Below, piece after piece: positions 1 to 39,336 of a stretch of DNA of 39,336 bases. Origin of the DNA: Phycisphaera sp. (GTDB lineage Bacteria; Planctomycetota; Phycisphaerae; Phycisphaerales; Zrk34); the NCBI GenBank assembly GCA_016125285.1, contig WGMA01000059.1, forward strand, positions 1-39,336, read 5' to 3'. Each line of letters begins with the position of its first letter. The first letter of the stretch is position 1. The notes under the pieces were generated by a model that worked only from the letters and a program-made list of their open reading frames with translations, was not told where the DNA came from and did not search any database. Both the position numbers and the translations under genes were made by a program.

Positions 1-140
1 CGCGTCGATCACCGACTACATCGACAACTACTACAACCCCCAACGACGTCACTCGGCCCTGGGCTACCTCAGCCCCGTCGAGTATGAACAATCCGCCGCC
101 TAGCGATATACTCGCGCCCACCATTCGTGGGGAACCTCAC
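1..140 (+). mobile_element. Right-hand end of an IS3-family insertion sequence (partial)
   Basis: The window opens inside a transposase reading frame. The about 37 bases after its stop probably hold the IS terminal repeat, around the GTGGGGAACCTCAC string at 127-140; this is inferred, because the other end lies outside the window. The neighbouring minus-strand gene reads its stop codon at 137-139, inside this putative IS end. Confidence 0.5.
2..103 (+). CDS. IS3-family transposase, C-terminal fragment
   Basis: The 33 residues before the TAG stop contain YIDNYYNPQRRHSALGY followed by LSPVEYE. This is the characteristic end of the IS3-family OrfB integrase core (rve domain, region after the catalytic Glu). 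The frame is open at the window edge, so this is the 3' end of a longer gene; whether the element is intact cannot be judged. In the family this DDE recombinase cuts and joins the IS ends. No host function is expected. Confidence 0.88.
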   Translation, partial: ASITDYIDNYYNPQRRHSALGYLSPVEYEQSAA

Positions 141-379
141 GGATCCCAGTGACGGTGCTCGTTCTTGGCCTCGTCGATCTCCGTCGTGCCGTACTCGGTC
201 GTGATCGTCCGAATGCCGGACTTGGTCGGCTCGGCCGGAGCGGCTTCCTTCTTGTCACCGCCACCGAAAAGCTTCTCGAGAAGCCCGTCGGCGTGTGCGC
301 TCGCCTGGAAGCAACCCAGCGTAAAGGCTGCAACAAGCAGCGCTACTCCCCAATTTGTCTTCAAATTACCGCGCTTCAT
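137..379 (-). CDS. Small secreted protein of unknown function
   Basis: An 80-residue protein. The ATG at 379 is chosen because AGGAGA lies just upstream and a classical signal peptide follows: basic MKRGNLK, a hydrophobic stretch at residues 11-22, and a likely cut after ASAHA (residue 30). A Cys at 23 follows TLG, but residue -3 is Thr, so a lipoprotein is less likely. The mature part is short and charged, with a Lys/Glu/Pro linker and a C-terminal ITTEYGTTEIDEAKNEH stretch. The family is not recognised. The stop codon lies in the probable IS end, so the native C-terminus may have been longer. A structured leader precedes it. Confidence 0.6.
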   Translation of the reverse strand: MKRGNLKTNWGVALLVAAFTLGCFQASAHADGLLEKLFGGGDKKEAAPAEPTKSGIRTITTEYGTTEIDEAKNEHRHWDP

Positions 380-600
380 TTCGAAGTCTCCTGTCAACGT
401 CTTTCGTACTTTGATGATCAAGATTATCCCTGTCTCCCCAGCCTGCACACTACAGGCTTGGCACCGGCAACCCCATACCGGAGTTCGCGTTCGAGTATAT
501 CCCAAGTTTACAAGGCTCGCCAGATGGCGATCCTAGGGAATCTACCCCAGTTCGCGTGGGATATATACCGCCCAACTTGACCGGTTCTTCCGAAGCAGGT
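380..600 (-). promoter_or_regulatory. Long, potentially structured leader of the small secreted protein
   Basis: About 220 bases lie upstream of the small secreted gene. Read on the minus strand they hold an inverted repeat of 9 bases (TATATCCCA / TGGGATATA, arms 557-565 and 496-504), inside it a CGCCA-TC-TGGCG hairpin, the octamer CGCGAACT twice (each followed by GGTA after 2-3 bases), a CCGGTA/TGCCGG stem, and an AGCCTG/CAGGCT hairpin at 440-458. This amount of paired sequence suggests a cis-regulatory RNA. No known riboswitch class is matched in full. Confidence 0.35.
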
Positions 601-636
601 TACTGGTGACCCCGGGCGTTTTCCCGCCCCGAACCC

Positions 637-1032
637 TCAACCCGGCCGGACGCCCATCCAGTGCTCGGGCAGCAGTTCGTGCAACGCCACCGACCGGCCC
701 TGCCCCAGCAGCACACGCGTGTCGCGGTTCGCGGCGTTGACGAGCATCATCATCTCACGGCAGCGCCCGCACGGCGGCAGCACGCCCGAGCGGTTCACCG
801 CCACGATCTCGACGATGCGTGTCTCGCGGTGCTTGAGCATCTCCGCGATCGCCGCGTGCTCGGCGCAGAAGCCGATGCCGCACGCGAGCTCGACGCTGAC
901 GCCGGTGAACACCCGGCCCGACTCGGTCCGCAGCGCCGCGCCGACCGCCGCCGCGTCGTACCCGTCGCCGAGCGGCAGGTGCCCCTGCACCTCCGTGGCC
1001 GCGGCGATCAACTCACGATCCTTGTCCGTCAT
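637..1032 (-). CDS. Cytidine deaminase-family protein
   Basis: 131 residues, the usual size of tetrameric cytidine deaminases and of the related blasticidin-S deaminases. The zinc site is visible: CAE at residues 56-58 (Cys ligand and catalytic Glu) and PCGRC at 87-91 (two Cys ligands). The VGAALRTESGRVFTGV strand matches the family. The expected role is hydrolytic deamination of cytidine or deoxycytidine in pyrimidine salvage; the CAEHAA variant also fits antibiotic-nucleoside deaminases, so the substrate is uncertain. GGAGG lies five bases before the ATG. A weak GGGCG/CGCCC hairpin follows the stop. Confidence 0.82.
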   Translation of the reverse strand: MTDKDRELIAAATEVQGHLPLGDGYDAAAVGAALRTESGRVFTGVSVELACGIGFCAEHAAIAEMLKHRETRIVEIVAVNRSGVLPPCGRCREMMMLVNAANRDTRVLLGQGRSVALHELLPEHWMGVRPG

Positions 1033-1107
1033 TACAACCTCCGCGTGCGTGTCAAAAACGGGGCGACATTGTCCGCAGACGCCCCCGACACCGCAACACG
1101 TCGCGGG

Positions 1108-2178
1108 TCACCGCTCGCTGATCGGGCCGCGCCCGCCGTCCTTGCCCGGTGGGGTGGGCGGACGTTTCGGATCGGACTTCGCGGGCGTCGCGGGCGCGTC
1201 GGCGCCTTCGCCCTCGATTCGGCCCTGCTCGATCAGCACGCCGAGGAAGTTCTTCACGCCGGTGGCGAGGTTCCGCACGTGCTGATCGATCGCCTGGTCC
1301 GACGTGTTGACGCCGAGCAGCACGCCGACGAACAGCGTGTAGTCGATCTGATCGGCGTCGGCCTCGGGGATGAGCTTGTTGATCGTCCACGCGCGGATGC
1401 GGCGCGCCGACACCTTTTGCATCACAACGAATCCAGCGACGAACGCGGCGATCACGACGATCGGGCCCCACAGCCAGCTCTGCAGCGCGGGGATGAAGAA
1501 CAACGCCATCGGCACGAGGAACACGAAGAAGCCGCTGAGGCATCCCGCCGAGTCGGGATACGAGTTGGCGATCGTGCGGATGAACCCGATCGTCTGATTG
1601 ATCCGCATGCTGCTGTCGACGAACTCGTCGACCTCGGTCAGCAGCTTCTCACGCAGGTCGGTGTCGAGGGTCTGCCACTGGCTGAGCCGCGCCATCAGCT
1701 CGCGGCTGGTGTCCGAGTCGTCGAAGTCGCGCAGCTTGGCCACGGCCAGCGCGAACCGCGGGTCCGGGCCGCCGGTGGTCGGCCTGGCGCCGGGCAGCGG
1801 CGGCGGCGATCCCGGCGCGCGCGGCGGGGCCTGCGCCTGCTGGCTCGCCATCGCCTCGAGGTTCTCACGCATGCGCATCGACTGGCCGAGGCGGTGGTTC
1901 GTCCGTTCGATCAGCTCGTGGATCGGCAACCGCGCGGCGATGTCGCGCGCGAGCACCTGGTCGTAGTCGTCCTTGTTGCAGATCAGCTCGTTGCCGCACG
2001 ACGGGCACTTCATCGACGAGATCTTGTACGTGCCCTGCGTCAGCGAGATCCAGTAGATGTGCCCCGCCTCGTAGTGATCGGTCACGACGAACGGCTGCGG
2101 CGCCATGCACACGTCGCAACGCTCCGCGACCACGCCCGCATCCCTGGTTTTGTGCTTCGTGCCCCAAACGATAAACAT
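1108..2178 (-). CDS. Zinc-ribbon membrane protein
   Basis: 356 residues. The N-terminus MFIVWGTKHK with C21xxC24 and C58xxC61 forms a zinc ribbon typical of membrane-associated proteins that begin with a FIVWGT-like strand. A Pro-rich linker (about 115-140) follows, then a helical part, and two adjacent membrane segments near residues 213-252. The C-terminal tail is rich in Pro, Lys and Gly. The function is unknown; the family is usually annotated as zinc-ribbon domain protein. It stands between the deaminase and the DNA glycosylase genes, all on the minus strand, without overlap, so a shared operon is possible but not shown. Confidence 0.7.
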   Translation of the reverse strand: MFIVWGTKHKTRDAGVVAERCDVCMAPQPFVVTDHYEAGHIYWISLTQGTYKISSMKCPSCGNELICNKDDYDQVLARDIAARLPIHELIERTNHRLGQSMRMRENLEAMASQQAQAPPRAPGSPPPLPGARPTTGGPDPRFALAVAKLRDFDDSDTSRELMARLSQWQTLDTDLREKLLTEVDEFVDSSMRINQTIGFIRTIANSYPDSAGCLSGFFVFLVPMALFFIPALQSWLWGPIVVIAAFVAGFVVMQKVSARRIRAWTINKLIPEADADQIDYTLFVGVLLGVNTSDQAIDQHVRNLATGVKNFLGVLIEQGRIEGEGADAPATPAKSDPKRPPTPPGKDGGRGPISER

Positions 2179-2288
2179 GTCGACCCCCGTCTGCCCAGAT
2201 CGCGCGAGCGTCCCCGTGACGACGCGCGTGTAGCGGAAAGTTTACCCGGAAATCGGCCGACCGGCATGCGGCGCGGCCCCGCGCAGAA

Positions 2289-3161
<873 letters not shown>

Positions 3162-3238
3162 GGGCACAAGGTGACAGGTCCGCCGTGGTGTTGCAAGCGC
3201 CGTTGTCGGGCGGGCGTCCGACCGCGCCGCCGTCGCGG

Positions 3239-3251
3239 TATAGTGTCCAAC
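3239..3251 (+). promoter_or_regulatory. -10 element of a probable leaderless promoter
   Basis: TATAGT at 3239-3244 ends seven bases before the ATG at 3252 and no Shine-Dalgarno sequence is present. Transcription would start at or within a base or two of the start codon. No convincing -35 is seen. Confidence 0.5.
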
Positions 3252-4337
3252 ATGTCCGACCTCGTCGTGCCGACCTACCGCATCCTGCTCGTGCGCCCCA
3301 GCGCGCTGGGCGACGTGGCGCGCACGGCGCCGGCCCTCGTGAGCCTGATGCGACGCTACCCCGGCGCACGCGTCGACTGGCTCGTGCAGGACAGCTTCGC
3401 CGACGTCGTCCGCCACCACCCCGACATCGGCGACGTGATCGCGTTCCCCAGGCGCCAGATGAGCGGGTTCGGCTTCAAGCCCGGCGCGACGATCCGCGGG
3501 ATGAAGTTCCTGAACGAATTGCGCGGCCGTGCGTATGACATGGTGTACGACCTGCAGGGGCTGGCGCGCAGCGGGTTCATGACACGCTGGACCGGCGCCG
3601 GCCGGCGGGTCGGCCCGGCCGACGCGCGCGAACTCGGCTGGCTGGGCTACAACCGCCGCGTGCCGATCGACGCGTCGATCGAGCATACCGTCGACCGCAT
3701 GCTCGCGGTGCTCGGCGGCGACGACGTGCCCCCCGTGCGCGACATGCGACTCTACGTCGGCGAGGCCGACCGGCAATGGTGCGAACAGTGGATGACGAAG
3801 CACAGCCTGACCGCCGGAAGATACGCGGTGGTCGCACCGACGGCGCGGTGGAAGTGCAAGTGCTGGCCGATCGAGAGTTACGAGCAGGTCGTCACCCGGC
3901 TAGGCCAGGTCGGCATGCGCGCCGCCGCGGTGATCGGCGCAGCGTCCGAGCGCGGGCAGACCGAGCTGCTGATCCGTGGCGACACCGTCTCGGCCAAGCC
4001 GCCGCGGATCGACATGGTCGGCAAGACGACCGTCGGGCAGATGATGGCGATGATCGATCAGGCGGGCCTGGTGCTGGCCAACGACTCGGCGGCGCTGCAC
4101 ATTGCGGTGGGTCTGGGCCGGCGGGTGGTCAGCGTATTCGGGCCGACGGACGTGGCGCAGGTCGGCCCGTACCGATACGACACGGGCACGGTGTGTGCAA
4201 AGACGGCAGGTCGCATACACTACCGAACCGCGCGCGACGACCAGAGCGTCATCGCCAGCGTAAATACCGAGCGTGTCTGGGACGCGGTTCGCCGCGTCAT
4301 GGACCAACCCCCGCCGCGCACCGTACACGACGACTGA
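3252..4337 (+). CDS. Glycosyltransferase family 9 (heptosyltransferase-like)
   Basis: 361 residues. The N-terminal RILLVRPSALGDVAR (10-24) is the GT9 opening strand with the SALGD motif that binds the sugar-nucleotide phosphates. The C-terminal half has NDSAALHIAVGLGRRVV and VFGPTD, the second GT-B Rossmann signature; the usual D-S-G-P is D-S-A-A here. GT9 enzymes add ADP-heptose to the lipopolysaccharide core at the cytoplasmic membrane face. The location near lpxK and hldE (maker of ADP-heptose) supports that role. The acceptor sugar cannot be told. The gene is divergent from the glycosylase with 90 bases between starts. Confidence 0.85.
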   Translation: MSDLVVPTYRILLVRPSALGDVARTAPALVSLMRRYPGARVDWLVQDSFADVVRHHPDIGDVIAFPRRQMSGFGFKPGATIRGMKFLNELRGRAYDMVYDLQGLARSGFMTRWTGAGRRVGPADARELGWLGYNRRVPIDASIEHTVDRMLAVLGGDDVPPVRDMRLYVGEADRQWCEQWMTKHSLTAGRYAVVAPTARWKCKCWPIESYEQVVTRLGQVGMRAAAVIGAASERGQTELLIRGDTVSAKPPRIDMVGKTTVGQMMAMIDQAGLVLANDSAALHIAVGLGRRVVSVFGPTDVAQVGPYRYDTGTVCAKTAGRIHYRTARDDQSVIASVNTERVWDAVRRVMDQPPPRTVHDD

Positions 4338-4395
4338 TCGCCCACCCCCCGGCGCATGCCGCTTGAACGCTCGCCGCAGTGAAGGCTACGCGAGG

Positions 4396-5049
4396 ATGAG
4401 AAGACGTACACGCATCCTGTTCAAGTACTGGTGGCGCAGCGCCCAGAAGTTCATCTTTTTCAAGGTGCTGCACACCGACGACCCGCCCTACCGCCTGGCG
4501 ATGGGCGTGGCGATCGGGCTGTTCATGGGGATCATGCCCATCATGGGCATCCAGATGATCGGCACGTTCTTCCTCGCGTGGCTGTTCCGCGCCAACAAGC
4601 TCGTCGGCCAGCCCTTCGTGTGGGTCTCCAACCCGCTCACCGCCGTGCCGGTCTATTACCCCTGCTACCTGCTCGGCGCGAAGCTCATGGTCGAGACGCC
4701 GGTCAAGTACGAATGGTTCGTCGACAAGATCGAAACCGCCCCGCCGGGCTGGTGGGACTTGATCCGCTACTACTCGTCGGCGCTGCTGCAGATCGCCGAG
4801 CCGCTGTTCCTTGGCTGCACCGTCGTGGCGTTCCTGGCCGCGACGCCGACCTACTTCATAGTGAAGTACGGCGTGATATGGTATCGTCTACGCCGCTGGG
4901 GGCAGCTGATCCCGCCGACGTCGCCGCGGGCCCAGAAGCTGCAGGAAGAGATGGAGCGTCGCCAACACGCACGCGAAGCCTCATCCGACAATCAGATCGT
5001 CCACACGACACCCAAAGCCGCGACGCAGGACACCACCCACCCGCTATGA
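4396..5049 (+). CDS. DUF2062 membrane protein
   Basis: 217 residues. It has the DUF2062 core: DDPPYRLAMGVAIGLFMGIMP, a hydrophobic helix with AWLFRANK, then WVSNPLTAVPVYYPCYLLG, followed by a loop and a second membrane region near residues 130-165. The C-terminal tail is charged. DUF2062 proteins are inner-membrane proteins often found next to glycosyltransferases or LPS genes; no biochemical role is firmly known. ATG at 4396 is chosen because translation from it begins right before the conserved basic MRRRTRILFKYWWRS. The stop overlaps the Maf start in ATGA, so both are probably co-translated. Confidence 0.82.
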   Translation: MRRRTRILFKYWWRSAQKFIFFKVLHTDDPPYRLAMGVAIGLFMGIMPIMGIQMIGTFFLAWLFRANKLVGQPFVWVSNPLTAVPVYYPCYLLGAKLMVETPVKYEWFVDKIETAPPGWWDLIRYYSSALLQIAEPLFLGCTVVAFLAATPTYFIVKYGVIWYRLRRWGQLIPPTSPRAQKLQEEMERRQHAREASSDNQIVHTTPKAATQDTTHPL

Positions 5050-5642
5050 CACACCCGCTGCAACACAAGCGCATGATCCTGGCCAGCACCTCGCCGAGGC
5101 GGATCGACCTCCTCCGCGAGGCCGGCTACTCCTTCGAGACACGCAACCCGCAGTTCGACGAGTCCGCCGTGAAGCTCGACGGCCTGCCCGCCCGCCACAC
5201 CGCCATGACGCTTGCGCATCTCAAAGCGCTCAGCGTCGCCGAGGAGTTCGACACCGGCATCATCATCGCCGGCGACACGCTCATCGAGTTCGCCGGCGAA
5301 TACATGGGCAAACCCAAGGACGCCGACGACGCCCGCCGCATGCTCACCAGCCTCATGGGCAACAAGCACGACGTGATCACCGGACTGTCCATCATGGACG
5401 CCTCGGACTACCACGAGCGCATGCTCGCCGACACCGCCACCGTCCGCATCACCCCCATCGACGACGACGAGCTCGACGCGTACATCGAGTCCGGCGCCTG
5501 GGAAGGCAAGGCCGGCGGGTACAACGTCGCCGACCTCGAAGACAAGTGGCAGATCCACATCAAGGGCGACCGCACCACCGTCATCGGCCTGCCCATGGCC
5601 AAGCTCGACGAGGCCCTGCAGAAGTTCGCCTCCGAACTCTGA
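5046..5642 (+). CDS. maf: Maf-like nucleotide pyrophosphatase
   Basis: 198 residues, normal for Maf. LASTSPRRIDLLREAGY at the N-terminus is the substrate phosphate-binding motif. AGDTLIEF holds the catalytic Asp, MGKPKDADDARRML follows, and GGYNVADLE and VIGLPMAKL close the family pattern. Maf proteins hydrolyse non-canonical or modified nucleoside triphosphates to monophosphates (housecleaning) in the cytosol. The ATG at 5046 overlaps the stop of the DUF2062 gene by four bases. Confidence 0.93.
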   Translation: MTHPLQHKRMILASTSPRRIDLLREAGYSFETRNPQFDESAVKLDGLPARHTAMTLAHLKALSVAEEFDTGIIIAGDTLIEFAGEYMGKPKDADDARRMLTSLMGNKHDVITGLSIMDASDYHERMLADTATVRITPIDDDELDAYIESGAWEGKAGGYNVADLEDKWQIHIKGDRTTVIGLPMAKLDEALQKFASEL

Positions 5643-5652
5643 TACCGTTCCC

Positions 5653-5683
5653 CGCTCCCGCCGGGAGAGGGCGAGGGTGAGGG
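5653..5683. repeat. GGGAGAGGGCGAGGGTGAGGG-type intergenic element
   Basis: Between maf and lpxK there is a CTCCCGCCGGGAG hairpin that runs into a purine-rich tract with period six (GAGAGG, GCGAGG, GTGAGG). Similar tracts are common between genes in many high-GC bacteria. It could act as a 3' hairpin after maf, but lacks a T run. Confidence 0.5.
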
Positions 5684-5734
5684 AATCCCCGACGCGCCAC
5701 CCGACAATCACACGAAGCGCAGCACCGTCCCGGG

Positions 5735-5749
5735 TATCCTATTGGCCGG
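5735..5749 (+). promoter_or_regulatory. Possible -10 element close to the lpxK start
   Basis: TATCCT at 5735-5740 ends nine bases before the ATG and no ribosome binding site is seen. It resembles the other close -10 elements of this window. Confidence 0.35.
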
Positions 5750-6952
5750 ATGACACACCGCGTCACATTCACCGAACACCTGCGCATCCACGAAACGATG
5801 TCCGGCGCCGACCGCTCGCTTCGCGCACACATGTTTCGTTTCGGCACAGCGATCGCCGAGCCCTTCTACGCCGCCGCCGTGACGCTGCGCAACAAGCTGT
5901 ACGACTGGGGCGTCAAGCGCACGCACAAGGTGAACCTGCCCGTCATCTCCATCGGCAACATCACCACCGGAGGCACCGGCAAGACACCGATGGTCATCTA
6001 CATCGTGCAACTGCTGCAGCGCCACGGATACCGGCCCGCGGTAGTCCTGCGAGGCTACATGCCCGACTACCTCGACAACGGTGCGCCGAGTGACGAAGCG
6101 ATCCTGTTATGCGAACAACTTTCTGATGACGTGCCGATCGTTCCCAACGCCGACCGCGTCGCCGCCGCACGCGAACTCGAGCAGCGCGGCGACGTCGATG
6201 TGCTCGTGCTTGACGACGCGTTTCAGCACCGCCGCATCCACCGCGACCTAGACCTCGTGCTCGTCGACGCGACAGAACCGTTCGGCTACGACCATGTCCT
6301 GCCACGCGGCATGCTACGCGAACCGCTGCGCGGCATGCGTCGCGCCGACGCGATTGTCGCGACGCGCGTCGCGGAATACATGATTAGGCGCTTGGGAGAG
6401 TTGGATAAGGTTGACGACCGGATCGCGCGTGGAGCCAACGCTCGTCCGCTCGCGCACGCAACCCACGCGTACACCGAGATTCTCGACGAACGTGATGAAC
6501 ACGTTGACTTCTCCGAGTACAACAAGCCATATCAGGAAGGTCCGTGGCCCGTGTACGTAGTACAGGCGATTGGAAATCCTTCGCCACTGATACCTCGTTC
6601 AGACCCGGACGATGGACGATTCGAAATTGAGCCGGATGCGCATACCGAGGTGACGCCTTCCAAGAGCTGGGTTCGTGCGGTAGATGAACTGCGTCTGCCC
6701 GATCACCACGTCTACACCCAAGAGTTCGTCGACGGTCTTTCCGCGAAGCTCAAGGAACTCAAGGCCGTCGCCGTGCTGACGACCGAGAAGGATTGGGTCA
6801 AACTCCGCCCGCTGTTAGAATCATCGCCAGACCCGGCGCCCGTGTGGCGGCAGCAGATGGAGATGCGGTTTCTCGACGGCGAAGAAGCCTTCGAAAAACT
6901 GATCCTCGACGCCGTGAAAGCCCACGCCACAATGGCGAGCGCCACGACGTGA
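5750..6952 (+). CDS. lpxK: Tetraacyldisaccharide 4'-kinase (lipid A biosynthesis)
   Basis: 400 residues; the E. coli enzyme has 328. The Walker A loop of this family is at 69-80, GNITTGGTGKTP. LDDAFQHRRIHRDLDLVL, LPRGMLREPLRGMRRAD and a C-terminal VLTTEKDWVKL are further LpxK hallmarks. The kinase phosphorylates the 4' position of disaccharide-1-phosphate at the inner membrane. Extra length comes from a longer N-terminus and an insertion around residues 225-300 (EYNKPYQEGPWPVYVV and following). That part of the gene (about 6360-6720) is visibly less GC-rich than its surroundings. Together with hldE it shows that the organism makes a lipid A-anchored outer membrane. Confidence 0.92.
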   Translation: MTHRVTFTEHLRIHETMSGADRSLRAHMFRFGTAIAEPFYAAAVTLRNKLYDWGVKRTHKVNLPVISIGNITTGGTGKTPMVIYIVQLLQRHGYRPAVVLRGYMPDYLDNGAPSDEAILLCEQLSDDVPIVPNADRVAAARELEQRGDVDVLVLDDAFQHRRIHRDLDLVLVDATEPFGYDHVLPRGMLREPLRGMRRADAIVATRVAEYMIRRLGELDKVDDRIARGANARPLAHATHAYTEILDERDEHVDFSEYNKPYQEGPWPVYVVQAIGNPSPLIPRSDPDDGRFEIEPDAHTEVTPSKSWVRAVDELRLPDHHVYTQEFVDGLSAKLKELKAVAVLTTEKDWVKLRPLLESSPDPAPVWRQQMEMRFLDGEEAFEKLILDAVKAHATMASATT

Positions 6953-6961
6953 GCGGGGTCG

Positions 6962-6983
6962 CGCAGGGGCGGCAGCCCCTGCG
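6962..6983 (+). terminator. Hairpin between lpxK and hldE
   Basis: CGCAGGGGC and GCCCCTGCG form a perfect nine-base stem with loop GGCA, ten bases after the lpxK stop. There is no T run, so it may be an intergenic palindrome or mRNA stabiliser rather than an intrinsic terminator. Confidence 0.4.
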
Positions 6984-7000
6984 GTTCGAAGAAGAACGAC

Positions 7001-8494
7001 ATGAACAAACTGATAGAGATCATCGACCGCTGGCAGACCAAACGCATCGTTGTCGTCGGCGACTTCATGCTGGACCACATGGTGTACGGCAACGCCGAGC
7101 GGCTCAGCCCCGATGCGCCCGTGCCCGTCCTCAGCGTCGAGCGCGAGGACTTCATCCCCGGCGGCGCGTCGAACGTCTGCATGGACCTCGTCGCCCTCAA
7201 GTGTGAGGTCACGTGTCTCGGCGTCGTCGGCAGCGACACGTCGGCGAACAAGCTGATGAGCCGCCTGTCGAAAGCCGGGTGCGACACCAACGGCCTGATC
7301 ACCGCCGACGACCGCCCCACCACCGTCAAACGCTCCTACGTCGGCCTCGCCCAGCACCGCCACCCGCAGAAGATGTTCCGTGCGGACTTCGAGAAGCGCG
7401 GCCCGATCGACGAATCGACCCGCCGCTGCCTCATCGACGTCGCCGCGGAACTGCTCGAAGGCGCCGCCGTGCTCTGCATCGAGGACTACAACAAGGGCGT
7501 GATCACCGCCGAGCTCTGCGCCGAGCTGATCGAGCTGGCCAAACACCACGGCGTCGAGGTGCTCGTCGACCCCGCGGCGATCGACGACTACACGAAGTAC
7601 CGCGGCGTGACCGCGATCACGCCGAACCGCACCGAGGCGGAGCTCGCGACGGGCCTGCCGACGCACACACAGGCGAAGCTCGACACGGTCGCCGAGCAGC
7701 TGATGAACGACCTGGACCTCGACGTCGTCGTGCTGACGCTCGACAAGCAGGGCGCGCTGCTGCGTGAGCGGGACGGCAAGTCGGTCGCGGTGCCGACGCT
7801 CGCGAGGTCGGTGTACGACGTGACGGGCGCGGGTGACATGGTGCTGGCGATGCTGGCCGCGGCGCGGGCGAACGGCGCGAGCTGGCGGGACGCCGTCGAG
7901 CTGGCCAACGCCGCCGCGGGCCTCGAGGTCGAACGCTTCGGCTGCGTGCCGATCCCGCTGGAGGACGTGCACTTCGCCCTGCTCCAGCAGCACCACGCCG
8001 AGCTCGGCAAGGTCCGCAAGCTGGACCAGCTGCTGCCGGAGCTCGCGGCGTACCGCAAGCAGGGCCGACGCGTGGCGTTCACCAACGGCTGCTTCGACAT
8101 CCTGCACGCCGGTCACGTCGAGCTGCTCCGCGGCGCGCGGGCGCAGGGCGACCTGCTCGTGCTCGCGGTCAATTCCGACCTGTCGATCCAGGCCCTGAAG
8201 GGTCCGAAGCGGCCTATCTGCCCCGAGGCCGACCGGCTGCGCGTGCTGTCGGCGCTGGAGTCCGTCGACTACCTGATCACGTTCGGCACGGGCGAAGGCG
8301 GCGAGGCCGACACGCCGATCCCGCTGCTGCGGGCGATCCAGCCGGACGTGCTGGTCAAGGGCGGCACGTACAGCCACGACGAGGTCGTCGGCTGGGAGGT
8401 GGTCGAGGCGTACGGCGGCCGCGTCGTGACGATCCCGCCCGTCGAGGGGCTGAGCACGACGAACATCGTCGAGAAGATCAAAGCGCAACGCTGA
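7001..8494 (+). CDS. hldE: Bifunctional heptose-7-phosphate kinase / heptose-1-phosphate adenylyltransferase
   Basis: 497 residues with two domains. The first (about 1-330) is a PfkB-type sugar kinase: VVVGDFMLDHMVYG, GGASNVCMDL and the anion-hole motif DVTGAGD at 273-279. The second (about 340-497) is a nucleotidyltransferase with FTNGCFDILHAGHVELL, HAGH at 369-372, and a C-terminal GLSTTNIVEKI. The protein makes ADP-D-glycero-beta-D-manno-heptose precursors for the LPS core in the cytosol. The GT9 gene 2.7 kb upstream is a plausible user of the product. The kinase domain keeps the TGAGD Asp, so both activities look intact. Confidence 0.95.
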   Translation: MNKLIEIIDRWQTKRIVVVGDFMLDHMVYGNAERLSPDAPVPVLSVEREDFIPGGASNVCMDLVALKCEVTCLGVVGSDTSANKLMSRLSKAGCDTNGLITADDRPTTVKRSYVGLAQHRHPQKMFRADFEKRGPIDESTRRCLIDVAAELLEGAAVLCIEDYNKGVITAELCAELIELAKHHGVEVLVDPAAIDDYTKYRGVTAITPNRTEAELATGLPTHTQAKLDTVAEQLMNDLDLDVVVLTLDKQGALLRERDGKSVAVPTLARSVYDVTGAGDMVLAMLAAARANGASWRDAVELANAAAGLEVERFGCVPIPLEDVHFALLQQHHAELGKVRKLDQLLPELAAYRKQGRRVAFTNGCFDILHAGHVELLRGARAQGDLLVLAVNSDLSIQALKGPKRPICPEADRLRVLSALESVDYLITFGTGEGGEADTPIPLLRAIQPDVLVKGGTYSHDEVVGWEVVEAYGGRVVTIPPVEGLSTTNIVEKIKAQR

Positions 8495-8505
8495 GGCGAG
8501 CAGTT

Positions 8506-8973
8506 ATGGCCGTGATCTATAAGTCTCCAACGCCCATCCCCGCCGACGCGAAGGGGCCCAGCGTGTTTCTCGCCGGGTCGATCGACATGGGCGCGGCCGA
8601 GGACTGGCAGTCGCAGATGGAGCACGCGCTGGCCGACCTCGACGCGATGATCTTCAACCCCCGCCGGCCCGACTGGGACGCGTCGTGGGAGCAGTCCATC
8701 ACCAACGCGCAGTTCCGCCAGCAGGTCGAGTGGGAGCTGGACGGGCTCGAACGCGCGACGGTCGTGGCGATGTGCTTCACCGCCGACTCGCAGGCGCCGA
8801 TCACGCTGCTCGAGCTCGGCCTGTGCGCCCGCAGCCAGAAGCTCGTGGTGTATTGCCCGCACGGCTACTGGCGACGCGGCAACGTCGAGGTCGTCTGCGA
8901 CCACTACGGCCTGGCGCTCGTGTCGAGCTTCGAAGAATTGATCGAGGAAGTCCGCCTGCGACTCGGCGCGTGA
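8506..8973 (+). CDS. Nucleoside 2-deoxyribosyltransferase-like protein
   Basis: 155 residues. VFLAGSIDMGAAEDWQ, MIFNPRRPDWDASWEQS, QVEWELDGLERA and ITLLELGLCARS match the nucleoside 2-deoxyribosyltransferase-like family (Nuc_deoxyrib_tr_2). LLELG carries the putative catalytic Glu. True members swap or hydrolyse the base of deoxynucleosides; many bacterial homologues have no tested substrate. It follows hldE by 11 bases on the same strand, and ends nine bases from the convergent phosphatase stop. Confidence 0.8.
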   Translation: MAVIYKSPTPIPADAKGPSVFLAGSIDMGAAEDWQSQMEHALADLDAMIFNPRRPDWDASWEQSITNAQFRQQVEWELDGLERATVVAMCFTADSQAPITLLELGLCARSQKLVVYCPHGYWRRGNVEVVCDHYGLALVSSFEELIEEVRLRLGA

Positions 8974-8982
8974 CTACTCGTA

Positions 8983-9486
8983 TCAGCCGCCGCGCAAGTA
9001 ACGCTCGGCTTCTTCGATCCACTCAAGCTGACGGCGCGTATCTGGAACTGATAAACCACGTGCTGCGGAGATCCGTTCAACCGCCTCGCCCGCGCTCAAG
9101 CCTGAGATGATCAGCACAGTGGCCGCGATCATGGTCGCCCGACCGATGCCGGCAAAACAATGAATCGCGATGGATTGGCCGGCGACAAACCGTTCGTAGA
9201 TCGCGCGGGCGAAGTCGGCGGCGGCCTTGTCGTCGTAAGGTAACGCGTGGTCTGGCATCGGGTGCCGCAGGAACTCTACACCACACTGCAGGCAAGCCGC
9301 TTCCTCGCCCCGCATGTCGAGTCGATCAATCTCATCGTCTTCGAGCAGGCAGACGACCACATCCACACCATCTTGCTTGAGATCGCCAATCGAATCGACA
9401 ACAAACTCACCCCCGCCAGGACACGGCATGGTCTTCAGGCGTCCCGGCCCATCAGTATTAATCCAAGGGTGGCGTCTGCCGATCAC
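8983..9486 (-). CDS. Dual-specificity / tyrosine phosphatase-like protein
   Basis: 167 residues. HCFAGIGRA at 109-117 is the Cys-based phosphatase loop HCxxGxxR (Cys110, Arg116), and MPDH around Asp79 fits the general-acid loop. Substrates may be phosphoproteins or small phosphorylated molecules. The GTG start at 9486 overlaps the ftsI stop as GTGA, so translation is coupled to the division transpeptidase. Base composition is lower in GC than in ftsI, which may mean later acquisition. A role in the division cluster is an inference from position only. Confidence 0.8.
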   Translation of the reverse strand: MIGRRHPWINTDGPGRLKTMPCPGGGEFVVDSIGDLKQDGVDVVVCLLEDDEIDRLDMRGEEAACLQCGVEFLRHPMPDHALPYDDKAAADFARAIYERFVAGQSIAIHCFAGIGRATMIAATVLIISGLSAGEAVERISAARGLSVPDTRRQLEWIEEAERYLRGG

Positions 9487-11213
9487 CGCGACACCACGCG
9501 GGACTTGTCGACTTCCTGCTCCATGTCCGGCGCGACGCCAAGGTAAGGCAGGGTCTGCTCGACGATTTCCTTGGCGACGGGCGCCGAGACGACGCCGCCG
9601 TAGTGGCCGACCTTGGGGTCGGGGCGATGGACGGTGACGAGGACGATGACGCGCGGGTTACGCAGCGGGGCGCCGCAGATGAAGCTGGCGGTGTAGAGGC
9701 CGTCGGGGTAGTGGCCGTTGACCGGGACCTGCGCGGTGCCGGTCTTGCCCCAGATCTGATACAGCTTGGACTTGGCCATGCGGCCGGTGCCCTCGGTGAC
9801 CACGTCCCGCATGACCATGCGTGTGTGCATCGCGGTGGCGGGGCTGATCGCCCGCTGATACATCGGCGTGTCGGACTCGTCGGCGAGGATGCTCGGGGAG
9901 ACCATCATGCCGCCGTTGGCGAACGCGCTGAACGCCTTGACCAGCTGGATCGGCGTGACGGCGACCTCCTGGCCCATCGGCACGCTGCTCTTCGAGTACG
10001 ACGTCCACTTGTTGAGCGGGTTGACGATGCCGCGCGATTCGCCGGTCAGCCCCACGCCCGTCGACTCGCCGAACCCGAAGTCGCCCAGCGCCTGGAAGAG
10101 CTTGCGGTCGCCCAGCCGCTCGGCCACCTTCGCCATGCCGATGTTCGACGACACGACCAGCACTTCGTCCCACGAGATCAGCCCGTGGCCGTGCGCGTCG
10201 TGCAGGCGTCGGCCGTACGACGTGGCCCAGAATCCCGTCGTCGTGCAGTCGATCTTCTCGTCGGGCTTCACCACGCCCGCATCGGTGATCGCGGAATGGA
10301 TGAAGGGCTTGAAGATCGAGCCCGGCTCGTAGGGATCCGTCACGCAGCGGTTGCGCTTGACCTCTTCCTCGGCGTCCTGCGGGTTGTTGAGGTCGAACGG
10401 CGGCCAGTTCGCCATGGCCAGCAGCTGCCCGTTGTGGGCGTCCATCACGATCGCCTCGGCGCGATCGGCGCGGAACTTCTCGCACGCGCGGGCCAGCTCC
10501 TGCTCGGCGATCGACTGGATCACCAGGTCGAGGCTGAGCTTGATCGCCAGGCCGTCGCGGGCGGGCGTGTAGTCGGCGCGTTCGATCCACAGCGCCCTTC
10601 GGCGTGCGTCGCGCAGCGTGCGGAGCTTGCCGGACTGCCCCCGCAGCACCGAGTCGAGGGCGTATTCGAGTCCGTCGAGGCCCTTGTGCTCGGACCCGAC
10701 GAAGCCGACGACCTGAGCGGCGAGGGCGCCGTGGGGGTAGCTGCGGACGGAGCGCAGCTCGAGGCCGACGCCGCGCATGTCCGCCTTGCGGACCGAGTCG
10801 AGCTGCTGATCGGTCAGCAGGTCGTTGATCACGACGTAGCGCGAGTCGGCCCGCTGGTCGATCATCATGTCGAGGCGCGCGGGGTTGTCGCCGATGGCGT
10901 GGGCGAGCTTGACGGGAAAGTCGGCGGGGTCCTTGATGAGGCCGGGGTCGACGAACAGCTTGTAGCCGACCTCGGTGACGGCCAGCTCGCGTCCGGCGCG
11001 ATCGAGCAGCGCGCCGCGTCGCGGGTGAAGCTGCTCGGTGCCGCCGCGCTGGTTGACCATCGCCAGGATGCGCGCATCGGGCTGGACCTGGAGCTGCAGG
11101 ACGCGGCCGAGCAACGCCAGCAGCGCGACGACGATCACGGCGATCAGCAGGCGGGCGATGACCCACGTGCGGCGCTGCTGCGCGATCAGGCTGTCATCGA
11201 CGGGGGGCGACAT
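9483..11213 (-). CDS. ftsI: Class B penicillin-binding protein, division transpeptidase
   Basis: 576 residues. One N-terminal membrane helix (about 18-40), a dimerisation domain with RRGALLDRAGRELA, and the transpeptidase domain. The catalytic motifs are all present: S299-I-F-K302, S355-S-N357 and K490-T-G-T. It crosslinks septal peptidoglycan in the periplasm and is the target of beta-lactams. Position behind rsmH and ftsL marks it as FtsI rather than PBP2 of elongation. AAGGA lies six bases before the ATG. Its presence together with mreBCD shows that this lineage keeps a peptidoglycan machine, unlike many Planctomycetia. Confidence 0.94.
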   Translation of the reverse strand: MSPPVDDSLIAQQRRTWVIARLLIAVIVVALLALLGRVLQLQVQPDARILAMVNQRGGTEQLHPRRGALLDRAGRELAVTEVGYKLFVDPGLIKDPADFPVKLAHAIGDNPARLDMMIDQRADSRYVVINDLLTDQQLDSVRKADMRGVGLELRSVRSYPHGALAAQVVGFVGSEHKGLDGLEYALDSVLRGQSGKLRTLRDARRRALWIERADYTPARDGLAIKLSLDLVIQSIAEQELARACEKFRADRAEAIVMDAHNGQLLAMANWPPFDLNNPQDAEEEVKRNRCVTDPYEPGSIFKPFIHSAITDAGVVKPDEKIDCTTTGFWATSYGRRLHDAHGHGLISWDEVLVVSSNIGMAKVAERLGDRKLFQALGDFGFGESTGVGLTGESRGIVNPLNKWTSYSKSSVPMGQEVAVTPIQLVKAFSAFANGGMMVSPSILADESDTPMYQRAISPATAMHTRMVMRDVVTEGTGRMAKSKLYQIWGKTGTAQVPVNGHYPDGLYTASFICGAPLRNPRVIVLVTVHRPDPKVGHYGGVVSAPVAKEIVEQTLPYLGVAPDMEQEVDKSRVVSR

Positions 11214-11261
11214 GGGCGATCCTTCGCTATCGCGACCACGCGAGGTGCGTTTCGCTCAGTA

Positions 11262-11289
11262 AACATCGGCGAAATCGCCCTTCGATGTT
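11262..11289 (-). promoter_or_regulatory. Hairpin in the ftsL-ftsI gap
   Basis: AACATC and GATGTT (11262-11267, 11284-11289) enclose GGCGA-AA-TCGCC (11268-11279), giving an 11-base-pair interrupted stem in the 117-base gap before ftsI. It may be an RNA processing or attenuation signal; there is no T run. Confidence 0.35.
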
Positions 11290-11330
11290 CACCCTGCGCG
11301 ACAATCAGGCGAGCCGGGCGCGAGCAGCGT

Positions 11331-11612
11331 CTACTGCGACACGAGCGTGCCGCCCGACGTCGAGGCGTTCGGCATCGGCACGGCGGGCGCGACCGGCGTG
11401 TCGGTCTCGTCGAGGCGGTGGCGGATGCGGTCGGGGCGCGACAGTTCGGCCACGTCGCCCTGCGCGTTCCACACGTCCTGCCGCCCCTTGGTGATCTCGC
11501 GGTGAAGCTCGGCCGAGCGGTTGGCCAGCTCGAGGCGGTGGTGGCGCATGAGCATGACGCCGCCGGCGAGGGCGGTGAGCAGCAGCGTCAGCGTGATCAC
11601 CTTGGCGAACAT
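11331..11612 (-). CDS. ftsL: FtsL-like small division protein
   Basis: 93 residues, one membrane helix at about 4-22, then a charged, probably coiled-coil stretch (LELANRSAELHREITKGRQD) and a Pro/Ala/Ser-rich tail. The size, topology and position between rsmH and ftsI match FtsL, a bitopic scaffold of the divisome that recruits FtsI. FtsL proteins are poorly conserved in sequence, so the call rests mainly on synteny. The ATG is 18 bases after the LysM gene stop. Confidence 0.65.
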   Translation of the reverse strand: MFAKVITLTLLLTALAGGVMLMRHHRLELANRSAELHREITKGRQDVWNAQGDVAELSRPDRIRHRLDETDTPVAPAVPMPNASTSGGTLVSQ

Positions 11613-11630
11613 GCGGGGCGGGGCCTCATC

Positions 11631-12578
11631 TCATCGCTTGGGCACGCGGAGCTCGACACCGGCGGGGACAACGTCGGGGTTGTTGATCCGGTCGCGGTTC
11701 AGCTCGTAGAGGTCACGCCACTTGCGGGACGTGCCGTAAAACTTCTGCGCGATCTCCGACAGCGTGTCGCCCTTCTGCGTGGTGTAGCTGCCGTAGGCGG
11801 GCGCGGCGATGGGCTGCGGCTGGGCCTGCGGCGCGGGCGCGGCCTGCGGGGCCGGCGCGGGGGCCGCGGCGGTCGCGCCCTGCGACGGGATGATCAGCCG
11901 GACGCCGGCGCGGATGTCGCTCGGCGATCGCATCCGCGTGCGGTTGGCCTCGTAGATGGCGTTGACGAAGCTCTTGGGGTCGCTGGAGTACTGGCTGGCG
12001 ATCGACCAGAGCGTGTCGCCCTTCTGGACGCTGTGGAAGCGGTACTGCGGCGAAGCGGGCGCCGGCGGCGCGGGGATGACCTCGGTGCGCGTGGGCTGCG
12101 GCGCGGGCGGCGCCGCGGTCTCGTGCGCCTGCTCGACGATGCGGCGGACCTCTTCGCTGGTGGCGCGGTCGACGGTCGCCTGCGTCACGGGGCTGAACCC
12201 GGTGAGTGTCGCGGTGTTGTCGTTGTGGGTCTCGGCGCTGTGGCCGGGCACGCCGTTGACGATCACGTCGGGCGCCGGGAAGAACGTCGACGGCGCGTCG
12301 CGATGCGGCAGGGGCGCGGGCTGCGGCGCGGCCTGCGGCTGGGGCGACGGCTGGGCGACCCGCGGAGCGGTCGTCGGCGCCGTGTTCTTCACCACGTCCG
12401 GCGTCACGTTGTCACCGAACAGCGGCGCGGGGAACGCCGACGGATCGATCTCCGGCGTGGGCGGGTTGCCTGCCTGCTGTTGTTGTTGAGCGACGGAGAG
12501 GTGGTCCGAAATGAGAACACCGATGAGGATGATCACCCCCATCCCGACGAGCAGACCGATCTTGGTTTCGTGGGTCAT
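11631..12578 (-). CDS. Membrane-anchored protein with two LysM domains
   Basis: 315 residues. A single N-terminal membrane helix (IGLLVGMGVIILIGVLI) is followed by Gln-rich and Ala/Pro-rich linkers and two C-terminal LysM modules: HSVQKGDTLWSIASQ and TTQKGDTLSEIAQKFYG, each ending in a VxLxIP/VELRVP strand. LysM binds N-acetylglucosamine in peptidoglycan. The ATG at 12578 has AAGGA eight bases upstream; an alternative ATG at 12587 would add MSR. The gene sits between rsmH and ftsL, where no such gene occurs in the usual division cluster, so it may tether the divisome to the wall. Confidence 0.88.
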   Translation of the reverse strand: MTHETKIGLLVGMGVIILIGVLISDHLSVAQQQQQAGNPPTPEIDPSAFPAPLFGDNVTPDVVKNTAPTTAPRVAQPSPQPQAAPQPAPLPHRDAPSTFFPAPDVIVNGVPGHSAETHNDNTATLTGFSPVTQATVDRATSEEVRRIVEQAHETAAPPAPQPTRTEVIPAPPAPASPQYRFHSVQKGDTLWSIASQYSSDPKSFVNAIYEANRTRMRSPSDIRAGVRLIIPSQGATAAAPAPAPQAAPAPQAQPQPIAAPAYGSYTTQKGDTLSEIAQKFYGTSRKWRDLYELNRDRINNPDVVPAGVELRVPKR

Positions 12579-12632
12579 ACGACTCATCCTTGAATCTGAA
12601 GAAGCACCATCCTTGGTGACTTGACGATTGTA

Positions 12633-13547
12633 TCAACTCTCGCGCTCAATGGAACCGTTTAACCAACGTATTCCACGAGTTTTTGCCGATCGGCTGCGGG
12701 GGTTGTCGGCGATCTCACGCGCCGTGGGCGTCATCGGCTTCTTCGTCAGCGCTTCGGCGCGGTCGTCCCTGACCCATTCGCGAAACGTCTGCTTGACCCG
12801 TCGATCCTCCAGCGAGTGAAAGCTGATGAACACCGCTCGTCCGCCGGGGCTCATCAGCTCGGGCAACGATTCGAGCAGCGCGTCCAGTGCGCCGAGCTCG
12901 TCGTTGACCGCGATGCGCAGCGCCTGAAAGGTGCGTGTCGCCGGGTCGATCCGCTGATGCCTGCCGCGTGGATACGCCGAAGCGCACAACGCCGCCAACT
13001 CCCTCGTATCTCTGATCGGCTTATTTCGTCGTGCGTCTACAATTTTCCGCGCGATGCGGCGCGACAACCGCTCGTCGCCGTACCGATAAATCACGTCTGC
13101 CAGATCGCGCTCGGGCAGCTGGTTGACCAGGTCCGCGGCGGTGGTGTCGAGCGTGGGGTCGAGCCGCATGTCGAGCGGCCCCTCGCGCTGGAAGCTCAGG
13201 CCGCGCGACGCGTCGTCCATCTGGCTCGACGCGAAGCCCAGATCGGCGATCAGCCCGTCGACGCGCCCGACGCCCAGCTCGTCGAGCGCGGCGCGGGCGT
13301 GTCGGAAGTTGACGTGCACCAGATCGAGCGTGACGGGCGCGTCGGCGAGGGCGCGGCGTGCGGCGTCGAGCGACGCGGGGTCGGCGTCGAGGCCGACGTA
13401 TCGCCCGCCCGGCGCGAGGCGCGGCGTGATGCGTGCGGCGTGCCCGCCCTGCCCGAGCGTGCAGTCGAGCACGATCTCGCCCGGGCGCGGGTCCAGCAGC
13501 GTCAGCACCTCGTCGGGCATCACGGGAACATGGATGGGGTCGGACAT
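12633..13547 (-). CDS. rsmH: 16S rRNA (cytosine1402-N4)-methyltransferase
   Basis: 304 residues. HVPVMPDEVLTLL at the N-terminus, VLDCTLGQGGHA (SAM-binding loop), LIADLGFASSQMDD, RGLSFQREGPLDMR, and GRAVFISFHSLEDRRVK are diagnostic for RsmH (MraW). It methylates N4 of C1402 in the decoding centre of 16S rRNA. It is the first gene of a minus-strand rsmH-LysM-ftsL-ftsI cluster; no mraZ precedes it. The ATG at 13547 is preferred over the upstream one at 13577, because MSDPIHVPVM is the family N-terminus and a -10 element lies six bases upstream. Confidence 0.95.
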   Translation of the reverse strand: MSDPIHVPVMPDEVLTLLDPRPGEIVLDCTLGQGGHAARITPRLAPGGRYVGLDADPASLDAARRALADAPVTLDLVHVNFRHARAALDELGVGRVDGLIADLGFASSQMDDASRGLSFQREGPLDMRLDPTLDTTAADLVNQLPERDLADVIYRYGDERLSRRIARKIVDARRNKPIRDTRELAALCASAYPRGRHQRIDPATRTFQALRIAVNDELGALDALLESLPELMSPGGRAVFISFHSLEDRRVKQTFREWVRDDRAEALTKKPMTPTAREIADNPRSRSAKTRGIRWLNGSIERES

Positions 13548-13559
13548 CGCCGTATGATA
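13548..13559 (-). promoter_or_regulatory. -10 element of a probable leaderless rsmH promoter
   Basis: On the minus strand TATCAT (13554-13559) is followed by six bases and the ATG. No ribosome binding site is present. Confidence 0.45.
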
Positions 13560-13626
13560 GCGAGCCGCGCGACGCACGCTGCGAGGCGCTGTCGGGCGTC
13601 GGCGTTCCTCGGTAGTCCAATAGAGT

Positions 13627-13638
13627 TATAATGGTCGC
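13627..13638 (+). promoter_or_regulatory. -10 element of a probable leaderless promoter
   Basis: A perfect TATAAT (13627-13632) in the context GAGTTATAATG is followed by six bases and the ATG at 13639. The same GAGTTATAATG string occurs before the next gene at 14981-14991. Confidence 0.6.
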
Positions 13639-14943
13639 ATGCTGGTCGCGTGCCGATGCGGCAACACGGTTCAGGTTTCTCAGGACAGCATCCGCGAGGG
13701 TATCTGCTGGTGCGATAGCTGCGGTGCGTTGATCAATCTCGCCGAGGCGCCGCGGGTGCAATCCACGCCGGACGCCCCGGCGCCGCCGCGCCCCGCGCCG
13801 CGCCAGCCTCCGCCGAAGACAACCGGCCCGCCGCCACAGCCGCGCGCGCCCAAGGCCGTCGGCCCCCCGCCGCAGCCGCGTGCGCCGAAGCCCATCGGTC
13901 CGCCCCCGCAGCAGCGCCCGCCGAAGACCACGGGACCGCCGCCGCAACCCCGAGCGCCCCAGCCGCGCGCCCCGCAGGCACGCGCGCCGCAACCGCGTGC
14001 GCCGCAACCCCGTCAAGAGCCGCGTCCAGCCCCGCGCTCGGCGCCGCCGGCGGACGCGCCCCCGCCGTCGGGCCTTGCCGACGCCGCCGCGGCCGCGGCG
14101 TCATCGCCCGCGCCGCGCCGCAGCGGACGCAAGCAACCGGTCATCGCGCAGGGCATCGGCGGCCCGACGACCAAGCGGCCCGACCCGCGCCGCCGCGCCC
14201 CGCACCCACTGCTGCCGATGCTGGCGATCATCGCCGCGACGACCGCGATGGCGATCTTCACCGCCGGCCCCGCCGACGTCGACGCCAACGCCGGCGCCAA
14301 CGCGGCCGGCGTCGTCCCGGGGCAGGTCGACCTCATCGGCTATTGGCCGCTCGACGGCAACGCCAACGACTCGGGACCGTACCGGCTCAACGGCAAGCTC
14401 GTCGGCGGGCCGAAGTTCGTGCCGGGACGCATCGGCAAGGCCGCGGAGTTCAACGGCAAGAACCGCATCGAGATCCGCGGGCACGCCGCGTTCGACGCCG
14501 CGACCGACGCCGTGACGATCGCCGCGTGGGTGAAGCTGCCCAACACGCCGCAGCACGACTGGGCGGGGATCGTGACGCGCGGCGACGCGACGTGGCGCCT
14601 GTCGCTGGCGGACAAGGCCAACGGGCGGCTGTCCTTTTCAATCAACAGCGGCTCGCCGAACGACTACGCCGCGTCCACCGCCACGTCGCTCAACGACGAC
14701 AAGTGGCACCACGTCGTCGGCGTCTACAGCGGGGTGACGGTGGACCTCTACGTCGACGGGCAACTCGCGGGGACCAACAGCCGCGTGTCGTCGGCGGTGA
14801 ACCGTCAGTCGCGTCCGATCTGGATCAGCGGCAACGCCGACAAGCCCGGCCGCGAGCTGATCGGCGCGGTCGACGACGTGCGCGTCTACCAGGGCGCGAT
14901 GACCGACGCGCAGGTCCGTGATCTGTACCAGCAATCGAATTGA
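13639..14943 (+). CDS. Zinc-ribbon membrane protein with a LamG-like ectodomain
   Basis: 434 residues. The N-terminal 35 residues hold four main Cys (CRC, CWCDSC), a small zinc ribbon. Residues 40-135 are a Pro/Arg-rich low-complexity region with a 12-residue repeat. One membrane helix follows at about 190-208. The C-terminal 200 residues are a concanavalin A/LamG-3 jelly-roll: YWPLDGNANDSG, FNGKNRIEI, AAWVKLPN, WHHVVGVYSG, LYVDGQL, GAVDDVRVYQGAMTDAQV. Such domains bind glycans or proteins outside the membrane. The ribbon faces the cytoplasm if the helix is inserted N-in. No specific role is known. Its downstream neighbour has the same plan with another ectodomain. Confidence 0.82.
   Translation: MLVACRCGNTVQVSQDSIREGICWCDSCGALINLAEAPRVQSTPDAPAPPRPAPRQPPPKTTGPPPQPRAPKAVGPPPQPRAPKPIGPPPQQRPPKTTGPPPQPRAPQPRAPQARAPQPRAPQPRQEPRPAPRSAPPADAPPPSGLADAAAAAASSPAPRRSGRKQPVIAQGIGGPTTKRPDPRRRAPHPLLPMLAIIAATTAMAIFTAGPADVDANAGANAAGVVPGQVDLIGYWPLDGNANDSGPYRLNGKLVGGPKFVPGRIGKAAEFNGKNRIEIRGHAAFDAATDAVTIAAWVKLPNTPQHDWAGIVTRGDATWRLSLADKANGRLSFSINSGSPNDYAASTATSLNDDKWHHVVGVYSGVTVDLYVDGQLAGTNSRVSSAVNRQSRPIWISGNADKPGRELIGAVDDVRVYQGAMTDAQVRDLYQQSN
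13825..13968 (+). repeat. Four 36-base in-frame tandem repeats
   Basis: Four 12-residue units start GPPPQPRAPKAV, GPPPQPRAPKPI, GPPPQQRPPKTT and GPPPQPRAPQPR. They form the proline-rich linker of the LamG protein; the last unit decays into shorter QPRAP copies. Confidence 0.8.
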
Positions 14944-14984
14944 CCGGCCGGTTCCCGCCGATTCGCCACGGCCACAACCCGAGT

Positions 14985-14999
14985 TATAATGCGACCGCC
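14985..14999 (+). promoter_or_regulatory. -10 element close to the start of the vWA gene
   Basis: A perfect TATAAT at 14985-14990 in GAGTTATAATG is nine bases before the ATG at 15000 and 18 before an in-frame ATG at 15009. Transcription would begin at about 14997, leaving almost no leader. Confidence 0.5.
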
Positions 15000-16070
15000 A
15001 TGATAAACATGATCTGCCCGCAATGCGGGGACGAGTTGGAAATCGACGAAGGGTTCCGCGGAGGCGTCTGCCGCTGCTTCAACTGCGGCATGCTGATGAC
15101 CGTTCCGGACGAGCCGGATGCCGCCACGCAGGAGCGTGTGCAAGCGCCGCCGAAGCGTCGCACCTCCGCGCCGTCGAAGCGTCGCTCGTCGGCGCCGGCG
15201 CCACGCCCGGCGTCGGCCCCCAAACCGATCCGCGCCCAGCCGGTCGACATGTCGACGATCGATGCGTCGTCGGTGCCCGTCGCCCGCAAGCGTCGCCCGC
15301 CCCGCAAGAGCGTCAAGTACAGCGTGTGGGGCGTCGTGGGCGTGTTCGTGCTGGCGCTGATCGTGGCGATCATCGTGACGATCAGCGTGCTGTTCGAGAA
15401 GCCGCCGGAGGTCACGCCGGAGCAGATCTACAAAGAGCAGTTCGCCCTGAACGAGAACCCGTACACCAAGGGCGAGCCGAACTTCATCGGCATCGACGCC
15501 GGCAAGCGCACGGTCGTGATGATCGACAGCTCGCAGTCGTTCGCGAACTACATCGACTACCTCAAGCAGATGGCGCTGCGCAGCGTCAAGACGCTCCGCG
15601 CCGACCAGGAGATCCAGTTCATCTTCTGGCGGGACGGGGCGCCGATGGCGTACCCCGAGGAGCCGCGCGCCGCGGGACAGATCAAGCGCGACATGATGGC
15701 GTCGCAGCTCGACCAGGTCTTCGCGACCGGCGGGATGAAGGTCGCCCCGGCGTTCCAGAAGGCCATCGCCGAGAAGCCCGATCGCCTGATCATCGTCGCG
15801 CACCAGGTGCCGCTGCCCGAGGAGCTGACGGGCGTGGCCGACCAGCTCAAGAAGGCGAACATCAAGACCTACGTTGTGCTCATTGATTACCCCGACCCGT
15901 TTTTCAAGAAGCTCGCCGAGGGCACGGGCGGCCAGTACATCGACATCCCCGCCGCGCGGCTGCGTCGGTGGTACGAGGAGTTCCTGAACCAGGGCGGCCA
16001 GCCCTACACACCGGGTCAGGACGATGCGCCGGCCACGACGTCCGACGCGACGCCGCCCGCGACAAAGTGA
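15000..16070 (+). CDS. Zinc-ribbon membrane protein with a vWA-like domain
   Basis: 356 residues. CPQCGDELEIDEGF and CRCFNCGM at the N-terminus form a zinc ribbon. A Lys/Arg/Pro-rich stretch follows, then one membrane helix at about 107-132. The C-terminal part looks like a von Willebrand A fold: VVMIDSSQSF carries a MIDAS-like DxSxS (Asp176, Ser178, Ser180), and QIQFIFW, DRLIIVAHQV and IKTYVVLIDY give the other strands. The tail is Pro/Thr-rich. The domain would bind metal and a partner protein. The substrate is unknown. It is a tandem architectural relative of the upstream LamG gene. Confidence 0.75.
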   Translation: MINMICPQCGDELEIDEGFRGGVCRCFNCGMLMTVPDEPDAATQERVQAPPKRRTSAPSKRRSSAPAPRPASAPKPIRAQPVDMSTIDASSVPVARKRRPPRKSVKYSVWGVVGVFVLALIVAIIVTISVLFEKPPEVTPEQIYKEQFALNENPYTKGEPNFIGIDAGKRTVVMIDSSQSFANYIDYLKQMALRSVKTLRADQEIQFIFWRDGAPMAYPEEPRAAGQIKRDMMASQLDQVFATGGMKVAPAFQKAIAEKPDRLIIVAHQVPLPEELTGVADQLKKANIKTYVVLIDYPDPFFKKLAEGTGGQYIDIPAARLRRWYEEFLNQGGQPYTPGQDDAPATTSDATPPATK

Positions 16071-16095
16071 TTTGAGGGATCGACGCCGGGCCGCG

Positions 16096-16677
16096 TCACG
16101 CCGGCTCGCCGCGGCGACGCGGGCGGCTCGGACCGGCCACCTTCGACACCTCGAAGCCGAACAGCGGCACCATCCGCACCAGCACCACCGACAGCACGCC
16201 GCCCACCGCGGCGCTGTACAGCAGGATCAGCAGACGCAGCATCACCTCGTCGCCCGCCGACCAGTCCGGCAGCGGGTAGCCGAGGATCTTGCGCGTGAAG
16301 AACACGACGATCACGACCAGGTGGATCGCCCCGCCGGACACCATCATCATCGACGCGATCGTCAGCGGGTGACGACGGAACAGCATCGGCCGCACCTGCA
16401 GGATAAAGTACGCCCCGGCGAGATAGCCCAGCGCGTAGGGTCCGACGAGGTGAAGCCCGCCGGCGTAGGGCGACGCCAAGTCGGTCAGCAGGCCCAGCAC
16501 GCCCCACGCGGTGAAGACCACCGACTCCGACGCCCACAGCCCCACGAGCACCGCCAGCAGCAGCAGGAAGCGCGGCGCGACCGGGCCGTACGGCGACTCC
16601 CACGCCATCGCGTCCGCCAGCCCCACCTGCAGGGCCAGCAGCAGATACGCCAGGATGGCGAACACCCACCACCTCAC
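16096..16677 (-). CDS. mreD: Rod shape-determining protein MreD
   Basis: 193 residues with about five to six hydrophobic helices. Sequence conservation of MreD is low; the call rests on the polytopic topology, length and place after mreC. The GTG start at 16677 overlaps the mreC stop as GTGA. RWWVFAILAYLLLALQVGLAD begins the first helix. MreD is an inner-membrane part of the elongasome that links MreC to the cell wall synthases. Confidence 0.8.
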   Translation of the reverse strand: MRWWVFAILAYLLLALQVGLADAMAWESPYGPVAPRFLLLLAVLVGLWASESVVFTAWGVLGLLTDLASPYAGGLHLVGPYALGYLAGAYFILQVRPMLFRRHPLTIASMMMVSGGAIHLVVIVVFFTRKILGYPLPDWSAGDEVMLRLLILLYSAAVGGVLSVVLVRMVPLFGFEVSKVAGPSRPRRRGEPA

Positions 16678-17594
16678 GGCGCGCCCTCCTTCGTGGCGCC
16701 GGCCAGCGGCACGGCCGTCGTCGCGCCCTCGCCGGGCGCCGCGCCGCGGCTCGGCACGAGCACCGTCACCGCGTCGATGTACCGCAGCGACATGATCGCC
16801 TGGATCGTTACGCGTTTGCGGAGCAGGTCGTCGGGCATGTCCTCGACCGCGATCACCTGGCCGATGATCCACCCGTGCACCGCGCCGGGCCAGGCGGGGT
16901 CCTTCAGCCGCGCCGCGTCGCCGACCTGCACCGGCAGCGACCGCGCGATCACCGCGGTGAGCCGGTCCGATCCGTCGGCGTCGAACTGCGCCAGCGGCAG
17001 CGTATCGATCACGACGCCCGACCCCGACGCGCTGAACGGGCCGATGACCGCGGTGACGTGCGTGCCGGCGGTCGTGATCGGATCGAGCGTCGAGGCGACG
17101 TGCCCGACCTGGCCGACCCGGCCGATCAGGTAAGCGCCCTCCACGACCACCATGCCCGCGCCCACGCCGTCGCGCGCCCCCAGCTCGAGGTGCAGCGTGT
17201 TGGACGACGGATCGGCGCTGCGACCCGACACCGCGGCGCGGCGATACACGAAGCTACGATCGCCGAGCTGGCTGTCGAGCTTCTGCAGCGCGCTGATGTC
17301 CTTCTCGAGCTGGCTGACCTTCCACTGCAGGCGGTAGTTCTCGTTCTCCAGCTCCAGCACCTTGTCGCGCAGCTGCACGCCCTGCACGGCCTCGAGCGGC
17401 TGATCGACGTGCTGACGCAGGCTCGCCGACAGCTTGTGCAGCGGCTCGCTGAGCGGCTGCACGGTGGTGATCACCGCCATCGACACGGGCTTGGAGAAGC
17501 TGGCGTAGCGGTCCGGCAGCAGCGCGGCGACAGCCAGCGCGACCACGGCGGCCGCGCCCCACATCGTCCGTGATGTCAGGCCGCTCCTGTTCAT
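16674..17594 (-). CDS. mreC: Rod shape-determining protein MreC
   Basis: 306 residues. An N-terminal membrane helix (about 11-27), then a coiled coil around residues 65-105 (VLELENENYRLQWKVSQLEK) and the two beta-barrel regions, with GMVVVEGAYLIGRVGQVG, VTAVIG and SLPVQVGDA. MreC is a periplasmic scaffold of the elongation machine and links MreB filaments to PBP2. ATG at 17594 (MNRSGLTSR) is chosen; the open frame upstream only reads through the heptamer-repeat gap. The C-terminal tail is Ala/Gly-rich. Confidence 0.9.
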   Translation of the reverse strand: MNRSGLTSRTMWGAAAVVALAVAALLPDRYASFSKPVSMAVITTVQPLSEPLHKLSASLRQHVDQPLEAVQGVQLRDKVLELENENYRLQWKVSQLEKDISALQKLDSQLGDRSFVYRRAAVSGRSADPSSNTLHLELGARDGVGAGMVVVEGAYLIGRVGQVGHVASTLDPITTAGTHVTAVIGPFSASGSGVVIDTLPLAQFDADGSDRLTAVIARSLPVQVGDAARLKDPAWPGAVHGWIIGQVIAVEDMPDDLLRKRVTIQAIMSLRYIDAVTVLVPSRGAAPGEGATTAVPLAGATKEGAP

Positions 17595-17598
17595 TTTT

Positions 17599-17682
17599 GA
17601 TTTTCGATTTTTGATTTTCGATCTGACGCGGCCGTGATCCCACGGTGCGGCCCGATTCAAGAATCAAAAATCAAAAACCAAA
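17599..17682. repeat. Inverted arrays of AT-rich heptamers between mreB and mreC
   Basis: Left array: GATTTTC, GATTTTT, GATTTTC at 17599-17619. Right array: AATCAAA, AATCAAA, AACCAAA at 17662-17682, the same unit in reverse. They enclose about 42 GC-rich bases. In the mreB-mreC transcript this would fold into one long hairpin with several registers. Confidence 0.75.
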
Positions 17683-17689
17683 ATTGTCA

Positions 17690-18742
17690 TCACACTTCGT
17701 CGAGGTCGCTCTCGAGCGTGTGCTTCCAGTCCTCGAGGTGCTCGAGGTAGATGCTCGTGCCGCGGGCGACGCACGTCAGCGGGTCCTGCGCGATGCGCGT
17801 CTCCAGCCCCGTCGCGTTCGACATGACGATGGACATGCCACGCAGCAACGCCCCGCCGCCGGCCAGCACGATGCCGTTGTCCACGAGGTCCGCCGCGAGT
17901 TCCGGCTCGGCCCGCTCCAGCGTGCGGGTCACCGCGGCGGTGATCGCGTTGACCGGCTCCTGCAGGCACTCGCGGATCTCCTCGCTGGTCACCACCGTCT
18001 TGCGCGGCAGGCCGCTGATCATGTCGCGGCCGCGCACCTCCATCGTCGTCTCGTCGCCGGTCGGCGCCGCCGAGCCGATCTCGATCTTGATCCGCTCGGC
18101 CGTCTGCTCGCCGATCATCAGGTTGTACGTCTTCTTCATGTGGTTGATGATCGCCTCGTCGAGGTCGTCGCCCGCGACGCGGACCGACGTGCACTCGGCG
18201 ATGTCGGCCAGCGACATGATCGCCACCTCCGTCGTGCCGCCGCCGATGTCGACGATCATCGACGCCGTCGCCTCGGCGATCGGCAGCCCCGCGCCGATGC
18301 CCGCGGCCATCGGCTCTTCCACGAGGTACACACGCCGCGCCCCGGCGCGCTCAGCCGAGTCCAGCACCGCGCGCTTCTCTACCGCGGTGATGCCCGACGG
18401 GATGCTGATCACGACGCGCGGCCCGATGAACCGCGTGTGCCCCTGCACCTTGCGAATAAAATAAGAGAGCATCGCCTCGGTGATCTCGAAGTCACTGATC
18501 ACGCCGTCCTTCAGCGGGCGGATCGCGGTGATCGAACCGGGCGTCTTGCCGAGCATTTCCTTCGCGACCCAGCCCACCGCGTTGCCGCCCTGCAGCACCT
18601 TGTTGGTGCCCTTCTTCACGGCGACCACCGACGGTTCGTTCAGCACGATGCCCTCGCCGCGCACGCACACCAGCGTGTTGCACGTACCGAGGTCGATCCC
18701 CATATCGACGCTGAACCAACCTAGCAGGCTGTCAATTTTCAA
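17690..18742 (-). CDS. mreB: Rod shape-determining protein MreB
   Basis: 350 residues, the usual MreB length. MGIDLGTCNTLV is the phosphate-1 loop, VVISIPSGITAVEKRAV the connect region, VDIGGGTTEVAIMSL phosphate-2, and VLAGGGALLRGM the adenosine motif. MreB is an actin-like ATPase that forms membrane-bound filaments and guides cell wall elongation. Translation starts at a TTG (18742) with GAAAGG upstream. It heads a minus-strand mreB-mreC-mreD order. Presence of mreB indicates a lineage that is not purely budding and FtsZ/MreB-free. Confidence 0.96.
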   Translation of the reverse strand: MKIDSLLGWFSVDMGIDLGTCNTLVCVRGEGIVLNEPSVVAVKKGTNKVLQGGNAVGWVAKEMLGKTPGSITAIRPLKDGVISDFEITEAMLSYFIRKVQGHTRFIGPRVVISIPSGITAVEKRAVLDSAERAGARRVYLVEEPMAAGIGAGLPIAEATASMIVDIGGGTTEVAIMSLADIAECTSVRVAGDDLDEAIINHMKKTYNLMIGEQTAERIKIEIGSAAPTGDETTMEVRGRDMISGLPRKTVVTSEEIRECLQEPVNAITAAVTRTLERAEPELAADLVDNGIVLAGGGALLRGMSIVMSNATGLETRIAQDPLTCVARGTSIYLEHLEDWKHTLESDLDEV

Positions 18743-18831
18743 GTGCGCTTAACCTTTCCCTGGCGCAGTCGGAAGGCAGCGGTACTGCGGGACGATCCGT
18801 CGCGCCCGCCGAGTCTTACCGCCAGTTTCGC

Positions 18832-18859
18832 AGTGTACCGCAGCACGACGGCCGTGCAA
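18832..18859 (-). promoter_or_regulatory. Candidate mreB promoter
   Basis: TTGCAC (18854-18859), 16 bases, TACACT (18832-18837) on the minus strand, leaving a leader of roughly 85 bases before the TTG start. Confidence 0.4.
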
Positions 18860-18951
18860 AGACATACTGTTACGGTAATCGACAGCCGATCGCCATCCCC
18901 CACACCGCCCTCCGCCGCCCCACAACGCCCTTCCAGGCACGCCGCTAATGA

Positions 18952-18981
18952 CAACGCCCCCGCGTTCAAGCGGGGGCGTTG
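18952..18981 (-). terminator. Strong hairpin after the small Gly-rich gene
   Basis: CAACGCCCCCGC and GCGGGGGCGTTG make a perfect 12-base stem with a six-base loop, 27 bases beyond the stop of the small membrane protein gene. The bases after it on the minus strand (TCATTAGC) are only weakly T-rich. It would insulate mreB from the upstream unit. Confidence 0.7.
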
Positions 18982-19008
18982 AGGATTTCGTAACGTGGGT
19001 CGCGCCGA

Positions 19009-19233
19009 TCAGCCGCCGGCGCCGCCGCCGCCACCGCCGCCATCGACCAGGAAGAACGGGTTCTTGAACTGCTTGTTCTGCTGGGCCGGCAGGTCACCGG
19101 TCAGCTCGACGTTCTTCATCCACACGAAGATGACCGCCGTGAGCAGCGCCGCGAAGGCGATGAACGACAGTGCGGAGTAGACGTTGGCTGAGGCCGACTG
19201 CCGGATTCTCGGTGTTCCGTCCATCTGGCTCAT
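19009..19233 (-). CDS. Small single-pass membrane protein with a poly-Gly tail
   Basis: 74 residues. A polar N-terminus (MSQMDGTPRIRQ), one membrane helix at about 20-39 (ALSFIAFAALLTAVIFVWM), then LPAQQNKQFKNPFFLVD and a run of eight Gly, an Ala and two more Gly at the very end. GGAGA lies before the ATG. No family is recognised. It follows the coiled-coil gene by 50 bases on the same strand and is closed by the hairpin terminator, so the two are likely co-transcribed. Confidence 0.65.
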   Translation of the reverse strand: MSQMDGTPRIRQSASANVYSALSFIAFAALLTAVIFVWMKNVELTGDLPAQQNKQFKNPFFLVDGGGGGGGAGG

Positions 19234-19283
19234 ATCAGAGTCTCCGTAGCGTAAGGGTCACACGGACCGCACAGACAGCGGGA

Positions 19284-20162
19284 TCAGAGGCCGCCGGCCA
19301 TGATCTCGGCGTTCGGGGTGATGTCGCCGGCCTTGAGCGTCACGCGACCCGCGGCGGAGTTGCGATCGACCGTGTTGACGATCACGTCGCCGAGGTACAC
19401 GTCGCCCTTGTGGATCATGAACTTCATGCCTTCCTTGACGCCGTCGTTCATGCCGACGTTCACCGCGACGAACGTGTCGTCGCCGATGACCTTGACATCG
19501 GTCACGATGCCCTGGATCGCGTGCGTCGGCACCAGGCCGCCGGTGATCTTGCTCAGCTCGGTCTCGGGCTTCTGCTTCGACTCGGCCGACAGGCTGTCGA
19601 GCTTCTCGACCAGCTCCTGGTTCTGGGCCTCGAGGTCGGTGATCGTTTCCTTGTTCAGGCGCGTCAGCTGCACCAGCGTGTCGCGCTGCGTGGTCATGTC
19701 ACGCAGCTGGTCCGACAGCTCGATGGTGCGGGTCTGCAGCTTGAGCATCTTCTCGCGGCGGTCGACGATCTCGTCCTGCAACGCCGTGTTGATCTCCGTC
19801 GCCTGCTTCAGCGCGGCGCTGAGCTGGGCGAGGCGACCCTCGACGGCGGCGTTGGCGTTCTGCAGCTCGATCACACGCGCGGCCTGAGCCTGGATCTGCG
19901 TGTCCTTGTCGTTGATCTGAGCACGCAGCTGCGTCGAGACGTTCTCCCACTCGGCGATCTCCGCCGCGTGGGCGTTGACGCGAGCGTTCAGGTCCGCCTC
20001 GTGGATCTGCACGTCCTTGCGTGCGACCTCGAGCAGCTTCTGAGTCTCTTCGTACTTCTTGCGGTACGTGTCGGTGTTCCGTACGAACGGAACAATCAAC
20101 GCGACCAGCAAGACCGACAGGATCATCACCAGGACGATGAAGATTTTCGTAACAATGCTCAA
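19284..20162 (-). CDS. Membrane-anchored coiled-coil protein
   Basis: 292 residues from a TTG start at 20162, chosen because GGAGG stands five bases upstream and a membrane helix follows at once (IVTKIFIVLVMILSVLLVAL). Residues 25-210 are a long coiled coil rich in Glu, Gln, Lys and Leu. The C-terminal 80 residues form a compact beta-rich domain (IQGIVTDVKVIGDDTFVAVNVG, GMKFMIHKGDVYLGDVIVNTVD, AGRVTL), similar in pattern to the barrel regions of MreC-like proteins. The function is unknown. A clear sigma70-type promoter precedes it. Confidence 0.75.
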   Translation of the reverse strand: MSIVTKIFIVLVMILSVLLVALIVPFVRNTDTYRKKYEETQKLLEVARKDVQIHEADLNARVNAHAAEIAEWENVSTQLRAQINDKDTQIQAQAARVIELQNANAAVEGRLAQLSAALKQATEINTALQDEIVDRREKMLKLQTRTIELSDQLRDMTTQRDTLVQLTRLNKETITDLEAQNQELVEKLDSLSAESKQKPETELSKITGGLVPTHAIQGIVTDVKVIGDDTFVAVNVGMNDGVKEGMKFMIHKGDVYLGDVIVNTVDRNSAAGRVTLKAGDITPNAEIMAGGL

Positions 20163-20280
20163 GGTAACCTCCAGGCGACAACACGGTGGTTTGTGCCGGA
20201 CGCCCATCCCCATGGACGCCGCTGGGTTTTGCCTGCACGCGAAGCGGCACCCCGGCGTGCCGTACTTGATTCCCACAAGA

Positions 20281-20309
20281 TATTTATCGTCAGGCTATAC
20301 GTTTGTCAA
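20281..20309 (-). promoter_or_regulatory. Consensus-like promoter of the coiled-coil gene
   Basis: On the minus strand TTGACA (20304-20309), 17 bases, TAAATA (20281-20286). This is the best sigma70-type promoter in the window. The leader before the TTG start is about 110 bases. Confidence 0.7.
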
Positions 20310-20359
20310 ACCCCTTGGGGGGAGTTTTTTACTAGGGACCCCGATCCGCTGAACGCCGG

Positions 20360-21394
20360 TCAATCTCGCCCGGCGCTTTTCCCGGTCCGTCGAAGCACGG
20401 AAGCCGCGGCGTGGACCCGCACCTGCGGGTGTCCGTCAGACATCATAGCCACTAATCTCGTCCACGTCGCCTCGTCGTCAAACCACCCCAACGCCCACGC
20501 CGCCTGCGACCGGACCACCGGGTCGGCGTCCTGCGATTTGCCGATCACCACCGCCCGACCACGCGCGTCGCCCAGACGCACCAGCGCCGCCGACGAAGCC
20601 AGCTGCAACTCCACCGGCGGCTGGTCCACGAACTGATGCAACGCCGCGGCCATCCGCCGATCCCCCACCGCGCCCATCGCCGTGATGCTCAGCACACGCA
20701 CCTCGCCGAACGGGCTGAACGCGCCCGAACGCAACGCCTCCAGCGCCCCCTCGTCGCCCAGCTTCGCCATCGCCTCGGCCATCTCCGTCCGCACCACCGC
20801 CTCCTCGTCGGCGCCGATCTTCTTCGGCAGCGGCGACTGCGCGGCGCGCTGCAGCAGCGGGATCGCCGACGCGTCGCCCAGCAACCCCAGGATCGTCGCC
20901 ACGTGCGCCCGAAGCTTCGGGTCAGGGCCCATCAGCATGTCGGCCAGCGGCGTGATGTCCACCTGCTCGCCGTTGCGGTGCAGCGCGTACAACGCCGCGG
21001 CGCGCACCGACGACTTGTCGTCGTTCAGCAGCTTCCGCAGCAACGGCGACGCGTCCTTCATCCCCGCGCGACCCGCCGTCACCGCCGCCGCGTATCGCAC
21101 CGCCTCGTTGTCGTCACCCAGCGCCTTGGTCACGATCGCCGCCGCGTGCTCCGGCGTCAGCCGCGCCGCTTCGACCGCGTTCGACCGCAACACCGCGTAC
21201 TGCGACGACGACGCCTCGACCACGATCGCCGCCGCACGCTGACGCGCCGCCGCGGGCGTCACCGGCTCGGGCGCGGCCTTCGTCGCGGGCGGCGCGGCGT
21301 GCGCCGACGCCGCCGCCAGCGCGGCCACCACCGCCAACGCCAGCAGCGTCCGCCACACCCAAACGGTTCTCGTCGTTGCATCCAAACGCGTCAT
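20360..21394 (-). CDS. Secreted HEAT-repeat protein
   Basis: 344 residues. A signal peptide with a hydrophobic core (TLLALAVVAALAAASAHA) is followed by an Ala/Pro linker and helical HEAT repeats: AVRYAAAVTAGRAG, SVRAAALYALHRNG, KLRAHVATILGLLGD, EVRVLSITAMGAVGD, VVRSQAAWALGWFDD, QVRVHAAASVLRRTG. HEAT arrays are protein-binding scaffolds, here probably in the periplasm. The ATG overlaps the lnt stop as ATGA, so the two are translated together. A partnership with lipoproteins is only suggested by that coupling. Confidence 0.85.
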   Translation of the reverse strand: MTRLDATTRTVWVWRTLLALAVVAALAAASAHAAPPATKAAPEPVTPAAARQRAAAIVVEASSSQYAVLRSNAVEAARLTPEHAAAIVTKALGDDNEAVRYAAAVTAGRAGMKDASPLLRKLLNDDKSSVRAAALYALHRNGEQVDITPLADMLMGPDPKLRAHVATILGLLGDASAIPLLQRAAQSPLPKKIGADEEAVVRTEMAEAMAKLGDEGALEALRSGAFSPFGEVRVLSITAMGAVGDRRMAAALHQFVDQPPVELQLASSAALVRLGDARGRAVVIGKSQDADPVVRSQAAWALGWFDDEATWTRLVAMMSDGHPQVRVHAAASVLRRTGKSAGRD

Positions 21395-23196
21395 CGGTCC
21401 TCCGAGCCTCTCGCCCGTCCCAGCAACAGTTTGTTCAACTGGATCAATCCGATCAACACCGCCGTGACGATCGTGCACGTCACCGCCAGCGCGTCGCCGG
21501 TCCGGACGAACAGCGGCACACGCGCGTCGCGGTGCAGATACGCCGAGGCGTACCCGTCGACCTGCTGCGTCTTGCCGTCCACCGTCACCCGCCCGATCAG
21601 CCGGCCGCACGAATCGATGAACCCGCTGACGCCGGTGTTGACCGACCGCGCCATCGGCGTCCGCGTCTCGACGCAGCGGAACCGCGCGATCTGCTCGTGC
21701 TGATACGCCTCGGCCGTCCCGGCGAACCACCCGTCGTTCGACAGGTTCACCAGCACGTCCACGCGCTTGCGGTCCCCGTCCCACACCATCGACCGCGGCA
21801 TGTAGCTGACCACGTCCTCGAAGCAGATCGGCGCCGCGACGTACCACGTCTCCAACCCGGCCGCGCCCGCTTCAGCCGATCCGGCGCCCGGCGCGTCGCT
21901 CGGCGCGCCCGCCGCCGCGCCCGGCACGCCCGGCACGCCCGTCCGCACCGGTACCTCGAACCGCACGATCTTCGTGCCCGGCCGCAGCGTGTAGTCGTGG
22001 TCGTAAGGCGTGAGGCTGATCGCCAGCTTCTTGATGAACGGCACCGAGTCGACCAGCGGGATGTACTCACCGAACGGCACGCGGTGCAGCTTGTCGTAGC
22101 GATCCATCCCGCCGTCCGGCCGGAACAGGTACGCCGCGTTGTAGCGGTGCGTCGGCACCCAGCCGCCCTCGTCCGACTCACGCCAGTCCATCATCGCGTG
22201 CGCGCCGACGATCAGCGACACGTCGCGCCGCGACGCGACGTCCGCCAGCCGACGCCGATACCCCACGTACCGCTCGGCGAAGTCCGGACGCAGGTGCGTG
22301 GCGAAGAACTCCATCGACTCGTCGTTGAGCGGACGCGGCGCCATCGTCTCCGGCCAGACGATCAGCGACGGCGCCGGGTCGGCCTCCGCGGCCAGGTCGC
22401 TCATCTCGATCATGCGGTCGAAGTTCGCCGCGTCCTGCTCCTCGGTCGGCGCGATCTTGTTCGACTGCGGCACGTTGGTCTGCACCACCGCCACCGCCAT
22501 CGCCTGCGTCGGCGTGCCGTCGAACTGGCCCACGCGCCACGCGCCGTACGCCAGCGTGCCGATCATCGCCAAGCCCCACACCGGCAGGCTCACGCGCACC
22601 GGCACGCCCCAGCCCGACCCGCCGCTGCTGCCGCGCGGACGCACGATCGGCCGCGTCAGCACGTCGCAGATCATCCCGCTGGTCATCGCCACGAGGAACG
22701 ACACGCCGTACGCGCCGAACAGGTCGGCGATCTGGATCACCCACGTCGGCTGGCTGTGGCCGAGCATGAACCAAGGAAACCCCGTGAGGATCCAGCCGCG
22801 CAGGAACTCCATCGCGACCCAGACGATCGGCACCGTGAACACCAGCGGGTAGCCGAGCCGGTCGTGGATCATGCGCAGGCACACCACGAAGCCCAGCGGG
22901 TACAGGCCCATGTAGAACGCCAGGCCGATGTAGCCCGGCAGCGTCACCCCGCCGATCCACCACACCGACGCCGCCCACCACGCCACGCCCGCGATGTACG
23001 TCAGCAGCGCCGCCCGGCCCGGCGCCTTGGCGCGGATCGCCAGCAACGCGAGCGGCGCCAGCGACACGTGCGCCAGCAGCCAGAGGTTCGTCCGAGGGAA
23101 GCTGAGCCACAGCATCACCCACCACGCCGCCAGCAGCAGACACTGCGTCGACGCCTTGCGGATCATCACCCGGTGTGACTCACGCGGCTCGGTCAT
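21391..23196 (-). CDS. lnt: Apolipoprotein N-acyltransferase
   Basis: 601 residues. About six membrane helices occupy the N-terminal 220 residues, then a nitrilase-type domain. The catalytic triad is visible: Glu283 (WPET), Lys369 (YDKLHRVPFGEYIP) and Cys458 (PICFED). The protein transfers a third acyl chain to the N-terminal Cys of lipoproteins at the periplasmic face of the inner membrane. An Ala/Gly/Pro-rich insertion at about 420-448 is unusual. ATG at 23196 is six bases after a TATAGT hexamer. Confidence 0.94.
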   Translation of the reverse strand: MTEPRESHRVMIRKASTQCLLLAAWWVMLWLSFPRTNLWLLAHVSLAPLALLAIRAKAPGRAALLTYIAGVAWWAASVWWIGGVTLPGYIGLAFYMGLYPLGFVVCLRMIHDRLGYPLVFTVPIVWVAMEFLRGWILTGFPWFMLGHSQPTWVIQIADLFGAYGVSFLVAMTSGMICDVLTRPIVRPRGSSGGSGWGVPVRVSLPVWGLAMIGTLAYGAWRVGQFDGTPTQAMAVAVVQTNVPQSNKIAPTEEQDAANFDRMIEMSDLAAEADPAPSLIVWPETMAPRPLNDESMEFFATHLRPDFAERYVGYRRRLADVASRRDVSLIVGAHAMMDWRESDEGGWVPTHRYNAAYLFRPDGGMDRYDKLHRVPFGEYIPLVDSVPFIKKLAISLTPYDHDYTLRPGTKIVRFEVPVRTGVPGVPGAAAGAPSDAPGAGSAEAGAAGLETWYVAAPICFEDVVSYMPRSMVWDGDRKRVDVLVNLSNDGWFAGTAEAYQHEQIARFRCVETRTPMARSVNTGVSGFIDSCGRLIGRVTVDGKTQQVDGYASAYLHRDARVPLFVRTGDALAVTCTIVTAVLIGLIQLNKLLLGRARGSEDR

Positions 23197-23208
23197 GGGC
23201 CCACTATA
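23197..23208 (-). promoter_or_regulatory. -10 element of a probable leaderless lnt promoter
   Basis: On the minus strand TATAGT (23203-23208), then GGGCCC, then the ATG of lnt. There is no Shine-Dalgarno sequence. Confidence 0.5.
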
Positions 23209-23251
23209 TAGCCGCTGGACACCGGACGCCCACCGGCCCACACTACCGGCC

Positions 23252-23557
23252 ATGAGCAACGACATGACCCTCAACGCGTTTCAGCAGCACATCCACGACC
23301 GCTACTACGCGACCGACAGCGCGCGCGGATCGGCCGCGACGTTCGTCTGGTTCATCGAGGAAGTCGGCGAGCTGGCCACCGCGCTGAACACCGTGGCGCG
23401 CGACACCGCGACCGACGCCGACCGCGACAACCTCGCCGAGGAGTTCGCCGACGTGCTCGCATGGCTGTGCACGCTGGCGAACATCAACGACGTCGACCTC
23501 GCCGCGGCCGTGCGCGACAAGTACCTCACCGGCGAAGGTCCGGAAGGTCACAAGTAG
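23252..23557 (+). CDS. MazG-like nucleotide pyrophosphohydrolase
   Basis: 101 residues. FIEEVGELATALN and NLAEEFADVLAWLC give the EExxE...ExxD metal-binding pattern of the all-alpha NTP pyrophosphatase superfamily. Single-domain members cleave nucleoside triphosphates or dNTPs to monophosphate and pyrophosphate. The exact substrate is not predictable. The gene is divergent from lnt with 55 bases between starts. ATG at 23252 fits the family length; a longer upstream frame would overlap lnt. No clear ribosome binding site is seen. Confidence 0.85.
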   Translation: MSNDMTLNAFQQHIHDRYYATDSARGSAATFVWFIEEVGELATALNTVARDTATDADRDNLAEEFADVLAWLCTLANINDVDLAAAVRDKYLTGEGPEGHK

Positions 23558-23785
23558 ACGCGGAACGCGCGGACGATACGCGTATCACATGCGTGGCCGC
23601 AGTTCCCGGCGTGCGGCTGCAACTCATCGCTCCCCACGGGCGCGCACCCACAGCAACGTATCCATCGAAGACCAACGCCGGTGGCGCTGATGCGTCGGTG
23701 GCTCGTTACGCGGTGACAGGTAAGGAAGCAGTGGCGGCGTCGGTGGGCGCGGGTGTCGGCGCGACGGGTCGCGCCGCGTCACGCG

Positions 23786-24106
23786 TCACGCGATGCCGAG
23801 TTCCTGCTTGAGCTCCGCCTCGGCGTCCGCCCAGTTCTGGGCGCACTGGCCCTCAGGGCATCCGCGACGCTGCCAGACCTCGAACGCGCGCGCCGAGATC
23901 ATGTCATACGTCAGCTCGCCGTTGGTCGCCTTGGCCTTCTTCGACTTCGTCGACTTCGACTTGGTCGTCGAGGCCTTCGCGGCCTTGGCGGTCGTGGTCT
24001 TCTTCTTCGCCGAGGGCTTAGCCGCCTTGGCCTTCTTGGCCGTGGTGGTCTTGGTGGTCTTCTTGGAGGACTTCGTCGTCGTCTTCTTGGCTGGCTTCTT
24101 GGCCAT
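23786..24106 (-). CDS. Lysine-rich histone-H1-like tail fused to DUF2934
   Basis: 106 residues. The first 60 are almost only Lys, Thr, Ala and Ser (AKKPAKK, TTTAKKAKAAK patterns), like bacterial histone H1-type DNA-binding tails. The last 40, ISARAFEVWQRRGCPEGQ to WADAEAELKQEL, match the short DUF2934 domain. The basic tail should bind DNA or RNA. Such proteins are probable nucleoid-compaction factors. A promoter and a leader hairpin (TACCCCG/CGGGGTA at 24165-24183) lie upstream, and GGAG precedes the ATG. Confidence 0.8.
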   Translation of the reverse strand: MAKKPAKKTTTKSSKKTTKTTTAKKAKAAKPSAKKKTTTAKAAKASTTKSKSTKSKKAKATNGELTYDMISARAFEVWQRRGCPEGQCAQNWADAEAELKQELGIA

Positions 24107-24200
24107 GTTCTCGCACTCCGTTGATCGCAGGGCATTGCGCCCGCCGGAAAATCGTGCGCCCCGTTACCCCGTACACCGGGGTATCCGCGGGCAAACCGCT

Positions 24201-24228
24201 ATTGTAGCGTGAGCGGTCGTTCAGCCAA
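24201..24228 (-). promoter_or_regulatory. Promoter of the histone-like gene
   Basis: TTGGCT (24223-24228), 16 bases, TACAAT (24201-24206) on the minus strand, about 95 bases before the ATG. The leader includes a seven-base hairpin with loop TACAC. Confidence 0.55.
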
Positions 24229-24284
24229 TGGCAAAACGACACATCAACGAAGATAAGCAGACGGTGTTAGCAGAATGCAATGAA

Positions 24285-24680
24285 TCAGCGGGATTTGCGG
24301 AGCGACGTGAAGCCCACGTACCCGCCGATGCCCAGCAGCAGCAGCGACAGCGGCCAGCAGACCATCATCAGCTTCGCCATCGTCCGCGCGTTGTGGCTGT
24401 CGGCGCGCCACACGTCCATGCCGGTCAGCACCGCCGTGCCCCACGCGGCCAGCAGCAGCAGCGCCAGACCCATGATCAGCACGAACGGCAGGAACACCAG
24501 CCACGCCGACGACCGCTTCTTCGCCGAGGCGCGTCTCGTCGTCGTCGACTTCCGCTGCGGCGCCGCCGCGGCTCTCGCCGGGGCGTACGCCTCTTCCGTT
24601 GACGCCTCGCCGGGCGTCGGTCGCTTCATGGACGAAAGCTGATCAGCAATACTATCGGCTGAACTAGCGATGCTACTCAT
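24285..24680 (-). CDS. Small two-helix membrane protein
   Basis: 131 residues. A polar N-terminal half with KRPTPGE and a basic KSTTTRRASAKKRSS stretch is followed by two membrane helices, about 59-80 and 104-122. The family is not recognised. AGGAG lies seven bases before the ATG. The basic patch right before the first helix suggests that the N-terminus stays in the cytoplasm, so both ends would be inside. Upstream a TTGGACT/AGTCCAA inverted repeat may be an operator. Confidence 0.65.
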   Translation of the reverse strand: MSSIASSADSIADQLSSMKRPTPGEASTEEAYAPARAAAAPQRKSTTTRRASAKKRSSAWLVFLPFVLIMGLALLLLAAWGTAVLTGMDVWRADSHNARTMAKLMMVCWPLSLLLLGIGGYVGFTSLRKSR

Positions 24681-24740
24681 CGGAAACTCCTGCGTGCTCC
24701 GTGACTGTCGGTCATTACGTATGGTCGCGTGCCGTCGCGG

Positions 24741-24768
24741 TTGGACTCTAAATCGGCCACAAGTCCAA
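24741..24768 (-). promoter_or_regulatory. TTGGACT/AGTCCAA inverted repeat
   Basis: Seven-base arms with a 14-base gap, about 60 bases upstream of the two-helix membrane protein start. It could be an operator or part of the promoter. No regulator is known. Confidence 0.3.
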
Positions 24769-24818
24769 CATTTTTTAGCAGCCTGGCGAAATATTGAAAA
24801 ATCGCCTCACTTTGCCCC

Positions 24819-24842
24819 TAAGCCTCTGATATCAGAGGCTTA
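24819..24842. terminator. Perfect 24-base palindrome after the 25770-24844 gene
   Basis: TAAGCCTCTGAT is followed at once by its exact reverse complement. It starts one base after the stop of the minus-strand gene. It may act as a 3' hairpin, but has no loop of its own and no T run, so a protein-binding site is an equal possibility. Confidence 0.45.
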
Positions 24843-24843
24843 A

Positions 24844-25770
24844 CTATCTGAGCGCCCGGGCCTGCTCCCGGGTATATTCCTTCGCGATTCGTGCGGCCTC
24901 AGCGATCTGAGCGTCCGACGATACGATCTGTCGATTCAGGCAAGCTTCAATCGCGCTTAGATTTGCGCGACTTCGCCTGCCCAGCCACTGCATCAACCCC
25001 AGCTGAAGCAGCGCTTCGATCCGGAACGTCCGGTCCTCATCCTGATCCGCGAACCGGATCAGATCACCGACGCTCCCTTGTAATGCATATAGCCCTAGTT
25101 GCTTGTTCTTCCAAAAATTGGACATTTTTTGTGATTCTTCCACACACGCCCGCATGTCCAGCGACTTGCCGCCCTTCTCGCCGAAGGTCTTGAGGTAGGT
25201 CAGTCCCGCCGATTGGGCGATCGCCAGACCCACCCGACGCGGCGCCAGTCGCACGTTATGGTCGAACATCCGCCGACCCATCGCCCAGACCGCCAGCATC
25301 GCGTTCTCGCCGCGACGGCGACGGGCCTTGGCCTGCTCGTTGGCCTGCGCCCTGGCCCAGTCGAGCACGACGCGGGCGGTCAGTTCCGCGGCGTCGCCGT
25401 AGTCCGCCTTGGCCATCGGCTGCATCGGCGTCATCGCGTCGAGGAAGCCGTCGGTCGTCTGCGGCAGGTCCATGCCCTGTAGTAATAACTCGACCAGCCG
25501 TTTTCTTAACACCTCCGCGTCGTCGCCGCCCGCCGCCAGCGTGTCGCGTTGCTTGTCGCACAGCGTGATCGCCTTGACGTAAACCGGCGCCGCGTCGCCG
25601 CTGGCCTCAGCCGGACGGTACGGATCGGGCAGCGCCGCCGGGAACGCCTGCTTGACCAGCATCGACGGCGCCGACGCGGCCGTGGGCGGGTCCGGCTCGC
25701 CCCGCAAGCCCAGGACCGCCACAGCGAGCCCGACAACCACCACCAGCGTCACCGCCAGATGCTTACGCAT
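24844..25770 (-). CDS. Hypothetical membrane-anchored helical protein
   Basis: 308 residues. One N-terminal hydrophobic helix (LAVTLVVVVGLAVAVLGL), then a mostly helical, Ala/Arg-rich body with ARAQANEQAKARRRRGEN, MGRRMFDHNVRLAPRRVGLAI and a C-terminal EAARIAKEYTREQARAL. No domain is recognised. GGGAG precedes the ATG by a few bases. The region near 25080-25150 is lower in GC than the rest. Confidence 0.6.
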   Translation of the reverse strand: MRKHLAVTLVVVVGLAVAVLGLRGEPDPPTAASAPSMLVKQAFPAALPDPYRPAEASGDAAPVYVKAITLCDKQRDTLAAGGDDAEVLRKRLVELLLQGMDLPQTTDGFLDAMTPMQPMAKADYGDAAELTARVVLDWARAQANEQAKARRRRGENAMLAVWAMGRRMFDHNVRLAPRRVGLAIAQSAGLTYLKTFGEKGGKSLDMRACVEESQKMSNFWKNKQLGLYALQGSVGDLIRFADQDEDRTFRIEALLQLGLMQWLGRRSRANLSAIEACLNRQIVSSDAQIAEAARIAKEYTREQARALR

Positions 25771-25989
25771 GCCACTCCCAGATCGCTCCGCTGGTCTTCA
25801 GATTGGTGTTGTGCTCAGACACCGAAATCGGCCCCGCCGGATGAAAAAACTTGTTACCGCCCCGTGACAGAATCGATTGGAATCCCGCCCGCGTCAAGCG
25901 TTTTCCTGTCAACCCACCGCGTGTGCAACCGCCGGACACACGCACCCGTAACGACCCACGGCGGAGCAACGCAGCCAAGGAGAACGGAG

Positions 25990-26283
25990 ATGACGAACCT
26001 CAACACCCACCACGCCAACCTCACCGACCTCGCCCACGCCCTGCGTCAGCTGGCCGACGGACGCGACGTCGACGCGGCCGTCGACCACGCCGAGACCTGC
26101 GCCGACGCGGCCGCCACCGCCGTCGACACCGCCGACCCCTGGGCCGCACTCGACCTCGACACGCCGGCCACGCCGACCGGCCACACCTGCCCCATCTGCG
26201 GCCACGCCACGCGCGAACAGGCCAACGGCCCGATCCTGCTGCACGTCTGCCCGCAGCACGGCGAGTTCCTGCTCGTCGATTGA
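25990..26283 (+). CDS. Small protein with a C-terminal zinc finger
   Basis: 97 residues. The N-terminal 60 are acidic, Ala- and Asp-rich and helical. The C-terminus has CPIC (67-70) and HVCPQHGEF (85-92), giving three Cys and His90 as likely zinc ligands. AAGGAG stands seven bases upstream of the ATG. The family is not recognised. The finger could bind nucleic acid or protein. Confidence 0.6.
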   Translation: MTNLNTHHANLTDLAHALRQLADGRDVDAAVDHAETCADAAATAVDTADPWAALDLDTPATPTGHTCPICGHATREQANGPILLHVCPQHGEFLLVD

Positions 26284-26398
26284 TCCCCCGCCACACCCGC
26301 GTGCACCTTCCCGGCCGCACGTTTTCCGCACAAATCGACGACCTCACGACGCCGCAGCGCCCGGCACACGCCGTCCGGGCGTTGTGGCATGCGCGTCG

Positions 26399-26800
26399 TC
26401 AGTCCGCGTCGAGCCGGTGCTGCGTGATCAGGTGCTCGGTAACGACCCGGCCACCAATCAGATGCTGCTGGATAATTCGTTCGAGCACGTCGGGATCGCA
26501 CCCGCCGTACCACGCGCCCTCGGGGTACACCACCGCGATCGGCCCGCCCTCGCAGATGCGCAGGCAGTTGGCCTTCGTGCGGTACACGCCGCCGCGCTCG
26601 GACAGGCCGAGCTCCTTGAGCCGGCGTTTGAGGTAATCCCACGCCACGAGCGACCGCTGCTTGTCGCAGCACTTGGGCTTGGTCTGATCGCAGCAGAGGA
26701 AGATGTGCCGCCGCGCCGCGTCGACGCCCATCGTCTCGGCGATGCGGCGCTGCGACTCGAGCTGCTCACGGTCCGACGGGTTGGTCTCGGCGTTGCTCAT
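26399..26800 (-). CDS. Thioredoxin-like [2Fe-2S] ferredoxin
   Basis: 133 residues. The core [19 protein letters not shown], then [18 protein letters not shown], is the pattern of thioredoxin-fold ferredoxins: Cys36/37, Cys44/45, Cys79 and Cys83 can ligate the cluster. They carry electrons in the cytosol; partner enzymes are not evident here. The two CC pairs are unusual because the canonical site needs one Cys each. TACAAT lies nine bases before the ATG. Confidence 0.85.
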
Positions 26801-26815
26801 GACGCGGCGATTGTA
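26801..26815 (-). promoter_or_regulatory. -10 element close to the ferredoxin start
   Basis: On the minus strand TACAAT (26810-26815) is nine bases before the ATG; no ribosome binding site is present. Confidence 0.45.
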
Positions 26816-26837
26816 GCGACTGAGCCGCGGCGGAAAA

Positions 26838-27108
26838 GACGCAAAAACTCAACACGCGATCGCCGCCCGCTCCCGCCGCGCCGACGCACGCTGCGGCGAC
26901 GCGAGATCAAGCACTTACGACGCGCCCCCGTGATCCGGTCGACATAACCCGTTGTTTTCCGCCCGAAACACGGCGCGCCGACGGAACTTTGCGACGCAAA
27001 AACGGTGTCAAAAAGGGTCACCAACGGGGCGCGAATGGGGCGCACGGGGCGCATCCGGAGCGCGATCGGGACTCAAAAGGAGCGCGATCTTCGACGCAAA
27101 AACTCAAC
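26838..27108. repeat. Gene-free stretch with a repeated GACGCAAAAACTCAAC
   Basis: The 303 bases between the ferredoxin and the 57-residue gene hold no credible gene. They carry the 16-mer at 26838-26853 and 27093-27108, its first ten bases again at 26993, GGGGCGC three times at about 27026-27053, and GGAGCGCGATC twice. This looks like a decayed duplication. Confidence 0.5.
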
Positions 27109-27277
27109 CACCGGTCGCGCCGGTGCGCACGGTGTGGCGCGGCGCTTCGGCGAATCGCACGTCGGCGATCGCCTCGAACGCCCACGCCTCGATCCACCCC
27201 ACCGCCGCGATCGTCAGGCCCGCGACCGACGTCCGAGCCGCGGCGATCATCACCCACAGCACGTCCTCGACCGTCAC
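27104..27277 (-). CDS. Small hydrophobic protein coupled to the upstream membrane protein
   Basis: 57 residues from a GTG at 27277 that overlaps the stop of the upstream gene as GTGA. The protein starts VTVEDVLWVMIAAART and has one hydrophobic segment (VLWVMIAAARTSVAGLTIAAVGWI). The 4-base coupling and the good amino-acid pattern support a real gene. No family is recognised. The larger frame that runs through here on the same strand is not real. Confidence 0.5.
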   Translation of the reverse strand: MTVEDVLWVMIAAARTSVAGLTIAAVGWIEAWAFEAIADVRFAEAPRHTVRTGATGG

Positions 27278-28089
27278 GCCGCCGATCTCCGCCAAAGTTC
27301 CTCGCCGACCGCGCGACGGCGGAGCACGACGGGAACGACGCACCACGCGATGGACCACGCCGCGAGGGCGACGCCGGCGAGGCACAGGCCGTGCTCGAAC
27401 GACAGCATCTCGTAGAACGCGATCGACGGATCCAAATCCACGCCCATCCAGTCCGTGCCGATCGATCCCCACAGATCGACGCACGCCCACACCTGCATCA
27501 GCGAGCCTGCGCCGGCGAACGCCACGGGCAGCCACACCGCGACCTGCATCGCCCGCGACGTGACGAGCGGCGGCGCGCCGCCGGGCCGCGACAGCATCGC
27601 GATCGCGCACGCCACGCCCGCGACGCCGAGCGCGACGGCCGCCACGGGGATCGCCCATCCGCCCGCCGCCTCGCAGATCGATTCGATCGCCCGTTCCGTG
27701 TCGCTGAAAAGCGGGCGACTGCCGCCGCCCCAGAGGATCAGGAACCACCGCGACGCGAGACTTCCGGCACAGAACGCGAGCCCGCCGACGAGCACCGACG
27801 CCGCGGCGAGCGACCGCGCCCAGGCCGCCCATCGACCCGCGTCGTCGCGCAACGTCGAAGCGCACGCGGCGCCCGACAACGCCAGCACCACGCCCGCCGC
27901 GTGATCCATCGCTCGGACCATCATGTCCGTCGTCGAGTCGCCGGGCTCCAACTCCCACATGAACGAGTTCCACCGCTCGGCGCGCTCCTGCCAGAGCAGC
28001 ACCGCGCCGGCCACGAGCAGCGGCCCGGCGCACAGTTCCATCACACGTTGAATCCACACGCGGCGCGGCGATGTGTCGACGTCATTCAT
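27274..28089 (-). CDS. Polytopic membrane protein of unknown function
   Basis: 271 residues with about six hydrophobic segments, among them LLVAGAVLLWQ, VVLALSGAACAS, AAASVLVGGLAF, IPVAAVALGVAGVACAIAM, VAVWLPVAFAGAGSLMQVW and LAGVALAAWSIAWCVVPVVL. Residues with charge lie in loops. No family is recognised. It ends in a GTGA overlap with the small downstream protein, so both probably work together. Confidence 0.6.
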   Translation of the reverse strand: MNDVDTSPRRVWIQRVMELCAGPLLVAGAVLLWQERAERWNSFMWELEPGDSTTDMMVRAMDHAAGVVLALSGAACASTLRDDAGRWAAWARSLAAASVLVGGLAFCAGSLASRWFLILWGGGSRPLFSDTERAIESICEAAGGWAIPVAAVALGVAGVACAIAMLSRPGGAPPLVTSRAMQVAVWLPVAFAGAGSLMQVWACVDLWGSIGTDWMGVDLDPSIAFYEMLSFEHGLCLAGVALAAWSIAWCVVPVVLRRRAVGEELWRRSAA

Positions 28090-28167
28090 TGGTCAGCCGG
28101 CGTCCCGCCGCGCCGAACAACGCGGGAATGCCCTGCGATCGAAGAGGCCGCCGCGGTCAAACCACGC

Positions 28168-28236
28168 TCACGCACCGAGCAGCAGGAGCACGGTCAGGGC
28201 CACGAGGCAGATCAGGATGAGTCTTCCGAGAACCAT
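28168..28236 (-). CDS. Possible 22-residue single-helix micropeptide
   Basis: MVLGRLILICLVALTVLLLL plus GA, then TGA. It is one membrane helix with an Arg near the N-terminus. TCTAAA (28243-28248) lies six bases before the ATG, the same spacing as other leaderless starts of the window. Tiny hydrophobic frames can arise by chance, so confidence stays low. Confidence 0.35.
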   Translation of the reverse strand: MVLGRLILICLVALTVLLLLGA

Positions 28237-28343
28237 CACCCGTTTAGACCACCGGGCAAGGGGAAAGTTCCGGAGCGGTGGCGGCGGCGCGGGCGTTGGC
28301 GTGCGGCGAGCGCGGCGGCGACGTGGTGCTAAGCCGCGAGCGG

Positions 28344-29246
28344 CTACTTCGTGTCGGTGGGCGCGGGGGATGGGTCGGGTTGGTCCGGTTGGGGCGCGGG
28401 TTCCGGTGCGGGCGCGGGGCCGGTGTGGGGTTCGGCGGGCGCGGGGGGTACGGGTGGCGGCGGCGGCGGGCCCGGGATCGGGGCGTAGCGGACGCCCTGG
28501 TTGGGCAGCGGCTTGGCGATCGGCGCGGCGGGCTTCGGCTCGGGTTGCGGTTCGGGTTGCGGTTCGGGCGTGGCGACGGGCGCGGGTTCGGGGGCCGGTG
28601 TGGGTTTCGGCGCGGGTTGCGGCTTGGGTGCGGGCTTCGGTGCGGGCGCGGGCGTCGGCGCGGGCTCGGGGGCTTTGGCGGTGACGGGCGGTTCGAGCGG
28701 GGGCAGGCCGTAGATGCGGCGGTAGAGCGGTTCGAGCGGCTCGGCTTCGTTGTGGACGTAGGCGAGGTGCGGCACGAAGCGCACGGAGTGGATCATGCGG
28801 TTCTCGTCGTCGAAGCGGCGGTCGTCGATGACGAAGTCGCTCTTATAGACGAGGTCAAACGCGGCGGAGACCTTGTACGCAACGACGGCGTTGCGCCCTT
28901 TGAGCCAGGCGACGCCGTCGGTGAGCTTGGCGGGGTTGAGGTCGAGGAGTTTGAGGACTTCCCAGCGCGGCATCTTCTGTCCGGGCGGGACGGTCTGGAG
29001 GATCGGGTAGTCGTCGACGGTGGGCTGGGCGGCGGGCGGCGGGGTGTCGATGTCGACGGGCTGGGCGATGTAGCGGATCTGCTCGTCGGTGTACGGGCCG
29101 GGCGGCGGGCCCTTGTCGGGGGCGATGCCGGGGCCGCCGGCGCTGCTGGTCCCGTCGCCGCGGCCGAGACACCCGGCGCAGCACAGCACGGCGCCGAGCA
29201 GCGCGACGAGACGAATCAACGATCCCCACTTCACGTTGTGACGCAT
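28344..29246 (-). CDS. Proline-rich lipoprotein
   Basis: 300 residues. Signal peptide with LLGAVLCCAGC; Cys26 is the probable lipidated residue, though -3 is Cys rather than Leu. A globular part (about 50-180) contains MPRWEVLKLLDLNP, FDLVYKSDFVIDDRRFDD and VRFVPHLAYVHN. The C-terminal 120 residues are PxPxP-rich (APEPAPTPAPAPK, PEPQPEPQPEPK). It would sit in the outer or inner membrane facing the periplasm, with the Pro region spanning it. GGGAG precedes the ATG. Confidence 0.7.
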   Translation of the reverse strand: MRHNVKWGSLIRLVALLGAVLCCAGCLGRGDGTSSAGGPGIAPDKGPPPGPYTDEQIRYIAQPVDIDTPPPAAQPTVDDYPILQTVPPGQKMPRWEVLKLLDLNPAKLTDGVAWLKGRNAVVAYKVSAAFDLVYKSDFVIDDRRFDDENRMIHSVRFVPHLAYVHNEAEPLEPLYRRIYGLPPLEPPVTAKAPEPAPTPAPAPKPAPKPQPAPKPTPAPEPAPVATPEPQPEPQPEPKPAAPIAKPLPNQGVRYAPIPGPPPPPPVPPAPAEPHTGPAPAPEPAPQPDQPDPSPAPTDTK

Positions 29247-29331
29247 GCTGCTCCCCTGCCACTGGAACGCTGCGCATCATAGCGGCCGCGACGGGCGGTG
29301 AGAATGCCGTCGGCGGGCGCTTGCGCGGAAC

Positions 29332-31005
29332 TCAGATATCGGCCCACTCGGGGTCGACGTCCTCGCCGGCGGAACTTTCGCTGGACTTCGAGCGTTTGGC
29401 GCGGAGCGTCATCTCGACGGTGGTGCCCTTGCCGCGTTCGGTGTCGAGGATCTTCACATCGCCGCCGTAGCGTTGGGCGATGCGTTTGGCGGCGGCGAGG
29501 CCGAGCCCGGCGCCGGTCAGCTGCTTGGAGGTGCGGAACGGGACGCAGGCCTCCTTGAGTTCCTCGGGCATCATGCCGCGACCGTTGTCGTTGATGCGGA
29601 TGACGATCCGCTTGGCCTTCTCGTCGAAGCGGGCGCCGATGGTCACGGCGCCGCGTTTGGGCTCGGCGGCCTCGTGGGCGTTGTCGAACAGGTTCATGAT
29701 CGCCTGGCGGATGTCGTCCGGGTCGCCGACCACGGTCGGCAGGTCCTCTTCCATGTCGGTGATGACGGCCTGCTTCTTCTCATCGATCTCGGGCTGGCGT
29801 TCGCGGACGATGGAGATCATGGTGTCGTTGATGTCGACGGCGATCTTGCGCGGCTTGTGGTCGGGGCTGAACACGAGCATGTTGCGCGTCAGCGTGGCGA
29901 TGCGGTGCATGCTCGAGCCGATCAGCTTGCCGGCGCGTTCGAGCGCGTCGTCCTGCTTGGTCTCGATGCCGTGCTCGAGGGCCTTCTCGCCCTTGTTGGC
30001 CTCGCGGAGGATGTTGGCCAGGACGTGGGCGATCTCGCCGGCCTGCTCGAGGCGTTCCTCGACGACGCCCTCCTTGAAGCTGTGCAGCGACGCGAGGGCG
30101 AGGCCGGCCTGGATGCCGATGGCGGTCATCAGCTCGAGCTGATCGCCGGTGAAGGTGAGGTTGGCGATGGAGCTGTCGACGTAGATGACGCCGAACTTCT
30201 GTCCGTGGTAGGCGACGGGCACGCAGATGGCCGAGCGGATGCCGCCCATCTGGATCGAGTCGCCGGCGGAGAAGCGCGCGTCGGTCATCGCGTTGGACGT
30301 CAGCACGCCCTCCTGCTTCTCGTCGACGTGATGGATGATGGTGCGGCTGATGCCCAGCGAGGTGTCGGCGCGCTCGCCCTCGGGCTCCTTCTCGAACTTC
30401 GCGATGACGGGCGTCAGCTCGCCGGCGTCGTCGTCGCGGAGGAGGATCGCGCCGCGCTCCGGCTCGAAGTGCGTGAACACCAGGTCCATGATCTTGTCGA
30501 GCAGCGTCTTGCGGTCGAGGTACGCGCCGACCATCTTGGTCATCTCGTAGATGACCTTCAGGTGCTCCACGGCCGCCTCGGTCGGCTCCGGCACCGCCAT
30601 GATGATCGATTCTTCGTTGGGGTTGGTCGTCGAGTGGAACGACACGTCGATGTGGGTGGGGTCGAGGATCTCGACGTAGTCGGCGGCCTCGCGGTCTCTG
30701 GTCGGCTCGTCGCCGACGTTGATCTCCAGCTGCGTGGCGCCGATGCGGACGCGGTCGCCGGCGCCGAGCTTGGCGATGTCCTCGACGCGCGTGCCGTTGA
30801 CGTAGGTGCCGTTGGACGAGCCGAGGTCGCGGATGAACCAGTCGCCCTTGTACGCGCCGATCTTCGCGTGTCGACGCGACATCGTCGCGTCGCGCAGCGG
30901 CAGATCCTTGCTGTTGCGACCCAGCAACGCGGGCTTGTCCTCGGGCAGCTCGAAACGCTGTCCCGAGTAAGGCCCTTCAATAACATCGATGATCAGAACG
31001 CTCAT
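29332..31005 (-). CDS. FHA-GAF sensor histidine kinase
   Basis: 557 residues, no membrane segment. Residues about 20-97 are an FHA domain (LLGRNSKDLPL, SRRHAKI, GSSNGTYVNG) that reads phospho-Thr. Residues 150-310 are a GAF domain (SAICVPVAYHGQKFGVIYVDS). The phosphoacceptor is probably His327 in IAHVLANILRE. The ATPase domain has DNAHEAAEP, INDNGRGM and GAGLGLAAAKRIAQRYGG. It is a soluble kinase coupling Ser/Thr kinase signalling with a two-component output. No response regulator lies next to it. AAAGG precedes the ATG. Confidence 0.92.
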   Translation of the reverse strand: MSVLIIDVIEGPYSGQRFELPEDKPALLGRNSKDLPLRDATMSRRHAKIGAYKGDWFIRDLGSSNGTYVNGTRVEDIAKLGAGDRVRIGATQLEINVGDEPTRDREAADYVEILDPTHIDVSFHSTTNPNEESIIMAVPEPTEAAVEHLKVIYEMTKMVGAYLDRKTLLDKIMDLVFTHFEPERGAILLRDDDAGELTPVIAKFEKEPEGERADTSLGISRTIIHHVDEKQEGVLTSNAMTDARFSAGDSIQMGGIRSAICVPVAYHGQKFGVIYVDSSIANLTFTGDQLELMTAIGIQAGLALASLHSFKEGVVEERLEQAGEIAHVLANILREANKGEKALEHGIETKQDDALERAGKLIGSSMHRIATLTRNMLVFSPDHKPRKIAVDINDTMISIVRERQPEIDEKKQAVITDMEEDLPTVVGDPDDIRQAIMNLFDNAHEAAEPKRGAVTIGARFDEKAKRIVIRINDNGRGMMPEELKEACVPFRTSKQLTGAGLGLAAAKRIAQRYGGDVKILDTERGKGTTVEMTLRAKRSKSSESSAGEDVDPEWADI

Positions 31006-31091
31006 ACCTTTGATCTGCTACCCAGACGACTCCCACATTGTACAAACAACTCGTCCCGTGAGAAGTACGCACCTCCCGCGGCTTCGTTCAA

Positions 31092-32492
31092 TCAGCGGTT
31101 CGCCTCCCAGGCGTCGTGCAGCTTCTTGAGCCGCGCCACGACGTCCGGGTGATCGGCCGCGAGGTTCTTCGACTCCGCGACGTCCTGGTCGAGGTTCGAG
31201 AGAAACAGCCTGCGGTCCTCGTCGGACAGCTTGGGCCCGTCGACGGCGGGCATGACGTTGCCCTGCAGCTTCCAGGGCCCCTGCCGCACCGCCCACCGCG
31301 CGCCCTTGCCCCCGCCCAGCTCCCAGTGCACCACATCGTGTGGTGAGGGGGCGTCGGCGTCCTTGACCATCTTCACGATGCTCTTGCCGTCGATGTCTTC
31401 GTTGAGCAGCGGCACGCCGCACAGCTCGGCGATGGTCGGCATCCAGTCGCAGCCGTGGGCGAGCTGGTCGCGCACCTCGCCGGCGGGCAGGTGGCCCGGC
31501 CAGCTGATGACGGCCAGCACGCGCAGGCCGCCCTCGAACATCGTGAACTTGTGCCCGACGTAGGGGCCGTTCGACCCGCCGCCGCCGTGCGCCCGCTCCT
31601 CGACGGAGTGGCCGTGGTCCGACTGGTAGATGACGATGGTGTCGTTCTTGAGGCCCGCGGCGTCGATCTTGCCGATCAGCGCCTTGATGCGTTCGTCGAG
31701 CGTGGTGACGAACGCGGCGTAGACGCTGCGCGGGAACGGCACGTGCGCGTCTTCGTAGTGCTTCACCCACACCGGGTCGCCCTGGTAGGGATAGTGCGGG
31801 TTGTTCATCGCGTAGTACATGAAGAACGGCGAGTCCTTGTGGGCGTCGATGAACGCGGAGGCCTTTTCAAGCATGAGGTCGGGGAAGTAGCGACCGGGCA
31901 TGCGGACACGCGTGTTGTTCTCCCACAGGTCGTGTCGGTTGGGGCCGGACCAGTAGAAGAAGTGCGTGTAGTTGTCGATGCATCCGCCCATGTGACCGAA
32001 GGAGTAGTCGAATCCCTGGTCGAGGGGCTTGGCGCCGGGTCCGCAGTGCAGGTGCCACTTGCCGATGTGCGCGGTGGCGTAGCCGGCCTTCTTGAGCATC
32101 TCGGCGATGGTGATCTGCGCGGCGATCTCGGCGCCGCCTCCGCCGGAGTCGGCCAGGTCGTTGACGGACTCGACGGGCGGCGCGCCGGCGTTGCCGGGCA
32201 TGCCGGCGCGGACGGGGTATCGGCCGGTGAGCAGGCCGGCGCGGCTGGGCGAGCAGACGGGGGCGGCGGCGTAGAACTGCGTGAAGCGGACGCCGCGCGC
32301 CGCGAGCATGTCGATGCCGGGCGTGGTCAGGTCGGTCGAGCCGTAGCAGTTGGCGTCGACCGAGCCCTGGTCGTCGGTGAGCACGATGATGACGTTGGGC
32401 TGGCGCGCGTCGACGTGCGTCGCGACGGCGCACAGCGTCAGCGCTGCCATGATGAGCGCAAGCGGCCACTGGGTCACACGCGATCGCGCCAT
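31092..32492 (-). CDS. Secreted sulfatase (Cys-type)
   Basis: 466 residues. Signal peptide MARSRVTQWPLALIMAAL, then NVIIVLTDDQG with metal-binding Asp pair, and CSPSR at 80-84, the Cys that is oxidised to formylglycine. GKWHLHCG and HGHSVEERAHGGG provide further active-site residues. The enzyme removes sulfate from polysaccharides or glycosaminoglycans outside the cytoplasm. It needs an anaerobic or aerobic maturase, which is not in this window. AAAGGGA stands ten bases before the ATG. Confidence 0.93.
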   Translation of the reverse strand: MARSRVTQWPLALIMAALTLCAVATHVDARQPNVIIVLTDDQGSVDANCYGSTDLTTPGIDMLAARGVRFTQFYAAAPVCSPSRAGLLTGRYPVRAGMPGNAGAPPVESVNDLADSGGGGAEIAAQITIAEMLKKAGYATAHIGKWHLHCGPGAKPLDQGFDYSFGHMGGCIDNYTHFFYWSGPNRHDLWENNTRVRMPGRYFPDLMLEKASAFIDAHKDSPFFMYYAMNNPHYPYQGDPVWVKHYEDAHVPFPRSVYAAFVTTLDERIKALIGKIDAAGLKNDTIVIYQSDHGHSVEERAHGGGGSNGPYVGHKFTMFEGGLRVLAVISWPGHLPAGEVRDQLAHGCDWMPTIAELCGVPLLNEDIDGKSIVKMVKDADAPSPHDVVHWELGGGKGARWAVRQGPWKLQGNVMPAVDGPKLSDEDRRLFLSNLDQDVAESKNLAADHPDVVARLKKLHDAWEANR

Positions 32493-32569
32493 TCTCGCCG
32501 GCTCCCTTTCCCCGAAACGGTCCTCACAACCAAACGTGCCCGCGTCGCGTGGGCGCGACGCGCAAAACG

Positions 32570-34111
32570 TCACTTCTTGTCGATGGGCTTCCGCGGGTCC
32601 TTCGCGCCGAGCGGATGCTCTTTGGTCTTCTCACGCTCGTCGCGCATCGGCGGCTTCTGATCGTCGTCGCGCTTCGGCACGTTCGGCTTCGGCACGGTCG
32701 GCGTCTTCTTGAGGATGCCCGAGTTGCGGCCCTCGATGTCCGAGCCGCCGCGGCGGTCACGCGCCCCCAGCGGGCTCTTGAGATTGATCTTGCCGGGCTG
32801 ACGCTCGTTGCCTTCGCCCGTCGTCGTCTTCGACGGCACCGTCGGCTTGACCGGCGCGGGCGTCGGCGTCGGCTCGGGCTTCGGCGCAGGCGTCGGTGTG
32901 GGCTCGGGCTTCGGCGTCGGCTCGGGCTTCGGCGTGGGCTCGGGCTTCGGCGTCGGCTCGGGTGTCGGCGTCGGCTCAGGCTTCGGACCGGCCTTCGGCG
33001 TGGACGCGGGCTTCGGCGTCACGCCCGTTGCGGGCGTGGGCGTCGAACCCGGCGCGGGCTTGATTTCCTGCGCGGGCAGCGGCTTGGGCCCGACCGTCGG
33101 CGCGGGCGTGGCGGACGGACCGGTCTTCGGCTCCGTGCCGCCCGGCAGCGGTGTCGGCAGCGGCGCGGGCACACGCGGCGAACCGTCGCCGTTCAACTCG
33201 CCGTCCTTGATCGTCTGCACCGGCGTCGGCTTCGGCGCCAGCAGCGAAGGATCGATCGCCGGCCCGGGCGTCGGCTCGGGCTGCGGCGTCGGCGTGGGCG
33301 TCGGCTCGGGCGTCGGCTCGGGCGTCGGTGTGGGCTCGGGTGTCGGCGTCGGCGTGGGCGTCGGCGTCGGCTCGGTGGTCGTGCCCGTGCCCGCGCCCTC
33401 GGGGTGCAGCAGCTTGCCGTTGATCGTGACCTGCCGACGGTTGTTCATCTTGATGATGTCGCCGTCGAGTTCGATCACGAGCCACGGGATCTCCTGCAGC
33501 AGCGCCGCGCAGCCGTCGGGCGTGACCTGCGTCTTGGCCAGACGCAGCCACTTCATCGACTTGACCTTGCCGAGCTTGAGGATGCCGGCGTCGGTGATGT
33601 CGTCGTAGCCGAAGTGCATCTTCTCGACGAAGTGGTACCCGCCGAGCTGCGTCATCTGCTCGTCGGTCATGCCGACGTCGATCAGGCGCAGCTCCGTAAG
33701 CCCCGTCAGCCCGCCGACCGCTTCGACCGCCTTGGGCGACAGGTCGGTCTTCGCGATCATCAGTTCCTTGAGGCCCTTGAACCTCGCGAGCTGCTTGAGC
33801 GCCTTGTCATTGATCGGCGACTTGACGATCGTCACGTTCGCCGGGTTCATCAGGTGCGGGAACAGGTCGATGATGCGCTTGGTGTTGCTCTCGTTGACGT
33901 TGTGGATGTCAACGGCGGTGCCTTCCTGAATGCGCACGGTCTTGCCGCCCAGGGCTTCGATCTTCTTCGTCGCGAGGTTGTGATCCTTGAGGTCCGCTTC
34001 GTACTGATCAAACGCCGGACGCCACGGCCGATCCGCCGCGTGCACACCGACAACGCACGTCAATACACACAGCCCGGCCAGAACGACGATAGTGCGTGGG
34101 ACCCCATTCAT
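32570..34111 (-). CDS. Secreted leucine-rich protein with long Pro/Thr-rich region
   Basis: 513 residues. Signal peptide TIVVLAGLCVLTCVVGVHA. Residues 50-230 show leucine-rich-repeat-like units: LKQLARFKGLKELMIAKTDL, LTGLTELRLIDVG, MKWLRLAKTQV. Residues 243-282 and 374-420 consist of PTPTPEPT and PKPEPTPKPEP repeats. The C-terminal 80 residues are basic and polar (RDRRGGSD, DDQKPPMRDEREK). The protein is probably surface exposed, with the Pro/Thr stretch as a stiff spacer. A TACTAT hexamer lies six bases before its ATG. Confidence 0.75.
   Translation of the reverse strand: MNGVPRTIVVLAGLCVLTCVVGVHAADRPWRPAFDQYEADLKDHNLATKKIEALGGKTVRIQEGTAVDIHNVNESNTKRIIDLFPHLMNPANVTIVKSPINDKALKQLARFKGLKELMIAKTDLSPKAVEAVGGLTGLTELRLIDVGMTDEQMTQLGGYHFVEKMHFGYDDITDAGILKLGKVKSMKWLRLAKTQVTPDGCAALLQEIPWLVIELDGDIIKMNNRRQVTINGKLLHPEGAGTGTTTEPTPTPTPTPTPEPTPTPEPTPEPTPTPTPQPEPTPGPAIDPSLLAPKPTPVQTIKDGELNGDGSPRVPAPLPTPLPGGTEPKTGPSATPAPTVGPKPLPAQEIKPAPGSTPTPATGVTPKPASTPKAGPKPEPTPTPEPTPKPEPTPKPEPTPKPEPTPTPAPKPEPTPTPAPVKPTVPSKTTTGEGNERQPGKINLKSPLGARDRRGGSDIEGRNSGILKKTPTVPKPNVPKRDDDQKPPMRDEREKTKEHPLGAKDPRKPIDKK
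32850..33385 (-). repeat. Two blocks of Pro-Thr/Pro-Glu codon repeats
   Basis: Blocks at about 33265-33385 and 32850-32990 inside the leucine-rich gene consist of six-base GGCGTC/GGCTCG-type units, coding PTPEPT and PKPEPT. Such repeats expand and contract by slippage. Confidence 0.75.
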
Positions 34112-34123
34112 TGCCGCATAGTA
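34112..34123 (-). promoter_or_regulatory. -10 element of a probable leaderless promoter
   Basis: On the minus strand TACTAT (34118-34123) is followed by six bases and the ATG of the leucine-rich protein; no ribosome binding site. Confidence 0.45.
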
Positions 34124-34169
34124 TGACGCCCAACCTCGCGTTGGGCAAGCGGGTTACGGCTGTCGGGGC

Positions 34170-34222
34170 GAAATCCGAAACCCGAAATCCGAAACCCGAA
34201 ACAATCTTCAAATCCCAAATCC
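34170..34222 (+). repeat. Heptamer array GAAATCC/GAAACCC
   Basis: GAAATCC, GAAACCC, GAAATCC, GAAACCC, GAAACAA at 34170-34204 with exact period seven, then after a phase shift CAAATCC, CAAATCC at 34209-34222. It lies just after the 3' end of the lipoprotein gene. Confidence 0.8.
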
Positions 34223-34250
34223 AAAATGTCGAAATGGCGCGGGACACATG

Positions 34251-34679
34251 TCATCTGTCAACCGGCGGCGGCTTCTCGCCGGGCAGCGGCTCACGCGGCC
34301 AGAAGCCACGTCGAATTTCCGCGTATTGGCTGCACCTCAGCTTGACCTTGCCGCCTTCGGGATCGACCGCCAGTTGAGTAATCGTCGCTTCGTGACGCTT
34401 CGTCAGGTACGACTCCCCGTCGTGCAGAACGAATCGCTCCACGCCGATCAACTCCGGCCCCTGACACGAATAATCAAAAGTCATCAACGAAGCCGAACCG
34501 TCGGCATGGACCGCCTCCGCCCTGATGATGACAAAGGTGAAGTGCCCGCGCCCGACCGGATCGCCCGCTTGAAGCCAGGAATCTTGTTCAATGTAAATCT
34601 GTTCGGTCCCGCACCCGACCAGCGGGCACAACAACATCAGGAACGCAACGCCGGCCTGATATGCCCCACGCTGTCGCAT
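34251..34679 (-). CDS. Small lipoprotein
   Basis: 142 residues. Signal peptide with a clear lipobox LVGC (Cys23). The mature part has HFTFVIIRAEAVHADG and ERFVLHDGESYLTKR, a beta-rich pattern, and a Pro-rich end. ATG at 34679 is chosen because GAGGG is six bases upstream; a TTG two codons earlier is less likely. The gene is lower in GC than its neighbours and sits between two heptamer arrays of opposite orientation. The family is not recognised. Confidence 0.65.
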   Translation of the reverse strand: MRQRGAYQAGVAFLMLLCPLVGCGTEQIYIEQDSWLQAGDPVGRGHFTFVIIRAEAVHADGSASLMTFDYSCQGPELIGVERFVLHDGESYLTKRHEATITQLAVDPEGGKVKLRCSQYAEIRRGFWPREPLPGEKPPPVDR

Positions 34680-34737
34680 CGCCAACCCTCATCACGCCGA
34701 TTCGGCGTTTGCGGCTTCGAGCATTGCGATTTAATTC

Positions 34738-34765
34738 GAGCTTCGGATTTCGGGTTTCGGATTTC
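34738..34765 (-). repeat. Heptamer array, inverted copy
   Basis: GAGCTTC, GGATTTC, GGGTTTC, GGATTTC on the plus strand, exact period seven. On the minus strand these read GAAATCC, GAAACCC, GAAATCC, identical in type to the array at 34170. It lies between the hpnH stop and the lipoprotein start. Confidence 0.8.
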
Positions 34766-34777
34766 CGCGTGGCGAAG

Positions 34778-35926
34778 TCACGCGGCGGTATGTTTCTTCT
34801 CGATCACGGGCTTGCCGTTGATCGTCACGTGCTCGAGGTGCGCCAGCGGGCCGTGCGGCTTGCCCTTTTCGGCTTCGAGCTTCTTCTGCGCCGTGGGGTT
34901 GGCGTAGGTGTTGAACACCATCGCCTTGATCGTCGCCCACATGCCGCCGAAGCTCGCGAACGTGTGGTTCACCGCAGACGCCTCGTGGCCCGAGTGGACC
35001 ATGCACTGCTGACACGCCGGGTTGCCCGACTCCAGCCCGTAGTTCTCCCACCGCGTGTCGTTCATCAACTCGTCGAACGTATCCACGTAGCCGTCCTGCA
35101 GCAGGTAGCACGGCTTCTGCCAGCCGAACATGTTGTAGGTCGGCATGCCCCACGGCGTGCACTCGTAGTGCCGGTCGCCCATGAGGTACTCCAGGAACAG
35201 CGGCGACTGGTTGAACACCCAGCGCTTCTTGCGGTTGGACAGCAGCGTCTTGAACGCCGCCTCGGTCTCGGCGCGCTCGCGCAGGAAAGATTGCTGATCG
35301 GGCGCCTTGGGGTAGGCGTAGCCGGGGCTGACCATCATGCCCTCGACGCCGATGTCGGTCATCTCGTCGAAGAACGCCCGCACGCTGTTGGGGTCGAACC
35401 CGTCGAACAGCGTCGTGTTGGTCGTCACGCGGAAGCCCTGCTTGACGGCCATGCGGATCGCCTCGGTGGCCGTCTCGAAGGTGCCCTCGCGACAGACCGC
35501 GAAGTCGTGCTCCTCCCGCTGGCCGTCCATGTGGACCGAGAACGTCAGGTACTTGCTGGGCTTGAACCACCCGCCGTCCAGCGCCTCCTTGAGCTTCAGG
35601 GCGTTGGTGCACAGGTAGATGTACTTGCGGCGCTTGATCAGCTCCTGGACCAGCTCGCGGATGTGCGGGTACAGCAGCGGCTCGCCGCCGGGGATCGACA
35701 CCATCGGCGCCCCGCACTCGTCGACCGCCTTGAGGCAGTCGGCCAGCGGCACGTCCTTCTTGAGGATGTGAGCCGGGTACTGGATCTTCCCGCAGCCCGC
35801 GCACGCGAGGTTGCAACGGAACAGCGGCTCGAGCATCAACACCAACGGATAACGCTTACGGCGCTTGATCTTCTGGCCAAGCACGTAGGTCGCCACCGTC
35901 CACATCTGCGATACAGGCACACCCAT
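34778..35926 (-). CDS. hpnH: Adenosyl-hopene transferase HpnH (radical SAM)
   Basis: 382 residues. LEPLFRCNLACAGCGKIQYP contains the CxxxCxxC (38, 42, 45) of radical SAM enzymes and is diagnostic for HpnH. SIPGGEPLLYP and SVHMDGQREEHD follow. The C-terminal part has further Cys (NPACQQCMVHSGHE). HpnH joins a 5'-deoxyadenosyl group to diploptene, the first step of extended hopanoids in membranes. The ATG at 35926 is preferred over a GTG at 35935, since AGGAG has better spacing and relatives begin there. No squalene-hopene cyclase gene is in the window. Confidence 0.95.
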   Translation of the reverse strand: MGVPVSQMWTVATYVLGQKIKRRKRYPLVLMLEPLFRCNLACAGCGKIQYPAHILKKDVPLADCLKAVDECGAPMVSIPGGEPLLYPHIRELVQELIKRRKYIYLCTNALKLKEALDGGWFKPSKYLTFSVHMDGQREEHDFAVCREGTFETATEAIRMAVKQGFRVTTNTTLFDGFDPNSVRAFFDEMTDIGVEGMMVSPGYAYPKAPDQQSFLRERAETEAAFKTLLSNRKKRWVFNQSPLFLEYLMGDRHYECTPWGMPTYNMFGWQKPCYLLQDGYVDTFDELMNDTRWENYGLESGNPACQQCMVHSGHEASAVNHTFASFGGMWATIKAMVFNTYANPTAQKKLEAEKGKPHGPLAHLEHVTINGKPVIEKKHTAA

Positions 35927-35968
35927 GGGACACACATCTCCTGCGAACGAGTCGCGATTAAGGGAGAT

Positions 35969-35996
35969 ATCGTACCGCTGGACCGCCGCAGATCAA
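35969..35996 (-). promoter_or_regulatory. Candidate hpnH promoter
   Basis: TTGATC (35991-35996), 16 bases, TACGAT (35969-35974) on the minus strand, giving a leader of about 35 bases with an AGGAG. Confidence 0.5.
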
Positions 35997-36040
35997 GGAA
36001 TATCTCAAACTGTCGCCTCCCCGGGCCCGATTTCGCCGGT

Positions 36041-36082
36041 AAATCCCGTGGGATTTTCCAGTTGCCGTTCAATCTATATAAT
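36041..36082 (+). promoter_or_regulatory. Promoter of the sigma-factor gene with an upstream inverted repeat
   Basis: TATAAT at 36077-36082 is followed by a leader of about 20 bases. Upstream AAATCCC-GT-GGGATTT (36041-36056), an inverted repeat of seven-base arms, covers the place where a -35 contact would be. It may be an operator or a binding site of the sigma factor's own regulator. Confidence 0.5.
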
Positions 36083-36109
36083 CGGCGCTCCCAAGCAGAG
36101 GTTCACGTC

Positions 36110-36736
36110 TTGAACGACACGGCCACAACCCAGCCCGACCCCGCCGAGCTGACCGACGAGCAGCTCATGGCGCTGTATCAGCAGGGTCACGAGGCGGTGT
36201 TCCCCGTGATCATCCAGCGTTACCGCCGCGAGCTGTTCAACTTCCTGGTCCGCTTCCTGGGCGACAAGGCCGCGGCGGAAGACGTGTTCCAGGAGGCTTT
36301 TCTGCAGGTTCACCTCTCCGCCGACCGCTTCGACACCGAAAAACGCTTCAAGCCGTGGCTGTTCACGATCGCCGCGAACAAGGGCCGCGATTACATGCGT
36401 AAGCGGGTCCGCCGGCGGGCCTCCACCCTCGACGCGCCGATCGACTCGTCGGGCGACGGGCAGAGTTTTGTCGACCTTCTCGAGGCCGACATGCCCCAGC
36501 CGGACGAAAACCTCGCCGAGGACGAGCTGCGAAACCGGGTGATGCAGGCGATCGGCGAGATGCCCGAACACCTCCGAGAGATTTTATTACTCTCTTATTT
36601 TCAACAACTTTCGTACAACGACATCGCCGACATGCTCGAGATTCCGCTCGGGACCGTCAAGAGCCGCCTGCACACGGCGGTCGGGACTTTCGCAAAAAAA
36701 TGGAAAAAGCTGAACCCCGGCAGAGAATCGGCGTAG
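36110..36736 (+). CDS. ECF-type RNA polymerase sigma factor
   Basis: 208 residues from a TTG start with AGAGG eight bases upstream. Region 2 is RYRRELFNFLVRFLGDKAAAEDVFQEAFLQ to FKPWLFTIAANKGRDYMRKRVRRR; region 4 is MPEHLREILLLSYFQQLSYNDIADMLEIPLGTVKSRLH. It directs RNA polymerase to a special set of promoters. The gene directly downstream codes for a membrane protein, the usual place of an anti-sigma factor. Confidence 0.9.
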   Translation: MNDTATTQPDPAELTDEQLMALYQQGHEAVFPVIIQRYRRELFNFLVRFLGDKAAAEDVFQEAFLQVHLSADRFDTEKRFKPWLFTIAANKGRDYMRKRVRRRASTLDAPIDSSGDGQSFVDLLEADMPQPDENLAEDELRNRVMQAIGEMPEHLREILLLSYFQQLSYNDIADMLEIPLGTVKSRLHTAVGTFAKKWKKLNPGRESA

Positions 36737-36778
36737 CAAACCTTGGTCAGACGGAGATCCGCAGCGCTGGAGGCAGCC

Positions 36779-37831
36779 ATGGATCCGAACGTTCCGAATG
36801 AAGCGATGAACGAAAACCCTATCCACATCCTGAGCCCGCAGGATCAGTCCGCGCTCGACGCGCTGATGGAGGTCGGCTTCAACGCCGACGCCGTCCGCGC
36901 CGAAGACGCCCAGCACGGCGAACGCGCCCAGCGCCTGGTCGCGTTGCTCGGCACGCTCAACGCCCTGCCGGACGAAGACGCCGGCGATCTGCTCGTCGAG
37001 CGCACGCTGCAGTCGATCCGCCAGCACCGCTACGACGACCACGTCGCGCAGCCCGACGAGATGCACGTGTCCGGCGGCGGCCTGCCGTTCAAGCTGCCCG
37101 AACTGATCGCCGTGGCCGCGATGCTCATGATCTGCCTGTCGATCCTCTGGCCGATCCTCGCACACGCCCGCGCCACCGCACGGCAGATCGCCTGCCAGGC
37201 GAACCTCGCGCAGGTCGGCCTCGGCCTCACCGCGTACGCCCGCGACAACAACGACCAGATGCCCGCCACACGCGCCCGACTCGGCGACCCGTGGTGGAAC
37301 GTCGGCTCGACCAGCAGGGACGGCTACGCCCAGTCCAACTCGGCGCACCTGTTCACCCTCGTCCGCAACGGCTACGCCACGCTCGGCGATCTGCACTGCC
37401 CCGAGAATCAGTCCGAGACGCTCGCCTACACCGACGGCATGACCGACTGGCCCGACGCCCGACACACCAGCTACAGCTATCAGAACCAGTACACCAAGGA
37501 TCGGCCCCGCTTCGACAAGGGCGACACGATGGCCGTCCTGTCCGACAAGAACCCGTTCTTCCGTCCCGGCAGCGCCGAGAAGTTCGACATGGCCCTCAAG
37601 CCGTCGCGCAACTCCAACAACCACGCCCTGCTCGGACGCTTCGAGAACGGCCGCAACGTCGGCGGACAGAACGTCCTGCTGACCAACGGCTCGGTCACGT
37701 GGATGGACACCCCGATCCTCCACAAGCAGCAGAACACCGACAACATCTTCCACGCCGGCTCCACCGGCCAGGACTACTACACCGGCCTCGAAGGCCCTTC
37801 CGATCGCAACGATTCCTTCCTCGTCCCGTAA
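36779..37831 (+). CDS. Membrane protein: possible anti-sigma N-terminus fused to a pseudopilin-like domain
   Basis: 350 residues. The first 100 form a soluble, acidic, helical region (SALDALMEVGFNADAV, RAQRLVALLGTLNALP). One membrane helix lies at 106-128. It is followed by ARATARQIACQANLAQVGLGLTAYARDNNDQMPA, the pattern of the pseudopilin/H-X9-DG-type family, and near the end by NHALLGRFENG and NVLLTNGSVTWMD, the family's C-terminal motif. In normal members the helix is N-terminal; here it is internal. GGAGG precedes the ATG at 36779, which is 42 bases after the sigma factor stop. Function as anti-sigma is inferred from position. Confidence 0.7.
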   Translation: MDPNVPNEAMNENPIHILSPQDQSALDALMEVGFNADAVRAEDAQHGERAQRLVALLGTLNALPDEDAGDLLVERTLQSIRQHRYDDHVAQPDEMHVSGGGLPFKLPELIAVAAMLMICLSILWPILAHARATARQIACQANLAQVGLGLTAYARDNNDQMPATRARLGDPWWNVGSTSRDGYAQSNSAHLFTLVRNGYATLGDLHCPENQSETLAYTDGMTDWPDARHTSYSYQNQYTKDRPRFDKGDTMAVLSDKNPFFRPGSAEKFDMALKPSRNSNNHALLGRFENGRNVGGQNVLLTNGSVTWMDTPILHKQQNTDNIFHAGSTGQDYYTGLEGPSDRNDSFLVP

Positions 37832-37875
37832 AGCGATTCGCACGATCAGAGTTCGACGAGGAAACCCGCAACACG

Positions 37876-37902
37876 ACGCCCGGCTGACCACCAGCCGGGC
37901 GT
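37876..37902 (+). terminator. Hairpin after the pseudopilin-like gene
   Basis: ACGCCCGGCT and AGCCGGGCGT form a ten-base stem with a seven-base loop; TGTTGCAA follows. It closes the sigma factor unit before purE. Confidence 0.65.
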
Positions 37903-37916
37903 TGTTGCAACTACGC

Positions 37917-37944
37917 TTGCTCATCACCGCCCCACCGCTATCAT
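37917..37944 (+). promoter_or_regulatory. Candidate purE promoter
   Basis: TTGCTC (37917-37922), 16 bases, TATCAT (37939-37944). The start would lie about 20 bases before the ATG, with AAGGAG in the leader. Confidence 0.5.
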
Positions 37945-37972
37945 CGGCCCGTCACACTCAAGGAGAAACGAC

Positions 37973-38497
37973 ATGAGCGAAGGCAATACAGCGGGCGCGG
38001 TGGACGCGATCATTCTCATGGGATCGGACAGCGACTGGGAGTCGATGAGCAAGTGTCACGACCTGCTCAACGAGCTCGGCGTGGCGCACGACGTGTTTGT
38101 CGCCTCGGCGCATCGCACGCCGGCGAAGGTGCTGAAGATCGTCGACGAAGGCATCAACCAGCGCGGCGTGAAGGTGTTCATCTGCGCCGCGGGCATGGCG
38201 GCGCACCTCGGCGGCGTGGTCGCGGCGCACTCCAGCGTGCCGGTGATCGGCGTGCCGATGAAGGGCGGGATGATGGACGGCCTGGACGCGCTGCTGTCGA
38301 CGGTGCAGATGCCGCCGGGCGTGCCCGTGGCGACCGTCGGCGTCGGATCGGCCGGCGCGAAGAACGCCGCGATCCTCGCCGGGCAGATCATCGGCCTGAC
38401 GAGCAAGACCATCGCCGGCAACGTCGCCGCGTGGCGCGCCAAGCAGGTCGACGTGGTCAACGAGAAGGACGCCAAGCTCCGAGCTTCGCTCGGATAA
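37973..38497 (+). CDS. purE: N5-carboxyaminoimidazole ribonucleotide mutase
   Basis: 174 residues. ILMGSDSDWESM, VASAHRTPAKVL, AAGMAAHLGGVVAAHSSVPVIGVP and LLSTVQMPPGVPVATV are class I PurE motifs, with the conserved His in SAHRTP. It converts N5-CAIR to CAIR in purine synthesis. AAGGAG is seven bases from the ATG. purK is not adjacent. A heptamer hairpin separates it from the NYN gene. Confidence 0.95.
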   Translation: MSEGNTAGAVDAIILMGSDSDWESMSKCHDLLNELGVAHDVFVASAHRTPAKVLKIVDEGINQRGVKVFICAAGMAAHLGGVVAAHSSVPVIGVPMKGGMMDGLDALLSTVQMPPGVPVATVGVGSAGAKNAAILAGQIIGLTSKTIAGNVAAWRAKQVDVVNEKDAKLRASLG

Positions 38498-38504
38498 GTC
38501 CACG

Positions 38505-38568
38505 AGACAGGGGGACAGGACACAGGAGACAGGTTGGGTGCTGTCCCCTGTCACCTGTCCCCTGTCTC
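38505..38568. repeat. Inverted arrays of CTGTCCC/CTGTCAC heptamers
   Basis: Left array: four units ending in ACAGG at 38505-38533, with one extra G. Right array: CTGTCCC, CTGTCAC, CTGTCCC, CTGTCTC at 38541-38568, exact period seven. Seven bases (TTGGGTG) separate them. The two arrays pair to a stem of nearly 30 bases that ends six bases before the next ATG. Confidence 0.85.
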
Positions 38569-38574
38569 CTACAC

Positions 38575-39201
38575 ATGTTTGTCATCGACGCCTACAACGT
38601 GCTGCACTGCTCGCATCTGCTGCCGGACGCGCACACGATGATCAGCGCGACGGGTCTGGCGCGGCTGCTCGACGCTTACGACGTGCCCCCGCATCGCGGC
38701 GGCGCGATCGTCGTGGCGGACGGATCACGCAAGCCCGACGACGAGCGCGAGGCGACGTTCGATCGCGTGCGGCTGATCTTTCCGGGGCCGGGGCGTGACG
38801 CGGACAGCGTGATCGAAGGGTTCATCGAGTCGGACAGCGGGCCGCGCGGGCTGGTCGTGGTGTCCAACGACCGCCGGCTGCAGCGTGCGGCCAGGCGTCG
38901 GCGCGCCGAGATATGGACCAGCGAGCAGTTCATGCTCCGCCTCGCCCGCGTGCTGGAGTCCGCGGCGGGCAAGCCTCCGTCCAGCGAAGCGACACCCGGC
39001 GCGATGGGCGACGCGGAACACTGGATGCGGCAGTTCGGCCTGACCGGCGACCCGACGCCGGCGCCTCCCGACGCCGCGCCGAAGCAGCGCGACAAGTCGA
39101 GCGACCCGCCGCGCGACAAGCCGACCGATCCGCCGTCGCGTCTCGAGTCCGAGACCGACCGCTGGATGCGCGAGTTTGGATACGATCCCGATAAGGACTA
39201 G
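38575..39201 (+). CDS. NYN-domain (YacP-like) nuclease
   Basis: 208 residues. FVIDAYNVLH at the start, AIVVADGSRKP, DADSVIEGFIES and LVVVSNDRRLQRAAR are the NYN/PIN-fold acidic motifs, with metal-binding Asp5, Asp and Asn residues. YacP-like proteins cut RNA. The C-terminal 90 residues are disordered and Pro/Asp-rich, but contain the motif HWMRQFGL and, again at the end, RWMREFGYD, a repeated short helix. ATG at 38575 is right after the heptamer hairpin, so its ribosome access may depend on that structure. Confidence 0.85.
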   Translation: MFVIDAYNVLHCSHLLPDAHTMISATGLARLLDAYDVPPHRGGAIVVADGSRKPDDEREATFDRVRLIFPGPGRDADSVIEGFIESDSGPRGLVVVSNDRRLQRAARRRRAEIWTSEQFMLRLARVLESAAGKPPSSEATPGAMGDAEHWMRQFGLTGDPTPAPPDAAPKQRDKSSDPPRDKPTDPPSRLESETDRWMREFGYDPDKD

Positions 39202-39212
39202 AGCATCTTGCA

Positions 39213-39335
39213 TCAATCAGTTTCATATCCACATGACCGCATGTAGTTGGCGCACTCGGTCGGATCGACCGTTTGCAGCACCTCGACCAACGCCTGGCCG
39301 ATCGCGTCGAATGCCCGGGCGGCGACCCGACGCAG
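39213..39335 (-). CDS. IS630-family transposase, C-terminal fragment
   Basis: The last 40 residues of a minus-strand frame that is open at the window edge: ARAFDAIGQALVEVLQTV, then DPTECANYMRSCGY, a typical end of IS630-type DDE transposases. Its stop lies 12 bases beyond the NYN gene stop, in convergent orientation. Whether the element is complete is not visible. Confidence 0.75.
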   Translation of the reverse strand: MRRVAARAFDAIGQALVEVLQTVDPTECANYMRSCGYETD

Positions 39336-39336
39336 C

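Follow-up and report, generated by a model that had tools for sequence, protein, structure and literature searches.

An ECF sigma factor paired across the Phycisphaerae with a probable anti-sigma factor bearing a pseudopilin-derived sensor half

Why should a membrane protein with a pseudopilin-like ectodomain be encoded directly behind an ECF sigma factor, in the position of an anti-sigma factor? The question is raised by two genes in a 39,336-nucleotide contig of Phycisphaera sp. (WGMA01000059.1, assembly GCA_016125285.1; order Phycisphaerales, class Phycisphaerae, phylum Planctomycetota), the whole of which is called the window below. To our knowledge, genomes of Planctomycetota carry tens to more than 100 DUF1559 pseudopilins each, and these are without known function. 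DUF1559/SBP_bac_10 pseudopilins have been described in the phylum (PMC8567305), and in Planctopirus limnophila DUF1559 is the largest paralogue group (PMC10632474). A sequence-only reading of the window had proposed that the downstream protein has the layout of an anti-sigma factor and uses the pseudopilin fold as its sensor. Our results agree in the main: the gene very probably encodes a membrane-anchored anti-sigma factor of the class I type, with a sensor half derived from a pseudopilin and a prepilin peptidase site so decayed that the protein stays uncut.

The two genes share strand and frame (Table 1). That the first encodes an ECF sigma factor was confirmed by Pfam (Sigma70_r2, 5.9e-18; Sigma70_r4_2, 8.3e-15) and by the sigma70-ECF model TIGR02937, which scored 108.5 bits against a cut-off of 42.9; the protein consists of regions 2 and 4 only, and SigW is among its nearest NCBIfam models. 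The partner begins with an ATG 42 nt after the sigma gene. A single TAG is the only in-frame stop between them, and in most relatives the partner start codon overlaps the sigma stop (-1) or lies close by. Translation, Pfam (SBP_bac_10/DUF1559) and an AlphaFold model also bore out the proposed make-up of the partner, in which a soluble helical N-terminal region is followed by a single internal membrane helix and then by an ectodomain of the pseudopilin type.

Table 1. Features of the sigma-partner locus, in window coordinates.
Feature	Position	Strand	Basis or remark
Inverted repeat AAATCCC-GT-GGGATTT	36041..36056		Chance-level, not conserved
TATAAT, candidate housekeeping -10 box	36077..36082	+	About 28 nt 5' of sigma start; hexamer over-represented 5' of orthologues
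ECF sigma factor gene, 208 aa	36110..36736	+	TTG start, stop TAG 36734-36736; Pfam Sigma70_r2, Sigma70_r4_2
Partner gene, 350 aa: anti-sigma domain, membrane helix, pilin-like ectodomain	36779..37831	+	Translation, conserved sigma neighbour, AlphaFold model
Anti-sigma domain (ASD), residues 14-90	36818..37048	+	AlphaFold helices; NCBIfam anti-sigma and RskA via relatives; coevolution with sigma
Prepilin cleavage-site remnant P103-F104 (-1/+1), E108 at +5	37085..37090	+	VIA-align pairs model residue 104 with residue 1 of mature pilin
Pilin alpha-1 helix, transmembrane and periplasmic part, residues 104-156	37088..37246	+	Single 51-residue helix 106-156 in model
Cys139, probable disulfide with Cys207	37193..37195	+	Joint presence/absence in relatives
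Cys207, probable disulfide with Cys139	37397..37399	+	Joint presence/absence in relatives
Pilin-like beta ectodomain, residues 157-350	37247..37828	+	Top five PDB chains all type IV pilins, Z 3.2-4.3

The computed pairing of the two genes extends through nearly the whole class as sampled. Sigma orthologues were present in 148 of the 151 sampled genomes of the order and in 177 of 198 class-wide, in both samples as a single copy with few exceptions. Relatives of the partner were matched in 51 of 61 related genomes, in most of them full-length or nearly so and in single copy, and a sigma orthologue lay directly 5' of the partner gene at all 30 first-round partner loci. Among 252 sigma loci, a set that includes some genomes twice and reduces to 212 pairs once duplicates are removed, 225 had a single ORF spanning N-domain, membrane helix and ectodomain; the others, some cut by contig ends, had the N-domain only (16), the ectodomain only (2) or neither (9). 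The same gene adjoined 149 of the 160 sigma loci that were independent of model building. The neighbourhood is conserved, as the sequence-only reading required, and no other anti-sigma gene was encountered beside the sigma orthologues. In a phylum-wide sample of 246 genomes, full-length matches were confined to the class of the window. Searches of genome contigs with the partner sequence alone gave no match, and it was the sigma profile that found the loci. Within the window genome the partner has about 100 DUF1559-like paralogues, nearly all of which match only its membrane helix and the residues behind it.

Several lines of evidence support well the identification of the partner N-domain as a divergent class I anti-sigma domain. 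In the basal families, N-domains read as a classical ASD (LLDYxLGxLDexE...PPxDLxxRTLxRV). The NCBIfam anti-sigma factor model NF052375 matched 18 of 23 of these, at best with 2.1e-12, which is below the whole-protein cut-off, and RskA was the top PDB profile match for the basal-family ASD (E 0.022). When profiles were compared with hhalign, the window-type ASD scored 96.8% against the basal ASD and 97.9% against a stand-alone ASD described below, versus 0.4% for an unrelated control. The window protein's own N-domain was matched directly by no anti-sigma model in Pfam and NCBIfam HMM searches, so its anti-sigma homology runs through these relatives; its profile gave only chance-type matches in the PDB, the best being lysozyme over 25 residues. 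AlphaFold predicted for it a three-helix bundle and a fourth helix (residues 20-31, 36-42, 44-61 and 72-90), mostly at pLDDT above 80.

Two variants of the domain were seen in relatives. One family of the class, f11, has behind the sigma gene a soluble stand-alone ASD of about 100 aa with neither membrane helix nor pilin domain (L044-L046, L048, L049, L051, L053, L055, L059, L063, L065, L066 and L105); this form may be either ancestral or reduced. In 58 of 225 partner proteins the ASD occurs in tandem, once in triplicate (loci include L014, L025, L026, L028-L032, L034, L035, L037 and L056); it is unusual for an anti-sigma factor to have more than one ASD.

Since only the single in-frame TAG separates the genes, a single-chain model could be built from sigma, the natural spacer and the N-domain. 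The alignment used for this fusion (A5) held in-frame fusions and sigma rows only, mixed alignments that included partner-only rows (A2, A3) having been misaligned by MAFFT and dropped. The resulting complex, which is artificial in reading through the TAG, comes without PAE and resembles complexes already seen by AlphaFold, reached pLDDT 87 and pTM 0.79, with the N-domain helices at pLDDT 93-97. Sigma and N-domain are in contact in this model and arranged as in an inhibited sigma factor: the modelled sigma superposed with both domains on RsiW-bound SigW (2.7-2.8 Å over 157-158 residues, Z 15.7) and on CnrY-bound CnrH (2.6 Å, 154 residues), and poorly on RNAP-bound sigmas (about 27 Å). From this arrangement we infer inhibition of the sigma factor by its partner.

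Further support for a direct interface comes from mean-field DCA on the 212 natural sigma-partner pairs. The strongest couplings joined ASD helix 4 to sigma region 2.1 (sigma 35-ASD 80, 39-73, 28-81, 43-68 and 60-76) and ASD helix 1 to sigma region 4 (sigma 171/173 with ASD 25/26). The top coupling was 2.00, compared with 1.09-1.33 in clade-restricted shuffles and 1.32 between sigma and the pilin helix; 15 sigma-ASD couplings exceeded the highest free-shuffle value, whereas clade-restricted shuffles gave 0-3 such couplings and the pairing of sigma with the pilin helix gave 4. Class I anti-sigma factors place helix 4 on sigma2 and helix 1 on sigma4 (PMC7406223), and the coevolving surface predicted from the pairs is this known interface.

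The rest of the partner resembles a pilin, in agreement with the proposal that a pseudopilin fold forms its extracytoplasmic part. Its sole Pfam match is SBP_bac_10/DUF1559 over residues 129-165 (E 5e-5; 23.9 bits against a cut-off of 23.3), a model that also matches 15 of 69 relatives. In the AlphaFold model a long helix leads into a beta domain. In VIA-align, the top five PDB chains for this part were all type IV pilins, at weak scores, and three of the five alignments placed residue 104 on mature-pilin residue 1; Foldseek returned nothing at E <= 0.001, its pilin matches lying at E >= 0.8. The H-X9-DG pattern read from the sequence held in part: the window protein lacks the strict form, having H282-X20-NG with an insertion and a D-to-N change and no NCBIfam match, and a close form (NH-x-x-x-GQNVL-x-x-DG) stands in the A1 consensus of its relatives. 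Membrane helix and ectodomain are in our judgement descended from a DUF1559-type pseudopilin, and the high probability that we give above is for the explanation as a whole.

At the former cleavage site, the picture is one of decay. Pfam N_methyl matched 0 of 69 partner relatives, and glycine at -1, for which the window protein has proline, occurs in 36 of 225 relatives (16%), a background level when compared with 11-24% at neighbouring positions; Gly(-1) and Glu(+5) occur together in 6 of 225. Several families still begin the helix with FTLxEL or FSLxEL, to be compared with the prepilin motif GFTLIEL, and an acid (D or E) is retained at +5 in 187 of 225, so that the pilin part could still meet the pilus machinery. 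The window genome has one prepilin peptidase and 132 other ORFs that match N_methyl. With an ASD in the leader's place and the cleavage-site glycine not conserved, the partner is probably no longer cut and is retained in the membrane. By analogy with pilin biology, its N-terminus would lie inside and its C-terminus outside.

We propose that the cytosolic ASD wraps the sigma factor, with helices 1-3 on region 4 and helix 4 on region 2.1, and would thereby hold it at the membrane, away from RNA polymerase. The ASD would have taken the position of the short prepilin leader as the peptidase site decayed, leaving an uncut, anchored protein with its pilin fold exposed in the periplasm. A signal sensed by the pilin-like part may then weaken the hold or trigger proteolysis, possibly through RseP, and so free the sigma factor; the window genome contains one strong RseP homologue. 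Candidate signals are the cell's own pilins, the state of the envelope and contact from outside.

The first of these is made plausible by signalling precedents in Pseudomonas, where PilR responds to inner-membrane levels of PilA and an intramembrane contact between PilS and pilin has been cited (PMC6058289), and where the anti-sigma factor MucA is lost in response to a truncated PilA (PMC3684759). It is therefore conceivable, if somewhat doubtful, that the same anti-sigma factor senses pilins of the inner membrane, by pool size or assembly state, through pilin-pilin contacts and not a surface or ligand. The alpha-1 helix and acidic +5 position have been kept despite loss of the cleavage site, and the genome is rich in N_methyl ORFs; on the other hand, ectodomain and cysteine pair are conserved too, and a pure membrane sensor would have no need of them. 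A tentative extension would be a class-wide switch in which a pseudopilin without cleavage site, joined to an ASD, reports the state of the pseudopilus (pilin pool, assembly, load) to transcription. If this is true, counting or feeling pilins is how Phycisphaerae regulate some of their genes.

Sensing of envelope redox or folding state through a Cys139-Cys207 disulfide, or of a ligand bound in the beta domain, seems to us unlikely. The two cysteines do appear to be gained and lost jointly (both in 62 of 69 relatives, neither in 5, a single one in 2), and D256, P259, H282, G296, Q297, L300, D321 and D345 of the ectodomain are near-invariant. However, the pair may be structural only, the system persists in lineages without the cysteines, and ordinary DUF1559 pseudopilins seem to have similar ones.

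Other explanations concern the anti-sigma role itself. It is improbable that the N-domain assists the sigma factor, as a positive partner or a chaperone, given that the modelled arrangement is that of SigW with RsiW and CnrH with CnrY, unlike RNAP-bound sigmas, and that helix 4 couples to region 2.1, for which binding to the RNAP clamp helices has been reported (PMC7406223). Even less credence is due to the idea that cleavage by prepilin peptidase between residues 103 and 104 is the signal, releasing the ASD together with sigma: the alignment of residue 104 with the first residue of mature pilins, the prepilin peptidase of the genome and the glycine found at -1 in some relatives speak for it, but that glycine does not exceed background, the window protein has proline there and N_methyl matches are absent from the relatives. 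Least probable of all is an ordinary long-leader pseudopilin merely co-transcribed with sigma, for although pilins are often found in sigma operons, with about 39 ECF sigma genes of the genome followed by a pseudopilin gene, the N-domain is conserved, coevolves specifically with sigma, has anti-sigma homology through relatives and stands alone in a sister family.

We also compared the partner, read as an anti-sigma factor, with known systems. Like the class I anti-sigma factors RsiW, RskA, RseA, MucA and CnrY, it has a 3+1-helix ASD, a gene right after that of sigma and a single membrane helix, and it shares with them the helix 4-sigma2 and helix 1-sigma4 pattern, here seen as coevolution (PMC7406223). 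Unlike them, it has a pilin fold as ectodomain and pilin alpha-1 as membrane helix, the ASD is in tandem in the proteins counted above, and the zinc-binding (ZAS) motif HxxxCxxC was found in 0 of 225 partner proteins. With DUF1559 pseudopilins it has in common a long alpha-1, the periplasmic helix start C-x-x-NL-x-x-(I/V)G-x5-YA-x-(D/N)-N, the ending H...GQNVL-x-x-DG and the SBP_bac_10 matches; it differs from them in having a cytosolic ASD where they have a prepilin leader with its N_methyl motif. Finally, as in the PilS-PilR system and PilA-triggered MucA loss of P. aeruginosa, a pilin-linked signal would be passed to transcription at the inner membrane, but in those systems the pilin is a protein of its own, which acts on a kinase or on an anti-sigma-degrading protease (PMC6058289, PMC3684759), whereas in the window pair the pilin fold is within the anti-sigma factor.

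A further parallel comes from the same genome. In the window genome (G000), 39 of 75 sigma70-region-2 genes have a same-strand N_methyl pseudopilin gene 1.70-2.15 kb downstream, where about 2 would be expected (for example L245, L246, L227 and L247); the link between sigma systems and pseudopilins thus extends well past the pair in the window. A FecR-domain membrane protein lay between sigma and pseudopilin in the one case tested, and of 30 sigma loci examined, 13 had FecR homologues. These cassettes are likewise operon-like units of a sigma factor, an anti-sigma-like membrane protein and a pseudopilin, but their pseudopilin is a separate gene with intact N_methyl, while that of the window pair is fused to the ASD.

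The anti-sigma reading is thus well supported and of the known class I kind; what is new is the pilin-derived sensor half. No description of an ASD-pilin architecture was found in the literature searched on ECF and anti-sigma factors and on planctomycete pseudopilins, and an earlier mention in planctomycete ECF papers is possible. Its near-universal presence in sampled Phycisphaerae suggests an envelope sensor of a kind not yet described, which would widen the range of sensors in ECF systems by a new type. A single-copy anti-sigma factor built from a pseudopilin across nearly a whole class offers a direct handle on the role of this fold and on its link to transcription, and clearly illustrates how the prepilin leader, a signal of the secretion type, can become a regulatory domain.

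We also examined how the sigma gene may itself be controlled. The inverted repeat in front of it, which had suggested autoregulation, does exist, but repeats of its class (7-bp arms, 0-12 nt loop) number 117 in the window, about 3 per kb, and this one is absent in close relatives, so that it does not stand as an autoregulatory site. In the family as a whole, unbiased dyad counting found GAAC-N16/17-CGTA 5' of sigma in 36 of 146 loci (N17 in 20, N16 in 16) against about 0.5 expected, and slightly longer upstream stretches raised this to 41 of about 146. The dyad, which we take to resemble promoters of the sigmaW/sigmaE type, is often 25-50 nt 5' of the start (-45 in L068, -30 in L075); the two closest relatives, L010 and L009, have it at -139 and -163. 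This upstream pattern suggests that in the family the sigma factor may be autoregulated from an ECF-type promoter. Upstream of the window sigma gene there is no GAAC/CGTA dyad with correct spacing, only the TATAAT at 36077, a hexamer that occurs 33 times upstream of sigma orthologues against 7.6 expected. A search of six genomes with the regulon pattern CGAACC-N15/16-CGTA gave no excess over a reversed-pattern control except in the window genome (27 vs 12 on the reverse strand) and in G109 (25 vs 12 in all), and no regulon was called.

Three further genes were noted, all on the minus strand of the window. The divergent neighbour at 34778-35935 has Radical_SAM and DUF3463 domains, and its product is presumably like the hopanoid enzyme HpnH. 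Farther away lie genes for a sulfatase-family protein (31092-32573) and for a cytosolic FHA-GAF kinase with FHA, GAF and histidine-kinase ATPase domains (29332-31005).
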